This document shows, one piece after another, positions 1 through 64,000 of a stretch of DNA of 64,000 nucleotides; positions within the stretch are counted from its first letter, which is position 1; each line of letters opens with the position of its first letter. The position numbers were made by a program, and so were the translations under genes. Source of the stretch: Leptolyngbya boryana PCC 6306. GTDB lineage: Bacteria > Cyanobacteriota > Cyanobacteriia > Leptolyngbyales > Leptolyngbyaceae. A model generated the notes under the pieces. It did no database searches and was not told the origin of the DNA. It saw only the letters and a program-made list of their open reading frames with translations. The stretch is taken from NCBI RefSeq assembly GCF_000353285.1, contig NZ_KB731324.1, positions 5,350,577 through 5,414,576 on the forward strand, written 5' to 3'.

Positions 1-834
1 GAACGCGATGAGCCAGTTACTTTGTACAAAAATAATTAAACAGACAAGAGACACGCCGAGCGTTGCACCAATGCCAGGAATTAAGTCAAACACCCCGATC
101 GTGACCGCAAGCAAAAACGGAAATGGAATTTGAAACAGCGCAAAAACGAGAAACGTAGCAATGCTCAGCAAAAATGAGATGAGCAACTGCCCGCGAAGAA
201 ATCCGAAAAAGTTTGTTTGGACTGCGATCGACACACGGTTGCGGTGTTGGGCAGGGACTAACTTGAGTACGAGTCGCCATAGCTTTGCACCATCGATCAG
301 CATGAAAAATGCAACAACTAAGATAATGATAAACGTGACATAATTCTGGAAGAGAACGGGCAGAGAACTAACGATCCAGTTCAAGCTCACGACAAACACA
401 TCGCGAATTTGGGCTTCGATCACGTCAAGGTTGAACGGAATGTTGCGCGCTGCCAATGTACTTTGCAACTGGTCAAATGGATTGTTTGAAGTATTTAAAG
501 TCTGAAGAAGTAGCGTTGCTAATTGCTGGACTTGATTGGTCAAGGTTAGCCCGATCGTAACGACTGCAGCAATAATCGTGATCAGGCTTAGTGCAATGAC
601 TAACCCTAATGCAAGTCTGCGTCCGACAAAGCGCTGTAAAAATTGCAGTGGATAGTTGAGCAAGAGCGCTAGAATCCCTGAAAGCGCGAACACAAAGATC
701 ACGTACTCAAAATATTGAAAGATAGCAACTAATGCCCAACCGGAGGCAAAGAAGAGCAGAAAACGCACTAATGTATTCGTACTGATCTGGCTCCAACGCG
801 ATCGATGTTTTTTGGGATCTGGCGCTTGATTCAT
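1..834 (-). CDS. AI-2E family transporter (PerM/YdiK-like), 3' part cut by window edge
   Basis: The frame is open from the ATG at 834 to the window edge (278 codons), so the C-terminus is missing. The N-terminus is short and basic (MNQAPDPKKHRSRW), followed by paired hydrophobic segments, a polar stretch with an LTNQVQQLATLL-like amphipathic helix, and further membrane helices ending in a glycine/proline-rich IPGIGATLG motif. This arrangement is typical of the AI-2E/PerM family, membrane proteins proposed to export signals or small solutes. The substrate cannot be read from sequence. The gene is transcribed towards the left edge, away from the ATPase, and is probably a single unit with its promoter in 835-1223. 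Confidence 0.8.
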   Translation of the reverse strand, partial: MNQAPDPKKHRSRWSQISTNTLVRFLLFFASGWALVAIFQYFEYVIFVFALSGILALLLNYPLQFLQRFVGRRLALGLVIALSLITIIAAVVTIGLTLTNQVQQLATLLLQTLNTSNNPFDQLQSTLAARNIPFNLDVIEAQIRDVFVVSLNWIVSSLPVLFQNYVTFIIILVVAFFMLIDGAKLWRLVLKLVPAQHRNRVSIAVQTNFFGFLRGQLLISFLLSIATFLVFALFQIPFPFLLAVTIGVFDLIPGIGATLGVSLVCLIIFVQSNWLIAF

Positions 835-1223
835 GATGACTACTCTCTAAGCTAAATGTGCTATTGCATAGCAGCATGTGCGACTGTCAGTAGACTGGCA
901 ATCCACCTCATCATCCTGATTACAATTTCCCAGTTCCTCGTTAGAATTTGCATTGCTGTTTCAGAGCTTCTAACTGGCATATTCGTCTTTTTTCCTGCGA
1001 AATGAAACTCCGTTTTTTGAGTGAATCTGTCTAAAGAGACATTCGCATTTTGCAAGCAAAATCGCTTCCGCCAAAAGGTAAGTCTTTCTGCCGCAGATTA
1101 GGATAGAAGAGTCCAAAGATTGCAAGCGTTTCTCACGCTTGAGTCAACGATTTTAGAGCGGTCTGATTTGATCTTTCTGAAAAAACCAATTTTTTATACA
1201 GTGTCAAAAGATTAGACATTAAC
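835..1223. other. Intergenic region with a short hairpin
   Basis: This 389-base gap lies between the transporter start and the ATPase stop, both on the minus strand. It should contain the transporter promoter. I see one perfect hairpin, CAAGCGT-TTCTC-ACGCTTG at 1123-1141, about 83 bases past the ATPase stop. It lacks a T-run on the minus strand, so it is only a weak terminator candidate. A 64-codon minus-strand frame (861-1055) has no recognisable features and I do not call it. Confidence 0.4.
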
Positions 1224-4040
1224 TCATTCGCGAGTCACCTGTTTGCGGCATTCATCTGCAAGCAGAACAATCGGAGGACAGACCAGTAGTGCTAGCCATT
1301 GCATCGGTTGTAACGAGATCGTGGAAAAGATTGATTGCAGTGGGGCGAGATAGATAATCGACAGAATTAACATCCATTCAGTTGCAATTCCCAACCAGAT
1401 CAAGCGATTGCTAAAAAAGCCTAAGCGAAAAATTGAAACTCGTTCGGATCGACAAGCAAACACGTTTCCGACTTGAGCAGCAACGATCGCAGCTAAAGTC
1501 ATCGTCATCGCTTGGTTATAGACGGTCATGGTTCTTGCATCCGCAGAATGAGACAAGATACTCGGAGTCAAGGCTTGTAAGTCGCTAAAGTTATAACCCT
1601 GGCTAAACCAAACGAAAAAGAACCCTGCCATACCGAGAATTCCCTCAATTGGACCCAAAAAGCAATATGCTCGCATCAGCAATTTTTTATCAAGCAGGCG
1701 CTTTGATTTGCGACGGGGGCGTTGCTGCATTGTGCCGACTTCTGGTGCTTCTGCTCCTAACGCCAGCGCCGGAACCATATCAGTTCCTAGATCAATTGCA
1801 AGAATTTGCAGAATCACTAGCGCGGGCGGAATCTTAAACAACACCATGAACAGAAATGGGAAAAACTCAGGCACGTTGGAGACCAAGATATACGTCATGA
1901 ACTTGCGAATATTCTGATAAACCGCGCGACCTTGTTCGATCGCGCTGACGATCGTGGCAAAGTTATCATCGATCAGCACAATATCTGCGGCTTCGCGTGC
2001 TACATCTGTTCCACTCATTCCCATTGCGATGCCAATATTGGCAGCCCGTAAAGCAGGCGCGTCATTCACACCATCTCCTGTGACTGCCACAATATGACCC
2101 AGAGCTTTATACGCTTCTACTAAGCGCAATTTCTGTTCCGGCATGACTCTTGCAAAGATTAAGCCGTTTTGACGTGCCAGAATTTGCCGCAGTTGCGTAT
2201 TGGATAAATGACTGAGTTGCTCTCCTGTAACCACTCGTGCCTGCTGCTTGACGAGTCCGATATGTTTCGCGATCGCTTCTGCGGTCAATCCATAATCCCC
2301 GGTAATCATCGTGACGTGAATGCCTGCCTCATGACATTGTGCAATTGCTTTTGCCACTTCAGGACGTGGTGGATCTATCATTGCAACTAATCCGAGAAAC
2401 GTTAAATTCTGCTCCAACACTTCATCAGATTGCTGAATGAGATCCGAATCAACCGATTTTGTGGCAATTCCTAAAACGCGGTAGCCTTGTTTTGCGAACT
2501 CATCATTTGCTTTTGTAATCTCAAGACGATCTGCTTCAGTCATCGATTTTGTCTGTCCCTGCTGAAGGATCAATCGACTATGAGCTAAAACATCGAGGGG
2601 TGCACCTTTTGTAAATACCAGGAATGTAGTTTGAGAGAATGTAGTTTGAGAGTGTGCATCCGGCATGAATAATGAATGCGCGGATGAGTTGCCTGAAACG
2701 ACAACACTCATCATACGTCGATGTGAATCAAAGGGGACTTCTCGAACTCGGGGAGCGAGGTGCTGGAGTTCATCGATCGACAATTTATTTTTAAGTGCGG
2801 CAACCAGTAAAGCAACTTCTGTGGGATCACCGATTGCTTGCCATAGACTTGACCCTGCTTGATGATTAAGTCGTGCGTTGCAACATAGAGCACTTGCGGT
2901 GAGCAGTCGATTCACGTGTGGAATTTGAGTATCATCGGTGATTTGAACTTGACCCGTCGGATCATATCCGGTTCCCGTGACTTCTAATGCGACTCCCGGA
3001 ATCCAGAGTTGGCGTACCGTCATTTCATTTTTTGTCAGAGTGCCTGTTTTATCGGTGCAAATGGTTGTCGTGGCACTTAAGGTTTCTACTGCCGAGAGTC
3101 GTCGCACGAGAGCATTCTGTCTTGCCATGCGTCGAACCCCGATCGCGAGTGCTAAACTCACGGTTGGCAACAATCCTTCTGGGATAAATGCAACAATAAT
3201 CCCGATCGCAAAGATGAAACTCTCTTTCACATCCATACCCACAAGCAAGGTTGTCAAAGCAAAGAGTAAAACTCCCATGCCAACTGCAATTGCAGTAATC
3301 ACATGCACGACTCGGGTAATTTCAACTTCGAGCGTACTGGCATCACGTTGGATATTTGCAGTTAAGTGTGCGACTTGTCCAAATTCTGTATGTGTGGCAG
3401 TTGCATAGACGACAGCTTTAGCACGTCCAGAGGCAACGGTCGATCCTGCAAAGACGAGATTCGGCGCATCTGAGGGATGTAGTTTCTCATTCATGACTGC
3501 ATCGCTCGATCGCGGAACAGGCATCGATTCTCCAGTCAGGACTGAAACATCCACAGAAAGAGACTGGCTCGAAACCAGTCTTGCATCCGCAGAAATGCGA
3601 TCGCCTTCTTCGAGTTCGATCACATCGCCTGGAACTAATTCTTGAGCGGGAAGGGTTTGTAAGCGGCCGTTACGATAGGCTTTGACCTGCATGGGCAGCA
3701 CATTCTTGAGCGCAGATAAAGCTTGCTCCGCTTGAAACTCCTGCCAGAAGCTAAAGATCGCATTAATCCAAATGACTGCCCAGATTGCCCAACCGAGTTG
3801 GGGTGTGCCTGAAACAAAAGCGAGAGTGCCTGCCGCCCACAACAGTAACGCCATGAAGTGAGTCAGTTGGTCGGCAAAGCGTAACCACAGCGATCGTTGA
3901 GCAGGCTCAGGTAATTCGTTGTAACCATAGTGCACTAATCGCTCGGCAGCTTCTTGATCGGAAAGCCCTTCTGCGGTTGTGTTGGCATGTTCATAAACTG
4001 TCTCAGGAGCTAATGTCCAAATTGGTAGGTGTAAGTTCAT
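1224..4040 (-). CDS. P-type cation-transporting ATPase (P2 type, PacL/Pma1/CtpF-like)
   Basis: 938 residues with the full P-type order: N-terminal cation-ATPase domain (about 1-75), first membrane pair, actuator domain with TGES at 169-172, PEGLLPT in the M4 helix at 287-293, phosphorylation motif DKTGT with Asp330, a nucleotide-binding domain with KGAP, the TGDGVNDAPAL hinge, and six C-terminal membrane segments. It couples ATP hydrolysis to cation movement across the plasma membrane. The PEGLLPT form resembles Na/K-type and cyanobacterial Pma1 proteins more than the calcium-pump PEGLPA form, so the ion is uncertain. It follows hsp20 on the same strand but sits behind a terminator, which suggests its own promoter or read-through. 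A 15-base tandem duplication inserts a second SQTTF into the nucleotide-binding domain. Confidence 0.93.
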   Translation of the reverse strand: MNLHLPIWTLAPETVYEHANTTAEGLSDQEAAERLVHYGYNELPEPAQRSLWLRFADQLTHFMALLLWAAGTLAFVSGTPQLGWAIWAVIWINAIFSFWQEFQAEQALSALKNVLPMQVKAYRNGRLQTLPAQELVPGDVIELEEGDRISADARLVSSQSLSVDVSVLTGESMPVPRSSDAVMNEKLHPSDAPNLVFAGSTVASGRAKAVVYATATHTEFGQVAHLTANIQRDASTLEVEITRVVHVITAIAVGMGVLLFALTTLLVGMDVKESFIFAIGIIVAFIPEGLLPTVSLALAIGVRRMARQNALVRRLSAVETLSATTTICTDKTGTLTKNEMTVRQLWIPGVALEVTGTGYDPTGQVQITDDTQIPHVNRLLTASALCCNARLNHQAGSSLWQAIGDPTEVALLVAALKNKLSIDELQHLAPRVREVPFDSHRRMMSVVVSGNSSAHSLFMPDAHSQTTFSQTTFLVFTKGAPLDVLAHSRLILQQGQTKSMTEADRLEITKANDEFAKQGYRVLGIATKSVDSDLIQQSDEVLEQNLTFLGLVAMIDPPRPEVAKAIAQCHEAGIHVTMITGDYGLTAEAIAKHIGLVKQQARVVTGEQLSHLSNTQLRQILARQNGLIFARVMPEQKLRLVEAYKALGHIVAVTGDGVNDAPALRAANIGIAMGMSGTDVAREAADIVLIDDNFATIVSAIEQGRAVYQNIRKFMTYILVSNVPEFFPFLFMVLFKIPPALVILQILAIDLGTDMVPALALGAEAPEVGTMQQRPRRKSKRLLDKKLLMRAYCFLGPIEGILGMAGFFFVWFSQGYNFSDLQALTPSILSHSADARTMTVYNQAMTMTLAAIVAAQVGNVFACRSERVSIFRLGFFSNRLIWLGIATEWMLILSIIYLAPLQSIFSTISLQPMQWLALLVCPPIVLLADECRKQVTRE

Positions 4041-4066
4041 GGCTCACAATTCTTCAGAAGCACTAC

Positions 4067-4110
4067 AAAAGAAAACGCTGAAATGATAGAGAGAGACAAC
4101 CATTTCAGCG
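4067..4110 (-). terminator. Rho-independent terminator after hsp20
   Basis: On the minus strand a perfect 10-bp stem, CGCTGAAATG / CATTTCAGCG (4076-4085 and 4101-4110), encloses a 15-base loop and is followed by TTTTCTTTT (4067-4075). It lies 81 bases past the hsp20 stop and 27 bases before the ATPase start codon. Confidence 0.8.
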
Positions 4111-4190
4111 CGATTATAATGTGAGAAAACAGCTTCCTACAGTTTTGCAATCAAACGAGTCAAACTGTTTCAAATGACTACGGTTTGGTT

Positions 4191-4649
4191 TCATGCTTGT
4201 TGGGTCAAATCTACTTTCATCACTTTAGGTTTTGCTGCTTCTGCTTTCGGAAGCGTTAAGGTTAGAACACCATCTTTGAAGTTTGATTTGACTTGATCAT
4301 GCTTCACCGTTGATGGAAGAGGCACGGTGCGAGCAAATTGCCCATAGTTGAATTCAGAACGGTAGTAACCTTTTTCTTCAGTTTTCGTTTCTTGTTGATG
4401 CTCGCCTTTGAGCATGACTGCTTCTGGACTAACTTGCACATCGAGATCTTTCGCTTCAATTCCAGGAATTGCGGCTTTGAGAACAATCTCGGTATCCGTT
4501 TCTTGAAGTTCGATCGCGGGCATCCACTTCATTTCACCATTCACCGCCGGGATCGGAAAATCGCGGTCTGCTAACCCTTCAAACAACCGATCCATTTGCC
4601 GATGAAGAAGATCCAATTCTCGCATTGGTTGCCAACGAATAAGCGGCAT
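4191..4649 (-). CDS. hspA: Small heat-shock protein, Hsp20/alpha-crystallin family
   Basis: 152 residues, the usual length for cyanobacterial HspA/Hsp17. An N-terminal arm (MPLIRWQPMRELDLLHRQMD) precedes the alpha-crystallin domain at about 42-142, which contains the hallmark GVLTLTLPK strand; a VMKV motif near the C-terminus stands where the oligomer-anchoring I-x-I motif lies. It is an ATP-independent holdase chaperone, and in cyanobacteria HspA also protects membranes. A very strong ribosome site, AAGGAGG, lies 7 bases before the ATG. The promoter region contains the heptamer repeat shared with neighbouring genes (4723-4740), and a clear terminator follows the gene. Confidence 0.96.
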   Translation of the reverse strand: MPLIRWQPMRELDLLHRQMDRLFEGLADRDFPIPAVNGEMKWMPAIELQETDTEIVLKAAIPGIEAKDLDVQVSPEAVMLKGEHQQETKTEEKGYYRSEFNYGQFARTVPLPSTVKHDQVKSNFKDGVLTLTLPKAEAAKPKVMKVDLTQQA

Positions 4650-4722
4650 AATCTTCCCTCCTTTGTAGATTTAGATTGGAGAGAGCCTTTTGTTAGCTCT
4701 AGACTGAAAGTAGAACAAGAAT

Positions 4723-4740
4723 TTGAGGATCTTGTGAAGA
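4723..4740 (-). promoter_or_regulatory. Heptamer direct repeat upstream of hsp20 (site A)
   Basis: Read along the gene: TCTTCAC-AAGA-TCCTCAA, two 7-mers 11 bases apart, ending 73 bases before the hsp20 ATG and directly abutting the nitroreductase stop codon. It differs from the consensus of the other three sites (TCCTCAC-AACT-TCCTCA) at one base of the first heptamer and in the spacer. Seven-base direct repeats with an 11-base period are typical of PhoB/OmpR-family response regulators; that link is inference. Confidence 0.6.
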
Positions 4741-5775
4741 TCAAAATTGAACTTCGTGACTACTGCGACGTGGGGTTGGCTGAGTGCTGGTACAATAGCC
4801 TAGCCATAGTAGAACTTGAGGGTATCCCTCACGGTTCAGGCTACTTTGAAGTTGAGACCGCACTTCTGGCATCTGAATCGGGGCATTGAAAAATGAGGCA
4901 ACAATGCCCAAACTTTGGGCACGCAGTAGAATTTTCTGAAGGGCTTGTCCTACATTTAGCCAATCGATTGGTGTGTCGCCATGGGTTCCTAAGACTGCGA
5001 TCGCAGAGGCACTCTGTAAAAGTTGCTCATTCTGTTTAGCAATCTGATTGCCTAAATTAAAATAGCGAGTCAGCCAAGAAAGCACAACTGTTAAGAAATC
5101 AAATCTTGGCGGCACACCTAAAGCATAAGCAGGAAGACCATCATGTCGTGGATTAGATCCAGAGTGCATCCAAGCTGAGAGTTCTTTGCGAATTTCTGGA
5201 TCTGCCATCTGTAAGCGATCAGCAAGATTGACTAAATTCAGAAGATGGGATTTTGCTTTCTGCCCTTGAACAAGATGCAACCATGCGCCTTCTTCAACTG
5301 CGATCACTTGCAACCATTGCAAAACGGTTGTAGGAATGTCCCAGGCCTCAAAGGGTCGTCGGGTCGTATGGCGTTGGGAAATTGCTTCAAACAAAGACTT
5401 CTCTTCAGCCGTTTCCTGGTTCCAACTTCCTAAACGAATCTGCGCGAGTAGATTGGGTTGATCTGAATTGGGTAACATCTGAATGTCGCCTTGATAACCA
5501 AAATGATGTAATGCTAGTCGCAAATTTAACAATGCTGCACCACAACTAATGATCAGTTCTCGATGCTCCGGATCAACATAAGACAGAGCACGATCGAGAT
5601 CTGCCCATAACTCGATTGTCTCCTGCTGAATCGTGAATTTCCAAGGTTGAGTATTGTGCCCAGAGGGTGCTAGCACAGCATAATTGAGTATGAATTGAAG
5701 TTGCTGGGTTGGACTGCCTTGCAGTGGAAAGTCTTGGTCTGAAACCTGCCACGGTTGGAGAGAGAGATGAGACAT
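4741..5775 (-). CDS. Nitroreductase-family protein, Acg-like
   Basis: 344 residues. The SGHNTQPWKF motif at 38-47 is the flavin-binding signature of the long, Acg-type nitroreductases (two nitroreductase halves in one chain, one often degenerate), and a second region near 315-330 (LLWLGY) matches the C-terminal half. Such proteins bind FMN; the mycobacterial Acg proteins are thought to store or sequester flavin rather than reduce nitro compounds. The start has GGAGTG seven bases upstream. It lies just upstream of hsp20 on the same strand and has its own copy of the heptamer repeat at 5868-5885, so both are probably induced by one regulator. Confidence 0.85.
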   Translation of the reverse strand: MSHLSLQPWQVSDQDFPLQGSPTQQLQFILNYAVLAPSGHNTQPWKFTIQQETIELWADLDRALSYVDPEHRELIISCGAALLNLRLALHHFGYQGDIQMLPNSDQPNLLAQIRLGSWNQETAEEKSLFEAISQRHTTRRPFEAWDIPTTVLQWLQVIAVEEGAWLHLVQGQKAKSHLLNLVNLADRLQMADPEIRKELSAWMHSGSNPRHDGLPAYALGVPPRFDFLTVVLSWLTRYFNLGNQIAKQNEQLLQSASAIAVLGTHGDTPIDWLNVGQALQKILLRAQSLGIVASFFNAPIQMPEVRSQLQSSLNREGYPQVLLWLGYCTSTQPTPRRSSHEVQF

Positions 5776-5867
5776 AGAATTTCACTCCAATAAATCCTGC
5801 ATTCAACAAGAAGAACAGTTCAAAGTTTCTAAGGCTGTCCTTATATGAATGGTTATAGAGAAAAATC

Positions 5868-5885
5868 GTGAGGAAGTTGTGAGGA
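5868..5885 (-). promoter_or_regulatory. Heptamer direct repeat upstream of the nitroreductase gene (site B)
   Basis: On the plus strand GTGAGGA-AGTT-GTGAGGA, so along the minus-strand gene TCCTCAC-AACT-TCCTCAC: two identical heptamers with an 11-base period, 92 bases before the nitroreductase ATG. With site C it forms a large inverted arrangement with 30 bases between the two sites. Confidence 0.7.
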
Positions 5886-5915
5886 TGATTCAGACTAATC
5901 AGATTCAGATGATGT

Positions 5916-5933
5916 TCCTCACAACTTCCTCAT
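5916..5933 (+). promoter_or_regulatory. Heptamer direct repeat upstream of the ComFB-like gene (site C)
   Basis: TCCTCAC-AACT-TCCTCAT on the plus strand, 130 bases before the ATG at 6064. It is the mirror of site B, so this divergent intergenic region carries one copy pointing at each gene. The spacer between B and C also contains GATTCAG twice. Confidence 0.7.
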
Positions 5934-6063
5934 CATTGTTCCGTATTCTGAAAGGTGCGAAAAGCTAAAGGTGCGATCCTGTTAACCTGATCGCACCAGG
6001 CGTGTTTGCATCATTTCGCAAAAACATCGCAAAAACATCCTGACTCTAGGCGAGGGATTTCCT

Positions 6064-6420
6064 ATGTCGAAAACTATCCTCAACGTCGCGCAATACCCGA
6101 TTCTGCAAGAAATCGAAAGGATCTTAGAATCGTATCCTCATCATCCTTATCAGCAGGCATTCGCTCATCCCGATCTGCAACAGCAATTAGTAGCTTGGGT
6201 TTTGAATCGAGTTCCTAATGTGTTTATTGTAACAGAGGAAACTGAAGAAGCGATCGTTCATCCAACTTATGCACCGCACTGTAGCGATCAGAAATCTTGT
6301 CTAGAATTTGTGATTCGAGAAGGGATTCAAGAGGTTCTAGCTCAGAATCAGAAAGAAATTGAGCATGATATTCCACAAGAAGAAATGCCTGGACAAGCTG
6401 CTTCGCATTGGTTTGGTTAA
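6064..6420 (+). CDS. Small ComFB-like hypothetical protein
   Basis: 118 residues, soluble, acidic towards the C-terminus. The segment LVAWVLNRVPNVF (43-55), preceded by a short Gln-rich helix, resembles the core of the ComFB (late competence) family, whose consensus is close to VAYALNRLPPLYA; cyanobacterial ComFB-like proteins have been reported to bind cyclic di-GMP. The resemblance is by eye and limited to one helix and turn, so the family is tentative. It is expressed divergently from the nitroreductase gene with its own copy of the heptamer repeat (5916-5933), which places it in the same stress set. A hairpin at 6439-6471 separates it from the next gene. Confidence 0.6.
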   Translation: MSKTILNVAQYPILQEIERILESYPHHPYQQAFAHPDLQQQLVAWVLNRVPNVFIVTEETEEAIVHPTYAPHCSDQKSCLEFVIREGIQEVLAQNQKEIEHDIPQEEMPGQAASHWFG

Positions 6421-6438
6421 GTTCAAGTGTGTCTGATG

Positions 6439-6471
6439 TTGGCAGATTTAGAAGCCATTCAAATCTGCCAA
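6439..6471 (+). terminator. Hairpin between the ComFB-like and bactofilin-like genes
   Basis: Perfect 11-bp arms TTGGCAGATTT and AAATCTGCCAA with an 11-base loop, 18 bases past the stop at 6420 and 43 bases before the next ATG. There is no clean T-run after it, so it could be a partial terminator or an mRNA processing hairpin. Confidence 0.5.
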
Positions 6472-6514
6472 TTCTAGGGCTTCTACTGTTCTTGTACCTT
6501 GAGAGAAAATTACG

Positions 6515-7378
6515 ATGAATTGGAAGCAGTGGATTCTGGTGTTTATCTCTACGATTGTGTTGCTCTTTGCGGGTCAAGCACTCGCACAAACAGACATCAA
6601 TGTGAACAACACAAATCTGATTCGATTCGGTGGAGATGTCACGGTTCAAGAAAAGCAAGTCGTCGAAAATGCTCATGCGATCGGAGGTTCTGTGATCGTG
6701 CAACCGAATGGGCGCGTCACACAAACCGCGATCTCAATTGGTGGCAATGTCACACTCAAGAAAGGGGCACGAGTCGATGGAGATGCTTATGCGATCGGCG
6801 GTAAAGTTGTGCAAGAAGAAGGGGCAACGATTGGAGGCGCAAAAGGCACATTGGGTGACGATGGCAGCATGGGAATGCATCGCGATCGTAATTCTTTCTG
6901 GGTAAGGTATGCAGCACAAAGTGCTTTTCGGATCATGAGTGCGATAATTGCTGCGATTGTTGGCGTGATTTTACTTCGCGCTGCCCCTGCATTTATGCCA
7001 AACTTAGCAGCAACGATACGGCAATATCCAAGTCAAAGTACTTTATGGGGGATTGGGTCGATTGTTGCTGTGATTGCGCTGAATATTTTCCTTGCCATTA
7101 CGCTCATCGGCATTCCTTTAATTCCGTTAGTAATTTTAATCGCGAGTCTTGCCTCTTTTGTTGGCTCATTAGGACTCTCGCTCTTGGTCGGGCAAATCGT
7201 CGTAAAGAGTGGTCAGCCCCCTCAAGTGCAACAATTTTTGATTGGATTATTGATTGTTACAGTTCTTGCCCTGATTCCCGGTCTAGGCGGGCTTGTTCTG
7301 TTTGTTGTGAGTGTATTTGGGCTAGGAGCATTGCTAGCTTGGAAAATAGGGAAGATACAACCCCACGCGATGGGATAG
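6515..7378 (+). CDS. Exported bactofilin-like beta-solenoid membrane protein
   Basis: 287 residues. Residues 1-24 form a signal peptide (hydrophobic core ending GQALA). Residues 30-115 are short imperfect repeats rich in Ile/Gly/Val (AIGGSVIVQPNGRV, SIGGNVTLKKGARV, AIGGKVVQEEGATI) that look like the triangular beta-solenoid of polymer-forming bactofilins, here outside the cytoplasm. The C-terminal half has three or four membrane segments (about 129-155, 178-230, 240-280). The role is unknown; such proteins occur widely in bacteria as polymer-forming cytoskeletal or membrane-shaping factors. It follows the ComFB-like gene by 94 bases and may be co-expressed by read-through. Confidence 0.7.
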   Translation: MNWKQWILVFISTIVLLFAGQALAQTDINVNNTNLIRFGGDVTVQEKQVVENAHAIGGSVIVQPNGRVTQTAISIGGNVTLKKGARVDGDAYAIGGKVVQEEGATIGGAKGTLGDDGSMGMHRDRNSFWVRYAAQSAFRIMSAIIAAIVGVILLRAAPAFMPNLAATIRQYPSQSTLWGIGSIVAVIALNIFLAITLIGIPLIPLVILIASLASFVGSLGLSLLVGQIVVKSGQPPQVQQFLIGLLIVTVLALIPGLGGLVLFVVSVFGLGALLAWKIGKIQPHAMG

Positions 7379-7386
7379 TTTATATC

Positions 7387-7423
7387 GAGATTGCACTGAT
7401 TCGACCTGAATCAGTGCAATCTC
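7387..7423. terminator. Bidirectional terminator between convergent genes
   Basis: Perfect 16-bp arms, GAGATTGCACTGATTC and its complement (7387-7402, 7408-7423), enclose a 5-base loop in the 46-base gap between the convergent membrane-protein and pentapeptide genes. CAGTTTTC follows on the plus strand. Confidence 0.85.
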
Positions 7424-7424
7424 A

Positions 7425-8342
7425 TCAGTTTTCACTACTGAAATCGTCAGCTTTTAATCGTTGCACATCATAATTGCGCCTTAATTCTAAAGGTTTGCGT
7501 TCGAGATTTTCATCGATCGCAATTGCACCTTGAAGCACTGCTCCGCTAAAGTTTGCATCAAGATCAGTTCCCGTCAAATCTACATCCGTTAAAATTGCAT
7601 CACTGAAGTTTGCATGACTCAATTTTACATGAGCTAAATTTGCCCCGGTCAGATTTGCGTGTTGCAAATTTGCTCGACTTAAATCTGCATGAATCAGATA
7701 AGCTCGACTGAGATTTGCTCCGCTCAGATTTGCCCCGATTAGATTCGTGTGGCTTAGATCTGCACCTGTTAAGTCCGTTCTCCGTAAATCGCTCCCTGAC
7801 AAATTTGCTTCGCCTAGATTTGCCCCTTGTAAGTTTGTCTCTGCTAAATTTACATGCTTCATGTTCGCTTGGCTGAGGTTCCCTCCGGCAAGTGATGCAC
7901 CCTTAAACGTTGTGCCTTGCAACTCGGCTTGACTCAAATTTGCTTCTGCTAAGTTTGCTTGGCTGAAATCTGCGCCACTTAGATCTGCGTGACTGAGATT
8001 CGCCCCTGCAAGGTTCGCACTGTTAAAATTGGTCGCACTGAGGTCTGCATTGAGCAGATTCGCGCCTTGTAATTCGCTGTCGGCAAAGTCTGCTCCATAA
8101 AGATGAGCATCGCTAAGATTTGCATTTGTGAGTGTTGCCTGACGAAGATCAGCGTTGATTAAGTCAGCTTCGCAGAGTTGAGCCTGATCGAGGTGAACGC
8201 CCTGTAGATTTCCACCTCTCAAGATCAAAGAATGCAGTGAAGCTTGAGAAAGATCGGGCACATAATCAGGATAAGCTTGTCTCCAAGCGTTCCAAGACTT
8301 AGCGCCTTGTTTGATCAGAATGAGTAATTGTTCGGCTACCAT
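7425..8342 (-). CDS. Pentapeptide-repeat protein
   Basis: 305 residues from the ATG at 8342, which has AGGA nine bases upstream; an upstream in-frame start at 8399 would overlap the CBS-CP12 gene and is less likely. An N-terminal helix (MVAEQLLILIKQGAKSWNAW) is followed by about 45 tandem A(D/N)Lxx pentapeptides (about 50-275) that fold as a right-handed quadrilateral beta-helix. Cyanobacteria encode many such proteins and most lack a known function. It is the last gene of the zinc-ribbon, CBS-CP12, pentapeptide run, so it may share their promoter near 9336. Confidence 0.93.
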   Translation of the reverse strand: MVAEQLLILIKQGAKSWNAWRQAYPDYVPDLSQASLHSLILRGGNLQGVHLDQAQLCEADLINADLRQATLTNANLSDAHLYGADFADSELQGANLLNADLSATNFNSANLAGANLSHADLSGADFSQANLAEANLSQAELQGTTFKGASLAGGNLSQANMKHVNLAETNLQGANLGEANLSGSDLRRTDLTGADLSHTNLIGANLSGANLSRAYLIHADLSRANLQHANLTGANLAHVKLSHANFSDAILTDVDLTGTDLDANFSGAVLQGAIAIDENLERKPLELRRNYDVQRLKADDFSSEN

Positions 8343-8386
8343 GATGATGCGTCCTGATTGGGGTTGAGCTAGAGAATCGCAATGAG

Positions 8387-9004
8387 CTATCCTCCGCACA
8401 AGTTGGTGTAGAAATCTGATGTTGGGCTTTTTGGAAACTCCTCACAATACTCTTCAAAGGTGTGTTTGAGCAGTTGATCAATGCGCTGTTCGCTCAATTC
8501 AGATTGCAAAGCGTCGACAGTCTTCCAAGCAGCGATACAGGCAGGCGATCGCGCTCCTTGCTCTGTACAAAGCTGATTTGCCTGCTGACGAGCTTGCTGC
8601 AATTCTGCTTCTAGATGCGGCTGTGAGATTGCAGGATGATGTCTCAAAAGCTCAGACACAGAAATCATGCCTACTTGCTGATCTTGGATCACAGGCGCTC
8701 TCAGCAATCGATGTTTCGCAAAGAGTTGGGCAACTTCTTCAACTGTTGCGGCTGGATCAATGACAATACAAGGTTTGGTCATGAGTTCAGCAACGAAGGT
8801 CGTCTCTAAATTTTTGCCGAGCGCGACTCCCTTATACAAGATGTCTGTTTCTGTGAGGATACCGTAACTGTCTTGCTCATTTTGTCGATCGACAATCAGC
8901 GATCGACAAGCTTGCTCTTTCATCAGTTGAACTGCTTCTGCTACAGTTGCAGTTGCTTGAATTTTGGCAGCATTCAAACTCATCAGATCAATTGCATGTA
9001 ACAT
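8387..9004 (-). CDS. CBS-domain protein with C-terminal CP12-like domain
   Basis: 205 residues. Two CBS motifs (about 5-60 and 70-125) form an adenylate-sensing Bateman module. The C-terminus (135-205) matches the CP12 core: Cys146 and Cys156 ten residues apart, SPACIAAWKTVDALQSEL resembling SPECAAAWDAVEELQAE, and a second Cys pair (187 and 203) after EEYCEEFP. CP12 is the redox-switched linker that binds GAPDH and phosphoribulokinase in the Calvin cycle. CBS-CP12 fusions are known in cyanobacteria and are thought to join energy sensing to carbon-flux control. The second cysteine spacing is wider than in classical CP12, so complex formation is uncertain. It lies 33 bases after the zinc-ribbon gene. 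Confidence 0.85.
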   Translation of the reverse strand: MLHAIDLMSLNAAKIQATATVAEAVQLMKEQACRSLIVDRQNEQDSYGILTETDILYKGVALGKNLETTFVAELMTKPCIVIDPAATVEEVAQLFAKHRLLRAPVIQDQQVGMISVSELLRHHPAISQPHLEAELQQARQQANQLCTEQGARSPACIAAWKTVDALQSELSEQRIDQLLKHTFEEYCEEFPKSPTSDFYTNLCGG

Positions 9005-9037
9005 AGAGTTCTCCTTACCGCTTTTTCAAGTCACAAG

Positions 9038-9232
9038 CTAGGCTGCGAGGTCTTGAAAATGGTCGGTTGAATTCATTTTTAACTGCTTGTTTAAAGTCGA
9101 GTGAGATGTACCTGTCAATTGACCCTCTTCAAAGTTTGGCATTTCTGCCCAGCAGGAACGACAGAGCCAGTACAGCGTACCTTGACGAATGTGACGGAGT
9201 AACAGATTAGAGCAGCAGGGACAAATAGACAT
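9038..9232 (-). CDS. Small zinc-ribbon protein
   Basis: 64 residues from the ATG at 9232 (a GTG three bases upstream is also possible); AGGA lies about ten bases upstream. Two cysteine knuckles, CPCC near residues 4-7 and CRSC near 24-27, form a probable zinc ribbon, and the rest is polar. I do not recognise a named family. It is the first gene of the CBS-CP12 operon, and the heptamer repeat at 9336-9353 lies 103 bases upstream, so it is probably induced with hsp20 and the nitroreductase. Confidence 0.7.
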   Translation of the reverse strand: MSICPCCSNLLLRHIRQGTLYWLCRSCWAEMPNFEEGQLTGTSHSTLNKQLKMNSTDHFQDLAA

Positions 9233-9335
9233 CACTCTGGATTCCTAAAATTTAATGCTATCGATCTCATTTTTTTTCAGGATCTCGATGAGATAGAAGC
9301 CTGAGGGAGAACATGATAGAGATTAGTTCTAAAAT

Positions 9336-9353
9336 TTGAGGAAGTTGTGAGGA
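9336..9353 (-). promoter_or_regulatory. Heptamer direct repeat upstream of the zinc-ribbon/CBS-CP12 operon (site D)
   Basis: On the plus strand TTGAGGA-AGTT-GTGAGGA, so along the operon TCCTCAC-AACT-TCCTCAA. Heptamers, spacer and orientation are the same as in sites B and C, 103 bases before the ATG. It is one of only four clear copies I found in 64 kb, all within 4.7-9.4 kb. Confidence 0.7.
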
Positions 9354-9465
9354 TCTCTATCTCTCAAGAGATTTTGTAATATTTCGACATGTCACACAGC
9401 GATGCTCGAGAGCGATGAAGTCGTCTAAATTGCACCATAGAGCATGGATAGTTTCGCAAGCAAGA

Positions 9466-11949
9466 TTATCTCTTCGGAGTTGCACAAGTCGGTGTATCTA
9501 GAATCCTGCGCAGCTCCTTTAACAATGCTTCAGCCGTATAAGGTTTGGGTAGAAGCACATCAACACCCACACTGGAAACATCAGCTAATGTATTGTCCAG
9601 CACTAAACCGCTTGTCGCAATGACTTTGACCTCAGCATTCATTTTTTTTAAGGTGCGGATTGCCGTAAGTCCATCCATTTCCGGCATCATCAAATCCATC
9701 AAAACGACCGCAATCTCTTGATTGTGCTTGACGTAAAGTGAGATTGCTTCAAAGCCATCACTCGCCGTAAGCACTCGATAATTCTGGTCTTCTAGCATTG
9801 TTTTGGTGATATCTTGAATCGATGTTTCGTCATCGACCACTAAAATGAGTTCACCGTGTCCAGGCAGTAACTCTAGCGTCGCTGTTGAAGATGTACTCTG
9901 GTTCTTAGACGTGGGCAAATAGACCTTGAAGCAGGTTCCTTGACCGATTCGGCTATCGACCTCAATAAAGCCCGCATGGCTTTTAATGATGCCTAGCACG
10001 GTCGAAAGCCCTAAACCTGTGCCTTTACCGACTTCTTTCGTGGTGAAGAATGGATCAAAAATGCGATCGACGACTTCAGGCGGAATGCCCGTGCCCGTAT
10101 CAGAGATAGCAATCATGACATAGTCTCCTGCTTTCGCATCAAGCTGCGTCCGGGCATAGGATTCATCAATGACAACATTGCTGGCAGAAAGGGTCAAAAT
10201 TCCGCCGTCAGGCATAGCATCGCGAGCATTCACGCAGAGATTCATCAGAATCTGATGCAGTTGAGTGGGGTCGGCATAGACCAGATTGAGGCTAGAAGGG
10301 GGGAGTTCTGTGCGAATGGAGATCGATTTCGGGAAGGTGCGATTTGTAATTTCTTTAATTTCTCCAAGTAAATGAGAAATCTGGACTGCTGTGCGTCTGC
10401 CTTCAGTCCCACGCGCAAACGATAGCACTTGCTTGACTAATTCGGCTCCACGCTTCGCGTTGGATTCAGCAATTTTCAGGAGTTGCTGAGTGCGATCGTC
10501 TTCCTGGGGAAACTTCAACAACAACAGTTGAGAGGTCGCTAAAATAGGGGTCAGAATATTGTTGAGATCATGGGCAACACCGCTTGCTAGAGTTCCAATA
10601 CTCTCTAATCGTTGGGCGCGGAGGAATTGAGCTTCAAGCTGTTTTTTCTCGGTGATATCGGTATCCACGGTCAGAATCGATTTTGGCATCCCCACTTTGT
10701 CTCGCACCAGCGTCATGCGGCTCATCACCGTGATCGCCTTGCCTGACTTGGTGAATTTTTGCAGTTCTCCTTGCCATGCGCCTTGATCAAACACAACTTT
10801 CAGCGCTGTTTCAAACTCTTGAGGCTGAAGATTGTGGAGCAGTTCAGTTGCATCCTTTTCCTGGATTTCGGCTTGTGACCAGCCATAGAGCTGTTCTGCT
10901 GCATGATTCCAAAACAGAATGTGATTGGCAAAGTCACGAGCGTAGATAGCGTCTGATGCTTCGTTTAATAACGCAGCCTGCTCTCGAACCATTTGCTCTG
11001 CTCGCTGACGCTCGATCAGTTCATTTTGTGTTCGCTCATAGAGTTCCGACTGTTGGATTGCAATTCCCAGTTGGGTTGCTAATTGCTGGAGGAGCGTTGT
11101 TTCGATCATTTGCCATTCATGTGTTCCTGAGCAATGATGCGCGATCAGCAGTCCCCAGATATGATTGTTTTGGAGAATTGGGACGACTAAGTTGGCTCGA
11201 ACTTGGGCTTGCTCTAATAGCTCAATATGACAAGGACTTAAGCCTGCATTGTAGATATCAGACTTAGCACTGGTTTGACCTTGCTGATAGCGCTGAAGAT
11301 AGTGCTCTTTAAAGCACGGATCATAAAACTCAACTGCAAGTACCGATTTCCAGGCAGGATCAACGGATTCATTGACAATTTTTCCACTGAAATCTGAATT
11401 AAAGCGAAAAATCACAACGCGATCGGTGTGCAAAAATCGCCGTACTTGATCGACCGTGGATTGTAAAATCTCATCGAGCTTGAGCGATCGCCGAATGCCT
11501 TGAGCGATTTCTCCGATTAAATGTTCTTGTTCGATTTGGTGCTGAAGTTGTTTCGTTAAGTTTTGTAGCCGCAGTTGCAGTTTGACGCGAGCAATCACTT
11601 CCTCACACTGCAAAGGTTTGGTGATGAAATCAACCGCGCCCAGGTCAAACCCGTGCACCTTGTCTACGACATCCGTGAGAGCTGTGAGAAAAATAATCGG
11701 AATCTCGCGTGTTGCTTCGTTAGCTTTGAGACGGCGGCAGGTTTCAAAGCCATCGATTCCCGGCATGAGCACATCCAGCAAAATCAAATCCGGATGGGCA
11801 TAGTTAGCTTTGTCGATCGCGCTTTCGCCGTCTTCTGCGACTAAAACCCGAAAGCCGGAATTTCCCAGCAAATCAAACAGCACTTCCAGGTTCGTGGGCG
11901 TGTCATCCACCACTAATATGATTCCTTGCTCAGATGTTTTAGGCTCCAT
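9466..11949 (-). CDS. Hybrid histidine kinase REC-GAF-PAS-HisKA-HATPase-REC with cyanobacteriochrome-like GAF
   Basis: 827 residues, cytoplasmic. Domains in order: receiver (10-125, Asp59), GAF (about 145-302), PAS (about 322-435), HisKA with His460 in GVAHDLNNIL, HATPase_c (about 555-680) and a second receiver (701-815, Asp752). The GAF domain has cyanobacteriochrome hallmarks: a CH pair at Cys240-His241 in LSPCHIELL, the VRANLVVPIL and WGLLIAHHC strands, and DPCF at 210-213 with Cys212, 28 residues before Cys240. That pattern fits the DXCF class, which attaches a bilin through two cysteines and senses blue/green light. The start lies two bases after the stop of the preceding kinase gene, so the two are translationally linked. 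Phospho-transfer partners are not visible. Confidence 0.93.
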   Translation of the reverse strand: MEPKTSEQGIILVVDDTPTNLEVLFDLLGNSGFRVLVAEDGESAIDKANYAHPDLILLDVLMPGIDGFETCRRLKANEATREIPIIFLTALTDVVDKVHGFDLGAVDFITKPLQCEEVIARVKLQLRLQNLTKQLQHQIEQEHLIGEIAQGIRRSLKLDEILQSTVDQVRRFLHTDRVVIFRFNSDFSGKIVNESVDPAWKSVLAVEFYDPCFKEHYLQRYQQGQTSAKSDIYNAGLSPCHIELLEQAQVRANLVVPILQNNHIWGLLIAHHCSGTHEWQMIETTLLQQLATQLGIAIQQSELYERTQNELIERQRAEQMVREQAALLNEASDAIYARDFANHILFWNHAAEQLYGWSQAEIQEKDATELLHNLQPQEFETALKVVFDQGAWQGELQKFTKSGKAITVMSRMTLVRDKVGMPKSILTVDTDITEKKQLEAQFLRAQRLESIGTLASGVAHDLNNILTPILATSQLLLLKFPQEDDRTQQLLKIAESNAKRGAELVKQVLSFARGTEGRRTAVQISHLLGEIKEITNRTFPKSISIRTELPPSSLNLVYADPTQLHQILMNLCVNARDAMPDGGILTLSASNVVIDESYARTQLDAKAGDYVMIAISDTGTGIPPEVVDRIFDPFFTTKEVGKGTGLGLSTVLGIIKSHAGFIEVDSRIGQGTCFKVYLPTSKNQSTSSTATLELLPGHGELILVVDDETSIQDITKTMLEDQNYRVLTASDGFEAISLYVKHNQEIAVVLMDLMMPEMDGLTAIRTLKKMNAEVKVIATSGLVLDNTLADVSSVGVDVLLPKPYTAEALLKELRRILDTPTCATPKR

Positions 11950-11951
11950 AG

Positions 11952-14558
11952 CTACCCCTGATAGCGTTTGATTAATTCCAAAATTTGCCGTTCCTTAAAT
12001 CCCTGCGCCAAGCGTCGAAGCTGAACGACGAACGGTTCCCATTCAGGGTTTTGTTGCTCTAGATGAGTAGCTTGCTCAAGAATTCCTTTGAGATCGCCCA
12101 TGCGGGCAAGATCGAAGAGTGTATTGAGTTCGGCATGAGGTGGAGCAACAATTGGGTCTAAAGCATTTTCAGAGACAGTATGCTCTCTAGAAGTCTCAAT
12201 TTCAGCTTCATAGTGCCACTCTAAATCGAGATGGGTTTGGAGTTGTGCGAGCAGTTCGGTTTCTCGAATTGGCTTGGCAATAAAGCCATTGCACCCTGAA
12301 TCATGACTGGCTTGCTGATCGTATCCAAAAACACTAGCAGATGTCGCAATGACGATCGTATCTCGTAAATCTGGAGATTGCCGAATTTGGCGCACTGCCT
12401 CGAATCCGTCCATCACGGGCATCACCAGATCGAGCAAGATCGCATCGGGTTTGTTCTGATGGGCTTCACGAAGTGCGACTTGACCGTTTTCGGCTTCGAT
12501 GACGTTAAATCCTAGCGGTTCTAGCAGATGAACGAGAACTGATCGGTTCGCCGCTTGATCATCGACGACAAGAACGCTGCGAGGTCTGCCTGCATAGCCA
12601 ACTACGGCACATGGAGAAGCAGTGCTCGGATCGGCACTCCGCGATCGTGCTTCTACTTCTGGCAAAACTAAGTCAAACCAGAATGTGCTACCTTTTCCGA
12701 GCGTACTGTTCACATGAATCTCCGAACCCATGATTTTCAGGAGTTGACTGCTAATCGAAAGCCCTAATCCGGTGCCTTCCGTTTTACGATCGGATTCTCC
12801 CACCTGTTGAAATGGCGAAAAAATCGCTTCTAACTGCTCTGGCGCAATGCCAATCCCGGTATCTTGTATCTCAAAGCGAACTTTTGTATTTTCAATGCAC
12901 CCTACTTGAAATAAAACGCTGCCAACTTCGGTGAATTTGACCGCATTTCCTAAAATATTAAGTAAAATTTGCCGCAAGCGTTTTTCATCTGCATAAACAT
13001 ATTGAGGCAAGGGCAATCGCGGTTGATAAATCAAGGTGATCTGTCTTTGTTCGGCGCGAATTTGGCAGATATCCGCGATCGCTTCGAGAAAGGATGGAAA
13101 ATGAAACTTCTGAGGGACAAGCTCCATTTTCTCAGCTTCAATTTTAGATAAATCGAGTAAATCGTTGATCAGCGTCAGCAGATGCTCTCCACATTGATGA
13201 ATGATGCCGACTCCTTTTTTCTGAAATTCGTTGAGACTTCGATCTTTTTCTAAAATCTGCGCGTAGCCGAGAATGCCATTGAGCGGGGTGCGGATCTCAT
13301 GGCTCATATTCGCTAAAAATTCGCTTTTCGCACGGGTTGCTGATTCTGCAAGTTCGCGCGCGGTTTGCATCGCGAGTTCTGCCTGCTTGCGCTCGGTAAT
13401 GTTGTCGAGTACCCAGAGGCGACCAGGCACATCTCGCCCATCGGTTGGTGTACTTGAAAGGCTTAATACGATTGGCTGCGGATCACTCAAAAACCAGTGC
13501 CAGTCTCGAATTTTTGCGCCAGGTTGTGTGAATAGCTCGGCTGCTTGGGCGGCAATTTCAGCTTGATTGTCTGCTTTCAGGCGCAGAGCAACCATTGCTT
13601 GCGCGATCGCGCTCGGCTCAACTGCACCATGCGCTAGATTCAGATACTTCGCTGCGGTGTGATTGATCCACCCTTGTTCGCCGCTTTCATCGATAAAGAC
13701 AATGCCTTGAGGAATTGTTTCTAACATGGCTTCAAATCGCGCTTGGAGTTGATCAAAGCGCAGTGTTAGATCTTGAAACCTAAGCAGATTGCCTAGTCCG
13801 CCCCGCAAAGAGTCGAGAAATTGTTGCAGCGATCGAGAGGGATTTATCCGCTGATGCCACAGGAGCACAATTGCTCCCTGTACGTTCTCAACCTGCTGTA
13901 ACGGTAAGACAGCGATTGATCGAACGCCTTGCGCTAGGAGAGCAGGTGAGGCTTGCGGGGTCGAAGCATAGTCTGAGTAGTGCAGACATTGATTTTGGCT
14001 GAGTGCTTCTGCAAACAACATTGGCGTTGTCAGTCGATCCGGTAGGATATTATGCGGTAATGCAGCTAGTGCTTCAGCGGTGACTTCATCTAACTGGCGG
14101 AGCGCGATCGCGCCTGTTGCACCCGTAATTTTTTTGAGCGCAGTTAATGCCTGCTGAATCGCGTGTTCTGGTGTGAGGGCAGTTTCATCTTGAATGAGCG
14201 ATGCCAGCATGGCTTGAGATGCCTGCTGCCATTCTTGTCGTAACAGATAGACTCTCACTCCAGATCCCAAGAGACCTACAATTCCTAATGCGATCGCAGA
14301 TCGGATGGGAATGTCGCGGTTTAACAAAGCGACAAAACCGAGTCCGCTCATCCACTGCGATCGCGGACATACAACGCAAAGTGCAAACAAAACCGGAGCG
14401 ACCAGCCACACTAGAGGCGCTTGTATCAGCGCTCCTAACCCTAACTCTGCCAACATCAGCATGAAAATCAACGGCGCAAACGTGGGTAGCCAATCAGGAT
14501 GTTGATTAGCGCAAAACGCAACTGGATCAGAATCGAAGCGATTTAAACGATAAAACAT
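11952..14558 (-). CDS. Membrane hybrid histidine kinase, GAF-PAS-HisKA-HATPase-REC
   Basis: 868 residues. Three or four N-terminal membrane segments (about 27-105), a GAF-like domain (about 125-265), PAS (about 275-392), HisKA with His420 in [12 protein letters not shown], HATPase_c (about 520-635), a receiver (661-778, Asp710, Lys762) and a short helical C-terminal tail seen in many cyanobacterial hybrid kinases. The GAF lacks the CH chromophore motif, so it is probably not a photoreceptor and may bind a small ligand. Its start overlaps the end of the RsbQ-like hydrolase gene by 16 bases, which strongly suggests the two act together, with the hydrolase possibly delivering a signal to the GAF or PAS domain. 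Confidence 0.93.
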
Positions 14559-15349
14559 TCTGCAAGTGTTCGAGTTACCACGGCAGGTGCACTCAGATGA
14601 GGAAGATGCCCCTCAGCATCAATATTGATTAGCGTAGCCTGAGAAATTTTATCTGCCATGTATCGCCCAACTTGTGGCGGTACCGCGATATCATTGTTTG
14701 ACTGAAGAATAGTTGTGGGGACTGTGAGCTTAGGAAGATCGGCGCGGTGATCCGATTGAAAAATCACTCGCGCAACCGCTTGTGCTACATCAGGACGAAT
14801 CGCAGAGAGGGTTTTTGCAAACTCGCCTGCTAACTCCGGGCGCTCTGGGTTTCTCATGGCTAAGGGTGCAAAACCTCCAGCCCAGGCATAGTAGTTGGCT
14901 GACATCGACGCATACAAGGCATCGAGATCTGACTGCTCAAATCCGCCAATGTAATTCGTTGCCGGATCGTTAAGATACCGAGGAGAGGCACTGATAAACA
15001 ATAACTGCCGAAACCGAGCCGGATCAAGCAGCGCAGCCAGCAATCCCACCATGCCACTCACAGAATGTCCGACAAAAATGACATCTGTTAACTGAAGTTC
15101 TGCTAACAGTTCAAGCACATCTTCGGCATAACTGTACAAAGACCGATAGCGACGCGGACTATACGCATTCATATCGGATTGACCTGCACCAATGTGATCA
15201 AACAACAGAATGCGGTAAAACGGTGTAAACGCTTCAACTTGGTGCCGCCATGCGGTTTGATCGCTGCCAAACCCATGTGCAAGCACTAGGATTTGCTCGC
15301 CCTGACCGACCACTTGAGCATGATGGCGATTGAGAACTCGACTCAGCAT
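14543..15349 (-). CDS. rsbQ: RsbQ/KAI2/D14-type alpha/beta hydrolase
   Basis: 268 residues from the ATG at 15349 (GAGGGG just upstream; a TTG at 15355 is also possible), almost the length of B. subtilis RsbQ. Catalytic triad: Ser96 in GHSVSG, Asp220 in NNDIAVP, His248 in EGHLPHLS. Family signatures include [36 protein letters not shown] and PHLSAP. In Bacillus RsbQ is required with the PAS phosphatase RsbP for energy-stress sensing, and the plant relatives KAI2 and D14 are karrikin and strigolactone receptors. Here it heads an operon with two sensor kinases and overlaps the first by 16 bases, so a ligand-processing role upstream of phosphorelay signalling is likely. Confidence 0.9.
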
Positions 15350-15355
15350 CTGCAA

Positions 15356-15806
15356 GCCCCTCTACCGGGATCTTTCTATACCCATCATGACATTGCTCAT
15401 CAACTCTGTTTACCAAGCTTAGTATTACTCAATATTCGGGAGGAAAGACGGAGCCACAGCCCGTCCGCTGCTAATTCTTCTGATTGGGCTAAAATTATTA
15501 GTAATCAGTCCGTAGAATAAACCTCGACATATCTTTAGCGATCGTCATTTTGAACCAGCAATTGCCCTGGGTGAATGCCGAACTCGTTATCGCGTTTACA
15601 GGTCTAGGGTTGAATCCCAAAGGTATAGAGTGTAAATCTGCTTTGTTGCTGTAGATAGAGATATCGCTTTCAGATCGTTATTATGCTAATTGGTGTTCAA
15701 TGAAACTGAACAAATTCAGTTTCATTGAACTAGGCGCTTTACTAAGGGGTGAGTGAGCTTGCTAGCTCAGTCGTTCTCATAGCGGGCATTAGGGCTAGGG
15801 GGAAGT
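15356..15806. other. Divergent promoter region between the RsbQ-like and isoaspartyl peptidase genes
   Basis: About 450 bases without a supported gene. It must hold the promoters of both divergent units. The only strong structure is the 36-base palindrome at 15695-15730. A GGTTGAATCC stretch near 15610 recalls a tRNA T-arm but no cloverleaf could be built around it. Confidence 0.5.
15695..15730. repeat. Perfect 36-base palindromic hairpin
   Basis: Arms of 16 bases (GTTCAATGAAACTGAA and its exact complement) separated by CAAA, ending 76 bases before the isoaspartyl peptidase start. No T-run follows on either strand. It could be an operator, an mRNA leader hairpin or a small repeat element. 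Confidence 0.8.
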
Positions 15807-16712
15807 ATGACGATCGTGAAACCTGTGATCATCGTGCATGGGGGAGCCAAAACGATTTCAGAGAATGATGTGGCAGCGAATCAAGCGGGATGTCGAGCAG
15901 CAATTGAAGCGGGTTGGGCAGTCCTCATTCAAGGGGGAAGTGCAGCAGGAGCAGTTGAGGCAGCAATCCGGGTCTTAGAATCTGACCAAACGTTTAATGC
16001 AGGGTTTGGCGCAACTTTAAACAGTGAAGGCGAGGTTGAAGTTGATGCGGCGATGATGGAAGGAGCAACGTTAGGTTGGGGAGCAGTTGCCGCAGTGCAA
16101 GGAGTTCGTCATCCCATTGTAGTAGCTCGCAAAATTATGGAGGAGAAACCGCGATTGCTAGTTGCCCGCAGTGGAGAACGTTTTGCCCGCAATCATGCTG
16201 TTGAGATTTGTGCGAAAGAAGCCCTGGTGAGTGAGGAACAGTACCAGGAGTGGAAAGAAGAGATCGAAGTTTTGGATCGTCCGAATACGGTCGGTTGTGT
16301 TGCACTCGATGCAGATGGAAATCTAGTGGCGGGGACTTCCACGGGTGGAACAACAGGGCAACCTCAAGGGCGTGTTGGGGATACTGCATTGGTTGGCTGT
16401 GGCTTGTATGCAGACAATCAACTGGGAGCCTGCTCGACAACGGGTGATGGTGAGTCGATTATTCCAGTAGTACTCGCCAAAACAGCGATCGATGCGTTAA
16501 AAGACAAACATCCTGATGCAGCTGCACAATGGGCGATCGACACGCTAATCAGTCGAGTCGAGGGAGAAGCTGGATGTATTTTAATCGATCGCCAAGGGCG
16601 CATCGGTTGGGCACACAATTCTCCTGACATGGCAGTTGCTTATATGAGCGAGGATTTAGTACAACCTGCCATTTTTACCCGTAAGGATCAAACTCTCGTT
16701 CAATCGTTGTAA
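15807..16712 (+). CDS. iaaA: Isoaspartyl peptidase / type 2 L-asparaginase
   Basis: 301 residues, the standard length for the plant-type Ntn-hydrolase family. The proenzyme cleaves itself before Thr161 in NTVGCVALD, freeing the N-terminal nucleophile; GTSTGGTTGQPQGRVGDTA is the substrate-pocket signature, and HGGAKT near residue 11 is typical. The mature enzyme removes beta-aspartyl bonds. In cyanobacteria it hydrolyses the beta-Asp-Arg dipeptides released by cyanophycinase and repairs isoaspartyl peptides. Start: ATG preceded by GGGGGAAG. The ATP-grasp gene begins 20 bases after its stop, so the two probably form an operon. No cyanophycin synthetase or cyanophycinase gene is in the window. 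Confidence 0.93.
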   Translation: MTIVKPVIIVHGGAKTISENDVAANQAGCRAAIEAGWAVLIQGGSAAGAVEAAIRVLESDQTFNAGFGATLNSEGEVEVDAAMMEGATLGWGAVAAVQGVRHPIVVARKIMEEKPRLLVARSGERFARNHAVEICAKEALVSEEQYQEWKEEIEVLDRPNTVGCVALDADGNLVAGTSTGGTTGQPQGRVGDTALVGCGLYADNQLGACSTTGDGESIIPVVLAKTAIDALKDKHPDAAAQWAIDTLISRVEGEAGCILIDRQGRIGWAHNSPDMAVAYMSEDLVQPAIFTRKDQTLVQSL

Positions 16713-16732
16713 AACCTGTCTAATGTTTTGTG

Positions 16733-18004
16733 ATGTCTTCTCCAAGTCCCTTTCCATTTTTTCAAGGCAATTCGCTGTCTGACTTATTTGCTCAGGATAT
16801 TCAAGTCGATCGCGATGCCCTCATTTTGAACTATCCTGCTACGGCAAGTTGGGCAGCTTATCCAAATACGCAGCAATACTTTTTGCAAGATGGGAGTAGT
16901 GAAGCAACCAAAACTTCGTTTGATAAAATCTGTCAGAAGGAACCTTGGAAAAATCTAGCAGTTCTAGGGGATACGCTACCTGGGATTGTGATTGTTCCGC
17001 CTCCATCTCTGCTTGTTCAGTACTGGCGCGATCAGTTTGATTTTCAGGATCAGCAGTTAAAGATGATGGATTGTTCGACGTACTTGGATGATCTCAATGA
17101 GAGTGATCGGTACGATCGCATAATCACTTTATTTCCGTTTGACCGATTACGACCCGAAAAGCACGCGATTCACCCAGACACCCATTACTACTTGCTGAGT
17201 AAAGTAACCCTTGCCGAGTTGGGAGTGCCTTGCCCGAACTATCAAACCTATCATTTAGCTCAAACGAGCCTTGATCAAATTAGCCTGCCAGCCCAATTTC
17301 CTTATTTGATTAAAACCTCACATGGTCTTTCAGGTGAGGGAACTTATATCATTCGTAATGATAGTGATCTGAACTATTGCTTACACGAACTGAAGAAGTA
17401 TCTCAAGATCAATCTACTCCAAACGATTGTGGTCTCAGAGTTCATTCAGCATGAGGTGCATAATTACTGCGTTCAATTTTATGTCAATCAACAAGGCAAC
17501 ATTTCCCTGATTGGTGTAACTCAGCAATTGGTTAGCTCTACAGGGGACTATCTGGGTGGTTTGATTAACTATCACAATGATTTGAGCCAGTTCTTTGAAA
17601 TCATTGAGGCAGTAGGGAACTATGCTCACAAACAAGGATATTTTGGGGTGATTGGTGTAGATATCTTGGAAGATAGAGACGGACAACTCTATGCGATCGA
17701 TGCTAATTTTCGGATTAACGGGTCTACTCCTTTGTGTCTTCAGCGCCATGAACTCTTGAAGTTAGATAAAGCGATCGCGAAATACGCTAGCAGTTACCGC
17801 ATGGAAGGAACGCTCGATTCTATCTTGACGGAGTTGAAACGAGAGCTAGAGCGGAAAGATTTTTTGATCCTCTCAGCACTAGAAAAAGTGAAGTACGGCA
17901 AAATTTATACTGAGATTTATGGCATTGTGACAGGAGCAACGCGAGAAGAGATGCAGCAAATTGAACAACACCTGCATGATAAAGGATTGACATTAGCAGG
18001 TTAA
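16733..18004 (+). CDS. ATP-grasp domain protein of unknown substrate
   Basis: 423 residues from the ATG at 16733; a GTG three bases earlier is an alternative. The middle and C-terminal half have ATP-grasp features: a lysine-bearing strand (FPYLIKTSHGLSGEGTYII) with a glycine-rich loop, an acidic EFIQHEVHNYCVQFYV strand, and the metal-binding IDANFRINGSTP. The enzyme should join a carboxylate to an amine or thiol using ATP. The N-terminal 150 residues match nothing I recognise. Being next to an isoaspartyl peptidase, it may make or handle an amide-linked aspartate or peptide product, but this is inference. Confidence 0.75.
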   Translation: MSSPSPFPFFQGNSLSDLFAQDIQVDRDALILNYPATASWAAYPNTQQYFLQDGSSEATKTSFDKICQKEPWKNLAVLGDTLPGIVIVPPPSLLVQYWRDQFDFQDQQLKMMDCSTYLDDLNESDRYDRIITLFPFDRLRPEKHAIHPDTHYYLLSKVTLAELGVPCPNYQTYHLAQTSLDQISLPAQFPYLIKTSHGLSGEGTYIIRNDSDLNYCLHELKKYLKINLLQTIVVSEFIQHEVHNYCVQFYVNQQGNISLIGVTQQLVSSTGDYLGGLINYHNDLSQFFEIIEAVGNYAHKQGYFGVIGVDILEDRDGQLYAIDANFRINGSTPLCLQRHELLKLDKAIAKYASSYRMEGTLDSILTELKRELERKDFLILSALEKVKYGKIYTEIYGIVTGATREEMQQIEQHLHDKGLTLAG

Positions 18005-18147
18005 GGTATAGATTCTGCATGAATTTGTTCAGTGAAGTAGGTCGCTCTTTGAATTCCAGAGACAATGCGTATTACATGCGCGCTTTTTCTTTAATTTACA
18101 GGCTAAACTGAGAGAGACTACTCTAATCGTCATTTTGAGAAAAATTG

Positions 18148-18477
18148 ATGGCTAAAGCGACCGAGGTTTCATCAAATTTAGTGATTGTGGGCTTTCATGC
18201 ACTCTCTGAGCCATTGCGTGTTCAAGTGCTAGATTTGCTGCGCGATCGCGAACTTTGCGTTTGTGATCTGTGTGAAGCTTTAAGCGTCACCCAATCAAAG
18301 CTTTCTTTTCATCTTAAAACATTGAAAGAAGCTCAGTTGGTCAAGTCTCGGCAAGAAGGACGCTGGATTTATTACAGTTTGAATTTGCCACAGTTCGTTG
18401 TCCTCGAACAGTACCTCGCTGAATTTCGCCGTTTCAGCCCAATCTTACCCGCTCGAAGCTGTCGCGACTCGGAATAA
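18148..18477 (+). CDS. arsR: ArsR/SmtB-family metalloregulator
   Basis: 109 residues from the ATG at 18148; a TTG three bases earlier is weaker. A winged helix-turn-helix (residues 20-80) contains the ELCVCDLCEAL element: Cys37, Cys39 and Cys42 are in the position that binds As(III) in ArsR repressors, just before the recognition helix SVTQSKLSFHLKTL. It represses arsenic genes until trivalent arsenic displaces it from DNA. It is the first gene of the arsenic cluster and probably controls the phosphate-binding protein, GAPDH and arsJ through the palindromes at 18565-18582 and 19802-19829. Confidence 0.92.
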   Translation: MAKATEVSSNLVIVGFHALSEPLRVQVLDLLRDRELCVCDLCEALSVTQSKLSFHLKTLKEAQLVKSRQEGRWIYYSLNLPQFVVLEQYLAEFRRFSPILPARSCRDSE

Positions 18478-18564
18478 TCCATCAAGTTTTTTACAATTCT
18501 TAAGCAGAATGTTTTGTAGCACACTTGAGCAAATCAAATTTATTTGAAATGATTGAGCTGTTAA

Positions 18565-18582
18565 TTATTGAAGCATCAATAA
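18565..18582. promoter_or_regulatory. Candidate ArsR operator before the phosphate-binding protein gene
   Basis: Inverted repeat TTATTGA-AGCA-TCAATAA, ending 8 bases before the likely ATG at 18591. Its A/T-rich dyad resembles ArsR/SmtB operators. Its position argues against the longer reading frame that begins at 18525. Confidence 0.45.
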
Positions 18583-18590
18583 GCTTCATT

Positions 18591-19685
18591 ATGAAAATGC
18601 AGACCTCAACTCTCTTCAAGTTTTTGCTAGGGACTGGATTTGTCATGACGGTTGGATTAGTTGGGTGTACCTCCTCGAATCAGGCAACTGACTCTAATCC
18701 ATCCCAGTCTTCTACTCCTGTAAGAGCAGATGTGCCAAACCCAGTTGTGCCGACTTACTCTGGGATTAAAATCGATGGATCGAGCACAGTTTACCCAGTT
18801 TCGGAGGTCGCTGCGAAAGAGTATCGCAAAGAAAAAGGGGACAAAGCGGGTGCGATCGACGTTAAGTTCTCTGGCACAAGCAGCGGCTTCAAAAAATTCT
18901 GTGCTGGTGAAATCGATATCAACAATGCTTCTCGCCCGATTCTTAAAGAAGAAATCGAGGCTTGTGGAAAAACAGGAGTGCGTTTCTATGAGCTACCGAT
19001 CGCGTTTGATGCCCTTACTCTGGTGGTTAATCCGCAAAATACTTGGGCAAAAGATATTACGGTTGCTGAACTGAAGAAGATTTGGGAACCTGCTGCTCAA
19101 GGCAAAATTACGAACTGGAACCAGGTTCGCGCCTCTTATCCAAACCAACCACTCAAACTATATGGTGCAGGCAAAGAGTCTGGAACATTCAACTATTTCA
19201 ATGAAGTCACGACTGGAAAGCCAAATGAGAGCCGGACAGATTACACCGCCAGCGAGAATGACAATGAGTTAGTCGCGGGAGTCCTAAAAGATCCCAATGC
19301 TCTAGGCTACTTTGGGCTTTCGTACTATGAAGCCAAGCAAAATGAACTTAAAGCCCTTGCTGTTGATTATGAAGGTCGTGGTGCAGTTTTACCCTCACGC
19401 GAAACGGTTGAGAAAGCGCAGTATCGCCCGTTCTCTCGTCCCTTATTTATCTACGTCAACATTACTGCTGCACAGCGTAAACCGGAACTGCAAGCGTTTG
19501 TAACCTACTACCTCGACAATGCTAAACGGTTTGTCACCCAGGTCGGATACATTCCACTACCGGATGAAGGCTACCGATTGACGAACCTGCACTTCTATCA
19601 AGGCAAGGTAGGAACAGTATTTGATGGGGTTCCTCAGCCTGATTTGACGATTAGTGAACTCCTTCGTAAACAAGCTGTATTTTAG
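18591..19685 (+). CDS. PstS/SphX-type phosphate-binding lipoprotein in an arsenic cluster
   Basis: 364 residues from the ATG at 18591 (18597 is also possible). A lipoprotein signal ends at the lipobox LVGC, so the protein is anchored to a membrane outside the cytoplasm. Family motifs: [11 protein letters not shown] near the mature N-terminus, [18 protein letters not shown], and [10 protein letters not shown], all phosphate-contact loops of PstS-type proteins. It would bind phosphate in the periplasm. PstS-like genes next to gapdh-arsJ are found in bacterial arsenate-resistance loci, where they may favour phosphate over arsenate; no pstABC is visible here. A possible ArsR operator precedes it, and a stronger one follows it. 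Confidence 0.88.
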
Positions 19686-19801
19686 GAATCGCGTTGAGCA
19701 AGATTGCGATCGATACGTCGCGAAGTCGTCACAACTCTGGAAAGTCAAAACAAGTTTTTTAGATTTGATTTATCTAAAACAGCTCTGAATTGAAGTATTG
19801 C

Positions 19802-19829
19802 ATTAGAATAACTCTAACGTTATTCTAAT
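19802..19829. promoter_or_regulatory. Candidate ArsR operator upstream of gapdh-arsJ
   Basis: A perfect dyad, ATTAGAATAAC-N6-GTTATTCTAAT (11-bp arms), ends 38 bases before the GAPDH start. Size, symmetry and A/T-rich ends fit an ArsR/SmtB-type operator. The gene order (arsR two genes upstream) supports this. Confidence 0.65.
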
Positions 19830-19867
19830 TTAAGTTGAAATGAAGCAGTAGCTTTAAGGTGAGGCAC

Positions 19868-20878
19868 ATGGTTGTACGAGTTGGAATCAATGGTTTTGGT
19901 CGGATTGGACGGCTCGATTTCCGTGCTGCTTGGGGTTGGTCGGAATTTGAATTTGTTCACATCAACGAAGTCAAAGGCGGAGCGGAAACTGCCGCTCATT
20001 TACTCAAATTTGATTCAGTGCATGGGCGATGGGCACCCGATGTCGAAGCTGGAAGCGATCGCATTCTCATTGATGGACAACCTGTGACCTTCAGCGAATA
20101 TGCGAAACCCGGTGAAGTCCCTTGGGAAGATTACGGCGTTGATATCGTGCTGGAATGTTCAGGTAAGTTTCGCACTCCTGAAACACTTGATCCCTACTTC
20201 AAGCGCGGAGTGAAAAAGGTGATTGTCGCGGCTCCCGTCAAACAAGGAGCGCTCAATATTGTCATGGGAATCAATGACCATCTTTATCAGTCGGATGAGC
20301 ATCACCTCCTAACTGCCGCATCTTGTACGACCAATTGCCTTGCGCCTGTAGTGAAAGTGATTCATGAGGGGCTAGGCATCAAGCATGGAATCATTACAAC
20401 GATTCACGACAATACCAACACTCAAACGATCGTTGATGCTCCCCATAAAGATTTGCGTCGTGCGAGAGCCACAAGCTTATCGCTCATTCCAACAACTACA
20501 GGATCAGCAACCGCGATCGGGCTAATCTATCCGGAACTCAATGGTAAGTTGAATGGTTTAGCAGTGCGAGTTCCCTTGCTCAATGCCTCGCTGACAGATT
20601 GCGTGTTTGAAGTCGCGCGATCGACCAGTGTTGAAGAAGTCAACCAATTGCTCAAAACAGCCTCGGAAACTTCGTTAAACGGCATTTTGGGATACGAAGA
20701 ACGTCCGTTGGTGTCGATCGACTATAAAGATGATCCGCGATCGTCGATTATTGATGCCCTCTCCACAATGGTTGTCGATGAAACCCAGGTAAAAATTTTG
20801 GCTTGGTATGACAACGAATGGGGCTACTCGAATCGTATGGTCGAACTGGCTCGAAAAGTTGCATTGAGTTTGAATTAA
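19868..20878 (+). CDS. gapdh: Glyceraldehyde-3-phosphate dehydrogenase, ArsJ-associated
   Basis: 336 residues from the ATG at 19868, which has AAGGTGAGG just upstream; a GTG at 19859 is in frame but sits inside that ribosome site. NAD-binding [10 protein letters not shown] at 7-16, catalytic Cys153 in [10 protein letters not shown] and the [11 protein letters not shown] motif near the C-terminus are intact. In arsenic operons such an enzyme uses arsenate in place of phosphate to form 1-arseno-3-phosphoglycerate, which ArsJ exports. Its start lies 38 bases after the candidate operator and arsJ begins 18 bases after its stop. The divergent context (arsR, phosphate-binding protein, arsJ) makes a glycolytic role less likely. 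Confidence 0.94.
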
Positions 20879-20896
20879 CCCTTTTATCATTGCCCT

Positions 20897-22159
20897 ATGT
20901 CATCTACAACGGCTCATAATGCCAACCTAAAAAACTACATCCTCGTGACGCTTGCTTATTGGGGATTTACAATCACTGATGGCGCATTGAGATTGTTAGT
21001 TCTGCTCTATTTTTACGAGATTGGTTACTCGCCGTTGCAAGTTGCATTTCTCTTTCTGTTTTATGAAGTGTTTGGAGTTGTGACTAATTTCTTCGGAGGT
21101 TGGATCGGCTCTCAACTTGGGTTAAAAGTGACGCTCTATGCAGGAATCGGGTTGCAGATCTTTGCATTGGTGATGTTGTCATTTCTCGATCGTAACTGGG
21201 CGCAATGGTTTGCAGTTGGATATGTGATGGTCTCTCAAGCCTTTTCTGGCATTGCAAAAGATCTGACGAAAATGAGTTCTAAGAGTGCGATCCGATTGGT
21301 TGTGCCTCAAGATGCACAGTCTTCATTGTTCAAATGGGTTGCAATTCTCACTGGATCAAAGAATGCGCTCAAAGGATTCGGATTCTTTCTAGGCGCTGCG
21401 TTACTTGCATCGATCGGCTTTGTCAATTCGCTGTGGTGGATGGCAGGTGGATTGTTTGTCTTGATGTTCACTGGATTGATGTTGCCGAAAGGTATGGGCA
21501 AAATCAAAGCCAAGGTGAAATTTACACAACTGTTTTCTAAGAGTCGCGAAATCAATATCTTGTCAGCCGCAAGATTTTTTCTCTTTGGTTCTCGGGATGT
21601 TTGGTTTGTTGTTGGCTTACCTGTGTTCTTACGTGGAGTACTCGGCTGGTCATTCTACCAAGTCGGTAGCTTCATGGCGCTCTGGGTCATTGGCTACGGA
21701 ATTGTTCAATCCTCTGCCCCTGCGTTAATTCAGCGATTTGGGTCGGGTCGTCCGCCCTCGACGAGTACGATTCGATTTTGGACGGTTACTTTGACGATCG
21801 TACCTGCCTTAATCGCGATCGCGCTTGCTGTTGGGGTCGATCCAAACTCTGCGATCGTCGGTGGCTTAATGATCTTTGGTGTCGTCTTTGCTTTCAATTC
21901 AGCCGTACATTCTTACTTGGTTCTAGCGTATACGGATGATGATAAAGTCGCCCTGAATGTCGGGTTTTACTATATGGCAAACTCTGGAGGACGATTGGCA
22001 GGAACCGTTTTATCAGGGCTGATCTATCAAAGCTTTGGCTTGATCGGCTGCTTGTGGACTTCAGCCGCGTTTGTTGTTGCTGCTGCACTGATTTCTCTCA
22101 AATTGCCAACCCCAAAGCCGAGTAAAGCGATCGCTTGGAAGGCGAAAGACGGAGATTAA
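20897..22159 (+). CDS. arsJ: Organoarsenical efflux permease ArsJ (MFS)
   Basis: 420 residues with about 11-12 membrane segments. The N-terminus (LVTLAYWGFTITDGALRLLVLLYF), the EVFGVVTNFFGGWIG motif in the first loop and GIAKDLTKMSSKSAIR in the central loop match the ArsJ branch of the major facilitator superfamily. It exports 1-arseno-3-phosphoglycerate, which breaks down outside the cell to arsenate and 3-phosphoglycerate; together with the GAPDH this amounts to arsenate efflux. It sits 18 bases after gapdh in the same operon. Confidence 0.93.
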   Translation: MSSTTAHNANLKNYILVTLAYWGFTITDGALRLLVLLYFYEIGYSPLQVAFLFLFYEVFGVVTNFFGGWIGSQLGLKVTLYAGIGLQIFALVMLSFLDRNWAQWFAVGYVMVSQAFSGIAKDLTKMSSKSAIRLVVPQDAQSSLFKWVAILTGSKNALKGFGFFLGAALLASIGFVNSLWWMAGGLFVLMFTGLMLPKGMGKIKAKVKFTQLFSKSREINILSAARFFLFGSRDVWFVVGLPVFLRGVLGWSFYQVGSFMALWVIGYGIVQSSAPALIQRFGSGRPPSTSTIRFWTVTLTIVPALIAIALAVGVDPNSAIVGGLMIFGVVFAFNSAVHSYLVLAYTDDDKVALNVGFYYMANSGGRLAGTVLSGLIYQSFGLIGCLWTSAAFVVAAALISLKLPTPKPSKAIAWKAKDGD

Positions 22160-22328
22160 TGCGATGAGCTTGATGCTTGATCGACTGAAAAATGCCGTTC
22201 TGCATAAGCGAGCTACAGTCGAACCAGAAGTGCTAGCGCATTCCGACTAATGACACAATCACAGATATCCCCTGAGTCAAAAGAATCGAAGCACTAGCAA
22301 CTTACTAGCTCACTGGACAGAACTCGAA

Positions 22329-22347
22329 CAGAACGGATTCAGTTCTG
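22329..22347 (+). terminator. Small hairpin after arsJ
   Basis: CAGAAC-GGATTCA-GTTCTG in the 190-base convergent gap between arsJ and the next minus-strand gene. It has a short stem and no T-run, so it is weak. Confidence 0.3.
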
Positions 22348-22350
22348 AAT

Positions 22351-22863
22351 TTACCGATGACCTAACCATTTTGCTGCGATCGCACCAAAGGCAGCACCGA
22401 CAACCGGATTACTCAGGAATTTCACCAATGCAGGTTGATCGGCTAACACGTCATGAAAAATATCCGGGTAATTGTGATACACAAAGGCAGCCAGTTTACT
22501 GACATCATCTGCACTCATGCGACTTGGGTGATGGGTCGATAGTCCAAGTTGCTTTTCTAAATCGCGATCGTGAATGCCGCGTTTCTTAAGATGGCTGAAA
22601 AATTCTCGCGCCACATCATCTCGCTCATTGGGTTTGATTTGCGCGATCGCTTTTTGCAGTTCGGGTTCCATCTGGCTTGAGGGCACCTGATTTGGATTGA
22701 AAGAACGGCTAAAGATCTGATGACGTTCATCTCTTGTCGATCGTTGAGCAAAATCATCAAAATTTTGATAGTTCTGTGAAGTGCTTTCTTCGTCAATGCT
22801 CTCGGTATTTCCACCCGCCAAATCTTGCATGACTTGGCGCTTATAAGCGTCACTACTCGACAT
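22351..22863 (-). CDS. Hypothetical protein with C-terminal small hydrophobic segment
   Basis: 170 residues from the ATG at 22863, which has AGGAG eight bases upstream; an ATG two codons earlier is too close to it. The N-terminus is polar and Gln/Ser-rich. The middle has an amphipathic region (DVAREFFSHLKKRGI, DRDLEKQLGLSTHHPSRM, DDVSKLAAFVYHNYPDIFHDVL), and the end has a weakly hydrophobic helix with GAAFGAIAAKWLG. No named family is recognised. The repeated helix-loop pattern in the middle recalls small regulatory or scaffold proteins, but I cannot assign a function. Confidence 0.75.
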   Translation of the reverse strand: MSSSDAYKRQVMQDLAGGNTESIDEESTSQNYQNFDDFAQRSTRDERHQIFSRSFNPNQVPSSQMEPELQKAIAQIKPNERDDVAREFFSHLKKRGIHDRDLEKQLGLSTHHPSRMSADDVSKLAAFVYHNYPDIFHDVLADQPALVKFLSNPVVGAAFGAIAAKWLGHR

Positions 22864-22907
22864 GATCATTTCTCCTGGTCAAATCACTAAATACTGTAGA
22901 TACGTTA

Positions 22908-23348
22908 CTAACTTGCAGACTGATATTGAATCTTGTTGGACTGTTGATCATACTGAGCCGTCAGAATCAACTGCTTGTCCGGGGCATAAACTAAGACCGT
23001 GAGATCTTGATTGGGAAAGTTTTTATGAAATCCTTGCGTCAGCGATCGAGTCAGATCTTTGACTTCGGTCGGACGCACCTGTGAAGAAATCACAACCCCT
23101 AATTTATTGTTGTCGCGCACGTAGGCATCTTTGATCAAGCCTTTGCTGGTCGTCACAACCCAGTTGCCAAAATCTTGTCCTACTCCTGAATTGCCGCGTT
23201 CAAGCTGGCTATAACTGCGGGTAATGGGTGCAGAAACATTGGTTGGAGGTGCTTTAGCAGTTGCAGCACTACATGCAGTGGTAAATAGCACAACGAAAAC
23301 GAGCGCAATGGTTGCGAGAACCTTGCGACTGTGTTGAAAAACGTTCAC
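22908..23348 (-). CDS. Small secreted lipoprotein of unknown function
   Basis: 146 residues starting at a GTG (23348) with AGGAGG just upstream. A signal peptide of about 25 residues ends at a lipobox (FTTAC), so the mature protein is anchored by its N-terminal Cys26. The mature part has alternating polar and hydrophobic strands (DFGNWVVTTSKGL, VYAPDKQLILTAQYD) and looks like a compact alpha/beta domain. No family recognised. It lies 44 bases upstream of the preceding minus-strand gene, so the two may form a pair. Confidence 0.75.
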   Translation of the reverse strand: MNVFQHSRKVLATIALVFVVLFTTACSAATAKAPPTNVSAPITRSYSQLERGNSGVGQDFGNWVVTTSKGLIKDAYVRDNNKLGVVISSQVRPTEVKDLTRSLTQGFHKNFPNQDLTVLVYAPDKQLILTAQYDQQSNKIQYQSAS

Positions 23349-23698
23349 GGTATCCTCCTGAGTAATAAGTGGATATCGAAGTCATGCGGACAAAACTCTG
23401 GGTGAAGAATCTGTCTGCAAAATCTTTCCGAATGGTGGAGATCTGGACAACTTTCCTAATGAAGTGCCATAGGGCATGTCCTAACTTCTAAAGTAAATGC
23501 TCTACTTTTGCTTAAGAGTAAAGATGTTGCTCAGCTGATTTCACCCGTCTGAGGTTGCAAGTCAGTCTACCTCTTGGGGTTTTTCTACGAGGCAATTAAT
23601 GATTCAGTTTATGTCTAACAATCGATAGATGAGTATGAAAAATCTTCGACCTACTGTATGAAGTAAATCCCCTGCGCTTAAAGCGATATGGTTTAGTC
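23349..23698. other. Divergent intergenic region
   Basis: About 350 bases between the lipoprotein gene and the HTH gene. It must contain both promoters. I see no repeat, hairpin or short gene that I could support. Confidence 0.4.
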
Positions 23699-24196
23699 AT
23701 GAACCCATTAAAGCTTCGTTTGGAAGAATGTTCAGCATTCGGAATTTTAGTTTTAAATTATCTCGAAAAAAATCCGCAGACTAACATGAGCCAACTTGCG
23801 AGAGATGTGAACATTTCAAGAGCAGGACTTGGCTGGATTTGTCGCAAAGAAAGCAATCCTGATGAACGCACAGCAAATCGCATTGCTCGGATTATTGGAG
23901 TGGATCTGACTGAAGTTGCACGGCTGGTTCACGAAAATAAAATCGAGAAACTTGCGAGGCGCAGTGCTCTTGAGTATGCCACGAAATTTAGTAAAGATTC
24001 AGTTCACATCGTGATTCCTCAAGAAGATGCGATCGCTGGATTGAATGCGATCGTCCAAGCATTTCATACCGTGACTCGAAGTGTGCCAGAGATCGAAAAA
24101 CCGACAGACTTCCAGATTTACAAACAAGCTTATGAAATTGTGAAGCGGCAGTTTTTAGCTCGAAATATTCCTAGAAAGCAGAAGACAACGATTTAA
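23699..24196 (+). CDS. Helix-turn-helix regulator-like protein
   Basis: 165 residues. An N-terminal HTH (about 28-75) with MSQLARDVNISRAGLGWICRKESNPDERTANRIARIIGV is XRE/cI-like: a helix, turn and recognition helix followed by a fourth helix. The C-terminal half is helical (YKQAYEIVKRQFLARNIPRK) with no recognised domain. It probably binds DNA, but the target is unknown. Its stop is 7 bases from the fahA stop (convergent), so it is a separate unit. Confidence 0.7.
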   Translation: MNPLKLRLEECSAFGILVLNYLEKNPQTNMSQLARDVNISRAGLGWICRKESNPDERTANRIARIIGVDLTEVARLVHENKIEKLARRSALEYATKFSKDSVHIVIPQEDAIAGLNAIVQAFHTVTRSVPEIEKPTDFQIYKQAYEIVKRQFLARNIPRKQKTTI

Positions 24197-24203
24197 TTTA
24201 CTA

Positions 24204-25511
24204 TTAAGTTTGCGCAATCCTGCCCTGACATTGACCCATCCCAATCTTGACGTACCCCTTTTCTTCACAATAGCCCTGAAGCGTAACTTCATCTCCTTCG
24301 ACTAGAAACGATCGCACTTCTCCCGTTGGAAGCGTGATCGGCTGTGTTCCTCGTTGCGTGAGTTCTAACAAGCAGCCTTGAGTCCCTGTTTCATTGCCTG
24401 AAATTGTTCCGCTAGAAAATAAATCTCCAGGGCGAAGATTGCAGCCATTACTCGCATGATGGGTGAGCATTTGTGCCACTGTCCAATACATATGTTGGAA
24501 GTTGCTCTGACTTAGACGCAAGGGGGCGATGTTCTCTTGACGCATTTTTGCAGAAGACAACATGACTTCTAGTTTTATGGAAATCCCACCTGTACTTTGA
24601 TTAGAAGATGACATGAGATAAGGCAGAATTGGCGGATCATCGACTGACCTTGTAAATGCAGTGCCTCGAAATGGAGCAAGAGCTTCCATCGTCACAACCC
24701 AGGGAGAGAGTGTAGTGGCAAAGCTTTTAGACAGAAAAGGACCAAGGGGCTGGTATTCCCAAGCTTGAATGTCTCGCGCCGACCAATCATTTACGAGGCA
24801 TAAGCCGAATAAGTGGTCTTCTGCTTGATCGATCGAGATGGTGTCTCCTAAGTCATTTCCTTTTCCCACAAAGCAACCGACTTCAAGCTCGTAGTCCAAC
24901 ATTTGAGTCGGGGCAAATGTCGGAGTTGAGCGATTTGCTGGTTTCTGCTGACCGTGGGGACGTTTGATTGAAGTGCCAGTTGGAACAATGGATGATGCTC
25001 GTCCGTGATACGCGATCGGGACATATTTATAGTTCGGCAGTAGGGGATTGTCGGGGCGAAATAGCTTACCCACATTGGTTGCGTGAAAAATAGAAGCGTA
25101 GAAATCTGTGTAATCGCCGATCGTGGCAGGCAAAAGCAATTGTGCGTCTGACATCGAAACAAGGATTCTGCTATCGGGAGCTTGTCCGACACGAAGTAAT
25201 TGGCTGAGATGATGGCGCAGGCGTAACGAGGCTGGCTTCCCCATCGCCATCAATGAGTTTAAGGTCGAAGCACAGCAGGCAGCTTGCAGAGCTTCTGGTA
25301 GTTCCTCAAGTCGCCCAAGTTTCTGGCAAGCCATGAGATCGAGAATTTGATCGCCGATCGCAACACCAATATGCGGTGTTTCAGAACGATTTTGGGCTTG
25401 AAATATTCCAAAAGGAAGATTCTGAATTGGGAAATCAGTGTCGGCTTGATTTGCAGAGTGAACCCAACTCCGCAAATTTGGATCGTGAGTAAAATCAATC
25501 GCGCAGGTCAT
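24204..25511 (-). CDS. fahA: Fumarylacetoacetase
   Basis: 435 residues. Family signatures: VPIAYHGRASSIVPTG, the metal-binding LDYELEVGCFVGKGNDLG, LVNDWSARDIQAWEYQPLGPF, and the C-terminal SGTISGNETGTQGCLLEL. It hydrolyses fumarylacetoacetate to fumarate and acetoacetate, the last step of tyrosine and homogentisate breakdown. Its start codon overlaps the stop of the preceding unknown gene by four bases (ATGA), so the two are translationally coupled. hppD and hmgA, the earlier steps, are divergent just upstream. Confidence 0.95.
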   Translation of the reverse strand: MTCAIDFTHDPNLRSWVHSANQADTDFPIQNLPFGIFQAQNRSETPHIGVAIGDQILDLMACQKLGRLEELPEALQAACCASTLNSLMAMGKPASLRLRHHLSQLLRVGQAPDSRILVSMSDAQLLLPATIGDYTDFYASIFHATNVGKLFRPDNPLLPNYKYVPIAYHGRASSIVPTGTSIKRPHGQQKPANRSTPTFAPTQMLDYELEVGCFVGKGNDLGDTISIDQAEDHLFGLCLVNDWSARDIQAWEYQPLGPFLSKSFATTLSPWVVTMEALAPFRGTAFTRSVDDPPILPYLMSSSNQSTGGISIKLEVMLSSAKMRQENIAPLRLSQSNFQHMYWTVAQMLTHHASNGCNLRPGDLFSSGTISGNETGTQGCLLELTQRGTQPITLPTGEVRSFLVEGDEVTLQGYCEEKGYVKIGMGQCQGRIAQT

Positions 25512-26389
25512 AAAAGTTTCAAGTTATAAAGGTCATGAATTGGTTCTTCAAAAGAACAAGAACCGACCGATCGAAAGAATTGCTGTCGAGAATACTCGAT
25601 CGCTGATCTTGGAAGCGAGAACTCATGCCAGCCAATTTCGATATCGCTCAGTTGGAATGCATCGATCGACGACTCCTCAAGGATTGCCACAACTTCATTC
25701 AGTGGGATAGCTTGTTGATAGGCAAAAGCTGAAGCGATCGCAACATTCAAAAAGCCGTGCATTGTTGTAGAAGTTCTGTTCAAAGCATCAGTGAAGCAAT
25801 GACCTCGTATGGCATGATGTAATCCAGCCGTTACCTTGAAGGGAATTCTAGCATTTGCTAAGGATAAGATGCGTTGTCCCAGTTGCGTACTATTAGGAAA
25901 TGCATCGCTCGTGATACCGCCTGTTCGCAACTTTGCGCCTGCTCCGATTTGGTGCAGAATATCCAGATAGGGTTCTAAATCAACATTAAACGGAATTTCA
26001 AAAAAAGTATCTACTTCAGTCGGTATTTCTAGCCTGATCGACTGCATCTCAATAGGTGAGAGTGGGGCAAATTCTAAGGCACTAATACGAATAGAAGGCT
26101 CTGTTTTAGTGAGTTGATATGTCTGCTCCAAGTCTGATCGCCAGTTTCTAGACACAATCACGCTTAATGAGTAGGGCTGAGATGAAGCGGCATTCTCAGA
26201 AGGTAAAAGCTTGATGAACTCTAGAAGGCGAGCAGCAGGCAAGACGAAGCGATCGAGCATCCAGCAATGTGGAGAAGCGTGAGCACGATCGTAAATATTT
26301 ATTGCTTCAGGTAAGCTTAGCTGTGCAGGGGGAAAGAGTCCGGCATAGTCTACAATCCGTGTGAGAAGTTGTTTGAGCGACGTTAACAC
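25508..26389 (-). CDS. Unknown protein coupled to fumarylacetoacetase
   Basis: 293 residues starting at a GTG (26389) nine bases after a strong AGGAGG. I recognise a conserved but unnamed bacterial family with an N-terminal VDYAGLFPPA motif, a central KLRTGG loop and PFKVTAGLHHAIRG, which together look like a TIM-barrel active site. No GST-like maleylacetoacetate isomerase is visible in the cluster, so this gene is a candidate for that step or for a related reaction. The 4-base overlap with fahA supports a pathway role. Function not established. Confidence 0.75.
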   Translation of the reverse strand: MLTSLKQLLTRIVDYAGLFPPAQLSLPEAINIYDRAHASPHCWMLDRFVLPAARLLEFIKLLPSENAASSQPYSLSVIVSRNWRSDLEQTYQLTKTEPSIRISALEFAPLSPIEMQSIRLEIPTEVDTFFEIPFNVDLEPYLDILHQIGAGAKLRTGGITSDAFPNSTQLGQRILSLANARIPFKVTAGLHHAIRGHCFTDALNRTSTTMHGFLNVAIASAFAYQQAIPLNEVVAILEESSIDAFQLSDIEIGWHEFSLPRSAIEYSRQQFFRSVGSCSFEEPIHDLYNLKLL

Positions 26390-26857
26390 TCGGTGATACC
26401 TCCTTTAATCAGCAACTTGAAGATTTGATGTATGTCTTCAGCATTCTCTTAAATCTATCCTTGTGATTAGCAATTCTGAAAAGTTAAATCTATAATCTAA
26501 TTATGGCTTCTCAGATTGGTTCTAGTAACTGATTTTGAGAAGCCTCAGGAACTCTATCCTAAACAGCGCTTCAAACCCGTTGGGTAGCTATCTATCAGAT
26601 TCACAAATTTTCACAACTTCTTCTTGATTCTTTCTAGCTACTTTAGGCGTCACTGGTTCTTGACCTCATTGACTGTTAAAGTTCTTTGCATTGTTCCGCC
26701 TGTCACTTCCAATCACAGGCAAGTGAAGCGAAGGGGCTTTCAGGCGTTTTGTCTGCTTCTCTACAGGGCTTGTATGTAAGAGTAAGGCTCTTGATGCATT
26801 CTTCTCGGCTGAGAGGGGCTAATTTTATTTACCTTTCCTCTACTAAGGAGGAACCTA
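26390..26857. promoter_or_regulatory. Divergent control region of the tyrosine catabolism genes
   Basis: 468 bases between the fahA-partner gene and hppD. A degenerate copy of the heptamer repeat (TTTTCAC-AACT-TCTTCTT) lies at 26608-26625 on the plus strand; it matches the spacer fully but only five and four bases of the heptamers. A long untranslated leader for hppD is possible. Nothing else is clear. Confidence 0.35.
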
Positions 26858-27949
26858 ATGGCTGAGTTATTTTCTATTTTATGTTTTGATCACCTTGAGT
26901 TTTATGTTGGCAACGCAAGGCAGGCAGCAAGTTTTTATGAAACGTTCTTTCAATTCACAAACATAGCGTATCGGGGCTTAGAAACAGGGAGTCGCAAAGT
27001 TGCTTCGTATGTCATGCAGCAAGGCGCAATTCGATTAGTTCTCAGTACAGCGCTGAATTCTGATCATCCGATTGCTCAGAGTGTGTTGAAGCACGGCGAT
27101 CATGTCGCTGTGATTGCTGTGCAAGTGCCGAATGTTGTGGATGCTTATCAACATGTAACTACGCGAGGAGCGATCGCTGCAATACCGCCAACTCTTGCAG
27201 AAGACGAAACAGGAATTCTGCACTATGCAGCGATTCACATCTATGGAGATGTACTTCTCAAGTTTGTCGATCGACAGAACTATCGAGGCATTTTTGCACC
27301 CCAGTTTCAAGCTCGACATTCAGCGCTACCAAATCATGACGCAGGGCTTCAAACCATTGATCATATTGTTGGCAATGTTGAACAAGGTGAAATGGAACAT
27401 TGGGTGAAGTTTTTTGCTGACACAATGGGCTTTCAGTTGTTGGTTGGCTTTGATGATGCGGCGATTTCGACTGAGTATTCAGCATTGATGTCGAAAGTGG
27501 TGCAAGATGGCTCTGGTAAGATTAAACTCCCGATTAATGAACCTGCTTTAAGAAAAGGAAAATCGCAGATTCAGGAGTATTTGGAATTTCATCAAGGGGC
27601 GGGAGTGCAGCATATTGCTTACTCAACTCACAACATTGTAGAGACGGTTACAAAACTCAAACAGTCAGGCGTTGAGTTTCTGAATGTCCCACGCTCCTAC
27701 TACGAAGATTTAGAAACACGAGTTGGCAAGATTAATGAATCGATTGATCGGCTAGCAGAACTCGGAATTTTAGTCGATCGCGATCAGGAGGGTTATTTAC
27801 TCCAAATATTTACACAGCCTGTTGAAGACCGTCCGACTTTGTTCTTTGAAATCATTGAGCGTCATGGTGCTCAAAGCTTTGGTGAAGGCAATTTCAAAGC
27901 TTTATTTGAGGCGATCGAACGTGAACAAGCCCTGCGAGGAAATCTCTAG
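26858..27949 (+). CDS. hppD: 4-hydroxyphenylpyruvate dioxygenase
   Basis: 363 residues, near the usual 350-370. Two vicinal-oxygen-chelate halves; the iron ligands are visible as His169 (TIDHIVG), His252 (GVQHIAY) and Glu331 (LFFEIIERHG). It converts 4-hydroxyphenylpyruvate to homogentisate with oxygen and iron(II). Homogentisate feeds tocopherol synthesis in cyanobacteria, but here hmgA follows 29 bases later, so it is directed to breakdown. Start: ATG after a strong AAGGAGGAACCTA. It is the first gene of a five-gene operon. Confidence 0.96.
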   Translation: MAELFSILCFDHLEFYVGNARQAASFYETFFQFTNIAYRGLETGSRKVASYVMQQGAIRLVLSTALNSDHPIAQSVLKHGDHVAVIAVQVPNVVDAYQHVTTRGAIAAIPPTLAEDETGILHYAAIHIYGDVLLKFVDRQNYRGIFAPQFQARHSALPNHDAGLQTIDHIVGNVEQGEMEHWVKFFADTMGFQLLVGFDDAAISTEYSALMSKVVQDGSGKIKLPINEPALRKGKSQIQEYLEFHQGAGVQHIAYSTHNIVETVTKLKQSGVEFLNVPRSYYEDLETRVGKINESIDRLAELGILVDRDQEGYLLQIFTQPVEDRPTLFFEIIERHGAQSFGEGNFKALFEAIEREQALRGNL

Positions 27950-27978
27950 GCAGAAGTTAGAACTCACGGTATCCAGCA

Positions 27979-29136
27979 ATGACGTACTATTATCGGCTCG
28001 GTACAATTCCCCACAAGCGACATACCCAATTTCGTGCGTCAAATGGTTCACTCTATCACGAAGAATTGATGGGGATTCGCGGCTTTACGGGTATTCAATC
28101 GCTGCTCTATCATTTGTACCCGCCAACGCAAGTTTATAAGGTGTTTCTGGAGCAAACGATCGCGCTTGAGTTTGAAGAGGTTGGGGCACTGCGTCATCGT
28201 CATTTTCGGACTCAGAAAGCATTGAGTGAAGGAGATGCGATCTCATCTCGCATTCCTCTGATGGCAAATGGAGAGGTCTGTATTTCAGTCGCACAACCGA
28301 CAGAGCCAATGTCGTATTGGTATCGATTTGCTCATGGGGATGAAGTCATCTTTATTCATGAAGGGAGTGGTTTACTAGAAAGCCAGTACGGTGAACTGCA
28401 CTATCATCCGGGCGATTATTTGGTGATTCCAACTGGAGTGATGTGGCGAATTCTGCCGGATAGTAGTACGGCTCAGCGCATGTTAGTCATCGAAGCTCAA
28501 GGACATATTGAGCCGCCTGCTCGGTATCTGAATCGATATGGGCAATTCCTAGAACATGCACCTTACAGTGAACGAGATTTGCGCCCACCCGAAACTTTAG
28601 CTCCTCACGATGAGATGGGTGAGTTTGAAGTGCGAGTTAAGGCGCGCGATCGCATTACGACCTATCTTTATCATCATCATCCGCTCGATGTGACAGGTTG
28701 GGATGGCTATCTTTATCCTTATGCTTTTAACATTGCTGATTTTGAACCCGTGACTGGGCGAATTCATCAACCACCGCCTGTACATCAGACCTTTGAAGCG
28801 CCGGGGTTTGTCATTTGTTCGTTTGTTCCTCGGTTGTTTGACTACCATCCGCTCGCCATTCCTGCGCCCTACAATCATTCCAATGTCGATTCGGATGAAG
28901 TGCTCTACTACGTTGAGGGCAATTTTATGTCTCGTAAGGGGATTGAGCGATCGTCGATGACAGTACATCCGAACGGCATTCCGCATGGGCCACATCCCGG
29001 CATGTACGAAGGCTCGATCGGTAAAGAGCGCACGGATGAACTTGCTGTCATGATCGATACGTTTCGTCCGCTAAAACTGACTCGACAAGCAGTGGAGCTA
29101 GAAGATATGCAATATCCCTACAGTTGGGCTGCTTGA
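27979..29136 (+). CDS. hmgA: Homogentisate 1,2-dioxygenase
   Basis: 385 residues, the shorter bacterial form. Cupin fold; the C-terminal block HSNVDSDEVLYYVEGNF and HPNGIPHGPHPGMYEGSIG carry the His/Glu iron ligands, and the central RFAHGDEVIFIHEGSG forms the first cupin. It opens the ring of homogentisate to maleylacetoacetate. It lies between hppD and the haem-oxygenase-like gene, in order of pathway use. Confidence 0.94.
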   Translation: MTYYYRLGTIPHKRHTQFRASNGSLYHEELMGIRGFTGIQSLLYHLYPPTQVYKVFLEQTIALEFEEVGALRHRHFRTQKALSEGDAISSRIPLMANGEVCISVAQPTEPMSYWYRFAHGDEVIFIHEGSGLLESQYGELHYHPGDYLVIPTGVMWRILPDSSTAQRMLVIEAQGHIEPPARYLNRYGQFLEHAPYSERDLRPPETLAPHDEMGEFEVRVKARDRITTYLYHHHPLDVTGWDGYLYPYAFNIADFEPVTGRIHQPPPVHQTFEAPGFVICSFVPRLFDYHPLAIPAPYNHSNVDSDEVLYYVEGNFMSRKGIERSSMTVHPNGIPHGPHPGMYEGSIGKERTDELAVMIDTFRPLKLTRQAVELEDMQYPYSWAA

Positions 29137-29194
29137 GGGCAATCTCAGGTTCGTTTCATAGCCAGGTTTGTTTCACAAGAAGGACACTCTCTCT

Positions 29195-30106
29195 ATGTCT
29201 CCGGTTCTCACTACTCTCTCGACACATTTATCGATCTCCGATCGAATTCAGGAGCGCTTGCATCAGGGGAAATTAACTCAACAACAAGTTGATGACTTTC
29301 AGGACTTTCTTCAACAAGTTGAGTGCGACTTTTTGCGGCATCCGATTATCACAGATAACGCTTATACACGCTGGTTTCAAGCAGGCAAAGCTACAGATGA
29401 GCAATTACGGTATTTTATTCGTCAGTTCTCTGTGTTCTCGAATCAATTTCTGATTGCAGCATTGTTGAAAGTCATTAACTCTCCAACGCTTCAACAATCA
29501 CGAGCAAGCCGCGAGGTTTTACTAAATGAGCTAGGTGTGATTTATCGCAAGTTGCAAGGGACAGACAATGCTCAAACCGTTAAAACAGAGGAGGAAAAAG
29601 ATCGAGAAGGTGATCCTGAAGTGGTCAGCACAGAAGGAACGGTTGATGGTGGAATCTGTCGCTTTCGGGCTGCTCATTTTGAATGGTTAGCAACGGTTGC
29701 AGAAGGAATTGGCTTGCACTATGAGGAGATTGGGCAACGTAAGCACGGTAGTCCTGCCACACTACATTTCTGTGATGAATTGCAACGGCTCTATGGCAGT
29801 GATGATCCGAATGTAGCGGAAGGTGCTAGCTTTGCAGTTGAAAATTGGGCAGCAGCAGGGTTCTGGCAAGAGCTAGAAGATGGGTTGACGCGCATCAAGC
29901 AAACTCGGCATCCCTCTCTGCATTTAGCATTCTTTACTTGGCATAATCGTGTGGAAGCTCAACATGCAGAACATACGTTAGAGGAACTCGAAGCCGTGTA
30001 CTTCAAGCCAGAGTTCGATCGCACTAAATTCATTCAGGGAGGACAACAAATTCTAGATGCGATCGCTGTTTTTTGGAATGGGTTAGAGCACGATCGCACT
30101 CATTGA
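29195..30106 (+). CDS. Haem-oxygenase-like (HDO/PqqC-like) protein
   Basis: 303 residues from the ATG at 29195, with AAGGA upstream; the TTG at 29168 is less likely. It is all-helical, with the pattern of haem-oxygenase-like di-iron proteins: an early acidic and His-rich helix (HPIITDNAYTRWFQ), FRAAHFEWLATVAEGIGLHYEEIG, and the C-terminal HNRVEAQHAEHTLEELE. Such proteins catalyse varied oxidations or carry a cofactor such as PQQ. Its place 58 bases after hmgA and 12 bases before the ligase gene ties it to aromatic breakdown, but its reaction is unknown. Confidence 0.7.
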   Translation: MSPVLTTLSTHLSISDRIQERLHQGKLTQQQVDDFQDFLQQVECDFLRHPIITDNAYTRWFQAGKATDEQLRYFIRQFSVFSNQFLIAALLKVINSPTLQQSRASREVLLNELGVIYRKLQGTDNAQTVKTEEEKDREGDPEVVSTEGTVDGGICRFRAAHFEWLATVAEGIGLHYEEIGQRKHGSPATLHFCDELQRLYGSDDPNVAEGASFAVENWAAAGFWQELEDGLTRIKQTRHPSLHLAFFTWHNRVEAQHAEHTLEELEAVYFKPEFDRTKFIQGGQQILDAIAVFWNGLEHDRTH

Positions 30107-30118
30107 GAGGAAGCAACC

Positions 30119-32005
30119 ATGCACCAAGAACTCTCTCCTGTCTGGGTTCCATCAATCGAACAAATTCAGGCAACGAATATTGCAGCACTGATGCAGGATT
30201 TGAAGATTCACACCTATGCAGATCTGCATTCTTGGTCAATTCGCGATCGTGCAGCTTTCTGGGATGTGATGATTCAACGGCTTGGAATTCGTTTTCAGGA
30301 GCCGTATACGCAGATTGTTGATTTATCACAGGGTGTAGAGTTTTCGCAATGGCTTGTGAATGCTCGATTAAATATTGTTGAAAGCTGTTTTCAAGCTAGT
30401 GAAGATAAAACCGCGATCGTGTTTCAATCAGAAGGCGGTTCGCTGCACACTTGGACTTACAAGCAATTACAGTCACTTACGAATCGGGTTGCAAATAGCT
30501 TAGTCGAATTAGGATTTCAGCCTGGTGATGCAATTGCGATCGCGATGCCGATGACGGCTGAATCTGTCGCAATTTACTTAGGAATTATCAAAGCGGGTTG
30601 TGTTGTTGTGTCGATCGCGGATAGTTTTGCAGCAGTTGAAATTGCGACTCGATTACATATCGCGAACACTAAAGCAATTTTTACTCAGGACTTCATTTGT
30701 CGGGGTGGAAAGCAGTTACCGCTTTATAGCAAGGTTATTGAAGCGAATGCTCCAAAAGCGATCGTACTTTCTCAACACTCAGCTTCAACGGTTGAATTGC
30801 GATCTTGCGACTTAACTTGGAGTGATTTTCTCAGTCCGAATGAGATCTTTGATGCGGTTCCTATGTCTCCCACAGCCCATATTAATATCCTGTTTTCTTC
30901 TGGCACAACCGGAGAGCCTAAAGCCATTCCCTGGACACAAACAACACCGATCAAATGTACAGTTGATGGGCATTTGCACCAAGATATCCATCCGAGCGAT
31001 GTCGTTGCTTGGTCAACCAATGTAGGCTGGATGATGGGACCTTGGCTGATCTTTGCAAGCTTGATGAACCGAGCTACGATCGCGCTTTATGATGGCGCAC
31101 CGACGACGCGAGAATATGGTCAATTTATCCAAGCTGCTCAGGTTACTATCTTGGGTGTTGTACCGAGTTTAGTCCGAGTTTGGAAAACGACGAATTGTAT
31201 GCAGGAATTGAATTGGAGCGCGATTAAAGCTTTTAGTTCGACAGGCGAATGCTCGAATTCTCAAGATATGCAGTATTTAATGTCTCTTGCGAGCAACAAG
31301 CCAGTGATTGAATACTGTGGTGGGACAGAAATTGGCGGAGCTTACATCACGGGCACTCTTGTTCAGCCTTGTATTCCAGCAACTTTTACAACACCTGCGC
31401 TAGGCTTAGATTTTACAATTCTAGATGCTGATGGTCATTCCGCAGATGAAGGAGAAGCTTTTATCATTCCACCTTCGATCGGGCTGTCTACAGAGTTGTT
31501 GAATAAAGACCATCATCAGATCTATTTTGCTGACGGACTTGATCAATCGTCTTTGCGTCGGCATGGGGATTATCTGAAGCGATTGCCGAATGGTTACTAT
31601 CAGATGGGCGGTCGGGCGGACGACACCATGAATTTGGGTGGAATTAAAATCAGTTCAGCAGAGATTGAACAAGTGCTAAACACGGTTGTAGGCATTCGTG
31701 AAACCGCAGCGATTAGCACTCCGTACCATAGCCAAGGCATCGTCTCTTCTGAAGGTGGACCGAGCCAGCTTGTTGTGTATGCCGTTGTTGAGCCGAACCT
31801 ACAGAAAACACAAGCAGAACTCAAAGCAGTGTTACAAATCGCGATCGCTCAACGCCTCAATCCGTTATTCAAAATTTGTGACTTGGTGATTGTAGAAGCT
31901 TTGCCTCGCACTTCATCGAATAAAGTCATGCGGCGAGTTCTGCGCGATCAATTCAACACAATTCATTCAAAGAGGTGTACCGCATGGAACTTGCAGAACG
32001 CATGA
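30119..32005 (+). CDS. AMP-forming acyl-CoA synthetase (acetyl/acetoacetyl-CoA synthetase-like)
   Basis: 628 residues with an acetyl-CoA synthetase-type N-terminal domain. The ATP loop SSGTTGEPKAIPW (around 260), a YCGGTEIGG motif and the C-terminal RADDTMNLGGIKISSAEIE with a final lysine loop (RTSSNKVMRRVL) are intact. It activates a short carboxylate with ATP and CoA. In this operon acetoacetate, the fahA product, is a natural substrate, though acetate cannot be excluded. It resembles plant peroxisomal AAE17/18 proteins. Strong AGAGGAAG precedes the ATG; its stop overlaps the next gene by 22 bases. Confidence 0.85.
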   Translation: MHQELSPVWVPSIEQIQATNIAALMQDLKIHTYADLHSWSIRDRAAFWDVMIQRLGIRFQEPYTQIVDLSQGVEFSQWLVNARLNIVESCFQASEDKTAIVFQSEGGSLHTWTYKQLQSLTNRVANSLVELGFQPGDAIAIAMPMTAESVAIYLGIIKAGCVVVSIADSFAAVEIATRLHIANTKAIFTQDFICRGGKQLPLYSKVIEANAPKAIVLSQHSASTVELRSCDLTWSDFLSPNEIFDAVPMSPTAHINILFSSGTTGEPKAIPWTQTTPIKCTVDGHLHQDIHPSDVVAWSTNVGWMMGPWLIFASLMNRATIALYDGAPTTREYGQFIQAAQVTILGVVPSLVRVWKTTNCMQELNWSAIKAFSSTGECSNSQDMQYLMSLASNKPVIEYCGGTEIGGAYITGTLVQPCIPATFTTPALGLDFTILDADGHSADEGEAFIIPPSIGLSTELLNKDHHQIYFADGLDQSSLRRHGDYLKRLPNGYYQMGGRADDTMNLGGIKISSAEIEQVLNTVVGIRETAAISTPYHSQGIVSSEGGPSQLVVYAVVEPNLQKTQAELKAVLQIAIAQRLNPLFKICDLVIVEALPRTSSNKVMRRVLRDQFNTIHSKRCTAWNLQNA

Positions 32006-33147
32006 GTCGATTAGGAACAGAATCTGCTTTTGATGTTTTTGCCAAAGCACAACGGCTAGAAGCTCAAGGACGATCGATTATTCATCTAGAAATTGGGCAA
32101 CCCGACTTCCCTACGCCATTTCCGATTTGTGAAGCAGCATTCCGGGCGATGAAAGATGGCTATACGGGCTATACTCCGGCAGCGGGATTGCTCGCATTGC
32201 GAGAAGCGATCGCTGAACATATTTCAACCACCAGAAATGTTGAAATTCATCCAGACGAAGTTGTGGTTACGCCTGGAGCTAAGCCGATTATCTTCTTTAC
32301 GCTCATGGCGTTAGTCAATGAAGGCGATGAGGTAATTTACCCAGATCCAGGCTTTCCGATTTACCAATCGGTGATCAATTTTGTGGGTGCTCAAGGCATT
32401 CCTTTACCACTTCGCGAAGAAGTCGGATTTCGCTTTCATTTAGATGATTTGATCAATGCAATCTCTGCTCGAACTCGCTTACTCATTCTCAATTCTCCTC
32501 AAAATCCTACAGGAGGATTATTGCAAGCTGAAGATTTAGCAGCGATCGCAGAACTTGCCGATCGACATAATTTTTATGTTCTCTCTGATGAAATCTATTC
32601 TCGAATTCTTTATGAAGGTAAACATATTAGCCTGATTCAATTTCCTGGGATGAAAGCTCGTACTATTCTACTCGATGGTTATTCTAAAACTTATGCAATG
32701 ACAGGATGGCGGCTTGGCTATGGTGTGATTCCTAAACATCTTGTTGAGGGAATCGTTCGTCTGATGATTAATTGCAACTCTTGTACTTGCGCCTTTACTC
32801 AGATGGCTGGCATCGAAGCGCTGCGAGGCTCACAAGATTTTGTCAATCAAATGGTCGCTGAGTTCAAGCACCGACGAGATACGATCGTTGATGGTTTAAA
32901 CGCGATCGAAGGAATTCATTGCCTCAAGCCTGCGGGTGCATTCTATGTCTTTCCAAATGTGAAAGATTTACCTTTGTCGTGCAATGAACTAGCAGATTAC
33001 TTTCTCAATGAAGCAGGCGTTTCACTCCTAGCAGGCACAGCCTTTGGCAAATTTGGCGATGGCTATCTCAGAATTTCTTATGCGAATTCGTTAGAAAATC
33101 TTCAAGTCGCGATCGACCGAATGCGCGCAGCAGTCATGAAATTGTAA
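31984..33147 (+). CDS. Class I/II pyridoxal-phosphate aminotransferase
   Basis: 387 residues from the ATG at 31984 (AGAGG upstream; the in-frame GTG at 31975 is weaker). Fold type I motifs: GQPDFPTP, NSPQNPTGG, and the Schiff-base lysine Lys235 in DGYSKTYAMTGWRLGYG. It removes the amino group from an amino acid to 2-oxoglutarate. Its presence in the hppD operon suggests it makes 4-hydroxyphenylpyruvate from tyrosine, but aspartate-like specificity is possible. It overlaps the ligase gene by 22 bases, so it is translationally coupled. Confidence 0.93.
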   Translation: MELAERMSRLGTESAFDVFAKAQRLEAQGRSIIHLEIGQPDFPTPFPICEAAFRAMKDGYTGYTPAAGLLALREAIAEHISTTRNVEIHPDEVVVTPGAKPIIFFTLMALVNEGDEVIYPDPGFPIYQSVINFVGAQGIPLPLREEVGFRFHLDDLINAISARTRLLILNSPQNPTGGLLQAEDLAAIAELADRHNFYVLSDEIYSRILYEGKHISLIQFPGMKARTILLDGYSKTYAMTGWRLGYGVIPKHLVEGIVRLMINCNSCTCAFTQMAGIEALRGSQDFVNQMVAEFKHRRDTIVDGLNAIEGIHCLKPAGAFYVFPNVKDLPLSCNELADYFLNEAGVSLLAGTAFGKFGDGYLRISYANSLENLQVAIDRMRAAVMKL

Positions 33148-33200
33148 CTCTCTGCATTCAAGGCTTTTAGCGTCTCTAGTCATCCTAAATGTTCGTAAAA

Positions 33201-33242
33201 GGGGGAGTAAAGGATATGTCCCCTATTCCCCCAACTTGCAAG
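33201..33242. terminator. G-rich/C-rich hairpin between convergent genes
   Basis: GGGGGA (33201-33206) and TCCCCC (33237-33242) flank a loop in the gap between the aminotransferase and class V genes. The short stem and related elements elsewhere in the window suggest a dispersed G-rich repeat that may also act as a terminator. Confidence 0.4.
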
Positions 33243-33267
33243 ACCTTACAAATCAAGCTGTATCTGC

Positions 33268-34527
33268 TCACGCTACGACACTCGGCTGAGCGACATCATG
33301 CAGCGTATGCAGCAAGCGCTGAATTTCTTCTATCGTGTTGTAGTGAGTGCAGCCAATTCGCACCAGTCCTCCGCTTTTCTCAATTCCGAGCCGTTGAGTG
33401 AGATTCAGAGCATAGAAGTTTCCATTCCAGGCAAAAATACCGCGATCGCCTAATATTTTTGCAATTTCAGCAGGAGAATAGCCAGCAATACGAAGTCCGA
33501 ATGTCGGCGTACGCCAGTTCAATTGCGATCGCTCCGTGATGCCGTAGAGCGTCACTCCAGGAATTTCGAGCAAATGAGGAATCAAATATTCAGACAGCGA
33601 TCGCTCATGGTTCTGAATTGCTTGCATTGCAGCAGCAAGGGCACTCCGCCGATTGGTAACGATCGGTGAAACGTGTCTCCCTAACTCAGCTAAATACTCG
33701 ATCGTGGCTACAACTCCTGCCAGTCCCTCAAAGTTTTGTGTTCCGGTTTCCCATCGAAATGGAACTTCTTCAGGAGCAGGGCGAGGCTTGTAAGGCTGTA
33801 GACGAGCTAAATGCTCTCGTTTGCCGTAGAAAATGCCAACATGCGGTCCAAAAAATTTGTAGGCAGAGCAAACGAGGAAATCACAGTCTAGCGATCGAAC
33901 ATCAATCAACCCATGAGGTGCATAGTGAACTGCATCAACAAATACCCATGCTCCTACAGCATGAGCGAGTTGAACTGCTCTTTTAACATCGTTGATCGTA
34001 CCAACTGCGTTTGAGGCATAGCTGATCGCGACTAGCTTTGTGCGTTCCGTGATCTGATGTTCTAAATCCAGCATATCCAGAGTGCAGTCGCTCTCATGAA
34101 TATCAACTATGCGAACAATGACACCTCGTTCTTGAAGTGCTAACCAAGGCGCGACATTGGCATCGTGATCAAGCGTTGTCACAACAATCTCATCCCCAGG
34201 CTGCAATTCTCGACCAATTGATCGACTAATTGCAAACGTCAGCGTCGTCATGTTGGCTCCAAACACAACTTCATCACGATCGCAGCCTAGAAAATCCGAA
34301 ACTGCTAGTCGTGCTTGTTCGACTAGAGCCTCAGTTCGTACGCTGGTCGCAAAAGCTCCGTGCAAATTAGAATTCGACGTAGTGAAGTAGTTCGCGATCG
34401 CATCAATTACTCCCTGCGAAACTTGAGTCCCGCCGGGTCCATCCAAAAATGCGACTGGATGCCCATTCATTTCTTGACGCAGAGCGGGGAATTGGGCGCG
34501 AATCCAGTCTAGATCAAAAATAGTCAT
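33268..34527 (-). CDS. Cysteine desulfurase-like class V PLP enzyme
   Basis: 419 residues from the ATG at 34527, seven bases after GGAG; the in-frame TTG at 34545 is less likely. Fold type I, with FLDGPGGTQVSQ, HDANVAPWLAL and the Schiff-base lysine in VCSAYKFFGPHVG. The late region lacks an obvious cysteine loop typical of NifS/SufS sulfurases, and the family (SufS-like TIGR01976 relatives) includes enzymes of uncertain substrate. It starts 14 bases after the stop of a 2OG-Fe dioxygenase gene, so they may modify one amino acid in turn. Confidence 0.85.
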   Translation of the reverse strand: MTIFDLDWIRAQFPALRQEMNGHPVAFLDGPGGTQVSQGVIDAIANYFTTSNSNLHGAFATSVRTEALVEQARLAVSDFLGCDRDEVVFGANMTTLTFAISRSIGRELQPGDEIVVTTLDHDANVAPWLALQERGVIVRIVDIHESDCTLDMLDLEHQITERTKLVAISYASNAVGTINDVKRAVQLAHAVGAWVFVDAVHYAPHGLIDVRSLDCDFLVCSAYKFFGPHVGIFYGKREHLARLQPYKPRPAPEEVPFRWETGTQNFEGLAGVVATIEYLAELGRHVSPIVTNRRSALAAAMQAIQNHERSLSEYLIPHLLEIPGVTLYGITERSQLNWRTPTFGLRIAGYSPAEIAKILGDRGIFAWNGNFYALNLTQRLGIEKSGGLVRIGCTHYNTIEEIQRLLHTLHDVAQPSVVA

Positions 34528-34541
34528 AGGACGCTCCAAAC

Positions 34542-35240
34542 TCAATTCTCATTAGGCGGGAATAGCCCTGGGCAGGTTAAAACAAACACATCTCTAGTTC
34601 CTTGTTCATTTGTAAGCACATTGACTGGTGATGTGTAGTGAAAGTATTGAGCATCCCTAAAGACGAGAAGTTCTCCTGGATTTAAGACTTTGGTAAATGC
34701 TGGAAGCTTGTCGTCTTTTGATTGATAAAGATGAGTTTCACCCCCCTCGATTTTGTTGCGATCGACTGAGAAAATGCCAACCACATCGACCCCATCTCGA
34801 TGGATTCCCTCTGGTGCAGGATTACCAGATTGGTGAGGAGATGCAGTGGTGCGAATCTGATGCACTCCAATCTCTTGGGAAGTCGAACACAGTTGGCAAA
34901 ACTGGAAAAACTCCCAAACCAATCGTTGAAACTCTTCTAGCTGAATTAACTCATCATCTAGCTCAGAATACTCTCGAACTACGTCGCCTAATAATGGATT
35001 GTATTGCCTGCTCTGGAATAACCGACGGTGAGGTAACTTGATTAATCGATCTCCTACAATCTTGAAGTGAGAGAGCCGCCTAAATCGATAGTTACCTTCT
35101 AAGTAGGGATCTTTTGGAAGATGAGCGAACGATGGTCGGAACTTATCAACCTCGATCGCGGTTAACATCTCTAAAACATAACTAGCCAGACAATCCGCCT
35201 CTGGCTTAATGAATTCTTGTAGTTTAGATAGATTTAGCAT
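34542..35240 (-). CDS. 2-oxoglutarate/Fe(II) dioxygenase family protein
   Basis: 232 residues. The iron-binding HxD...H pattern is His147-Arg-Asp149 (EGIHRDG) and His201 (QYFHYTSP), in the 2OG-Fe dioxygenase family that includes bacterial amino-acid hydroxylases such as isoleucine dioxygenase. ETHLY and a late Arg (Arg216) are in position to bind 2-oxoglutarate. It would hydroxylate a free amino acid or a small substrate. It heads a short operon with the class V PLP enzyme, which could act on the hydroxylated product; this is inference. Confidence 0.85.
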   Translation of the reverse strand: MLNLSKLQEFIKPEADCLASYVLEMLTAIEVDKFRPSFAHLPKDPYLEGNYRFRRLSHFKIVGDRLIKLPHRRLFQSRQYNPLLGDVVREYSELDDELIQLEEFQRLVWEFFQFCQLCSTSQEIGVHQIRTTASPHQSGNPAPEGIHRDGVDVVGIFSVDRNKIEGGETHLYQSKDDKLPAFTKVLNPGELLVFRDAQYFHYTSPVNVLTNEQGTRDVFVLTCPGLFPPNEN

Positions 35241-35585
35241 TTGATTTTCTCATTTCAGTCAAACGAGTAGCTCCATCAATTGACTGGTTGTCAGCAAATC
35301 GCTGAATTAGAAATACTATGAGAGCACCATACTCCAGTTACTTCTCATCTAAAAACATGAGGGTGTTTGATAGCGATCGCTGACAACAGCTAAGTTGACA
35401 GATTAAACAATGCAGCGTTAGTTACAAAACATCATACAGAAACCATGTTGAGTTAGAGGTTTGATGATGTCTGTCTACGTACTATTGTAATGATGTTTTG
35501 ATAGGATTGTCGATCCCTAGCGAATATCTCTCATTGGTCAGAGTAATTTGGGATAGTTCCTCTTCAACCGTCTATGATTTGGAAC
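35241..35585. other. Intergenic region with a spaced inverted repeat
   Basis: 345 bases between fadE's stop and the dioxygenase gene, both on the minus strand. It holds CAAAACATCAT (35425-35435) and its exact complement ATGATGTTTTG (35490-35500), 54 bases apart, with a partial third copy (GATGATGT) between. This may be an operator pair for the dioxygenase promoter. Confidence 0.4.
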
Positions 35586-38015
35586 TCAGGTGACATTTTT
35601 CTGAGCAAGGATTGTTGAGAACTGCGGCACCTGTAACCCATTGCCTTGATACTCCTGGAGCGTGAAGGCATCGACCTGAATTGCATCGAATCGTGCAGAT
35701 TCTGCTGCTCGAAGTAAGTCTGCTTCTGCTTTCGTGATCACTTCAGTCTTCAATGCTGCCTCAATCGATGTTTCTACCTTTCCTTGAGGTAACTGTCCGG
35801 CTCGGATTGCTTGCTTAACCTTGCTCATGACCGCTTCAGCCTGTTCACAGAGCTTGAGCGCTTGCTCTAAGCGTCCCAAGGCTTCATCGGGATGCTTCGG
35901 AAGGTAGATGCCAGACGTTAAGTGCTCTCGTTCTTCTCCTGTCGTCTGTAAGGCTTGTGCTACGCGACTTCCCTGTGTATCAGTTGGGAGCGTGCCGAGT
36001 GGATTGATTCTCACAAGGCTTAGGAGAATGGATTTAGCAATGCTAGGAATCGGCAGATTGACGAGAATTCCTTCTAACGCTTGTTGCATTTGAGCAAAGC
36101 TATAGTTCATCGCCCATTGGACAAAGATTAAATCCTCTGCCTTGTATCCTTCTGCCCCAAATCGTCTTAATGTTGCAATACTTAGATACATCCATGACAA
36201 CCAATCTGCAAGTCTTCCTGTTAGTTTTTCCTGTCGTTTCAGCGCTCCGCCAAACCGAATCAATAGGAAATCGGTGAGGAATGCGAACATTGCAGAAGAC
36301 CAAGCGAGCTTTTGATAGTAGCGCTTCGTGGACTTGTTCCCTGGGACAGATGCAAGATAGCCGCGTGATAGGCTCAGTAATAGTGTTCTAAACGTATTTC
36401 GGAATATTGATCCAATGTGCTTCCACAAAGCCTGATCGAATGCGATCGCATCTCCAGTTTCAATCGCCATTACTTCTGCATAGAGATAAGGATGGCAGCG
36501 CATCACACCTTGCCCAAAGATCATCAGCGTGCGGGTGAGAATGTTCGAGCCTTCAACTGTAATCGGAATCGGCATTGCAGTGTAGAAGTTTGCGAGTAGA
36601 TTTCTCGGTCCGCGACAAATACCTGAACCGCCCAAAATGTCCATGCCATCATTCACAAGTTTTCGAGTCGTTTCTGTGAATTGATATTTTGCGATCGCAG
36701 AAACGACCGCAGGTTTTTCACCCGCATCGACTGCACCAACAGTATAGATTCGAGCCGCATCGAGCACATAAGTGAGTCCGCCAATTCGAGCCAGGGGTTC
36801 TTCAATACCTTCAAATCGACCGATCGAACTGCCAAATTGCTGTCTGACTTTGGCATAAGCTCCTGTAACGCGAGCAACTAACTTCGCAACACCTGTACAA
36901 CTTGCCGGAAAACTAATGCCTCGTCCAGCCGCTAACGCTTGCATCAGCATCTTCCAGCCTTGTCCTGCTTGCTCTACTCCTCCAATGATTTGATCGACGG
37001 AAACAACTACGTCTTGCCCTTCCACAGGAGAATTGTAGAAGGGAACTCCCATCGGATCATGCCGTTTTCCGAGAATCATGCCCTCTGTATTCGCGGGAAT
37101 CAGAATACAGGTAATGCCAACATCTTCACCTTTGCCGAGTAAATTGTCGGGGTCGTATAGCTTAAAGGCAAGCCCGATTAAAGTTGCGATCGCGCCCAAA
37201 GTAATATAGCGTTTGCGGAAATTCAACCGCACCATGAGTTTGCCATCGTCGTCTCGAAATACGATTCCTTTAGCTGTGATACTTGCGGCATCTGATCCAG
37301 CAGTTGGCTCTGTTAAGGCAAAGCAAGGAATCTCCTCACCGCTTGCGAGTCGAGGTAGGTAGTATTCTTTTTGTTCTGAAGTTCCATAATTGAGCAAAAG
37401 CTTAGCGGGGCCAAGAGAGTTTGTAACTCCAACAGTTGCAGTATGAATAAACGATCGTGAAGCAAGCTTTGCCATAACAGTGCTATAGGCAAAGTTCGAG
37501 AAGCCCAAGCCGCCATACTCGACAGGAATCATCATGCCAAAGAATCGTTCTTGCTTGAGATATTGCCATACTTCGATCGGCAAATCTTTATGACGCTGAA
37601 TTTCCCAGTCTGTTGCCATTCGACAGACCTGTTCGACCTGCTCATCTAGAAAGGTCTGCAATTCAGGTGTGACTTCTGGATAAGCTGCCTGATTCATTCG
37701 CTCAAAATCTGGAACACCCGAGAAGAATTCCCCTTCGACCCACACTGTTCCAGCATTAATGGCTGCTCGCTCAGTCTCCGAAATTTTTGGCACCCGAATG
37801 ACCTTCATAATGGGCTTTGTAAGCACTTGTCGCCGGATTTGAGGGATTGCTAGAACTAGCCCGATCGCAGCGTATAGGCTCCAGAGCCAGATGGGTGATT
37901 GCAACGTGAAGAGTACGATCGCGCCGTAGATGAGCCAAATCCAGAGCGACACACCGATAAATCCTAACGTCAGCAGTACGAGACTCAAAATCGTCAATTG
38001 TAAGAGAAGCAACAT
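35586..38015 (-). CDS. fadE: Acyl-CoA dehydrogenase FadE
   Basis: 809 residues, matching the long E. coli FadE form (about 814). Two N-terminal hydrophobic segments (about 5-60) and a charged linker precede the acyl-CoA dehydrogenase core (about 90-560): FALTEPTAGSDAAS, FGSSIGRFEGIEEPLARI and FTETTRKLVNDGMDILGGSGICRGP are typical. The C-terminal 240 residues are the FadE-specific extension. It introduces the first double bond of beta-oxidation. AGGAG precedes the ATG by eight bases. It is the last gene of a five-gene operon, 48 bases after fadA. Confidence 0.95.
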   Translation of the reverse strand: MLLLLQLTILSLVLLTLGFIGVSLWIWLIYGAIVLFTLQSPIWLWSLYAAIGLVLAIPQIRRQVLTKPIMKVIRVPKISETERAAINAGTVWVEGEFFSGVPDFERMNQAAYPEVTPELQTFLDEQVEQVCRMATDWEIQRHKDLPIEVWQYLKQERFFGMMIPVEYGGLGFSNFAYSTVMAKLASRSFIHTATVGVTNSLGPAKLLLNYGTSEQKEYYLPRLASGEEIPCFALTEPTAGSDAASITAKGIVFRDDDGKLMVRLNFRKRYITLGAIATLIGLAFKLYDPDNLLGKGEDVGITCILIPANTEGMILGKRHDPMGVPFYNSPVEGQDVVVSVDQIIGGVEQAGQGWKMLMQALAAGRGISFPASCTGVAKLVARVTGAYAKVRQQFGSSIGRFEGIEEPLARIGGLTYVLDAARIYTVGAVDAGEKPAVVSAIAKYQFTETTRKLVNDGMDILGGSGICRGPRNLLANFYTAMPIPITVEGSNILTRTLMIFGQGVMRCHPYLYAEVMAIETGDAIAFDQALWKHIGSIFRNTFRTLLLSLSRGYLASVPGNKSTKRYYQKLAWSSAMFAFLTDFLLIRFGGALKRQEKLTGRLADWLSWMYLSIATLRRFGAEGYKAEDLIFVQWAMNYSFAQMQQALEGILVNLPIPSIAKSILLSLVRINPLGTLPTDTQGSRVAQALQTTGEEREHLTSGIYLPKHPDEALGRLEQALKLCEQAEAVMSKVKQAIRAGQLPQGKVETSIEAALKTEVITKAEADLLRAAESARFDAIQVDAFTLQEYQGNGLQVPQFSTILAQKNVT

Positions 38016-38063
38016 CGCTCATTCTCCTAAAAACTCATTGAACACAGAACTCGAAGTCTGCTT

Positions 38064-39245
38064 TTAACGCATCAAATTCTCAAACACTGCCGCCGCTCCC
38101 ATTCCTCCACCCACACACATCGTTGCCAATCCATACCGAATCCCGCGACGTTTCATCTCATGCAGCAGCGTTGCTGTCACCCTCGCTCCTGTACATCCCA
38201 AAGGATGTCCTAACGCGATCGCACCACCATTCACATTCACAATTTCCTCATTCAGCCCAAGCTTCCGAATGACAGCTAACGATTGCGCGGCGAATGCTTC
38301 ATTCAGTTCAATTAAGCCAATCTCTTCTAAACGCAGTCCCACTTGCTGTAGAACTTTCGGAACTGCAACGACGGGTCCAATGCCCATAATTTCAGGAGGA
38401 ACGCCTGCTACTGCGAATCCTAGCATTCGCGCCAAGGGCTGTAGATTGAACTCTTTTAGCTTTGTCTCACTGACTAAAATTGTTGCTGCTGCACCATCTG
38501 ACATTTGAGAAGAGTTTCCTGCTGTGACTGATCCGCCGACTCGGAACACCGCAGGTAACTTCGAGAGCGCTTCTAAATTGGTATCTGATCTGGGGCCTTC
38601 ATCGGTTTTGACAATACTTTCCACGACCTGAGGTTTACCATCAGCGTAGAGGGTTTCGCGAATGGGAACGGGAACTAGCTCATCGTTAAATCGCCCCGAT
38701 TGGATGGCTTGAATCGCTCGTTGATGCGATCGCAAAGCGAAGGCATCTTGATCCGCACGGGAAATGTCATACTGTTGCGTCACTGTTTCCGCTGTTGCTC
38801 CCATCGTGCAATAGAGCTGCGGCATTTCCGCGACCAGCGTTGGGTTGGGTAACATATCATGTCCGCCCATCGGAATCAAACTCATCGATTCCGCACCCCC
38901 CGCAACCATCACATCCGCCTGTCCAGTAATGATGGCTTGATGCGCCATTGCGATCGCTTGTAATCCAGAAGCACAGAATCGATTCACAGTTGCACCTGCA
39001 ACAGAGTCAGGCAATCCAGAACGTTCAGCAATCACCCGTCCTAAATTCATACCTTGCTCTGCTTCGGGAAACGCACAGCCGAAAATCACATCTTCAATTT
39101 GATTGACATCGAGATCGGGAACTTTTTCGAGTGCAGTTTTTAGCGCGATCGCACCTAAATCATCTGAGCGCATATTCCGCAGCTTTCCACGGGGTGCTTT
39201 ACCGATCGCGGTTCTGACACTACTAACAATGTAAGCTTCTTGCAT
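38064..39245 (-). CDS. fadA: 3-ketoacyl-CoA thiolase / acetyl-CoA acetyltransferase
   Basis: 393 residues with the thiolase signatures: nucleophile Cys91 (NRFCASGLQAI), NGGAIALGHPLGCTGAR, and the C-terminal GLATMCVGGGMGAA with the second catalytic cysteine. It cleaves 3-ketoacyl-CoA, including acetoacetyl-CoA, to acetyl-CoA and a shortened acyl-CoA. GAGGAAAAGACC precedes the ATG. The gene lies 10 bases after fadN, and supplies the last step of the operon's cycle. Confidence 0.96.
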   Translation of the reverse strand: MQEAYIVSSVRTAIGKAPRGKLRNMRSDDLGAIALKTALEKVPDLDVNQIEDVIFGCAFPEAEQGMNLGRVIAERSGLPDSVAGATVNRFCASGLQAIAMAHQAIITGQADVMVAGGAESMSLIPMGGHDMLPNPTLVAEMPQLYCTMGATAETVTQQYDISRADQDAFALRSHQRAIQAIQSGRFNDELVPVPIRETLYADGKPQVVESIVKTDEGPRSDTNLEALSKLPAVFRVGGSVTAGNSSQMSDGAAATILVSETKLKEFNLQPLARMLGFAVAGVPPEIMGIGPVVAVPKVLQQVGLRLEEIGLIELNEAFAAQSLAVIRKLGLNEEIVNVNGGAIALGHPLGCTGARVTATLLHEMKRRGIRYGLATMCVGGGMGAAAVFENLMR

Positions 39246-39255
39246 GGTCTTTTCC

Positions 39256-41502
39256 TCAATTCCGGAGCGGCTTTTTGGTTTTGAGCAAGTGCATCATTCG
39301 TGCTTGAGTTTTTTCCTGTCTTAACAACGGCACAAATGATTCTCGTTCGAGTTGCAGTAGATAATCCTCAGACACCAAGGCAGGAGCAGTGAGTTCTCCA
39401 CCTGTTAATACAAATGCCAGCCGAGATGCTAGATAGCGATCGTACGCACTCGCAAATCCGCCTTGCTCATAGACATAAGCAATCTGTTCTAATGCTGCTC
39501 GTCCCGCTTGCCCTAATACGAAGATCGAATTGTTCTGAGGCGGGGGAACATAACCAATGCGATCGAGATGTAAGACTTCTGCTTTCGCAACTTCTAATCG
39601 GTGTTCCCCACTGATCAAAATTCGCGCGTCATAAGGCAAAAATCCTAAAGCTTGCGCCTCGACTGCACTGCTCGAAACCCTGGCAATTGCGATCGTTTCA
39701 AACGCAGTTCTCAAGAAAGGTAGAACATGGCTTGGCGTTTCGGTTGCGGCTCGTTCTGCGGCTCGACTTGCCATCCGCATCAACCCACCTGCACCCGGAA
39801 TCAGCCCTACTCCAACTTCTACGAGTCCAATGTAGGTTTCAGCCGCTGCGACGATTTTCGGACAAGCCATCACTAACTCACATCCGCCACCCAAAACGCG
39901 CCCCTGAATGGCTGCGACAATTGGTTTCGGGAAATAGTGAATTCGTTGGAGGAGTTCTTGAAAATTTGAGATGAGTGTTGCGATCGCGTTCCAATCCCCA
40001 GACTGTGCAATCATTCCCATTTCTGCAAGGTTCGCACCGCCTGAGAAATGATCGCTCTTGTTTCCAATGACTAATCCTTTGTAATCGCTCGTCTCTAGAA
40101 TCGAGAGTGCTGCTGCAAATCCTTCAAGTACTTTATTGCTTAAAGTATTGCCTTTCGAGCGAAATTCGTACAGCAATACACCATCGCCCATCTCTAGCAA
40201 CGCAGCTTCAGCATTTTTCCAAACTGCTTTCTCTTCCTCAGCCGTGACACTTGGATAGAAAGATTGTTTCACCCAAGCAGGGACAGACATTTCTGCTGCT
40301 TGCATATCGGCTAACACCGTTTCAACCCCAAGGACATCCCAAAGTTCAAACGGCCCCATATCCCAACCAAATCCCCAACGCATTGCTAGATCAATATCCT
40401 GCGGATCATCTGCAATTTCGGGAACTCGGTGGGCGCTATAGTTCAGCATTTCGAGTGTCGTTTGCCGGAAGAAATCGCCTGCTCGTCCAGAACTTGCATA
40501 AAGAGCGCGGATACGATCGCGTAAAGGTAAAGCTGCTATCGCATCAAGTTCACCCAAGTTCAAAGGCTGTGCTGCTTCATAAGCAAACGTTTTCGGATTG
40601 ATGGACAAAATCTGTCTCTGTTGCTTTTTATAAAATCCCTGTTTGGTTTTTGCACCCAACATCCCGTTTGCTACCATTTTTCGCAGCACATCTGGAATTT
40701 GAAAAATCTCGCGATGCTCATCGTTAGGTACAGCTTGATAGAGATGGTCGGCAACTGCTATCAAGGTATCTAACCCGACTAAATCGGCTGTCCGAAACGT
40801 TGCAGATTTTGGTCTTCCGATCAGCGTTCCGGTCAAGGTATCAATTTCCTCGATCGAATAGCCTTGTTCAGCCCAAGCTTTGACTCCCAGCAAAGTCACA
40901 AATATGCCAATCCGATTGGCAATGAAATTTGGCGTATCTTTAGCAATGACAATGCCCTTGCCTAAGTACCTCTCGCCAAACCATTTCACGCGATCGAGAA
41001 CGGCTGCATCTGTATCTTGAGTTGGAATGAGTTCCAGCAGTTTGAGATAGCGAGGCGGATTAAAAAAGTGCGTTCCTAAAAATCGCTTGCGGAATGATTC
41101 TGATCGCCCTTTTGCAATCCAACGAATCGGGATGCCGCTTGTGTTGGTAGAAACAATCGTCTCAGGCTGAATGATCGATTCTAAACACTCCATCAACTGT
41201 TGCTTAATCTGTAAATCCTCAACGACTGCTTCGATAATCCAATCCGCTTGGCGAAGTCGATCGAGATGTTCATCAAAGTTACCAAGCGTGATCCGCCTTG
41301 CAACTTTCTCGGTAAATAGAATCGGTGGCGATAGTTTCAGGGCTTTCTTCCACGCACTTTCGACTAAATCATTCTTAGATCCGGTCGGAGATGCAATGTC
41401 TAAGAGGTGAACCGTTAGCCCCACATTTGCTAGATGTGCTGCAATTTGGCTTCCCATCACACCTGCGCCTAATACTGCTACGGTTTGAAATGGTTTAAAC
41501 AT
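39256..41502 (-). CDS. fadN: FadN-type 3-hydroxyacyl-CoA dehydrogenase/enoyl-CoA hydratase fusion
   Basis: 748 residues from the ATG at 41502 with GAGGA upstream; the longer frame to 41571 would run into the fadD gene. The NAD domain is N-terminal (GAGVMGSQIA at about 10-20), followed by the dehydrogenase C-domain (with IGIFVTLLGVKAWAEQGYS and RPKSATFRTADLVGLDT) and a second similar domain, then a crotonase-like domain (about 460-640) with LGGGCELVMAC and GAGGLMRMASRAAER. This order is the reverse of E. coli FadB and matches the Bacillus FadN arrangement. It performs the hydration and second oxidation steps. Confidence 0.93.
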   Translation of the reverse strand: MFKPFQTVAVLGAGVMGSQIAAHLANVGLTVHLLDIASPTGSKNDLVESAWKKALKLSPPILFTEKVARRITLGNFDEHLDRLRQADWIIEAVVEDLQIKQQLMECLESIIQPETIVSTNTSGIPIRWIAKGRSESFRKRFLGTHFFNPPRYLKLLELIPTQDTDAAVLDRVKWFGERYLGKGIVIAKDTPNFIANRIGIFVTLLGVKAWAEQGYSIEEIDTLTGTLIGRPKSATFRTADLVGLDTLIAVADHLYQAVPNDEHREIFQIPDVLRKMVANGMLGAKTKQGFYKKQQRQILSINPKTFAYEAAQPLNLGELDAIAALPLRDRIRALYASSGRAGDFFRQTTLEMLNYSAHRVPEIADDPQDIDLAMRWGFGWDMGPFELWDVLGVETVLADMQAAEMSVPAWVKQSFYPSVTAEEEKAVWKNAEAALLEMGDGVLLYEFRSKGNTLSNKVLEGFAAALSILETSDYKGLVIGNKSDHFSGGANLAEMGMIAQSGDWNAIATLISNFQELLQRIHYFPKPIVAAIQGRVLGGGCELVMACPKIVAAAETYIGLVEVGVGLIPGAGGLMRMASRAAERAATETPSHVLPFLRTAFETIAIARVSSSAVEAQALGFLPYDARILISGEHRLEVAKAEVLHLDRIGYVPPPQNNSIFVLGQAGRAALEQIAYVYEQGGFASAYDRYLASRLAFVLTGGELTAPALVSEDYLLQLERESFVPLLRQEKTQARMMHLLKTKKPLRN

Positions 41503-41522
41503 AACTGTTAGAGTCCTCTCTG

Positions 41523-43400
41523 CTAGGAGGTTGTAAACCGAGGATGAAGAGATTGAGCAAAGGTTGGACAAGCTTCAACCGGAAGAACTGGACATTCTAG
41601 TTCTTGAAGATCGAAGTCTGAAGCGTCTTGTAGCGGAGTCTTACTTTCACTGTATAACAGATGAATTTCTTTCGTGAGATTAGTTCCGAATGCTGCTTCA
41701 TCTGTCAAGCGAAATCGCTTCACAGCCGCCCAGTAAGGCTGATGGCAGTTTGCTTCATCGACGATCAATTGATAGAGCGACTGCACACAAGGATGTTTCA
41801 GCAACGTCACATCATCGTCTGCTAGCCTCAAATTCCGCAATGCCTCAAGATTTGGAACAATCAATGCTCCGCACCCCTTTTGCCCTGCACCCACAACGAT
41901 CGCATCTTTCACCAACGGCGACGCTTTTAAGCGCGCCTGAATGGGACGCGGTGCGATATATTTTCCACTTGCTAGCTTAAACAGTGCTTTCTTCTGTCCT
42001 GTCACCTGCAAAAAACCATCTGCTGTAAGCGCACCCAAATCCCCAGTATGGAGCCAGCCTTGCTCATCGATCGCAGCTTCAGTTCCCTCAGCATTCTGAT
42101 AATAGCCGCGCATCACATAAGCTCCCCGCACGAGAATTTCCTGATCCGGCGCGATCGCAACTTCTACACCTTCGATGAGTTTCCCAACAGTTCCGGCTCG
42201 ATTGGCGCGATCGCGATTACAACTTACGATCGCACTTGCCTGCGTCAATCCATACCCTTGATAGATGTCAAGACCTGCTGCTGCAAACACTGCAACTAAT
42301 TCCGGCTTCAAAGCAGCCCCACCACAAAGCACATACTTCAATCGATTGCCAAACAGCGATCGCCACTGCGACAATCCAAACCGAGTCACGAATTTTTGCA
42401 GCAGCGCATCTGTTCTGGAATGCCCTAATTTATGCCGTTTTGCAAACCACAGCGTCACTGCAAGTGCGATTCGTTCTCGCCTAGACGTTAATCGCTCTGC
42501 CTGATCCATTGTTTTGCTATAAAGTCTCTCCAATAGAAGCGGCACAGTTGCTAGAATCGTGGGTTGAACTTCTTTAAGATGCTTAAACACCCGGTTCGCA
42601 CTTGAAAAATAAATCGTATGCCCGTAGTAGAAATGCCCATAGAGCAAACATCGAGCAAATACGTGAGTTAGAGGCAAAAACGAAAGAACAATGTCCTCTG
42701 CACCCCAATGCAGCCGAGATAAGCTTGCAAAGGCAGCTAAGGCATTTCCTGAGAGATTCTCATGCGTTAGCATGGCTCCGAGCCATTGCCCATCCTCTCC
42801 GGGTACATAAACTAGGGTTGCCAAATCTTGGGGAGAAAGTTTCTGGTAAAGCTCCTGTACTTGGCTGTCAGAATCGGCAATCTGGCTAACTTGCTCAATT
42901 GAGTAGATGAGTTGCGGATTGCTCGATCGCCAATCTTCGGGCACATCTGCGATCAGAATGTACTTCAGATCAGATGCGTGCTCTACATAAGGTAAAACTT
43001 GCTCTAGTAGATCGAGATTTGCAACAATCAATGCCTTTGAACCGCTCTGTTCTATCACTAAAACAATGGTCTCCAGCGTTTGGGTTAGATCAATCGGCAC
43101 ATCGACTAACCCTGCTACCAAACAACCCATATCAGAGATCGCAAAGTTGACATCGCTTGGCATCAACAATGCCACGCGATCGCCATGTACCAATCCCAAA
43201 TTTAAGAATCCCAATGCTAAGATTTCCGCTTTTGTGCGAAATTCTTGATTTGAGAGCGATCGCCAGCCTGCTTCTGTCCATTGATTCAATGCAGTGGCAT
43301 TCGGGCGTAGTGCGCAAGCTTCTTCTAACAACGAGGGCAAAGTCCGTCCGAGCAGAGATGCCGGGTGATCACGTTGAGTGAGTTCCTTAACTCCAAACAT
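41523..43400 (-). CDS. Long-chain acyl-CoA synthetase (FadD-like) with altered ATP loop
   Basis: 625 residues from the ATG at 43400; an in-frame TTG three codons earlier (43409) lies nearer a GGAGGAG stretch and cannot be excluded. It is an AMP-forming ligase: YQGYGLTQASAIVSCN, GWLHTGDLGAL and TGQKKALFKLASGKYIAPRP are intact. But the P-loop that is normally TSGTTGxPKG reads VPGEDGQWLG at about 199-208, without the Ser/Thr-Gly core and the lysine. Either activity is reduced or changed, or the loop is unusual. It starts the oxidation block after the lipase gene (41-base gap) and precedes fadN by 20 bases. Confidence 0.9.
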   Translation of the reverse strand: MFGVKELTQRDHPASLLGRTLPSLLEEACALRPNATALNQWTEAGWRSLSNQEFRTKAEILALGFLNLGLVHGDRVALLMPSDVNFAISDMGCLVAGLVDVPIDLTQTLETIVLVIEQSGSKALIVANLDLLEQVLPYVEHASDLKYILIADVPEDWRSSNPQLIYSIEQVSQIADSDSQVQELYQKLSPQDLATLVYVPGEDGQWLGAMLTHENLSGNALAAFASLSRLHWGAEDIVLSFLPLTHVFARCLLYGHFYYGHTIYFSSANRVFKHLKEVQPTILATVPLLLERLYSKTMDQAERLTSRRERIALAVTLWFAKRHKLGHSRTDALLQKFVTRFGLSQWRSLFGNRLKYVLCGGAALKPELVAVFAAAGLDIYQGYGLTQASAIVSCNRDRANRAGTVGKLIEGVEVAIAPDQEILVRGAYVMRGYYQNAEGTEAAIDEQGWLHTGDLGALTADGFLQVTGQKKALFKLASGKYIAPRPIQARLKASPLVKDAIVVGAGQKGCGALIVPNLEALRNLRLADDDVTLLKHPCVQSLYQLIVDEANCHQPYWAAVKRFRLTDEAAFGTNLTKEIHLLYSESKTPLQDASDFDLQELECPVLPVEACPTFAQSLHPRFTTS

Positions 43401-43441
43401 CGATCGCAAGAAGAATCCAATTCTTCTCCTCCATAGGTAAA

Positions 43442-44305
43442 TTAAGCTTCAATAATCAACGGCTGACACGTTTTTGCGCCAATCAAGTGCCGTTTCAACC
43501 AGTCTTTGAGATCTGAGAATACTAGCTCACAATCGGCATCCATATACAGATCGTGATAGTTTCCTGGATATTCCCGATGCTCTTTATCTGGGAAGATAAC
43601 TTGCTGGAAGAATAAACGGCTGCCTTCGGGTAGCGTCACGTGGTCGCTACTTCCGTGCATAATCAGCAGCGGAATGTTTAACTCGGCTGCATGACGATAA
43701 ATCCAGCGAACCGTCGAAAAGTATTCCGTTGCGAGTCGTGCACTGGCATAGTCATGTCGCAGCGGATCGTTGAGATACGCTTCAACGATTGGATTGCTCG
43801 CTCCGAGGTGACGAAGACCCAAACGTAAGCTAAATCGTGGGACAGTCCGCGACATGATTCGACCGAGCGCTAACTTCACGAGCGAGATTTTTACTTTTCC
43901 CAATGCAGGTGCTGTGACAATCAAGCCCTGAATTTCATCGGGCGATCGTAGAACATAATCGAGCACGATCGTACCGCCCAAACTATGCCCCCATAGAATC
44001 ATCGGGCAACTGGTTCGCTGCGATCGTACAAAGCGTAAAAAGAGGCGTAAGTCTTCTCGAAACTCCGCCCACGCATTGATATGTCCTCGTTGTCCTGCTG
44101 AACGTCCATGCCCTCGTAAATCGAAGGCATAGACTTCATAGCCTTGCGGTACTAAATACTCCACTGCATTCTGAAATACATTGCTATATCCACCTAAGCC
44201 ATGCACTAATGTAACAACTGCCTGACTCGGCTCGTCAGGATGCCAACTTTGATAATGAAGATTCATCCCCTGCCATCCGGCAAGAGTTCCTTCTCGATGT
44301 TTCAT
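43442..44305 (-). CDS. Alpha/beta hydrolase, monoacylglycerol lipase/lysophospholipase-like
   Basis: 287 residues. The nucleophile motif WGHSLGG (about 106-112), FDLRGHGRSAGQRGH, the Asp in LLIMHGSSDHVTLPEGS and a late His in YPGNYHDLYMD complete a catalytic triad of the monoacylglycerol lipase family. It would release fatty acids from lipids or monoacylglycerols. It heads the beta-oxidation operon, so it could supply fatty acids to the ligase. Confidence 0.9.
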   Translation of the reverse strand: MKHREGTLAGWQGMNLHYQSWHPDEPSQAVVTLVHGLGGYSNVFQNAVEYLVPQGYEVYAFDLRGHGRSAGQRGHINAWAEFREDLRLFLRFVRSQRTSCPMILWGHSLGGTIVLDYVLRSPDEIQGLIVTAPALGKVKISLVKLALGRIMSRTVPRFSLRLGLRHLGASNPIVEAYLNDPLRHDYASARLATEYFSTVRWIYRHAAELNIPLLIMHGSSDHVTLPEGSRLFFQQVIFPDKEHREYPGNYHDLYMDADCELVFSDLKDWLKRHLIGAKTCQPLIIEA

Positions 44306-44829
44306 AGATTTAATAATCCTTATCTAACCCGTCGCTTTGTAGATGAAGAGAAAAGCGATCCCATTAGAGATGAAGCAATTACCTAACATTGCTGCTAGAG
44401 CGCTCCCTCTCTAGAAAAACTAAGTAAATTTAGATGAATTAAATTGAATGTTACGATTCAACTTCAACGGCTGCAATATCGAGCGCAGTTTGCGTTCTGC
44501 ACGTTTATATTCCTCCAACATTGCTTATGTCGCAATTCTAAACCATCTGTGAAATTAGAGAAAGTGAGGATTCATTTTGCTCCCCATCTTTCCGAATTTT
44601 ACAAATGGAATAAGATTGCTGTAGGATGCTTAACTTCACTTTAGTAATTTTGAGAGTGACCATCAAGTTCCTGAGTTAATTTTTAACAATCATCTGCAAT
44701 GCCTTTTCTGATCCAGAACTCAGATTGGAAGTAAGTAAATTGCTACCTAAGTATGGAATTCCCATTCTCAAGTATGAGAAATCTCAAAGGACTTGCAGTC
44801 TAATATTGCAGGATACAGCTAGGAGCAGA
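44306..44829. other. Divergent intergenic region
   Basis: 524 bases between the lipase gene and the TspO-like gene. It holds the promoters of both; a single GTGAGGA half-site at 44564-44570 is not paired. A 66-codon plus frame (44444-44644) has no recognised features. Confidence 0.4.
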
Positions 44830-45312
44830 ATGGCTATGAAATCTTGGATGATTATTGCAGGTGTTACCTTCTTCGTTTCATTAGGGAGTTTTTTGTTTCG
44901 ACCGCGTCAAGATTTAGGGTGGGTAAGGCGACTAGAGCTTCCCCAGTGGTTAGCAGTCATCGAGCCAGCAATTCCTATCATTTGGACAATTGTGTTTGCT
45001 TGCGGCGCAGGATCTGCAATTTTAGTCTGGCAGCAATCACCAGGCACATTCAACACTTGGCTCTTGATGCTTGGGTACTTGCTGTTAGAAATTGTCACTG
45101 TGGCTTATATTCCTTTAACGTTGAGGCTTCAGAGCTTAGCGATCGGGACAGTTTTAGGCGGAGTCGGGGTTGGTTTGGGACTTCTGCTTATGGTGGTGGT
45201 TGCTTTGATCAATGTGCAGGCTGCTTTGCTGCTGGTGCCTTACCTGGTTTGGAGTCCGATCGGAACTTATGCAACGCGGGAATTAATTGAACTCAATCCA
45301 GACTCTATTTGA
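44830..45312 (+). CDS. TspO/MBR family membrane protein
   Basis: 160 residues from the ATG at 44830, just after AGGAG; the longer frame from 44725 has no ribosome site. Five hydrophobic segments and a Trp/Pro-rich pattern (EPAIPIIWTIVF, PYLVWSPIGTYATRELIELN) match the tryptophan-rich sensory/benzodiazepine-receptor family. Bacterial TspO proteins bind porphyrins and influence tetrapyrrole flow or stress. The similarity is stronger at the last helix than at the first, so this is a divergent member. Confidence 0.7.
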   Translation: MAMKSWMIIAGVTFFVSLGSFLFRPRQDLGWVRRLELPQWLAVIEPAIPIIWTIVFACGAGSAILVWQQSPGTFNTWLLMLGYLLLEIVTVAYIPLTLRLQSLAIGTVLGGVGVGLGLLLMVVVALINVQAALLLVPYLVWSPIGTYATRELIELNPDSI

Positions 45313-45786
45313 ATGCGGCTTTTTCTGCTCTCGGTAAACCTGCCGCTAAACTTTAACCTAGTAATCAAGCGCATTCGTTTTTCGGAGCGGGGAGATGGGG
45401 AAAACCCAAGCTCAGATTGTTTCTTATCTCCCTATCTGATTTATTGTGGTGAACTACTGGTTTGTCAAAATTATTCAGATCCGCAAAACTTCGATCGCGC
45501 TTTGCAGTGGCAAGAATTCTTCTATAGCTCAAAATGAGCAAAGGATAGATGTGGCATTTGCAATCTGCGATCGCAAACTTTACTGACTCTGCAGTTTGAT
45601 ACTACGAGAAGTGCAAACCCGAAATCTAGTTGTTTGAATTGAGAGAGCAAAGTAAAAGCAGTCCAGTGATAAGAGTTGGGTTCTAATTCCTCTACGACAA
45701 CCTCAGAGCAAGCGCTCAACCCCTAAATCCAGAATCACTAAGGGTTGAGCGGAGCCTTTTCAGAGTTGACTTGATTGCCTGGGCTA
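45313..45786. other. Convergent gap with two inverted repeats
   Basis: 474 bases. GGGAGAT (45390-45396) and ATCTCCC (45426-45432) form one weak hairpin with G-rich flanks like the dispersed elements elsewhere. GCTCAACCC (45714-45722) and GGGTTGAGC (45742-45750) form a second, followed on the plus strand by CCTTTTC; it may terminate one or both converging genes. Confidence 0.45.
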
Positions 45787-46518
45787 CTATTTTCGACGAA
45801 TTGCAATTGTGTAAGACGGTCTTTGTTTTGCTTCGCGCTGGGTTTTCACAATCCGCAAGTCATGATCGACATAGAGATGCTCGAACTTTGGCGTCGCCAG
45901 ATAGGTCTTCTCAAACTTCTTCACTGTATTGCGATCGAGATTTTCTAGCTTCAGTTCTTTCGGCAATTCTGTTTTTGTGTTGAATTCTTCGATGCGTTTG
46001 TCTAAGACTTCATCAAACCAGGCTTCTGCTCGTTCGATCGTCAATGGGAAAATTCGCCGTCTGACTGCTTGATCGATCGCGACATTTTGAATAAACCATT
46101 GCCCGTCGCGAATCTCAAATTTCTGCATCACCATCAGATCATAGGCTGCGAGAAAACTAGAAAGCTTATTCAGCCAGCCCACGCGATGCCCAGGTGCGTA
46201 GCGTGCAATGTTGGCATAGTAGCCATTATCGTGAAAGATTTGATACGACTTATCATGCTCCCGACCGGGTAACGCATCATGAAATGGAATCGTTGACCAG
46301 ATCGGTGTCCACACTCCGAGTACGATCGGAATTTGATCGGCAACGATAGGGTAGGGATTGCGTTGCTGAAGTTGTTCAAAATAGGGGGCGAGTACGTCCT
46401 TATGAAACAACACCTTTTCTTTCAAAGGAGCGCCATCTCTATCTTTCGTTAACGATAAAATTTCTTGCTTCAGTTCCTCAGTACTCAGGCGCTCTAATCG
46501 AACATCATTCGCTAGCAT
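45787..46518 (-). CDS. Probable PAP/fibrillin-like protein
   Basis: 243 residues from the ATG at 46518 (GGAG eight bases upstream; a GTG at 46536 is also in frame). The central GVWTPIWSTIPFHD ... YQIFHDNGYYANIARY ... LMVMQKFEIRDGQWFIQNVAI pattern recalls the conserved core of plastid-lipid-associated (fibrillin) proteins in cyanobacteria, which bind lipophilic compounds near thylakoid membranes. The N- and C-termini are unique. The assignment is by eye and moderate. Confidence 0.5.
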   Translation of the reverse strand: MLANDVRLERLSTEELKQEILSLTKDRDGAPLKEKVLFHKDVLAPYFEQLQQRNPYPIVADQIPIVLGVWTPIWSTIPFHDALPGREHDKSYQIFHDNGYYANIARYAPGHRVGWLNKLSSFLAAYDLMVMQKFEIRDGQWFIQNVAIDQAVRRRIFPLTIERAEAWFDEVLDKRIEEFNTKTELPKELKLENLDRNTVKKFEKTYLATPKFEHLYVDHDLRIVKTQREAKQRPSYTIAIRRK

Positions 46519-46652
46519 AGGTTGTGCTCCGATCACTCGATCAATGTGGGTTCATCACAACTCTAAGTTAAGAAAATTATCAGAGTTTCCTCTCTGTCTC
46601 CAGTTGTGATATAGAAGATCGAACACTAGCTAAAAGATAGATTTGATAGGGA

Positions 46653-46702
46653 AATAGGGAAATGGGGAGCAATCTGAATCGAGTTCTCCCTATTCCCCCA
46701 TT
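46653..46702. repeat. Imperfect G-rich/C-rich inverted repeat
   Basis: Seventeen-base arms, AATAGGGAAATGGGGAG (46653-46669) and CTCCCTATTCCCCCATT (46686-46702), match at 14 of 17 positions. This element lies between argG and the fibrillin-like gene, and related G-rich elements occur near 33201, 45390 and 48126. Confidence 0.5.
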
Positions 46703-46807
46703 CGCTTGTTTTATATCGGTTTCGACTCCGCTCAATCTGCACAACTCGGTGACCTAGCATCTTGAGTGAAGTCGAACCGAATCTTTCTCAATCAGGTATT
46801 TGCAAGC

Positions 46808-48010
46808 TTACTTGCGGTGCATTTGTGACCAGACGCGAGTTGGTAAGCCCCAAACGTAGATAAAGCCCTCAGCCGCTTTGTGATCGAATTGATCTTCTGC
46901 GCCATAGGTTGCTAGATCGGGGGTGTAAAGCGACAGTTCTGACTTGCGACCGACGATCGTCGAATTGCCCTTGAACAATTTCACGCGCACGGTGCCACTG
47001 ACCACTTCCTGTGTCTTCTGCACAAAGGCATCTAACGCACTTTTCAATGGGCTGTACCACAAGCCGTTGTAAATCATTTGAGAGTAAGTCTCTTCAATTC
47101 CACGCTTGTAGTGAGTCACATCTGCGGTCAGCGTCAGACTTTCCAAATCCCGGTGCGCTTGAATCAAAACGAGCAATGCCGGAGTTTCATAAATCTCGCG
47201 AGATTTGATGCCCACCAGTCGATTTTCGACCATATCAATCCGACCGACTCCGTGATTGCCGACTCGCTCATTGAGTTCTGTCACAAGATCAATCGGATTC
47301 AAGACTCGACCGTCTAAGCTTACGGGAATTCCTTTGTCAAACCCGATTTCAACGTAGTCTGGCTCGTCGGGCGTGTCGGCGATCGCTTTCGTCATCGCAT
47401 AGATTTCTTCCAAGGGTTCTGTCCAAGGATCTTCGAGCGGACCTGCTTCAATACTGCGACCGAGTAAATTACGATCAATACTGTACGGCGAGGATTTTTT
47501 CACAGGCGACGGAATGCCGAATTTTTCACCGTATGCGATCGTTTCTTCCCGGCTCATGCCCCATTCGCGCGCCGGAGCCAGCACTTTCAAGTCAGGGTTG
47601 AGCGCTGCGATCGCGACATCAAACCGCACCTGGTCATTGCCTTTTCCAGTGCAACCGTGTGCAACTGCATCAGCTCCATATTCTGCGGCAGCATCGACCA
47701 ACAATTTTGCAATCAGAGGACGTGCCAAAGCCGTCGAAAGGGGATAGCGATTCTCGTACAAGGCATTCGCTTGAATTGCTGGAAAAGCGTAATCTTTGAT
47801 AAAGCTGACTTTGGCATCTGCGACGAGAGAAACCGAAGCCCCCGAACTCAGGGCTTTCTCTCGAATTGGCTCTAACTCATCGCCCTGACCCAAATCTGCT
47901 GCTAGCGTGATCACCTCTTCCACGCCCCATTCTTGCTTGAGGTATGGAATACAAACGGATGTATCGACTCCTCCGGAATAAGCCAGCACAACTTTCTTTG
48001 CACGACCCAT
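46808..48010 (-). CDS. argG: Argininosuccinate synthase
   Basis: 400 residues from the ATG at 48010; an ATG three codons earlier is possible, but family proteins begin [19 protein letters not shown]. The ATP loop AYSGGVDTS (11-19), [12 protein letters not shown] and the C-terminal tetramer region are intact. It joins citrulline and aspartate in arginine synthesis. It is a single unit with a 110-base gap to the upstream repeat. Confidence 0.98.
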
Positions 48011-48125
48011 GGTTTGCATCTCTCTAATGTAAGACGATCAAGTTTACAATTATGCGGGCAAAATTCTGTATCGCATGACAGGAGTTGCGTAGAATTCTGG
48101 ACTTAAGTCTTTTTTTCTCTGGGGT

Positions 48126-48146
48126 GGGGAGTGGGGAGTGGGGAGT
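48126..48146. repeat. Heptanucleotide tandem repeat
   Basis: GGGGAGT three times in tandem, preceded by GGGGT. Short tandemly repeated heptamers of this kind are common between cyanobacterial genes. Confidence 0.8.
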
Positions 48147-48235
48147 TTCTATTTAAGAATTTCTCAGACCCGGCAACATTCCGGCTTGAACCACGATCGA
48201 GGATACTAAGAACGTGCCACCGAGGAGAGTGCTTT

Positions 48236-49153
48236 GTGTTTTTGAGTGTTGTCATTCCCACGTACAACCGTAAACCGATTCTAGAAAAGTGTCTGAGAGC
48301 AATGGAACGTCAGACCTTTGCGGATTACGAAATTGTCGTCGTCGATGATGGTTCAACCGACGGCACAGTTGAGTGGTTGCAGTCTCATGCGGCAGAATTT
48401 CCTCATGTCAGATTGTTCTGCCAAAATCACGGGGGTGCAGCGGGTGCTAGAAATTATGGAGTGGAGCAGGCGAAAGGAGACACGATCGTCTTTATTGACA
48501 GCGATTTAGTAGTCACAGATGTGTTTCTTCAATCCCATGTTGAAACACTGATTCAAGGGCAAAAAGAACTTGGACATGATCGCCTATTTACCTATGGTCG
48601 CGTGATCAATACGGCAAATTTTGATGATCCAACGTCTGAACCGTATAAATTGACGGACTTTTCTGCGGCTTACTTTGCGACGGGAAATGTGGCGATCGCG
48701 CGTCATTGGTTAATTGAAGCAGGACTTTTTGATACCGGATTTAAACAATACGGTTGGGAAGATTTAGAACTTGGAGTGCGCTTAAAAAATTTAAGGTTGA
48801 AGTTGATCAAATGTCCCGAAGCGGTTGGATATCACTGGCATCCTGCTTTTTCGCTGGATCAAATTCCGCGATTAATTGATGTGGAATTTCAACGCGGACG
48901 AATGGGAGTTGTGTTTTATCAAAAGCATCCGACCTTTGATGTGAAGATGATGATTCAGATGACTTGGATTCATCGCGTCTTATGGGGCGTTTTGTCGATC
49001 GGGGGATTGTTGAATGAGAAAACACTGACTCCTGTAATGCGATCTCTGATTCAACAAGGCAAACCCCAGCTAGCTGAACAAGTCGCTCGAATTTTCTTGA
49101 ACTGGTATAACGTCAAAGCGGTTTATGCGGCTTATGCTCAATCACAGAAGTAG
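48236..49153 (+). CDS. Glycosyltransferase family 2
   Basis: 306 codons starting at the GTG at 48236, eight bases after GAGGAG; the ATG 35 codons upstream lacks such a site and adds an unlike leader. GT-A fold: FLSVVIPTYNRKPIL, VDDGSTDGT, and the metal-binding DSD in FIDSDLVV. WEDLELGVRL is the acceptor-side motif. It transfers a sugar from a nucleotide donor; the product is unknown. No other polysaccharide genes are near. Confidence 0.9.
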   Translation: MFLSVVIPTYNRKPILEKCLRAMERQTFADYEIVVVDDGSTDGTVEWLQSHAAEFPHVRLFCQNHGGAAGARNYGVEQAKGDTIVFIDSDLVVTDVFLQSHVETLIQGQKELGHDRLFTYGRVINTANFDDPTSEPYKLTDFSAAYFATGNVAIARHWLIEAGLFDTGFKQYGWEDLELGVRLKNLRLKLIKCPEAVGYHWHPAFSLDQIPRLIDVEFQRGRMGVVFYQKHPTFDVKMMIQMTWIHRVLWGVLSIGGLLNEKTLTPVMRSLIQQGKPQLAEQVARIFLNWYNVKAVYAAYAQSQK

Positions 49154-49197
49154 AGAAAGCCGAGCTAAAATGCCTGTAAATCGAATGAATAGGGCAA

Positions 49198-49773
49198 ATG
49201 ATTTTATCAACCCTTGATCTGAAACCGATTATCGACTTAACCGACGAGCAGTTCTATCAACTGTGTCGCGCAAATCCTGATCTCAAATTTGAACGCAACA
49301 CAGACGGGAAAATCACAGTTATGTCTCCAACAGGTGGAGAAACTGGCAACCGAAATTTTGAAATTGGGACAGAATTCGGGATCTGGAATCGTCAAGCTAA
49401 GTTAGGAGTTTGCTTTGATTCTTCGACTTGCTTCAAGCTCCCAAATGGTGCAAATCGTTCTCCCGATGTTGCCTGGATTGCTCAAGATCGTTGGGATACT
49501 CTCACTCCGCAACAGAAGGAAATTTTTCCTCCCATTGCGCCAGATTTTGTTCTCGAATTGATGTCACCAACAGACGCACTCGAAGCAACTCAAGCTAAAC
49601 TTCATGAGTACCTAGAAAACGGGGTAAAGCTTGGCTGGCTAATCAATCGCAAGACTCGAAGAGTTGAGATTTATCGTTTGGGTCAACCTGTTGAAGTGTT
49701 AGACAACCCTTCTCAACTTTTTGGTGAAGATGTCCTACCGGGATTTGTTCTCGACTTAGCGATCGTGTGGTAA
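49198..49773 (+). CDS. Uma2-family restriction endonuclease-like protein
   Basis: 191 residues of the DUF820/Uma2 family. PD-(D/E)xK-like active-site pattern: PDVAWI, then PDFVLELMSP, then a GWLINRKTRRVEIY strand. Cyanobacteria carry dozens of such genes, often as mobile or selfish elements; the DNA target is unknown. A convergent relative lies 115 bases downstream. Confidence 0.9.
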   Translation: MILSTLDLKPIIDLTDEQFYQLCRANPDLKFERNTDGKITVMSPTGGETGNRNFEIGTEFGIWNRQAKLGVCFDSSTCFKLPNGANRSPDVAWIAQDRWDTLTPQQKEIFPPIAPDFVLELMSPTDALEATQAKLHEYLENGVKLGWLINRKTRRVEIYRLGQPVEVLDNPSQLFGEDVLPGFVLDLAIVW

Positions 49774-49887
49774 TTCCTATAGATTATGGCTTCTCCGAGT
49801 TTGTCCACATACTTTGTCTGTATTGGCGAAAACTTCACAGGGTTCTATCACTCTCGTTCCTAATCGCCTTCCTCAATCGGCATTGCC

Positions 49888-50466
49888 TTATGGTGTTTCT
49901 CCTTTTAACCAGTTAAACAATGTTCCAACGCTCAGTTGAAAGTCATGAGCAAACGCGGGAACAGGTAAGAAATCTTCTGGAGCGTCGAGATCGAAGTAAT
50001 GAGGTTCTTGTTTAGGTTGATAAATAAAGACTGAGAAATCATCTGGATCGATTAACCAGCCCATCTGGCATCCATTTGCAAGACATCGCAAGACTTTCTT
50101 CGTCAGCGTGGTTGCGCTCTGCTCAGGTGAGAGAATTTCAATGATCCAGTCTGGAACAGAGACAAAATCATCGCTGATGTTTCCTGCTTCATCAAATGAA
50201 ATGCGATTCCAGGTAAAGACTGCAATATCTGGCACAATAGAGCGTCCTGCAAAAGTACAGCGCAATTCTGGAAATGCCCAACCAAGCTTCTGAGGTTTGA
50301 GTTTGGCATTAATGGCTGGAACAAGCTCTCCTTGAAGAGTGCTGTGCTTAACTTTAGGCATGAATTTCTGAATGATTTCGCCATCAATGTATTCGCTGGC
50401 AGGCTTGGTTTCTGGAAGGAGCAGGAATTCCTCAAGTGAGATAGATTTTAGGGAAGCTTGAACCAT
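49888..50466 (-). CDS. Uma2-family restriction endonuclease-like protein
   Basis: 192 residues. Same family as the convergent gene, with IVPDIAVF, VPDWIIEILSPEQ and QMGWLIDPDDFSVFIY in the active-site positions. The proteins differ enough that they are not a recent duplicate. Function as for the family; no methylase partner is visible. Confidence 0.9.
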   Translation of the reverse strand: MVQASLKSISLEEFLLLPETKPASEYIDGEIIQKFMPKVKHSTLQGELVPAINAKLKPQKLGWAFPELRCTFAGRSIVPDIAVFTWNRISFDEAGNISDDFVSVPDWIIEILSPEQSATTLTKKVLRCLANGCQMGWLIDPDDFSVFIYQPKQEPHYFDLDAPEDFLPVPAFAHDFQLSVGTLFNWLKGETP

Positions 50467-50624
50467 TCTTTTCTTCCTAACGCTTGCCTTTAATTCTAGG
50501 CGATCGCAAAAGCCTGTCTATCGTGGCACCTGCAAAAGGGCTTTTGAGTTTCCATTCACAGGCGTAGCAATGTGAGTAGACAGACTTTATAAACTGCTTT
50601 CTCAAATGTTGACCGGAACTCACC

Positions 50625-51461
50625 TTACAGAAAATCCGATCGCGCGGCTTGCGTTTTCTCAAGTTCAGCCTGCAACTCTTCCCATTTCTCTTGCTCAATC
50701 AATTGAGTGATTTGATCTAATCGGTCTCGATAAACTGAGAGCGATCGCAATACCTCGCTTTTATTAAACCGAGCCATCATTACGCCTAATTCGGGATTTC
50801 CACCTCCGACGCGGCTCGTATCTCGAAATCCTGAACTCGCTAACATTTTGGCTAAATTCAACACTGCTTGATCCGATTCGCTCAAACAAGCTGAAATCAG
50901 ACTTGCACTGGTCATGACTGGCAAATGTGAGATCCATGCCACTGCGCGATCATGCTCCTCCGGCTGGCAATGAAACAGCTTGACCTGTAGCGGACGTAAC
51001 AGTGTTTCAATTCGTTCTACAGCCGATTTAGGTGTGACATCCGTGGGAGTTAGCACGTAAGGATTGCCTGCAAATAATCCGTGCAACGCGGCCTCAATTC
51101 CACTCTCAGCGGTTCCTGCCATAGGATGTCCGCCCACAAAATTTTTCCAGATTGGAGACAAATCTTTGACGATCGATGCTTTAACTGAGCCAACATCGGT
51201 TACAACGGTGTCTAGAGAAATATGCGGGATCAATTGTTGAACAGTTGTCAAAATATGCACAATCGGGGTACATACAAAAATCGCATCCACATCCGCCATC
51301 AGTGCCAAATCCGAATCGGCTTCGTCTACGGCTCCCCGAGCGATTGCCAATTCGCATGTGCGTGCTTTGCGACTCACCCCCAACACGGTATGCCCTTGCG
51401 ATCGCAAATCCAAACCGAGCGATCCGCCAATCAACCCCAAACCGACAATCCCAACTTTCAT
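50625..51461 (-). CDS. tyrA: Prephenate/arogenate dehydrogenase
   Basis: 278 residues from the ATG at 51461 (GGAG eight bases upstream; a TTG five codons earlier is possible). NAD(P) site GLGLIGGSLG, DVGSVKASIV and the substrate-side GGHPMAGTAESG and HDRAVAWISHLP are intact. It forms tyrosine (from arogenate) or 4-hydroxyphenylpyruvate (from prephenate). Cyanobacterial enzymes of this form mostly use arogenate. Regulatory ACT domain is absent. Confidence 0.95.
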   Translation of the reverse strand: MKVGIVGLGLIGGSLGLDLRSQGHTVLGVSRKARTCELAIARGAVDEADSDLALMADVDAIFVCTPIVHILTTVQQLIPHISLDTVVTDVGSVKASIVKDLSPIWKNFVGGHPMAGTAESGIEAALHGLFAGNPYVLTPTDVTPKSAVERIETLLRPLQVKLFHCQPEEHDRAVAWISHLPVMTSASLISACLSESDQAVLNLAKMLASSGFRDTSRVGGGNPELGVMMARFNKSEVLRSLSVYRDRLDQITQLIEQEKWEELQAELEKTQAARSDFL

Positions 51462-51571
51462 CTCCAATTTCTCCAACCTGTTACAGGTAATTCTGCGCTA
51501 CAAGTGGGCATGTTAGCGCTGAATTTACTCCGAAAATTTCAACTTTGCGATACGAGGATTGACAGACCTGT

Positions 51572-53056
51572 ATGAACGTTGAGGAACTTCTAGAACAATA
51601 TGCTGCCGATCAGCGGGAATTTTCGGGGCTGAACTTGAGCGGAGTCAATCTACCCGGAGTAAATTTAAGTCGATCGACGTTCGCTCAGGCAAATTTTAAT
51701 GCAGCGAAGCTGACCAATTCAGATTTCAGCAATTCAAGCTGTGAGTACGCTAAATTTCACGGAGCCAAGCTTACCCTCTCCGATTTTAGTCATGCAAATC
51801 TTCAACACGCAGACTTAAGCCATGCAGAATTAACTCGTGCAGACTTTAGCGCGGGAGACTTACGATCGGCGAATTTGAGCTACGCCGATTTACGCGATGC
51901 GAAATTGCGAGGTAGTAACTTAAATGCGGCAAATCTGAGCCGTGCTGATCTTCGCTATGCCAATTTAATCTCCGCAACGCTACAAGGCGCAAATTTGACC
52001 AATAGCGAACTCAGTAGCACCGACTTATCGGGTGCGGATCTGCGTTGGGCAGAACTGCGGCAAGCTACGTTAAATCGTGCCAATCTTCAAGGCGCAAACC
52101 TGCGAGGTGCAAACTTACGTTGGGCAGATCTCAGCGGCGCAAATTTACGATGGGCAGATTTGACAGGCGCGAAATTAAGCGGCGCAAACTTAACGGGAGC
52201 GGATCTCAGTCATGCCATCCTGCTTGATGCAACTTTAGTGCATGTTGATTTATCGCGATCGAATCTCGCTCATGTAGATTGGGCAGGTGCTGATTTGAGT
52301 GGTTCCAATCTCACAGGCGCAAAACTCTATGCGGTGTCTCCGTTCGGCGTGAAAACCGCAGGTGCAACCTGTCGCTGGATTGATCTCAGCCAGAATGGCG
52401 ATCAGAGTCAGATTTATCAATTTATCAGTGAGAATCTCAGCGAATATTTTCATGAGTCTCCGCCGATCGTTGAACTTGTGATTGACGATCGCTTAAGTTC
52501 AGATGCGCATTGTGCTTTGGCAGTGGCGTATCAACAACTCGCACGCCAGAAGAACGCGATTGTCCCTCCTCAAATCGAAGTACATAAACGGCGCACGATT
52601 CTACGATTTGCGCTTGATCGGGATGAGGATCTGTTTTCTACAGCATTTATTGCGATTCTGCCTTTTACGGATGCCAAAGTCGCGCAGAGTAATTTATTAC
52701 ACCTGCTCAAATCGGTTCCACTTCAAGAGATTGATGATTCGATTGGAATCCAGGCATTTCAGGTGCTGGTGACAGTTTTGAGCGATTCGATTCAAAAAAT
52801 TGACCGCTCAAAGTTAGTGCAAGCAATTCCAACGGCGATTCAAAAAATTCGCTTTTTCCAAGCCCCAACGAGATTAATGCTCTCGAATTCTGCTCAGCGA
52901 TCGCTTGCCATCTACGAGAATCCTCTATTCGGCAAGCGTCGGATTCAGTACAGTCCTGAAGCAGAACTTCCATTTCTCAATCAACCGATCTCATTTGTGC
53001 TGCCTAGCCAAAGTGAAGTGATCGAATTCCTGCAAGGGTTCCAAGCAAGACGATAA
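51572..53056 (+). CDS. Pentapeptide-repeat protein with C-terminal domain
   Basis: 494 residues. N-terminal helix (MNVEELLEQYAADQREFSG), then about 45 pentapeptides (residues 18-255) in a right-handed beta-helix, then a 240-residue C-terminal domain (ESPPIVELVIDDRLSSDAHCALAVAYQQLARQ onwards) with alpha/beta character. The C-terminal domain is seen in cyanobacterial proteins but has no assigned role. It is divergent from tyrA by 110 bases. Confidence 0.9.
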   Translation: MNVEELLEQYAADQREFSGLNLSGVNLPGVNLSRSTFAQANFNAAKLTNSDFSNSSCEYAKFHGAKLTLSDFSHANLQHADLSHAELTRADFSAGDLRSANLSYADLRDAKLRGSNLNAANLSRADLRYANLISATLQGANLTNSELSSTDLSGADLRWAELRQATLNRANLQGANLRGANLRWADLSGANLRWADLTGAKLSGANLTGADLSHAILLDATLVHVDLSRSNLAHVDWAGADLSGSNLTGAKLYAVSPFGVKTAGATCRWIDLSQNGDQSQIYQFISENLSEYFHESPPIVELVIDDRLSSDAHCALAVAYQQLARQKNAIVPPQIEVHKRRTILRFALDRDEDLFSTAFIAILPFTDAKVAQSNLLHLLKSVPLQEIDDSIGIQAFQVLVTVLSDSIQKIDRSKLVQAIPTAIQKIRFFQAPTRLMLSNSAQRSLAIYENPLFGKRRIQYSPEAELPFLNQPISFVLPSQSEVIEFLQGFQARR

Positions 53057-53089
53057 GATGCTCGGTGTACATCACGAGTCTTAGCAACT

Positions 53090-53959
53090 ATGGAACGCCT
53101 CGGATTTATTGGGCTTGGCATCATGGGAAAGCCAATGGTGCGGAATCTGTTGAAAGCAGGGTATGCGGTCACAGTCTTTAATCGATCGCAAGCCGCGATC
53201 GACGAACTGGCTCAAGCGGGTGCAAATCCTGCGACTTCACTCCAACAAGTTGCAGAACAATCTGACATCGTGATCACCTGTCTGCCAGATTCGCCTGATG
53301 TGGAAGCCGTGGTGCAAGGACTGCTCAAAGGGTTGCGATCCGGGATGTTATTCATCGATATGTCTACGATCGCGGCTGCAACCTCAAAAAAGATTTATGC
53401 CGAACTGCAAGCGCGTGGAATTCAAGCCTTAGATGCGCCAGTTTCAGGAGGCGATATTGGGGCACAGCAAGGAACATTGTCGATCATGGTTGGTGGAGAG
53501 GCATCGGCATTCGATCGAGCTTTACCCGTCTTACAAGCGATGGGCAAAAATATCGTTCACGTGGGTGATTCAGGAGCCGGACAAATTACCAAAGCCTGTA
53601 ATCAAATTGTCGTAGCGATGACGGTGCAAGCGGTTGCAGAAGCGCTGACGCTTGCGAAAAAATCAGGGGTTGATCCGGCGAAAGTTCGAGATGCTTTACT
53701 GGGCGGATTTGCCCAGAGTCGTGTGTTAGAAGTTCACGGCAAGCGGATCTTAGAGAATAGCTTTCAACCTGGATTCAAACTCGATTTGCATCGCAAGGAC
53801 ATGAATATTGTGCTGCAAACTGGGCGCGAACTAGGTGTTCCTTTACTAGGCAGTAGTCAGGTCACGATGCTGATGGATGCATTGATTGCTCAAGGAAAAG
53901 GCGGATTGGATAATGCAGCGATCTCGCTCCTGTACGATCTCTTGTCTACTCAAAATTGA
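53090..53959 (+). CDS. Beta-hydroxyacid dehydrogenase (GarR/HIBADH type)
   Basis: 289 residues. NAD(P) site GLGIMGKPMVRNL (6-18), substrate motif DAPVSGGDIGAQQGTLSIMVGG and the catalytic lysine in AGQITKACNQIVV are present. Enzymes of this family reduce tartronate semialdehyde, succinic semialdehyde or related short hydroxy-acids. Glyoxylate-pathway or gamma-hydroxybutyrate use cannot be separated from sequence. The start lies 33 bases after the pentapeptide gene, which suggests co-transcription. Confidence 0.93.
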   Translation: MERLGFIGLGIMGKPMVRNLLKAGYAVTVFNRSQAAIDELAQAGANPATSLQQVAEQSDIVITCLPDSPDVEAVVQGLLKGLRSGMLFIDMSTIAAATSKKIYAELQARGIQALDAPVSGGDIGAQQGTLSIMVGGEASAFDRALPVLQAMGKNIVHVGDSGAGQITKACNQIVVAMTVQAVAEALTLAKKSGVDPAKVRDALLGGFAQSRVLEVHGKRILENSFQPGFKLDLHRKDMNIVLQTGRELGVPLLGSSQVTMLMDALIAQGKGGLDNAAISLLYDLLSTQN

Positions 53960-54127
53960 TTGATGCTTGTCTTTGCATGACATCGCACTGCTGATTGATG
54001 TGTCAGAGCGTGCAAGTTGGAGGAATAGAGGCGATTTCTTCTGCTCTGCTCTTCTGGGGAATCTGGTAGTTCTACGAGGATCAATTTAGGGGGCTTGTGT
54101 TCTGATGATTAGAAAAAAGCCCCAGTT

Positions 54128-56899
54128 ATGAGTGATGTCTTTATTTCTTACTCCCGCAAAGATAAAGCGTTTGTGGAACATTTGTATCAAACGCTAAAAG
54201 AGCAAGGGTGCGAAACCTGGGTCGATTGGCACGCGATCGAGTGGACAGAAGATTGGTGGCAGGCGATTCAACGCGGAATTGAAGGCACGAACACGTTTGT
54301 TTTTGTGCTGAGTCCAAACTCTGTGGAATCTGCGGTTTGTCGGGATGAGATTAACCATGCGGTCAAGCACAACAAGCGATTGATTCCGATCGTGTATCAA
54401 CCAGTCGAAGCGCAACAGGTGCATGAAGCTCTCGGAAAATTGAACTGGCTGTTCTTTTGCGATGCCGATCGATTTGTTGAAATGTTTGGAGAATTAGTGC
54501 GATCGATCGATATGGATCTGGAGTATGTGAAGGGACATACGCGACTATTGGAAAAAGCGATCGAGTGGAATCAGCAGACGCGAAATGAGAGCTTTTTGCT
54601 GCGTGGGGTTGATTTACAGACAGCAGAGGCTTGGCTAGTCAAAGGAGCAAGTAAGCAACCGCAACCAACCCAATTACAGGGAGAATACATTAGTGCATCG
54701 CGAGCAGCAGAAATCCAACGGCAACAAGCAGAGGCAAGACGGCAACAAGTCTTTATGGCAGGAGTGGGCATGTTCGCATTCTTGGCATTTGGAGCAGCGG
54801 CGGTTGCAGTTCAGCAGCGACAGGTCGCAGAACGACGAGGAATCAATGCTGAGCTAAACGCACAAAGCCTCACAGCGATCAATCTGTTGGAGTCTAATTT
54901 GGGCATTGAGGCATTGGTTGAAGGCTTAAAAGCAGGACAGAAACTTAAGAGTGCAACCCAAGAAGTCGAGCCAGAAACAGCGATGCGGGTTGTTTCTGCG
55001 TTGCGACAGATTGTTTACAGTGTTCATGAACAAAATCGGTTAGAAGGGCATGGCAATACGATCGAGAGTGTCAGTTTCAGTCCGGATGGCAAGACCATTG
55101 CAACCGGAAGTTGGGACAACACGGTGAAACTCTGGAATCTCAAGGGCGAAGAACTGAAAACTCTCAAAGGGCATCGCGATGTAGTTAGAAGCGTGAGTTT
55201 CAGTCCGGATGGTAAGACGATTGCGACTGGAAGTGAGGACGCGACTATCAAGCTCTGGAATCTAGAAGGTAAAGAACTGAAAACTCTCAAAGGACATGGC
55301 AGCCATATCTTATGTGTGAGTTTCAGTCCAGATGGCAAAACGATTGTGACCGGAAGTGGAGATAGGACAGCAAAGCTCTGGAATTTAGAGGGCAAAGAAC
55401 TGAAAACGCTGAAAGGGCATGATGTTTTTGTTGCAAGTGTGAGTTTCAGTCCCGACGGCAAAACGATCGTGACTGGAAGCGGGGATACAACAGCAAAGCT
55501 GTGGAATTTAGAGGGTAAAGAACTGAAGACTCTCAAAGGGCATCGTAGTGCTGTGAAAAGTGTGAATTTTAGTCCCGATGGCAAGACGATCGCAACAGGG
55601 AGTGAAGACTACACAGCAAAGCTCTGGAACTTAGAAGGCAAAGAACTGAAAACCCTCAAAGGTCACAGCGGTTATATTACAAGTGTCAGTTTCAGTCCCG
55701 ATGGCAAGACGATCGCAACGGGAAGCTGGGACGACACGGTGAAGCTCTGGAACCTCGAAGGGAAGGAATTGAAAACCCTCAACGGGCATCTTGAGTCTGT
55801 CGAAAGTGTGAGTTTTAGCCCGGATGGCAAGACCCTTGCCACAGGAAGCTGGGATAACACGGTCAAGCTTTGGAACTTAGAAGGCAAGGAACTGAAAAAA
55901 CTCAAAGGCTACGGCAGTACTACTGCGAGTTTTAGTCCGGATGGCAAGACGATCGCGACAGCAGGTGAGCCGTACACCGCGAAGCTCTGGAACTTAGATG
56001 GCAAAGAACTCAAAAAACTCAACGGGCGTAGTCTGGTTGTTCAGAGTATCCACTTCAGCCCCGATGGCAAGACGATCGCGGCAGAAGATGGGGATTTCAC
56101 AGTGAAGCTTTGGAACTCAGAAGGCAAAGAACTCAGAATCCTTAAAGGACATCGCGCTTTTGTTTCAAGTGTAAATTTCAGTCCCGATGGCAAGACGATC
56201 GCGACCGGAAGTGGCGACGAAACGGTAAAGCTCTGGAACTTAGAAGGCAAAGAACTGAAAACCCTCAAAGCGCATAGCATCTCTTTAGCTGTAAGTTTCA
56301 GTCCCGATGGTAGGTCAATCGCAACGGGTCTTTTAGACGGCACAGTGAAGCTGTGGAATCTAGAAGGACAAGAACTAAACACCTTCAAGGCGCATCTTGA
56401 GCGGGTTACCAGTCTGAGTTTTAGTCCGGATGGCAAAAAGATCGCGACGGGCAGTGAGGACAATACGATAAAACTCTGGAATCTAGAAGGACAAGAACTG
56501 AGAACCCTCAAAGGGCATCGTGAGCAAGTGAATAGCGTCAGTTTTAGCCCAGATGGCAAGACGATCGCGACCGGAAGTGCAGACAAGACGGTGAAGCTTT
56601 GGAATCTAGAAGGACAAGAACTGAGAACCCTCAAAGGGCATCGTGAGCAAGTGAATAGCGTCAGTTTTAGCCCAGATCACAATCAACTCTTACTTGCCTC
56701 AGTCACGTCTGATGGAGAAGGTATCCTCTGGAACTTGGATATCAACGACTTGCAACAGCATGGCTGTGAATGGCTCAATGACTATCTCAAGCACAATCTC
56801 AATGGCAAGCCGTATCAAAATCTTTGCACTGGTTCTGCTGCGGTTAGCCCTTGGGAACAAGCAATGGGATGGGTGAGAGAGCGGCTGTCGCGATCGTAA
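54128..56899 (+). CDS. TIR-transmembrane-WD40 repeat protein
   Basis: 923 residues. An N-terminal TIR domain (1-125) has FISYSRKD, a WVDWHAIEWTEDWW loop and SVESAVCRDE with Glu74 in the place of the NADase catalytic glutamate. A helical linker (130-205), one membrane segment (about 208-228) and a coiled region (230-300) follow. Fourteen WD40 units (305-880), mostly 41 residues, would form two seven-bladed propellers, and a C-terminal cap (GCEWLNDYL) follows. No NTPase domain separates TIR and WD40, unlike STAND proteins. It may be a signalling or defence sensor at a membrane; the trigger is unknown. Confidence 0.92.
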   Translation: MSDVFISYSRKDKAFVEHLYQTLKEQGCETWVDWHAIEWTEDWWQAIQRGIEGTNTFVFVLSPNSVESAVCRDEINHAVKHNKRLIPIVYQPVEAQQVHEALGKLNWLFFCDADRFVEMFGELVRSIDMDLEYVKGHTRLLEKAIEWNQQTRNESFLLRGVDLQTAEAWLVKGASKQPQPTQLQGEYISASRAAEIQRQQAEARRQQVFMAGVGMFAFLAFGAAAVAVQQRQVAERRGINAELNAQSLTAINLLESNLGIEALVEGLKAGQKLKSATQEVEPETAMRVVSALRQIVYSVHEQNRLEGHGNTIESVSFSPDGKTIATGSWDNTVKLWNLKGEELKTLKGHRDVVRSVSFSPDGKTIATGSEDATIKLWNLEGKELKTLKGHGSHILCVSFSPDGKTIVTGSGDRTAKLWNLEGKELKTLKGHDVFVASVSFSPDGKTIVTGSGDTTAKLWNLEGKELKTLKGHRSAVKSVNFSPDGKTIATGSEDYTAKLWNLEGKELKTLKGHSGYITSVSFSPDGKTIATGSWDDTVKLWNLEGKELKTLNGHLESVESVSFSPDGKTLATGSWDNTVKLWNLEGKELKKLKGYGSTTASFSPDGKTIATAGEPYTAKLWNLDGKELKKLNGRSLVVQSIHFSPDGKTIAAEDGDFTVKLWNSEGKELRILKGHRAFVSSVNFSPDGKTIATGSGDETVKLWNLEGKELKTLKAHSISLAVSFSPDGRSIATGLLDGTVKLWNLEGQELNTFKAHLERVTSLSFSPDGKKIATGSEDNTIKLWNLEGQELRTLKGHREQVNSVSFSPDGKTIATGSADKTVKLWNLEGQELRTLKGHREQVNSVSFSPDHNQLLLASVTSDGEGILWNLDINDLQQHGCEWLNDYLKHNLNGKPYQNLCTGSAAVSPWEQAMGWVRERLSRS
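55040..56763 (+). repeat. Fourteen tandem 123-base WD40-coding units
   Basis: Units of about 123 bases, each with VSFSPDGKTIATGS-type and KLWNLEGKELKT-type blocks, share long identical stretches in DNA (for example the last two start almost identically). One is two codons shorter and one is one codon shorter. Such recent amplification suggests unequal crossing-over. Long open frames on the minus strand here are products of the repeats. Confidence 0.9.
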
Positions 56900-56937
56900 A
56901 TGGAGCGAAATTGACAAAAATATTCGCGCGATCGCAC

Positions 56938-57339
56938 TCACGATTTACGTTCTGAAACTTCCTGCGATGTGCTCACTTCCACTTTGGTAGACCAATCCAA
57001 CTCAGCCTGACCCAGAACATAAGTCGCGATCGCGTCAATTTCCTCTTCATTCAGTCGCCCTCCGAATGCGGGCATGGCATTCTTGCCGTTGACGACCTGA
57101 TATCGAATCGCCTCCAACGAATTCATTGCATACTTTTCCAGTGCCTCTTTTCGCAGCGTCTTGTGCGAAATGATCACGTTATTTCCGCCAATATGACAGG
57201 CTGAACAATTGGAATTAAACAACTGTTCTCCGCTCGGAACTTCAGCCAAGACTGGAGAAATCCCCACAAAAATTGCGATCGCACAACTGATGAGTGCGAT
57301 CGCAATTTTTGACCAACATTTAAGCGGATTTGTGCTCAT
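56938..57339 (-). CDS. petJ: Cytochrome c6
   Basis: 133 residues from the ATG at 57339 (a TTG three codons earlier is possible). A signal peptide of about 32 residues (SPVLA) exports it to the thylakoid lumen. The haem-binding CSACH is at 45-49 and NAMPAFGG holds the methionine ligand. It carries electrons from cytochrome f to photosystem I, the copper-free alternative to plastocyanin, whose gene lies 75 bases upstream on the same strand. The C-terminus has a 25-residue tail longer than in typical c6. Confidence 0.9.
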   Translation of the reverse strand: MSTNPLKCWSKIAIALISCAIAIFVGISPVLAEVPSGEQLFNSNCSACHIGGNNVIISHKTLRKEALEKYAMNSLEAIRYQVVNGKNAMPAFGGRLNEEEIDAIATYVLGQAELDWSTKVEVSTSQEVSERKS

Positions 57340-57414
57340 TCTTCTCAATCCTGTGCCGCGAACCTCACCCTATTCTAGAAGGGGATTAGGCTTCAAAACC
57401 GAGAAGAACCGAAA

Positions 57415-57819
57415 CTATTGCACAACCACTTTACCGACCATGCCTGCGCCCCGGTGAGGCAAGCAGAAATAGCTGTATTCCCCTTTAGGAGCATCAGCCG
57501 GGATCGTGATGTCAAAAGTCTTCTTCGCACCTTCTAGGGCTTTGTGAGAAAGGCTAGCAGCTAAGGCAGCATCTGCACCCGGAACCTTGTCAAACACAAC
57601 GTTATGAGGCGGCAACTGACCCACTTCAAACTGAATCGTGTCCCCTGCCTTCACATTGACAACTGCGGGTTCAAATACTAGACCCTTCTTGCCACCCATA
57701 ATCACTTTTACGGTATCTGCTGAAGCAGGAGCAGCAGAAATGAAGAGACTACCTGCAATCAATAGGACTGCACAGAATACCAGGGACAGACCCCGAATAG
57801 CGGAAGCGATCGATTTCAT
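57415..57819 (-). CDS. petE: Plastocyanin
   Basis: 134 residues with a signal peptide of about 34 residues ending ASA. Copper ligands are His72 (PPHNVVF), Cys119, His122 (YFCLPHRGAGM) and Met127. It carries electrons in the thylakoid lumen to photosystem I when copper is available. Being next to petJ is convenient for reciprocal copper regulation, but I see no proven operator. A 7-bp inverted repeat TTACAGC/GCTGTAA with a long loop lies just upstream at about 57866-57898. Confidence 0.97.
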   Translation of the reverse strand: MKSIASAIRGLSLVFCAVLLIAGSLFISAAPASADTVKVIMGGKKGLVFEPAVVNVKAGDTIQFEVGQLPPHNVVFDKVPGADAALAASLSHKALEGAKKTFDITIPADAPKGEYSYFCLPHRGAGMVGKVVVQ

Positions 57820-57927
57820 AGTAAATTCTCGAACGACATTGTTCTCTAGACTATTTGCTTATTTTACAGCCTGTCGTACTCAGTTTGACATGCTGTAATA
57901 GATAAAAAAATTAGATTCTGAAAACCG

Positions 57928-58434
57928 CTAGAAATTCGTCGTTCCCCATCCTTTTGCTTTGTCCGCCGCTCTGAGAATAAATCCTGATAAGTTCTCAACT
58001 TCAGCCTCAGATAGCCATGAGTCTGGAACCTCTCGGCAGAGGAGGTTTTCTTCGCTACCGTCATAGCTCATGGGCTGACGCATAAATTTAACGAGTTGTT
58101 CAACGGTGTCACGTGGCGGAGTCGCGTGTCTCAACGTCTCTAGGGACAACGACACTTCTGGATTCGGCAGTGTCGAACCGCCCACATGGCAAGAGGCACA
58201 GTGCAATTCAAATAATTTTTTTCCTGCGATCATGTCCTCGGCTGAAAACAATCGTGTTTCGCCTCGATCGTTCATCAATACCGGAACCGGATCGCTAACC
58301 TGTAAATACTGTCTAACGTAGGGATCAACCGCTGCCTCAACAGGAAAACTGACCCCAACTAGCACCATACAAGCCGAGCAGAAGATCACCAAGCCACGGA
58401 GCCAGCGATTTTGAAGCAAAGCATGTATCAACAT
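57928..58434 (-). CDS. psbV2: PsbV2, cytochrome c550-like protein
   Basis: 168 residues with a signal peptide (to about residue 34). The haem site is Cys79-Ala-Ser-Cys82-His83. It parallels psbV (VSLSLETLRHATPPRDTVEQLV; MSYDGSEE) but lacks the second histidine ligand: where PsbV has EVHPS, this has CREVPDS, with Cys133 close to the position. PsbV2 from Thermosynechococcus is, from memory, reported with a His-Cys ligand pair, so Cys133 is the likely sixth ligand. The function is uncertain; genes for PsbV2 lie just after psbV in several cyanobacteria. Confidence 0.9.
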   Translation of the reverse strand: MLIHALLQNRWLRGLVIFCSACMVLVGVSFPVEAAVDPYVRQYLQVSDPVPVLMNDRGETRLFSAEDMIAGKKLFELHCASCHVGGSTLPNPEVSLSLETLRHATPPRDTVEQLVKFMRQPMSYDGSEENLLCREVPDSWLSEAEVENLSGFILRAADKAKGWGTTNF

Positions 58435-58474
58435 AGGCGAGGTCAGTCCCCAAAAAATTGCAATTCAACGTGGT

Positions 58475-58966
58475 TTAGTAATAGATCTTACCGCCGCCCC
58501 ACTTGTCACCGACAACTTTCGGTTGCAGCAGGATATGACCTGCGATCGCAACTAAATCTTGTTCGGTCAAGTTACGCATTTCAGGGAAGGTATCCTTGCT
58601 CTTGAGGCTCGGATGCACTTCAGAAATGTCAGTTGCTCCGTCATAACTCGTCGGCACTTTCATGTAATCGACCAGCGCATCAATATTATTGCGCGCAGGC
58701 GTTGCCAAAGACAGCGCTTCGGGGTCAAGTCCAACGTTCGGATCCGTTTTGGTCACGCCACCGACATGGCACTGGGCGCAAGCATATTGAAACAAACGTT
58801 TGCCTTCTTTCACTTGCTTGAGCGAAAGCGTGACTGTCCCACCATTGGCATCTTTTGCCACTGTGCGGGTCGCCGCATCCAACTCAGATGCCTGGGCAGA
58901 CTGGGTACATACCTGAAAGGCAAAAAAGACGGTGGCTACAGCAAGCCAAAGAAATCTTTTAAGCAT
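58475..58966 (-). CDS. psbV: Photosystem II cytochrome c550
   Basis: 163 residues from the ATG at 58966, with AAGGAGAACC upstream; the longer frame to 59014 is not needed. A signal peptide of 27 residues precedes ELDAATRTV, the usual mature start. The haem site is Cys63-Ala-Gln-Cys66-His67 and the second ligand is His118. It is an extrinsic protein that stabilises the manganese cluster of photosystem II. It starts the psbV-psbV2 unit; petE and petJ follow. Confidence 0.97.
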   Translation of the reverse strand: MLKRFLWLAVATVFFAFQVCTQSAQASELDAATRTVAKDANGGTVTLSLKQVKEGKRLFQYACAQCHVGGVTKTDPNVGLDPEALSLATPARNNIDALVDYMKVPTSYDGATDISEVHPSLKSKDTFPEMRNLTEQDLVAIAGHILLQPKVVGDKWGGGKIYY

Positions 58967-59164
58967 GGTTCTCCTTAAAATGTGGCTCAGTAATCGGGCT
59001 TCACAACACAACACAACAAAACAGCAGACGATAATGGCAGCCTCACCCCAACGGATGAAGGCATCGGCAAATCGAGCGATCGGCTTTGCTGATGATGAGA
59101 ATAGACCTCTCTAATACCAATATCATGCTGATGTACCCAAGGTTTCACCAATCTTGGATTCACG

Positions 59165-60085
59165 CTATTCTGCGGTGGGTGTGAAAGTTTTGATGCCAGG
59201 AATTTGTACCCCATGAGCGCTGGCAATGGTTGGCTGATGTAGCCGAATCAGTTGCGCTAAGGTTTTTTTCAGTTGGGTGCGCGGCACGATCGCATCGACA
59301 AAGCCGTGATTGAGCAAATATTCTGCCGTTTGGAAATCATCGGGTAGTTTTTGCCGCAGGTTTTGCTCAATCACACGCCGCCCTGCAAACGCAATCATCG
59401 CTTTCGGTTCGGCAAGAATGATATCACCGAGCATGGCAAAACTTGCAGTGACACCGCCTGTGGTTGGATGCGTCAAAACCGGGATGTAGAGTAACCGACT
59501 TTCGCGATGGCGTTGCAATGCGCCTGAAATTTTTGCCATTTGCATCAGACTCAGCAGCCCTTCCTGCATTCTTGCACCGCCTGATGCACAGACAATCACA
59601 ACGGGAAGCCTTTGTTGAGTGGCACGCTCGATGAGCCGAGTAATTTTTTCACCGACGACCGAACCCATACTGCCGCCGATAAAGCGAAAGTCCATCACTC
59701 CTAAAGCAACCTGGCAGCCATCAAGCTGACCGATTCCGGTTTGTACGGCTTCGGTGAGTTTGGTTTTTTCTTGAGTATCGCGGAGATAGTCGCTGTAAGA
59801 CTTACGAGCGCGGAATTTTAAGGGATCAGTGGGCAGGATATGCTCATCGATCGCGACCCAAGTATCGGGATCAATCAACTGCCGAATCCGCTCTGGACTG
59901 TAGACGCGCATATGATGACCGCACTCCAGGCACACCATTTGATTTGCTCTCAAATCTTTGGTGTAAGTCAAAACACTGCACATTTCGCACTTTTTCCAAA
60001 GTCCATCGGCGATTTCACGCTCTTGACCTTGAGGAATTTTCGAGTCGGACTTGCGCCGATTTGCAAACCAATCAAAGAGTGACAT
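59165..60085 (-). CDS. accD: Acetyl-CoA carboxylase carboxyltransferase beta subunit
   Basis: 306 residues from the ATG at 60085; the TTG two codons earlier is less likely. A four-cysteine zinc ribbon (Cys33, Cys36, Cys52, Cys55) is followed by the carboxyltransferase fold with [17 protein letters not shown] and SGGARMQEG. It works with AccA to carboxylate acetyl-CoA for fatty-acid synthesis. It stands alone, as usual in cyanobacteria. Confidence 0.97.
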
Positions 60086-60552
60086 GGGCAATCCCTATCC
60101 TTCGCAGTGAGAACAATGAAATTTAGCAGGTTTTATAAATCGTAAGTACGATGAGCGCAACCTCTTTCAAATCCTATATAAAAACGTGGCTTTTCTCACA
60201 AATTGTGCTGCTTTAGAATTCGTAACCGTAAATACTGAGTTCCCGTAATTACACGTAAATATATTTATTAGTCGTAATGTTACTTAATCAGCATGTTATA
60301 TTCCGAACATTGCTCTCAACAATCCGCGAGGAAATAAACTATCCTCGCAGTGCTAACTGCAGTACCATTTTCCAACGTGTTGCCTAATGGTAACCGCAGA
60401 AATTTAGCTCTATTTTTTGTCGTTCTGAGATGAATGCAGTGCCACAGCTTTACCGGATTAGCTGTGATCTCAAACACACATGCGTTCATCCTATCAAAAT
60501 CTGGGAATTCTAATTTTGAGTGCCGTGGCAAGACTGAAATTCACCTGTTGAT
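60086..60552. promoter_or_regulatory. Divergent intergenic region with clustered CGTAA motifs
   Basis: 467 bases. CGTAA occurs at 60221, 60227, 60244, 60254 and 60273 (plus strand), with A/T-rich flanks, between the accD start and the next gene. Such clustering may be a binding array for a regulator, but I cannot name one. Confidence 0.35.
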
Positions 60553-61560
60553 ATGAACAAGTATGTTGCTGAGTTAGTGGGTTCGTCTCATTACCGCGCG
60601 ATCGCGGATGATGCCCTGAAAGATGAGGACAATGCCGCCTGGGTGATGGAACTCGAACCGGAAGTCCGAGCGGTTTGGCTAGAGAGGATTCGCTGGATTC
60701 GGATCGCTGATCGACTGGCTGAAAGCGAAATGATTGAAGGGAATTCTGGTCATTTCCAAGACTTTTGCGCATCTTGGCGTTGGCTAAGTGCAACAGGCAG
60801 AGTGCAGCCTGCGGGGACGCATCGTGTGCTATTTGAATCGATGTGCAACCTGTGGTTCAACAACTGTGACCCAACTTCTCACCTATCTCTAAAAGCTTGG
60901 GAGCGCTATCTTTTAGCCCTCGATCGGTATACTCAAAAAGATATGGTTTTTGAGACAATGGAAGAGTTTGAAGTTATGATGCGTGCGCTAGCTGCTTCAT
61001 TCTTTCAGGTTTTACCATTCTTGTCAACTACCACTTGGCAGATTGTTGGAGCATTCGGTACGGTTGACCAGTTTTACAACATTCTTCGCGATCTGCGCGA
61101 AGATGCCGAGCAAGGCATTTGCTATTTGCCAACCGAGCTGCTAGATCGATTTGGGATCAGTCGATCTGAGATTTTGGAATTACGGGCGCAGGAGAATCCA
61201 GGCTACCGAGCAATGATGGAATTCTTGATTTATGAGTATTTGCCCACGCTGCGCCGTCGAGCATATCCGTTTATTTTGTCGCCAGATTTACATCCGTCTT
61301 GGCAGATTCTACGGGAATGGTCAATGACTCGATATGCTCGGATTGAACGGGTTTTTCGTCGTTGCGGATATGATTATATGCGATTCCCGCATGTGTACTG
61401 GCGGGAGGTGCAGCGAGATTTGGTATTGATGATGCCTTCGCGGTGGAACGCGACCACCACTTATCCGCACGGAGGACGGTTGAGTGTATTGAACGATCGT
61501 CATCACAAGCTGCGTAAGTTTGCATCAATGAACACCGAACTGCTGAAGGTCGGAGCTTGA
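60553..61560 (+). CDS. Squalene/phytoene synthase-like protein, degenerate
   Basis: 335 residues, all-helical. The segment TVDQFYNILRDLREDAEQGICYLPTELLDRFGI (about 174-206) matches the second aspartate region of squalene/phytoene synthases (NILRDxxEDAxxGRxYLP). The first aspartate region, expected near residue 50, is altered (RIADRLAESEM instead of DxxxDD), so diphosphate binding may be impaired. The C-terminal MTRYARIERVFRRCGYDYMRFP is unique. It could be a non-catalytic or changed-substrate member. Confidence 0.65.
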   Translation: MNKYVAELVGSSHYRAIADDALKDEDNAAWVMELEPEVRAVWLERIRWIRIADRLAESEMIEGNSGHFQDFCASWRWLSATGRVQPAGTHRVLFESMCNLWFNNCDPTSHLSLKAWERYLLALDRYTQKDMVFETMEEFEVMMRALAASFFQVLPFLSTTTWQIVGAFGTVDQFYNILRDLREDAEQGICYLPTELLDRFGISRSEILELRAQENPGYRAMMEFLIYEYLPTLRRRAYPFILSPDLHPSWQILREWSMTRYARIERVFRRCGYDYMRFPHVYWREVQRDLVLMMPSRWNATTTYPHGGRLSVLNDRHHKLRKFASMNTELLKVGA

Positions 61561-61615
61561 GTTGTGAAAAGAACGAGCGTTAGCTTTGAGATGAAGCCTA
61601 GCTTTCTAGCCTAAG

Positions 61616-62377
61616 TCAAAATGAGCCGCTTACAATTCCTGACCATTGAACTTTTTTCAGCTTCTCACGGCGATATGAAAAAAAGTTTTTTGAATCTTGA
61701 TAAGTACAGTGGGGTGCGATCGCGATTTGCTCAGGCGCAATTCCCATCTGTTCAAGTTGAATTGCAATCACCCGGCGCACATCTAAACGAGCGCGTCCGG
61801 GAGTCGAATCTGGCAAAATTGGCGAACTGGGCAGGCTGAGTAATTTCTCCAACTCGGGTTCTGCTCGGATCGAAGCTGCCACTTCTAATGCAACTTGATG
61901 TGAGACTTGATAAACTTCACCCGAAATCGCTGGACCTAATGCAATTCGGACATCCTCAAGTTGCGTTCCTTGGGCTTGTAATTTCGCGATCGCCATCGGC
62001 ACAATCTTTAACGATGTGCCTCGCCAACCCGAATGCACGGCAGCCACATTTCCTGTCTTCGCATCCGCAATTAAGGCAGGCGTACAATCGGCACTACACG
62101 CCCAAACCGCTTGCTGCGATCGCTCGGTAATCATGCCATCTGCATCAGATAACTGTTCTAAATTTCCTGGATACTCCAACTCTGACGGGGATAAGACCGT
62201 ATTGCCGTGAACCTGTTTGACCCGATATACCTCGGAAGCCGGGTCTAACGCCTCAATCAATTCTTCTGGCATTCGTGGCGCACACTGTTGCGTAAAAAAG
62301 CCATGCTGCCAAGGCTGAAGTAGACTACAGGTTAAATAAGGCAATTCGTTCCAAGTTTGCCAGTGCCAATTATGCAT
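61616..62377 (-). CDS. YfiH-family (DUF152) purine nucleoside phosphorylase-like protein
   Basis: 253 residues from the ATG at 62377; the in-frame GTG at 62389 is an alternative. The zinc ligands are in VHGNTVLSP, ACSADCTP and VHSGWRGTSL, the family pattern. Proteins of this family were once called laccases; bacterial ones act on adenosine and inosine, splitting them with phosphate. In some bacteria the gene follows cell-division genes, but here it is isolated and convergent with the synthase-like gene. Confidence 0.9.
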   Translation of the reverse strand: MHNWHWQTWNELPYLTCSLLQPWQHGFFTQQCAPRMPEELIEALDPASEVYRVKQVHGNTVLSPSELEYPGNLEQLSDADGMITERSQQAVWACSADCTPALIADAKTGNVAAVHSGWRGTSLKIVPMAIAKLQAQGTQLEDVRIALGPAISGEVYQVSHQVALEVAASIRAEPELEKLLSLPSSPILPDSTPGRARLDVRRVIAIQLEQMGIAPEQIAIAPHCTYQDSKNFFSYRREKLKKVQWSGIVSGSF

Positions 62378-62814
62378 AAGGGCATCCACGAAATTTCTCT
62401 TCGTTATCGTAACGGTTTATTGCGATGACAGGCAGTTCTTTGCCCACAAGAATGAAGATTTCGTAAATTATCTGGTGCAAACTCGCAGAGAAATACGACT
62501 GTTCATTCTCTTGAAACTTCCGCAGTTTTACTCAGGTCACACAGCGGTAAATCAATCGTTAACAAAGCAGTTCAAATCCTGAAAAAGCTGGCATCATGGC
62601 AAGCGAATTGTTCTACGAAAGACTGCGAGATCATTTGTGAGATTTCGATAAAACTAATTCCCTAAATCCGGATTTGTACTCAAAACCCAGTACTATATGA
62701 CTGGAGATTATAGTTAACTAATGTAAAGAATTCCCAAGTAGTTATCGAGCGGAACTTAGTCAGAGTCATTACCGACGAGTGAACACGAGCAAAGCTGAAA
62801 GAGGACAGTACAGT
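62378..62814. other. Divergent intergenic region
   Basis: 437 bases between the YfiH-family gene and the M23 peptidase gene. It should contain both promoters. I see no clear repeat, hairpin or short gene. Confidence 0.4.
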
Positions 62815-63942
62815 ATGACGCAACGACCCACCCCGACCCACCCCGACCGGAGCCAAAAGCGATTACTCAGACGGCTTGGATGTCTCGGTAGTTTGGGTGT
62901 CTTTAGTAGCAGCATGACCCTAGCACAAGCTGCTCCCATTATTTCTCCTTCCCCGATCGTCGTTGCACCATCATCTACATCTACAGCGACCGAGCCAACG
63001 CCTCCCGCTCCTGCAAGTGCAGCCGCTCTGACGACTACTTCAACTCCAAGTCCGGCTGTTCCGGAAGCTGCAGCCGAACCTACACCTCCGGCTGAGATTG
63101 AGATTCCCGAGTCTTCTCCCGTTTCAGAGTCTCCGTTGGTTCAGCCTCAACCTGCTGCGAGTCCCGCTCCTAGCTATCAAGCTCCCGATGAAATCGTCAT
63201 TGAGCAGCGAAATCCGACCACAAATAAGGTCACAACCGCTCCTGCAAAACCTACAGGCATTGGTAACACTGTCTCAAAAGCGATTTCTGGAGTCATTCGC
63301 CCGACCTTTAATCAGGCAGATCCTGAAACCGCAGTCTCAGTAGAAGCAGCAAGTACCGCACCTAGCGCAACTTGGACACCGCCTTCAGTGGTGCCGCCTT
63401 CGTTTGTCCAAAATTATTTCAACCGTACGGTGCGTCCTCTGGGTATGCCTGGAAATGGCGATGTGCGTCTGCTCTTCCCGCTTTCCGTTCCGGCAGTGAT
63501 TACCTCGGTATTCGGCTGGCGGGTTCACCCAATTACCGGCAATCAGCGTCTCCATACCGGAACTGATATTGGTGCGCCGATGGGAACGCCTGTTTTGGCA
63601 GCTTTGACAGGTCGAGTCATTTTCTCTGATTGGTTGGGTGGATATGGTGCATCCGTTGCACTGGAGCATACGAACGGCTCCCAACAAACCCTATATGCTC
63701 ACTTATCAGAAGTGTTCGTGAAACCTGGGGATATCGTCAAGCAGGGAACGGTGATTGGACGAGTCGGCAGCACTGGAAATTCAACTGGTCCTCACTTGCA
63801 CTTCGAGTTTCGTCAACAAATGCAGGACGGGACTTGGGTTGCTCAAGATGCAGGACTATCATTGGAACAAGCAATGGCTCAGTTGACGAGAGCGATGCAG
63901 GTAACTCAACAACCCGTCAAAGGTCCCATGCCTCGATCGTAA
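62815..63942 (+). CDS. M23 (LytM) peptidase, secreted
   Basis: 375 residues from the ATG at 62815 (AGAGGA upstream; an in-frame GTG at 62779 is weaker). A basic N-terminus and hydrophobic segment (LGCLGSLGVFSSSMTLAQAA) form a signal peptide, and a 190-residue proline/alanine/serine-rich linker precedes the peptidase domain. Zinc ligands are seen in RLHTGTDIGAP and in GPHLHFEFR. It cuts peptide crosslinks of peptidoglycan or is a regulatory member. It is the last complete gene. Confidence 0.93.
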   Translation: MTQRPTPTHPDRSQKRLLRRLGCLGSLGVFSSSMTLAQAAPIISPSPIVVAPSSTSTATEPTPPAPASAAALTTTSTPSPAVPEAAAEPTPPAEIEIPESSPVSESPLVQPQPAASPAPSYQAPDEIVIEQRNPTTNKVTTAPAKPTGIGNTVSKAISGVIRPTFNQADPETAVSVEAASTAPSATWTPPSVVPPSFVQNYFNRTVRPLGMPGNGDVRLLFPLSVPAVITSVFGWRVHPITGNQRLHTGTDIGAPMGTPVLAALTGRVIFSDWLGGYGASVALEHTNGSQQTLYAHLSEVFVKPGDIVKQGTVIGRVGSTGNSTGPHLHFEFRQQMQDGTWVAQDAGLSLEQAMAQLTRAMQVTQQPVKGPMPRS

Positions 63943-63947
63943 GAGAC

Positions 63948-63981
63948 CCGTTACGTTTCTAAAGAAAACCGTTACGTTTCT
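63948..63981. repeat. Direct repeat after the M23 gene
   Basis: CCGTTACGTTTCT occurs at 63948-63960 and again at 63969-63981, a 21-base period. The window ends 19 bases later, so a longer array cannot be excluded. Confidence 0.6.
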
Positions 63982-64000
63982 GAACGTCTGATCTTCTGGG

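Follow-up and report, generated by a model that had tools for sequence, protein, structure and literature searches.

A fixed-spacing direct repeat at anaerobic and stress promoters points to a candidate, as yet unnamed regulator of a probable cyanobacterial anoxia/fermentation response

Anaerobic regulons of the FNR/CRP type are controlled through a palindromic box of FNR type, and DosR of mycobacteria is a NarL/LuxR-type regulator, also with a palindromic box. For cyanobacteria, part of PMC13421787 describes ChlR, a MarR-type low-O2 activator with an Fe-S sensor, the palindrome TTMCC-N3/4-GGWAA and one small tetrapyrrole operon. Control of hox and nifJ is ascribed to CyAbrB1/2, LexA, SigE, Rre34 and RpaA in portions of PMC13421787, PMC11368403 and PMC3091678, where CyAbrB2 is a nucleoid protein and the Nostoc LexA box RGTACNNNDGTWCB is pseudo-palindromic (PMC3091678). 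According to part of PMC7699953, ppsA, the hox clusters and nifJ of Nostoc PCC 7120 drop together 107-, 74- and 42-fold from 3% to low CO2; this change came from the CO2 level, not from oxygen. The PHO box is outlined in part of PMC4415409 as two 11-nt direct units (seven conserved and four less conserved positions) with head-to-tail binding of OmpR/PhoB type, the E. coli core being CTGTCAT.

We followed up a direct repeat in a 64-kb window (the whole stretch of DNA that was analysed), for which a first-pass annotation had claimed a shared repeat at four stress promoters. In the window, TCCTCAC-N4-TCCTCA indeed occurs four times, three times exactly and once with one mismatch, each copy being oriented toward its gene (Table 1). 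They lie upstream of all four start codons as claimed, at distances of 74–131 bp and not 73–130. The statement that the window has no other clear copy also held, as 8 of the 12 window matches at up to three mismatches have three, and this total is not above that of shuffled sequences (mean 17.7). The -10-like hexamer exactly 11 bp downstream of each repeat, as well as further genomic copies, had been overlooked. No Pfam match was obtained for the zinc-ribbon-like protein in the Pfam scan, and homologs of the ComFB-like gene in other genomes were site-linked in three of six fetched loci.

Table 1. Putative operators, -10-like hexamers and genes at the four promoters of the window.
Feature	Position	Strand	Details
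Direct-repeat operator (putative) TCTTCACAAGATCCTCA, hsp20 promoter	4724..4740	-	1 mismatch to TCCTCAC-N4-TCCTCA
-10-like TACTTT, 11 bp 3' of hsp20 repeat	4707..4712	-	extended site G000:C1:5355283-5355316
Hsp20 small heat-shock protein, 152 aa	4191..4649	-	PF00011 4.3e-22; ATG 4649, site 74 bp upstream
Operator (putative) TCCTCACAACTTCCTCA, nitroreductase promoter	5869..5885	-	exact match
-10-like TATAAC, 11 bp 3' of nitroreductase repeat	5852..5857	-	last base deviates from TANNNT
Nitroreductase-family protein, 344 aa	4741..5775	-	PF00881 5.5e-10, PF14512 4.6e-8; ATG 5775, site 93 bp upstream
Operator (putative) TCCTCACAACTTCCTCA, ComFB-like gene promoter	5916..5932	+	exact match
-10-like TATTCT, 11 bp 3' of ComFB-like repeat	5944..5949	+	zero mismatches to extended pattern
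ComFB-like protein, 118 aa	6064..6420	+	ComFB 2.8e-4, below Pfam cut-off; ATG 6064, site 131 bp upstream
Operator (putative) TCCTCACAACTTCCTCA, zinc-ribbon/CBS-CP12 pair promoter	9337..9353	-	exact match
-10-like TAATCT, 11 bp 3' of zinc-ribbon repeat	9320..9325	-	zero mismatches to extended pattern
Small zinc-ribbon-like protein	9038..9235	-	ORF; ATG 9232, site 104 bp upstream; named from CxxC pairs
CBS-CP12 protein, 205 aa, second gene behind zinc ribbon	8387..9004	-	PF00571, PF02672

A genome-wide motif search, which the first-pass annotation had proposed, returned 26 copies at up to one mismatch (13 exact and 13 one-mismatch, the window's four among them), and the extended pattern TCCTCACAASTTCCTCA-N11-TANNNT, at up to three mismatches, gave 27 sites against 1 for the reversed control. 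Many of the copies lie outside the window and the motif was also present in 23 of the 57 further relatives that were sampled, which contradicts the proposed small local regulon; despite the lack of a further clear copy within 64 kb, a four-gene local stress regulon is very improbable. Judged from its sites, the predicted regulon is a single genome-wide one, present in many cyanobacterial orders. An exact-motif scan of the genome collection yielded at least 118 stretches, and all 118 among the matches listed were cyanobacterial. Loss of the motif where the gene persists was followed for CBS-CP12 only, with a divided outcome: in the 57 other genomes, the single close homolog (75%, in G014) is preceded by a site at a distance of about 300 bp, and more distant ones (39–50%) also occur in motif-free genomes.

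The motif is short, and loose matches include many chance ones: at up to three mismatches there were 73 copies versus 34 in the reversed control, and a looser form gave 205 versus 128. Several looser copies without a -10 do fall inside genes, and we took as chance the intragenic two- to three-mismatch matches of this kind (e.g. G000:C1:480201, 1038361 and 2343519) together with a few intragenic one-mismatch copies of the loose form (e.g. 2475655, 5790941 and 5970775). Random scatter within genes, the outcome that the first-pass annotation had held would speak against it, was not the pattern of the extended sites, 24 of 25 examined being intergenic with the -10 end preceding a same-strand gene by 5–211 bp in all 25. 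This placement, the fixed -10 spacing and the recurring functional targets argue against chance, and the upstream flank is hardly conserved while the repeat, the stretch 3' of it and the -10 are, which argues against a functionless dispersed element as well; either origin is scarcely credible.

Across 74 aligned sites, TCCTCAC at position 0 is followed by TCCTCA at +11 in the same orientation, bearing out the earlier view of an 11-bp repeat of PhoB/OmpR type and placing it at the -35 position. Among the 73 sites not selected for a -10, TANNNT was found at offset 11 in 45 and TA alone in 68, compared with at most 6 sites at every other offset and at most 4 in the upstream control. We infer that the offset-11 TANNNT is the working -10 box; among the PEP synthase sites listed, just one of nine has the full TANNNT. 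The arrangement resembles PhoB-type promoters, with the repeat in the -35 place and the -10 located 11 bp beyond, but differs from the Pho regulon in that the sequence is not CTGTCAT and the targets are anaerobic and stress genes instead of phosphate genes, none of the latter being among the recurring target families listed. As a direct repeat, the site consensus contains neither a palindromic FNR-type box nor the LexA pseudo-palindrome. ChlR, to which activation at low oxygen would be a likeness, differs in the palindrome, sensor and single small operon noted above, and CyAbrB1/2, LexA, SigE, Rre34 and RpaA share the targets hox and nifJ, none of them being described with this direct repeat in the portions of the cited papers. 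Among the open-licence PMC papers listed in literature searches, no report of the repeat was found.

The recurring targets comprised a zinc ribbon, Hsp20, UspA, hox and hydrogenase maturation genes, NifJ, pyruvate formate-lyase (PFL), PFK, PEP synthase, rogue-type D1 and radical-SAM activases, with the zinc-ribbon family supplying more site-linked first genes than any other (18 among those listed). At sites chosen from DNA alone, the first gene belonged to one of 16 recurring families, chosen after inspection, in 58 of the 101 with a gene in reach; a further 21 such sites had no gene in reach. In 20 unlinked loci, 4 of 131 genes matched the 16 families, all of them psbA-like. HoxE, HoxU, NifJ, PEP synthase, PDH E1-alpha and a maturation protease exceeded the NCBIfam cut-offs, and Usp and Hsp20 exceeded those of Pfam, while a target resembling a ribosome hibernation factor was below cut-off. 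A putative HoxH (L152) matched only the general NiFe hydrogenase model, and a putative HoxF (L168) matched NuoF-type models and was named from gene order and similarity. By these assignments, the core of the predicted regulon is anaerobic/fermentative metabolism together with a stress/dormancy set. Hsp20, UspA, nitroreductase, a CBS protein and a nearby cation ATPase, with their hypoxia/dormancy logic, recall the DosR regulon, but a Trans_reg_C domain (OmpR/PhoB type) and a direct repeat place the present system outside the DosR class.

From those targets, the input would therefore most likely be anoxia, dark fermentation or over-reduction, and we take the set for a regulon of anoxia and fermentation, or of over-reduction, that Nostocales share with many other cyanobacteria. 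A signal other than oxygen, such as excess carbon, over-reduction of the electron-transport chain, night or a general energy stress, has an appreciable chance of being the true one, though we think it doubtful: hox, nifJ and ppsA respond to CO2 in Nostoc PCC 7120 (PMC7699953, in part), and Hsp20, UspA and the hibernation-factor-like protein (below cut-off) are general stress/dormancy genes, but anoxia best fits the recurrence of PFL, NifJ, hydrogenase, radical-SAM activases and rogue-type D1.

The best candidate regulator is an OmpR/PhoB-type multidomain response regulator encoded outside the window (G000:C1:434753-437173). Response_reg and Trans_reg_C were found in this protein and in all seven homologs scanned. 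Members of its clade start with a receiver, a wHTH (Trans_reg_C) and an Hpt domain, which are followed in the own-genome candidate by two receivers and GGDEF, and many Nostocales versions are fused to PAS and histidine-kinase domains. In the samples tested, regulator homologs at E<=1e-100 occurred exclusively in motif-bearing genomes: all 15 other relatives with such a match carry the motif, and family f28 had 22 genomes with match and motif, none with the match alone, 10 with the motif alone and 10 with neither. The 29 other phylum-sample genomes with a best E<=1e-95 were likewise all motif-bearing. At that threshold matches also turn up in two relatives without the motif, G003 and G047; beside the gene in G003 lies a two-mismatch site. 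The co-occurrence table covers 57 relatives and 42 f28 genomes out of the phylum sample, genomes that are not independent. Scoring considered five candidates per genome in the phylum sample and up to 36 in the relatives search, and the best E-value was identical for the ten other genomes with a match in both.

The first-pass annotation had proposed a PhoB/OmpR-type regulator, and a candidate of this class is now genetically tied to the repeat, with binding as the predicted part. The sites with their number, placement, -10 spacing and observed taxonomic range, their targets, and the regulator linkage and co-occurrence are all read from the DNA; that the candidate protein would bind the sites and activate transcription, and which signal it would read, we infer. 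The repeats are probably operators of one OmpR/PhoB-class activator, most likely of this clade, in a response to anoxia, fermentation or over-reduction. Two protomers would bind head-to-tail on the 11-bp units TCCTCACAAST and TCCTCAaAttt in the -35 place, TCCTCACAAGTTCCTCA being the predicted operator sequence for receiver-wHTH binding, and the bound regulator, 11 bp upstream of the TANNNT -10, would recruit RNA polymerase. The response would thereby switch on hydrogenase, PFOR, pyruvate formate-lyase, PEP synthase, PFK, UspA, Hsp20, CBS-CP12 and rogue D1.

On this reading, the repeat leads to a master regulator of the anoxia/fermentation response that as yet has no name. More tentatively, with a chance somewhat short of even, the set may constitute the regulon through which filamentous and many further cyanobacteria respond to anaerobic conditions in general, the functional equivalent of FNR and DosR on a PhoB-type operator. 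Its master would be a DNA-binding hybrid phosphorelay protein, with its own PAS/kinase sensor in Nostocales, that links fermentation and H2 metabolism with shutdown of the Calvin cycle (CBS-CP12) and with a D1 swap to a form without water-oxidation ligands, so that O2 production stops when the cell goes anaerobic. A single shared, exactly spaced operator with a candidate regulator would offer one testable answer for hydrogenase and fermentation control in Nostocales and Leptolyngbya-type cyanobacteria, could explain the joint ppsA, hox and nifJ change in Nostoc PCC 7120, could connect anoxia with rogue D1 and CBS-CP12, and could provide a handle for H2 production.

That the regulon is real but under the control of a different OmpR/PhoB paralog, or of several sharing a near-identical recognition helix, is unlikely, since none of 20 paralog loci chosen from motif-bearing genomes had a site (the count covers all 20, of which the script isolated 14 paralog genes), and since co-occurrence with the named clade is strong. 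Such hybrids are nonetheless numerous in cyanobacteria (the window's genome by itself has 11 matches at E<=1e-60), the recognition-helix region is alike in paralogs, and a strong ortholog of the candidate is absent from some motif-bearing genomes: 8 of 23 motif-bearing relatives had no match at E<=1e-100, and G123 (6 sites) and G176 (3 sites) had only weak ones (1.4e-85 and 1.6e-73). A 599-aa paralog (L010) is likewise adjoined by a site, yet it stands on a very long branch outside the single clade (SH-aLRT 97, quick tree) that the site-linked regulator genes form, which again argues against a paralog. The tree has 42 rows, with several top loci (e.g. L196, L198 and L199) outside it, and the trait 'site within 1 kb' requires 10 changes on it.

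For the favoured candidate clade, a site lay within 1 kb of the regulator gene in 18 of 30 top loci, and 12 of the 30 had none within 2 kb. These 30 omit seven of the 37 loci fetched, of which three (L058, L077 and L212) had a site at most 1 kb away and four (L075, L076, L211 and L213) did not. The two hybrid kinases of the window (9466-14558) were considered as sensor and set aside, an upstream site being found in 1 of 30 and 0 of 8 homologs among the fetched loci. Autoregulation is without support in the window's genome because the sites beside the regulator point at neighbour genes. On the divergent side of the regulator gene, 10 of 17 loci containing it have a site together with a UspA gene, and beyond these lie HoxE-HoxF in five of the loci and HoxF in one more.

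The direct repeat TCCTCAC-N4-TCCTCA, which the first-pass annotation had placed upstream of four genes in the window (hsp20, the nitroreductase gene, the ComFB-like gene and the zinc-ribbon/CBS-CP12 pair), was recovered there by motif search as three exact copies and one with a single mismatch. As had also been claimed, each of the four copies is directed towards its gene. The copies lie 74–131 bp upstream of the start codons. The remaining eight window matches had three mismatches each, a level at which shuffled sequence yielded as many. The host genome (7.26 Mb) contained 13 exact and 13 one-mismatch copies, including these four. With up to two mismatches, 205 copies were found against 128 for the same pattern read backwards (reversed control), so the loose matches are mostly chance, and the refined pattern TCCTCACAASTTCCTCA gave 73 against 34 at up to three mismatches. 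When the box was combined with a −10-like hexamer, TANNNT, 27 sites were detected at up to three mismatches against one in the reversed control. We placed 25 of these relative to genes (C1:4226624 and C3:295504 are outside that count): 24 were intergenic, the other was inside a 60-aa ORF unlikely to be a real gene, and the −10 end was 5–211 bp upstream of a same-strand gene in all 25.

An alignment of 74 non-identical sites revealed a repeat unit of 11 bp and, 11 bp further downstream, a TA (T in 66 sites, A in 69); a T stands four bases beyond it in 54. Among 73 sites with at most one mismatch, from loci not picked for the hexamer, TANNNT was present at this offset in 45 and TA in 68, while TANNNT at any other offset occurred in at most 6 sites and in at most 4 in the upstream control. 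The PHO box, in the part of its description considered here, likewise comprises two direct units of 11 nt bound head-to-tail (PMC4415409). The box shares this layout and, with the −10 at a fixed distance, looks from its sequence like an activator site.

The motif was found at up to one mismatch in 24 of 58 sampled relatives, host included (reversed control, 1), and in 51 of 386 genomes sampled across the phylum (reversed control, 5). The 51 comprised 32 of family f28, 4 of the window's family f1, 9 from elsewhere in the class and 6 of other classes, the last with one copy apiece, which we took as chance. Two f28 loci were identical over at least 4 kb to named Nostocales records (Rivularia and Cylindrospermum). 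When the GTDB collection was scanned for exact matches to the 17-mer together with TANNNT, at least 118 stretches were returned; among those listed, 117 were assigned to Cyanobacteriota and one was titled filamentous cyanobacterium, with at least 81 from Nostocales and at least 13 from Leptolyngbyales.

A gene was located within 450 bp of 204 of 249 sites. The first-gene clusters, among those listed, were zinc ribbon (18), Hsp20 (16), UspA (14), PFK (10), PEP synthase (9, with a full TANNNT in just one), NifJ (9), hydrogenase maturation protease (8), TIGR01244-like sulfur transferase (6), HoxE, pentapeptide protein and psbA-family protein (5 each), radical-SAM activases (3) and PFL (2). HoxE, HoxU, NifJ, PEP synthase, PDH E1-alpha, the maturation protease and a PFK subfamily model scored above NCBIfam cut-offs; PFL (partial sequence), the L096 activase (best NrdG), acetate-CoA ligase, psbA, a ribosome hibernation factor, the sulfur transferase and the host's group-3b-like hydrogenase scored below them. 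Usp, Hsp20, a NiFe hydrogenase large subunit and a NorB-type oxidase were confirmed by Pfam. In the host genome, targets include genes adjoining a hydrogenase/hyp cluster, an AMP-binding enzyme-PDH operon, PFK, PEP synthase, UspA, Hsp20, a sigma factor, a pyridoxamine-oxidase-like protein and an ABC exporter. Among 122 sites selected by DNA alone in named records, 101 had a gene in reach, and 16 recurring families, chosen post hoc after inspection, accounted for the first gene at 58 and the operon at 67; at unlinked loci, 4 of 131 genes matched these families, all psbA-like. Three psbA-type targets read whole, which we take to be rogue/sentinel D1, carry E333 to A, D342 to V or I and an altered C-terminus relative to the presumed standard D1 sequence and numbering. 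The D1 proteins of L095, L157 and L180 presumably lack the usual C-terminal Mn-cluster ligands.

Indirect expression support for the regulon comes from Nostoc PCC 7120, where ppsA, hox and nifJ drop together 107-, 74- and 42-fold when CO2 is lowered; the portion of that study considered here names LexA or cyAbrB as possible causes of the hox drop (PMC7699953). Since CO2 was the variable, redox or carbon excess still competes with oxygen as the candidate signal. For such functions, the part considered of a 2026 review of cyanobacterial redox regulation gives CyAbrB1/2, RpaA and ChlR, and the term 'direct repeat' is absent from its main text; a report of the box was not found in open-licence literature.

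The candidate regulator is an OmpR/PhoB-type response regulator encoded outside the window, whose gene is flanked on both sides by exact sites, one serving hsp20 and the other a divergent Germane-domain gene. The Hpt domain and the additional receivers hint at a phosphorelay, of which a CheY-like receiver often encoded downstream may be part. All seven scanned homologs carry PAS and histidine kinase domains, with a GAF domain as well in one. Across the phylum sample, every one of the 29 other genomes whose best regulator match reached E ≤ 1e-95 carries the motif, as do all 15 others with E ≤ 1e-100 among relatives, counts in which genomes are not independent. Eight motif-bearing relatives had no match at E ≤ 1e-100, and at E ≤ 1e-95 two motif-free genomes, G003 and G047, had one. 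Within the window's genus, a strong ortholog and the motif occur together in three other genomes and are both absent from G001, G003 and G006; G002 (1060 contigs) carries a single site and lacks a strong ortholog. The G003 match (7.2e-98) has a two-mismatch site beside its gene. A site lay within 1 kb in 18 of 30 top-scoring regulator loci, or in 21 of 37 once the seven retrieved loci outside that comparison are counted. Of 20 paralog loci drawn from genomes that carry the motif, none contained a site. In a quick tree, 26 labelled rows and L058, a host paralog locus, were set apart from the other rows by a branch with SH-aLRT 97; a 599-aa paralog with an adjoining site (L010) fell outside on a long branch, its placement unsure. 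A site and a UspA gene occupied the divergent side of the regulator gene in 10 of 17 loci, followed by HoxE-HoxF in five, by HoxF only in one and by a maturation protease in one; another gene intervenes in L211. This order recalls alr0750-hoxE-hoxF of PCC 7120, as given in the part considered of PMC3091678.

Coordinates of the regulator gene, site-linked genes and neighbouring features
Feature	Location	Strand	Details
Candidate regulator	G000:C1:434753-437173		806 aa; receiver, Trans_reg_C, Hpt, two receivers, GGDEF
Regulator paralog	L058:4060-6447	+	On 413-kb contig C3 of host genome
Site after paralog	L058:6505-6521		Three mismatches, with −10; then UspA-like and metal-ATPase-like genes
CheY-like receiver genes	L196-L209, e.g. 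L198:8044-8430		126-136 aa; often after the large regulator gene
Hydrogenase gene run	L015:5710-10949		Host genome; downstream of site-linked gene; group-3b-like NiFe hydrogenase and small protein with cyclic-nucleotide-binding look
NorB-type nitric oxide reductase/oxidase gene	L183:1222-3537	+	After exact site; one cyanobacterial record
Rogue-type D1 (psbA family) genes	L095:2353-3423; L157; L180	− (L095)	Downstream of site; Nostocales
Two hybrid histidine kinases	window 9466-14558	−	First: receiver, GAF, PAS, kinase, receiver
Pentapeptide-repeat protein	window 7425-8399	−	Long; adjoins CBS-CP12 operon

The pentapeptide-repeat neighbour is conserved in G014, a sampled genome (L235, 72%). The GAF domain of the first hybrid kinase contains an SPCHIELL stretch, which we take to recall bilin-binding cyanobacteriochromes.
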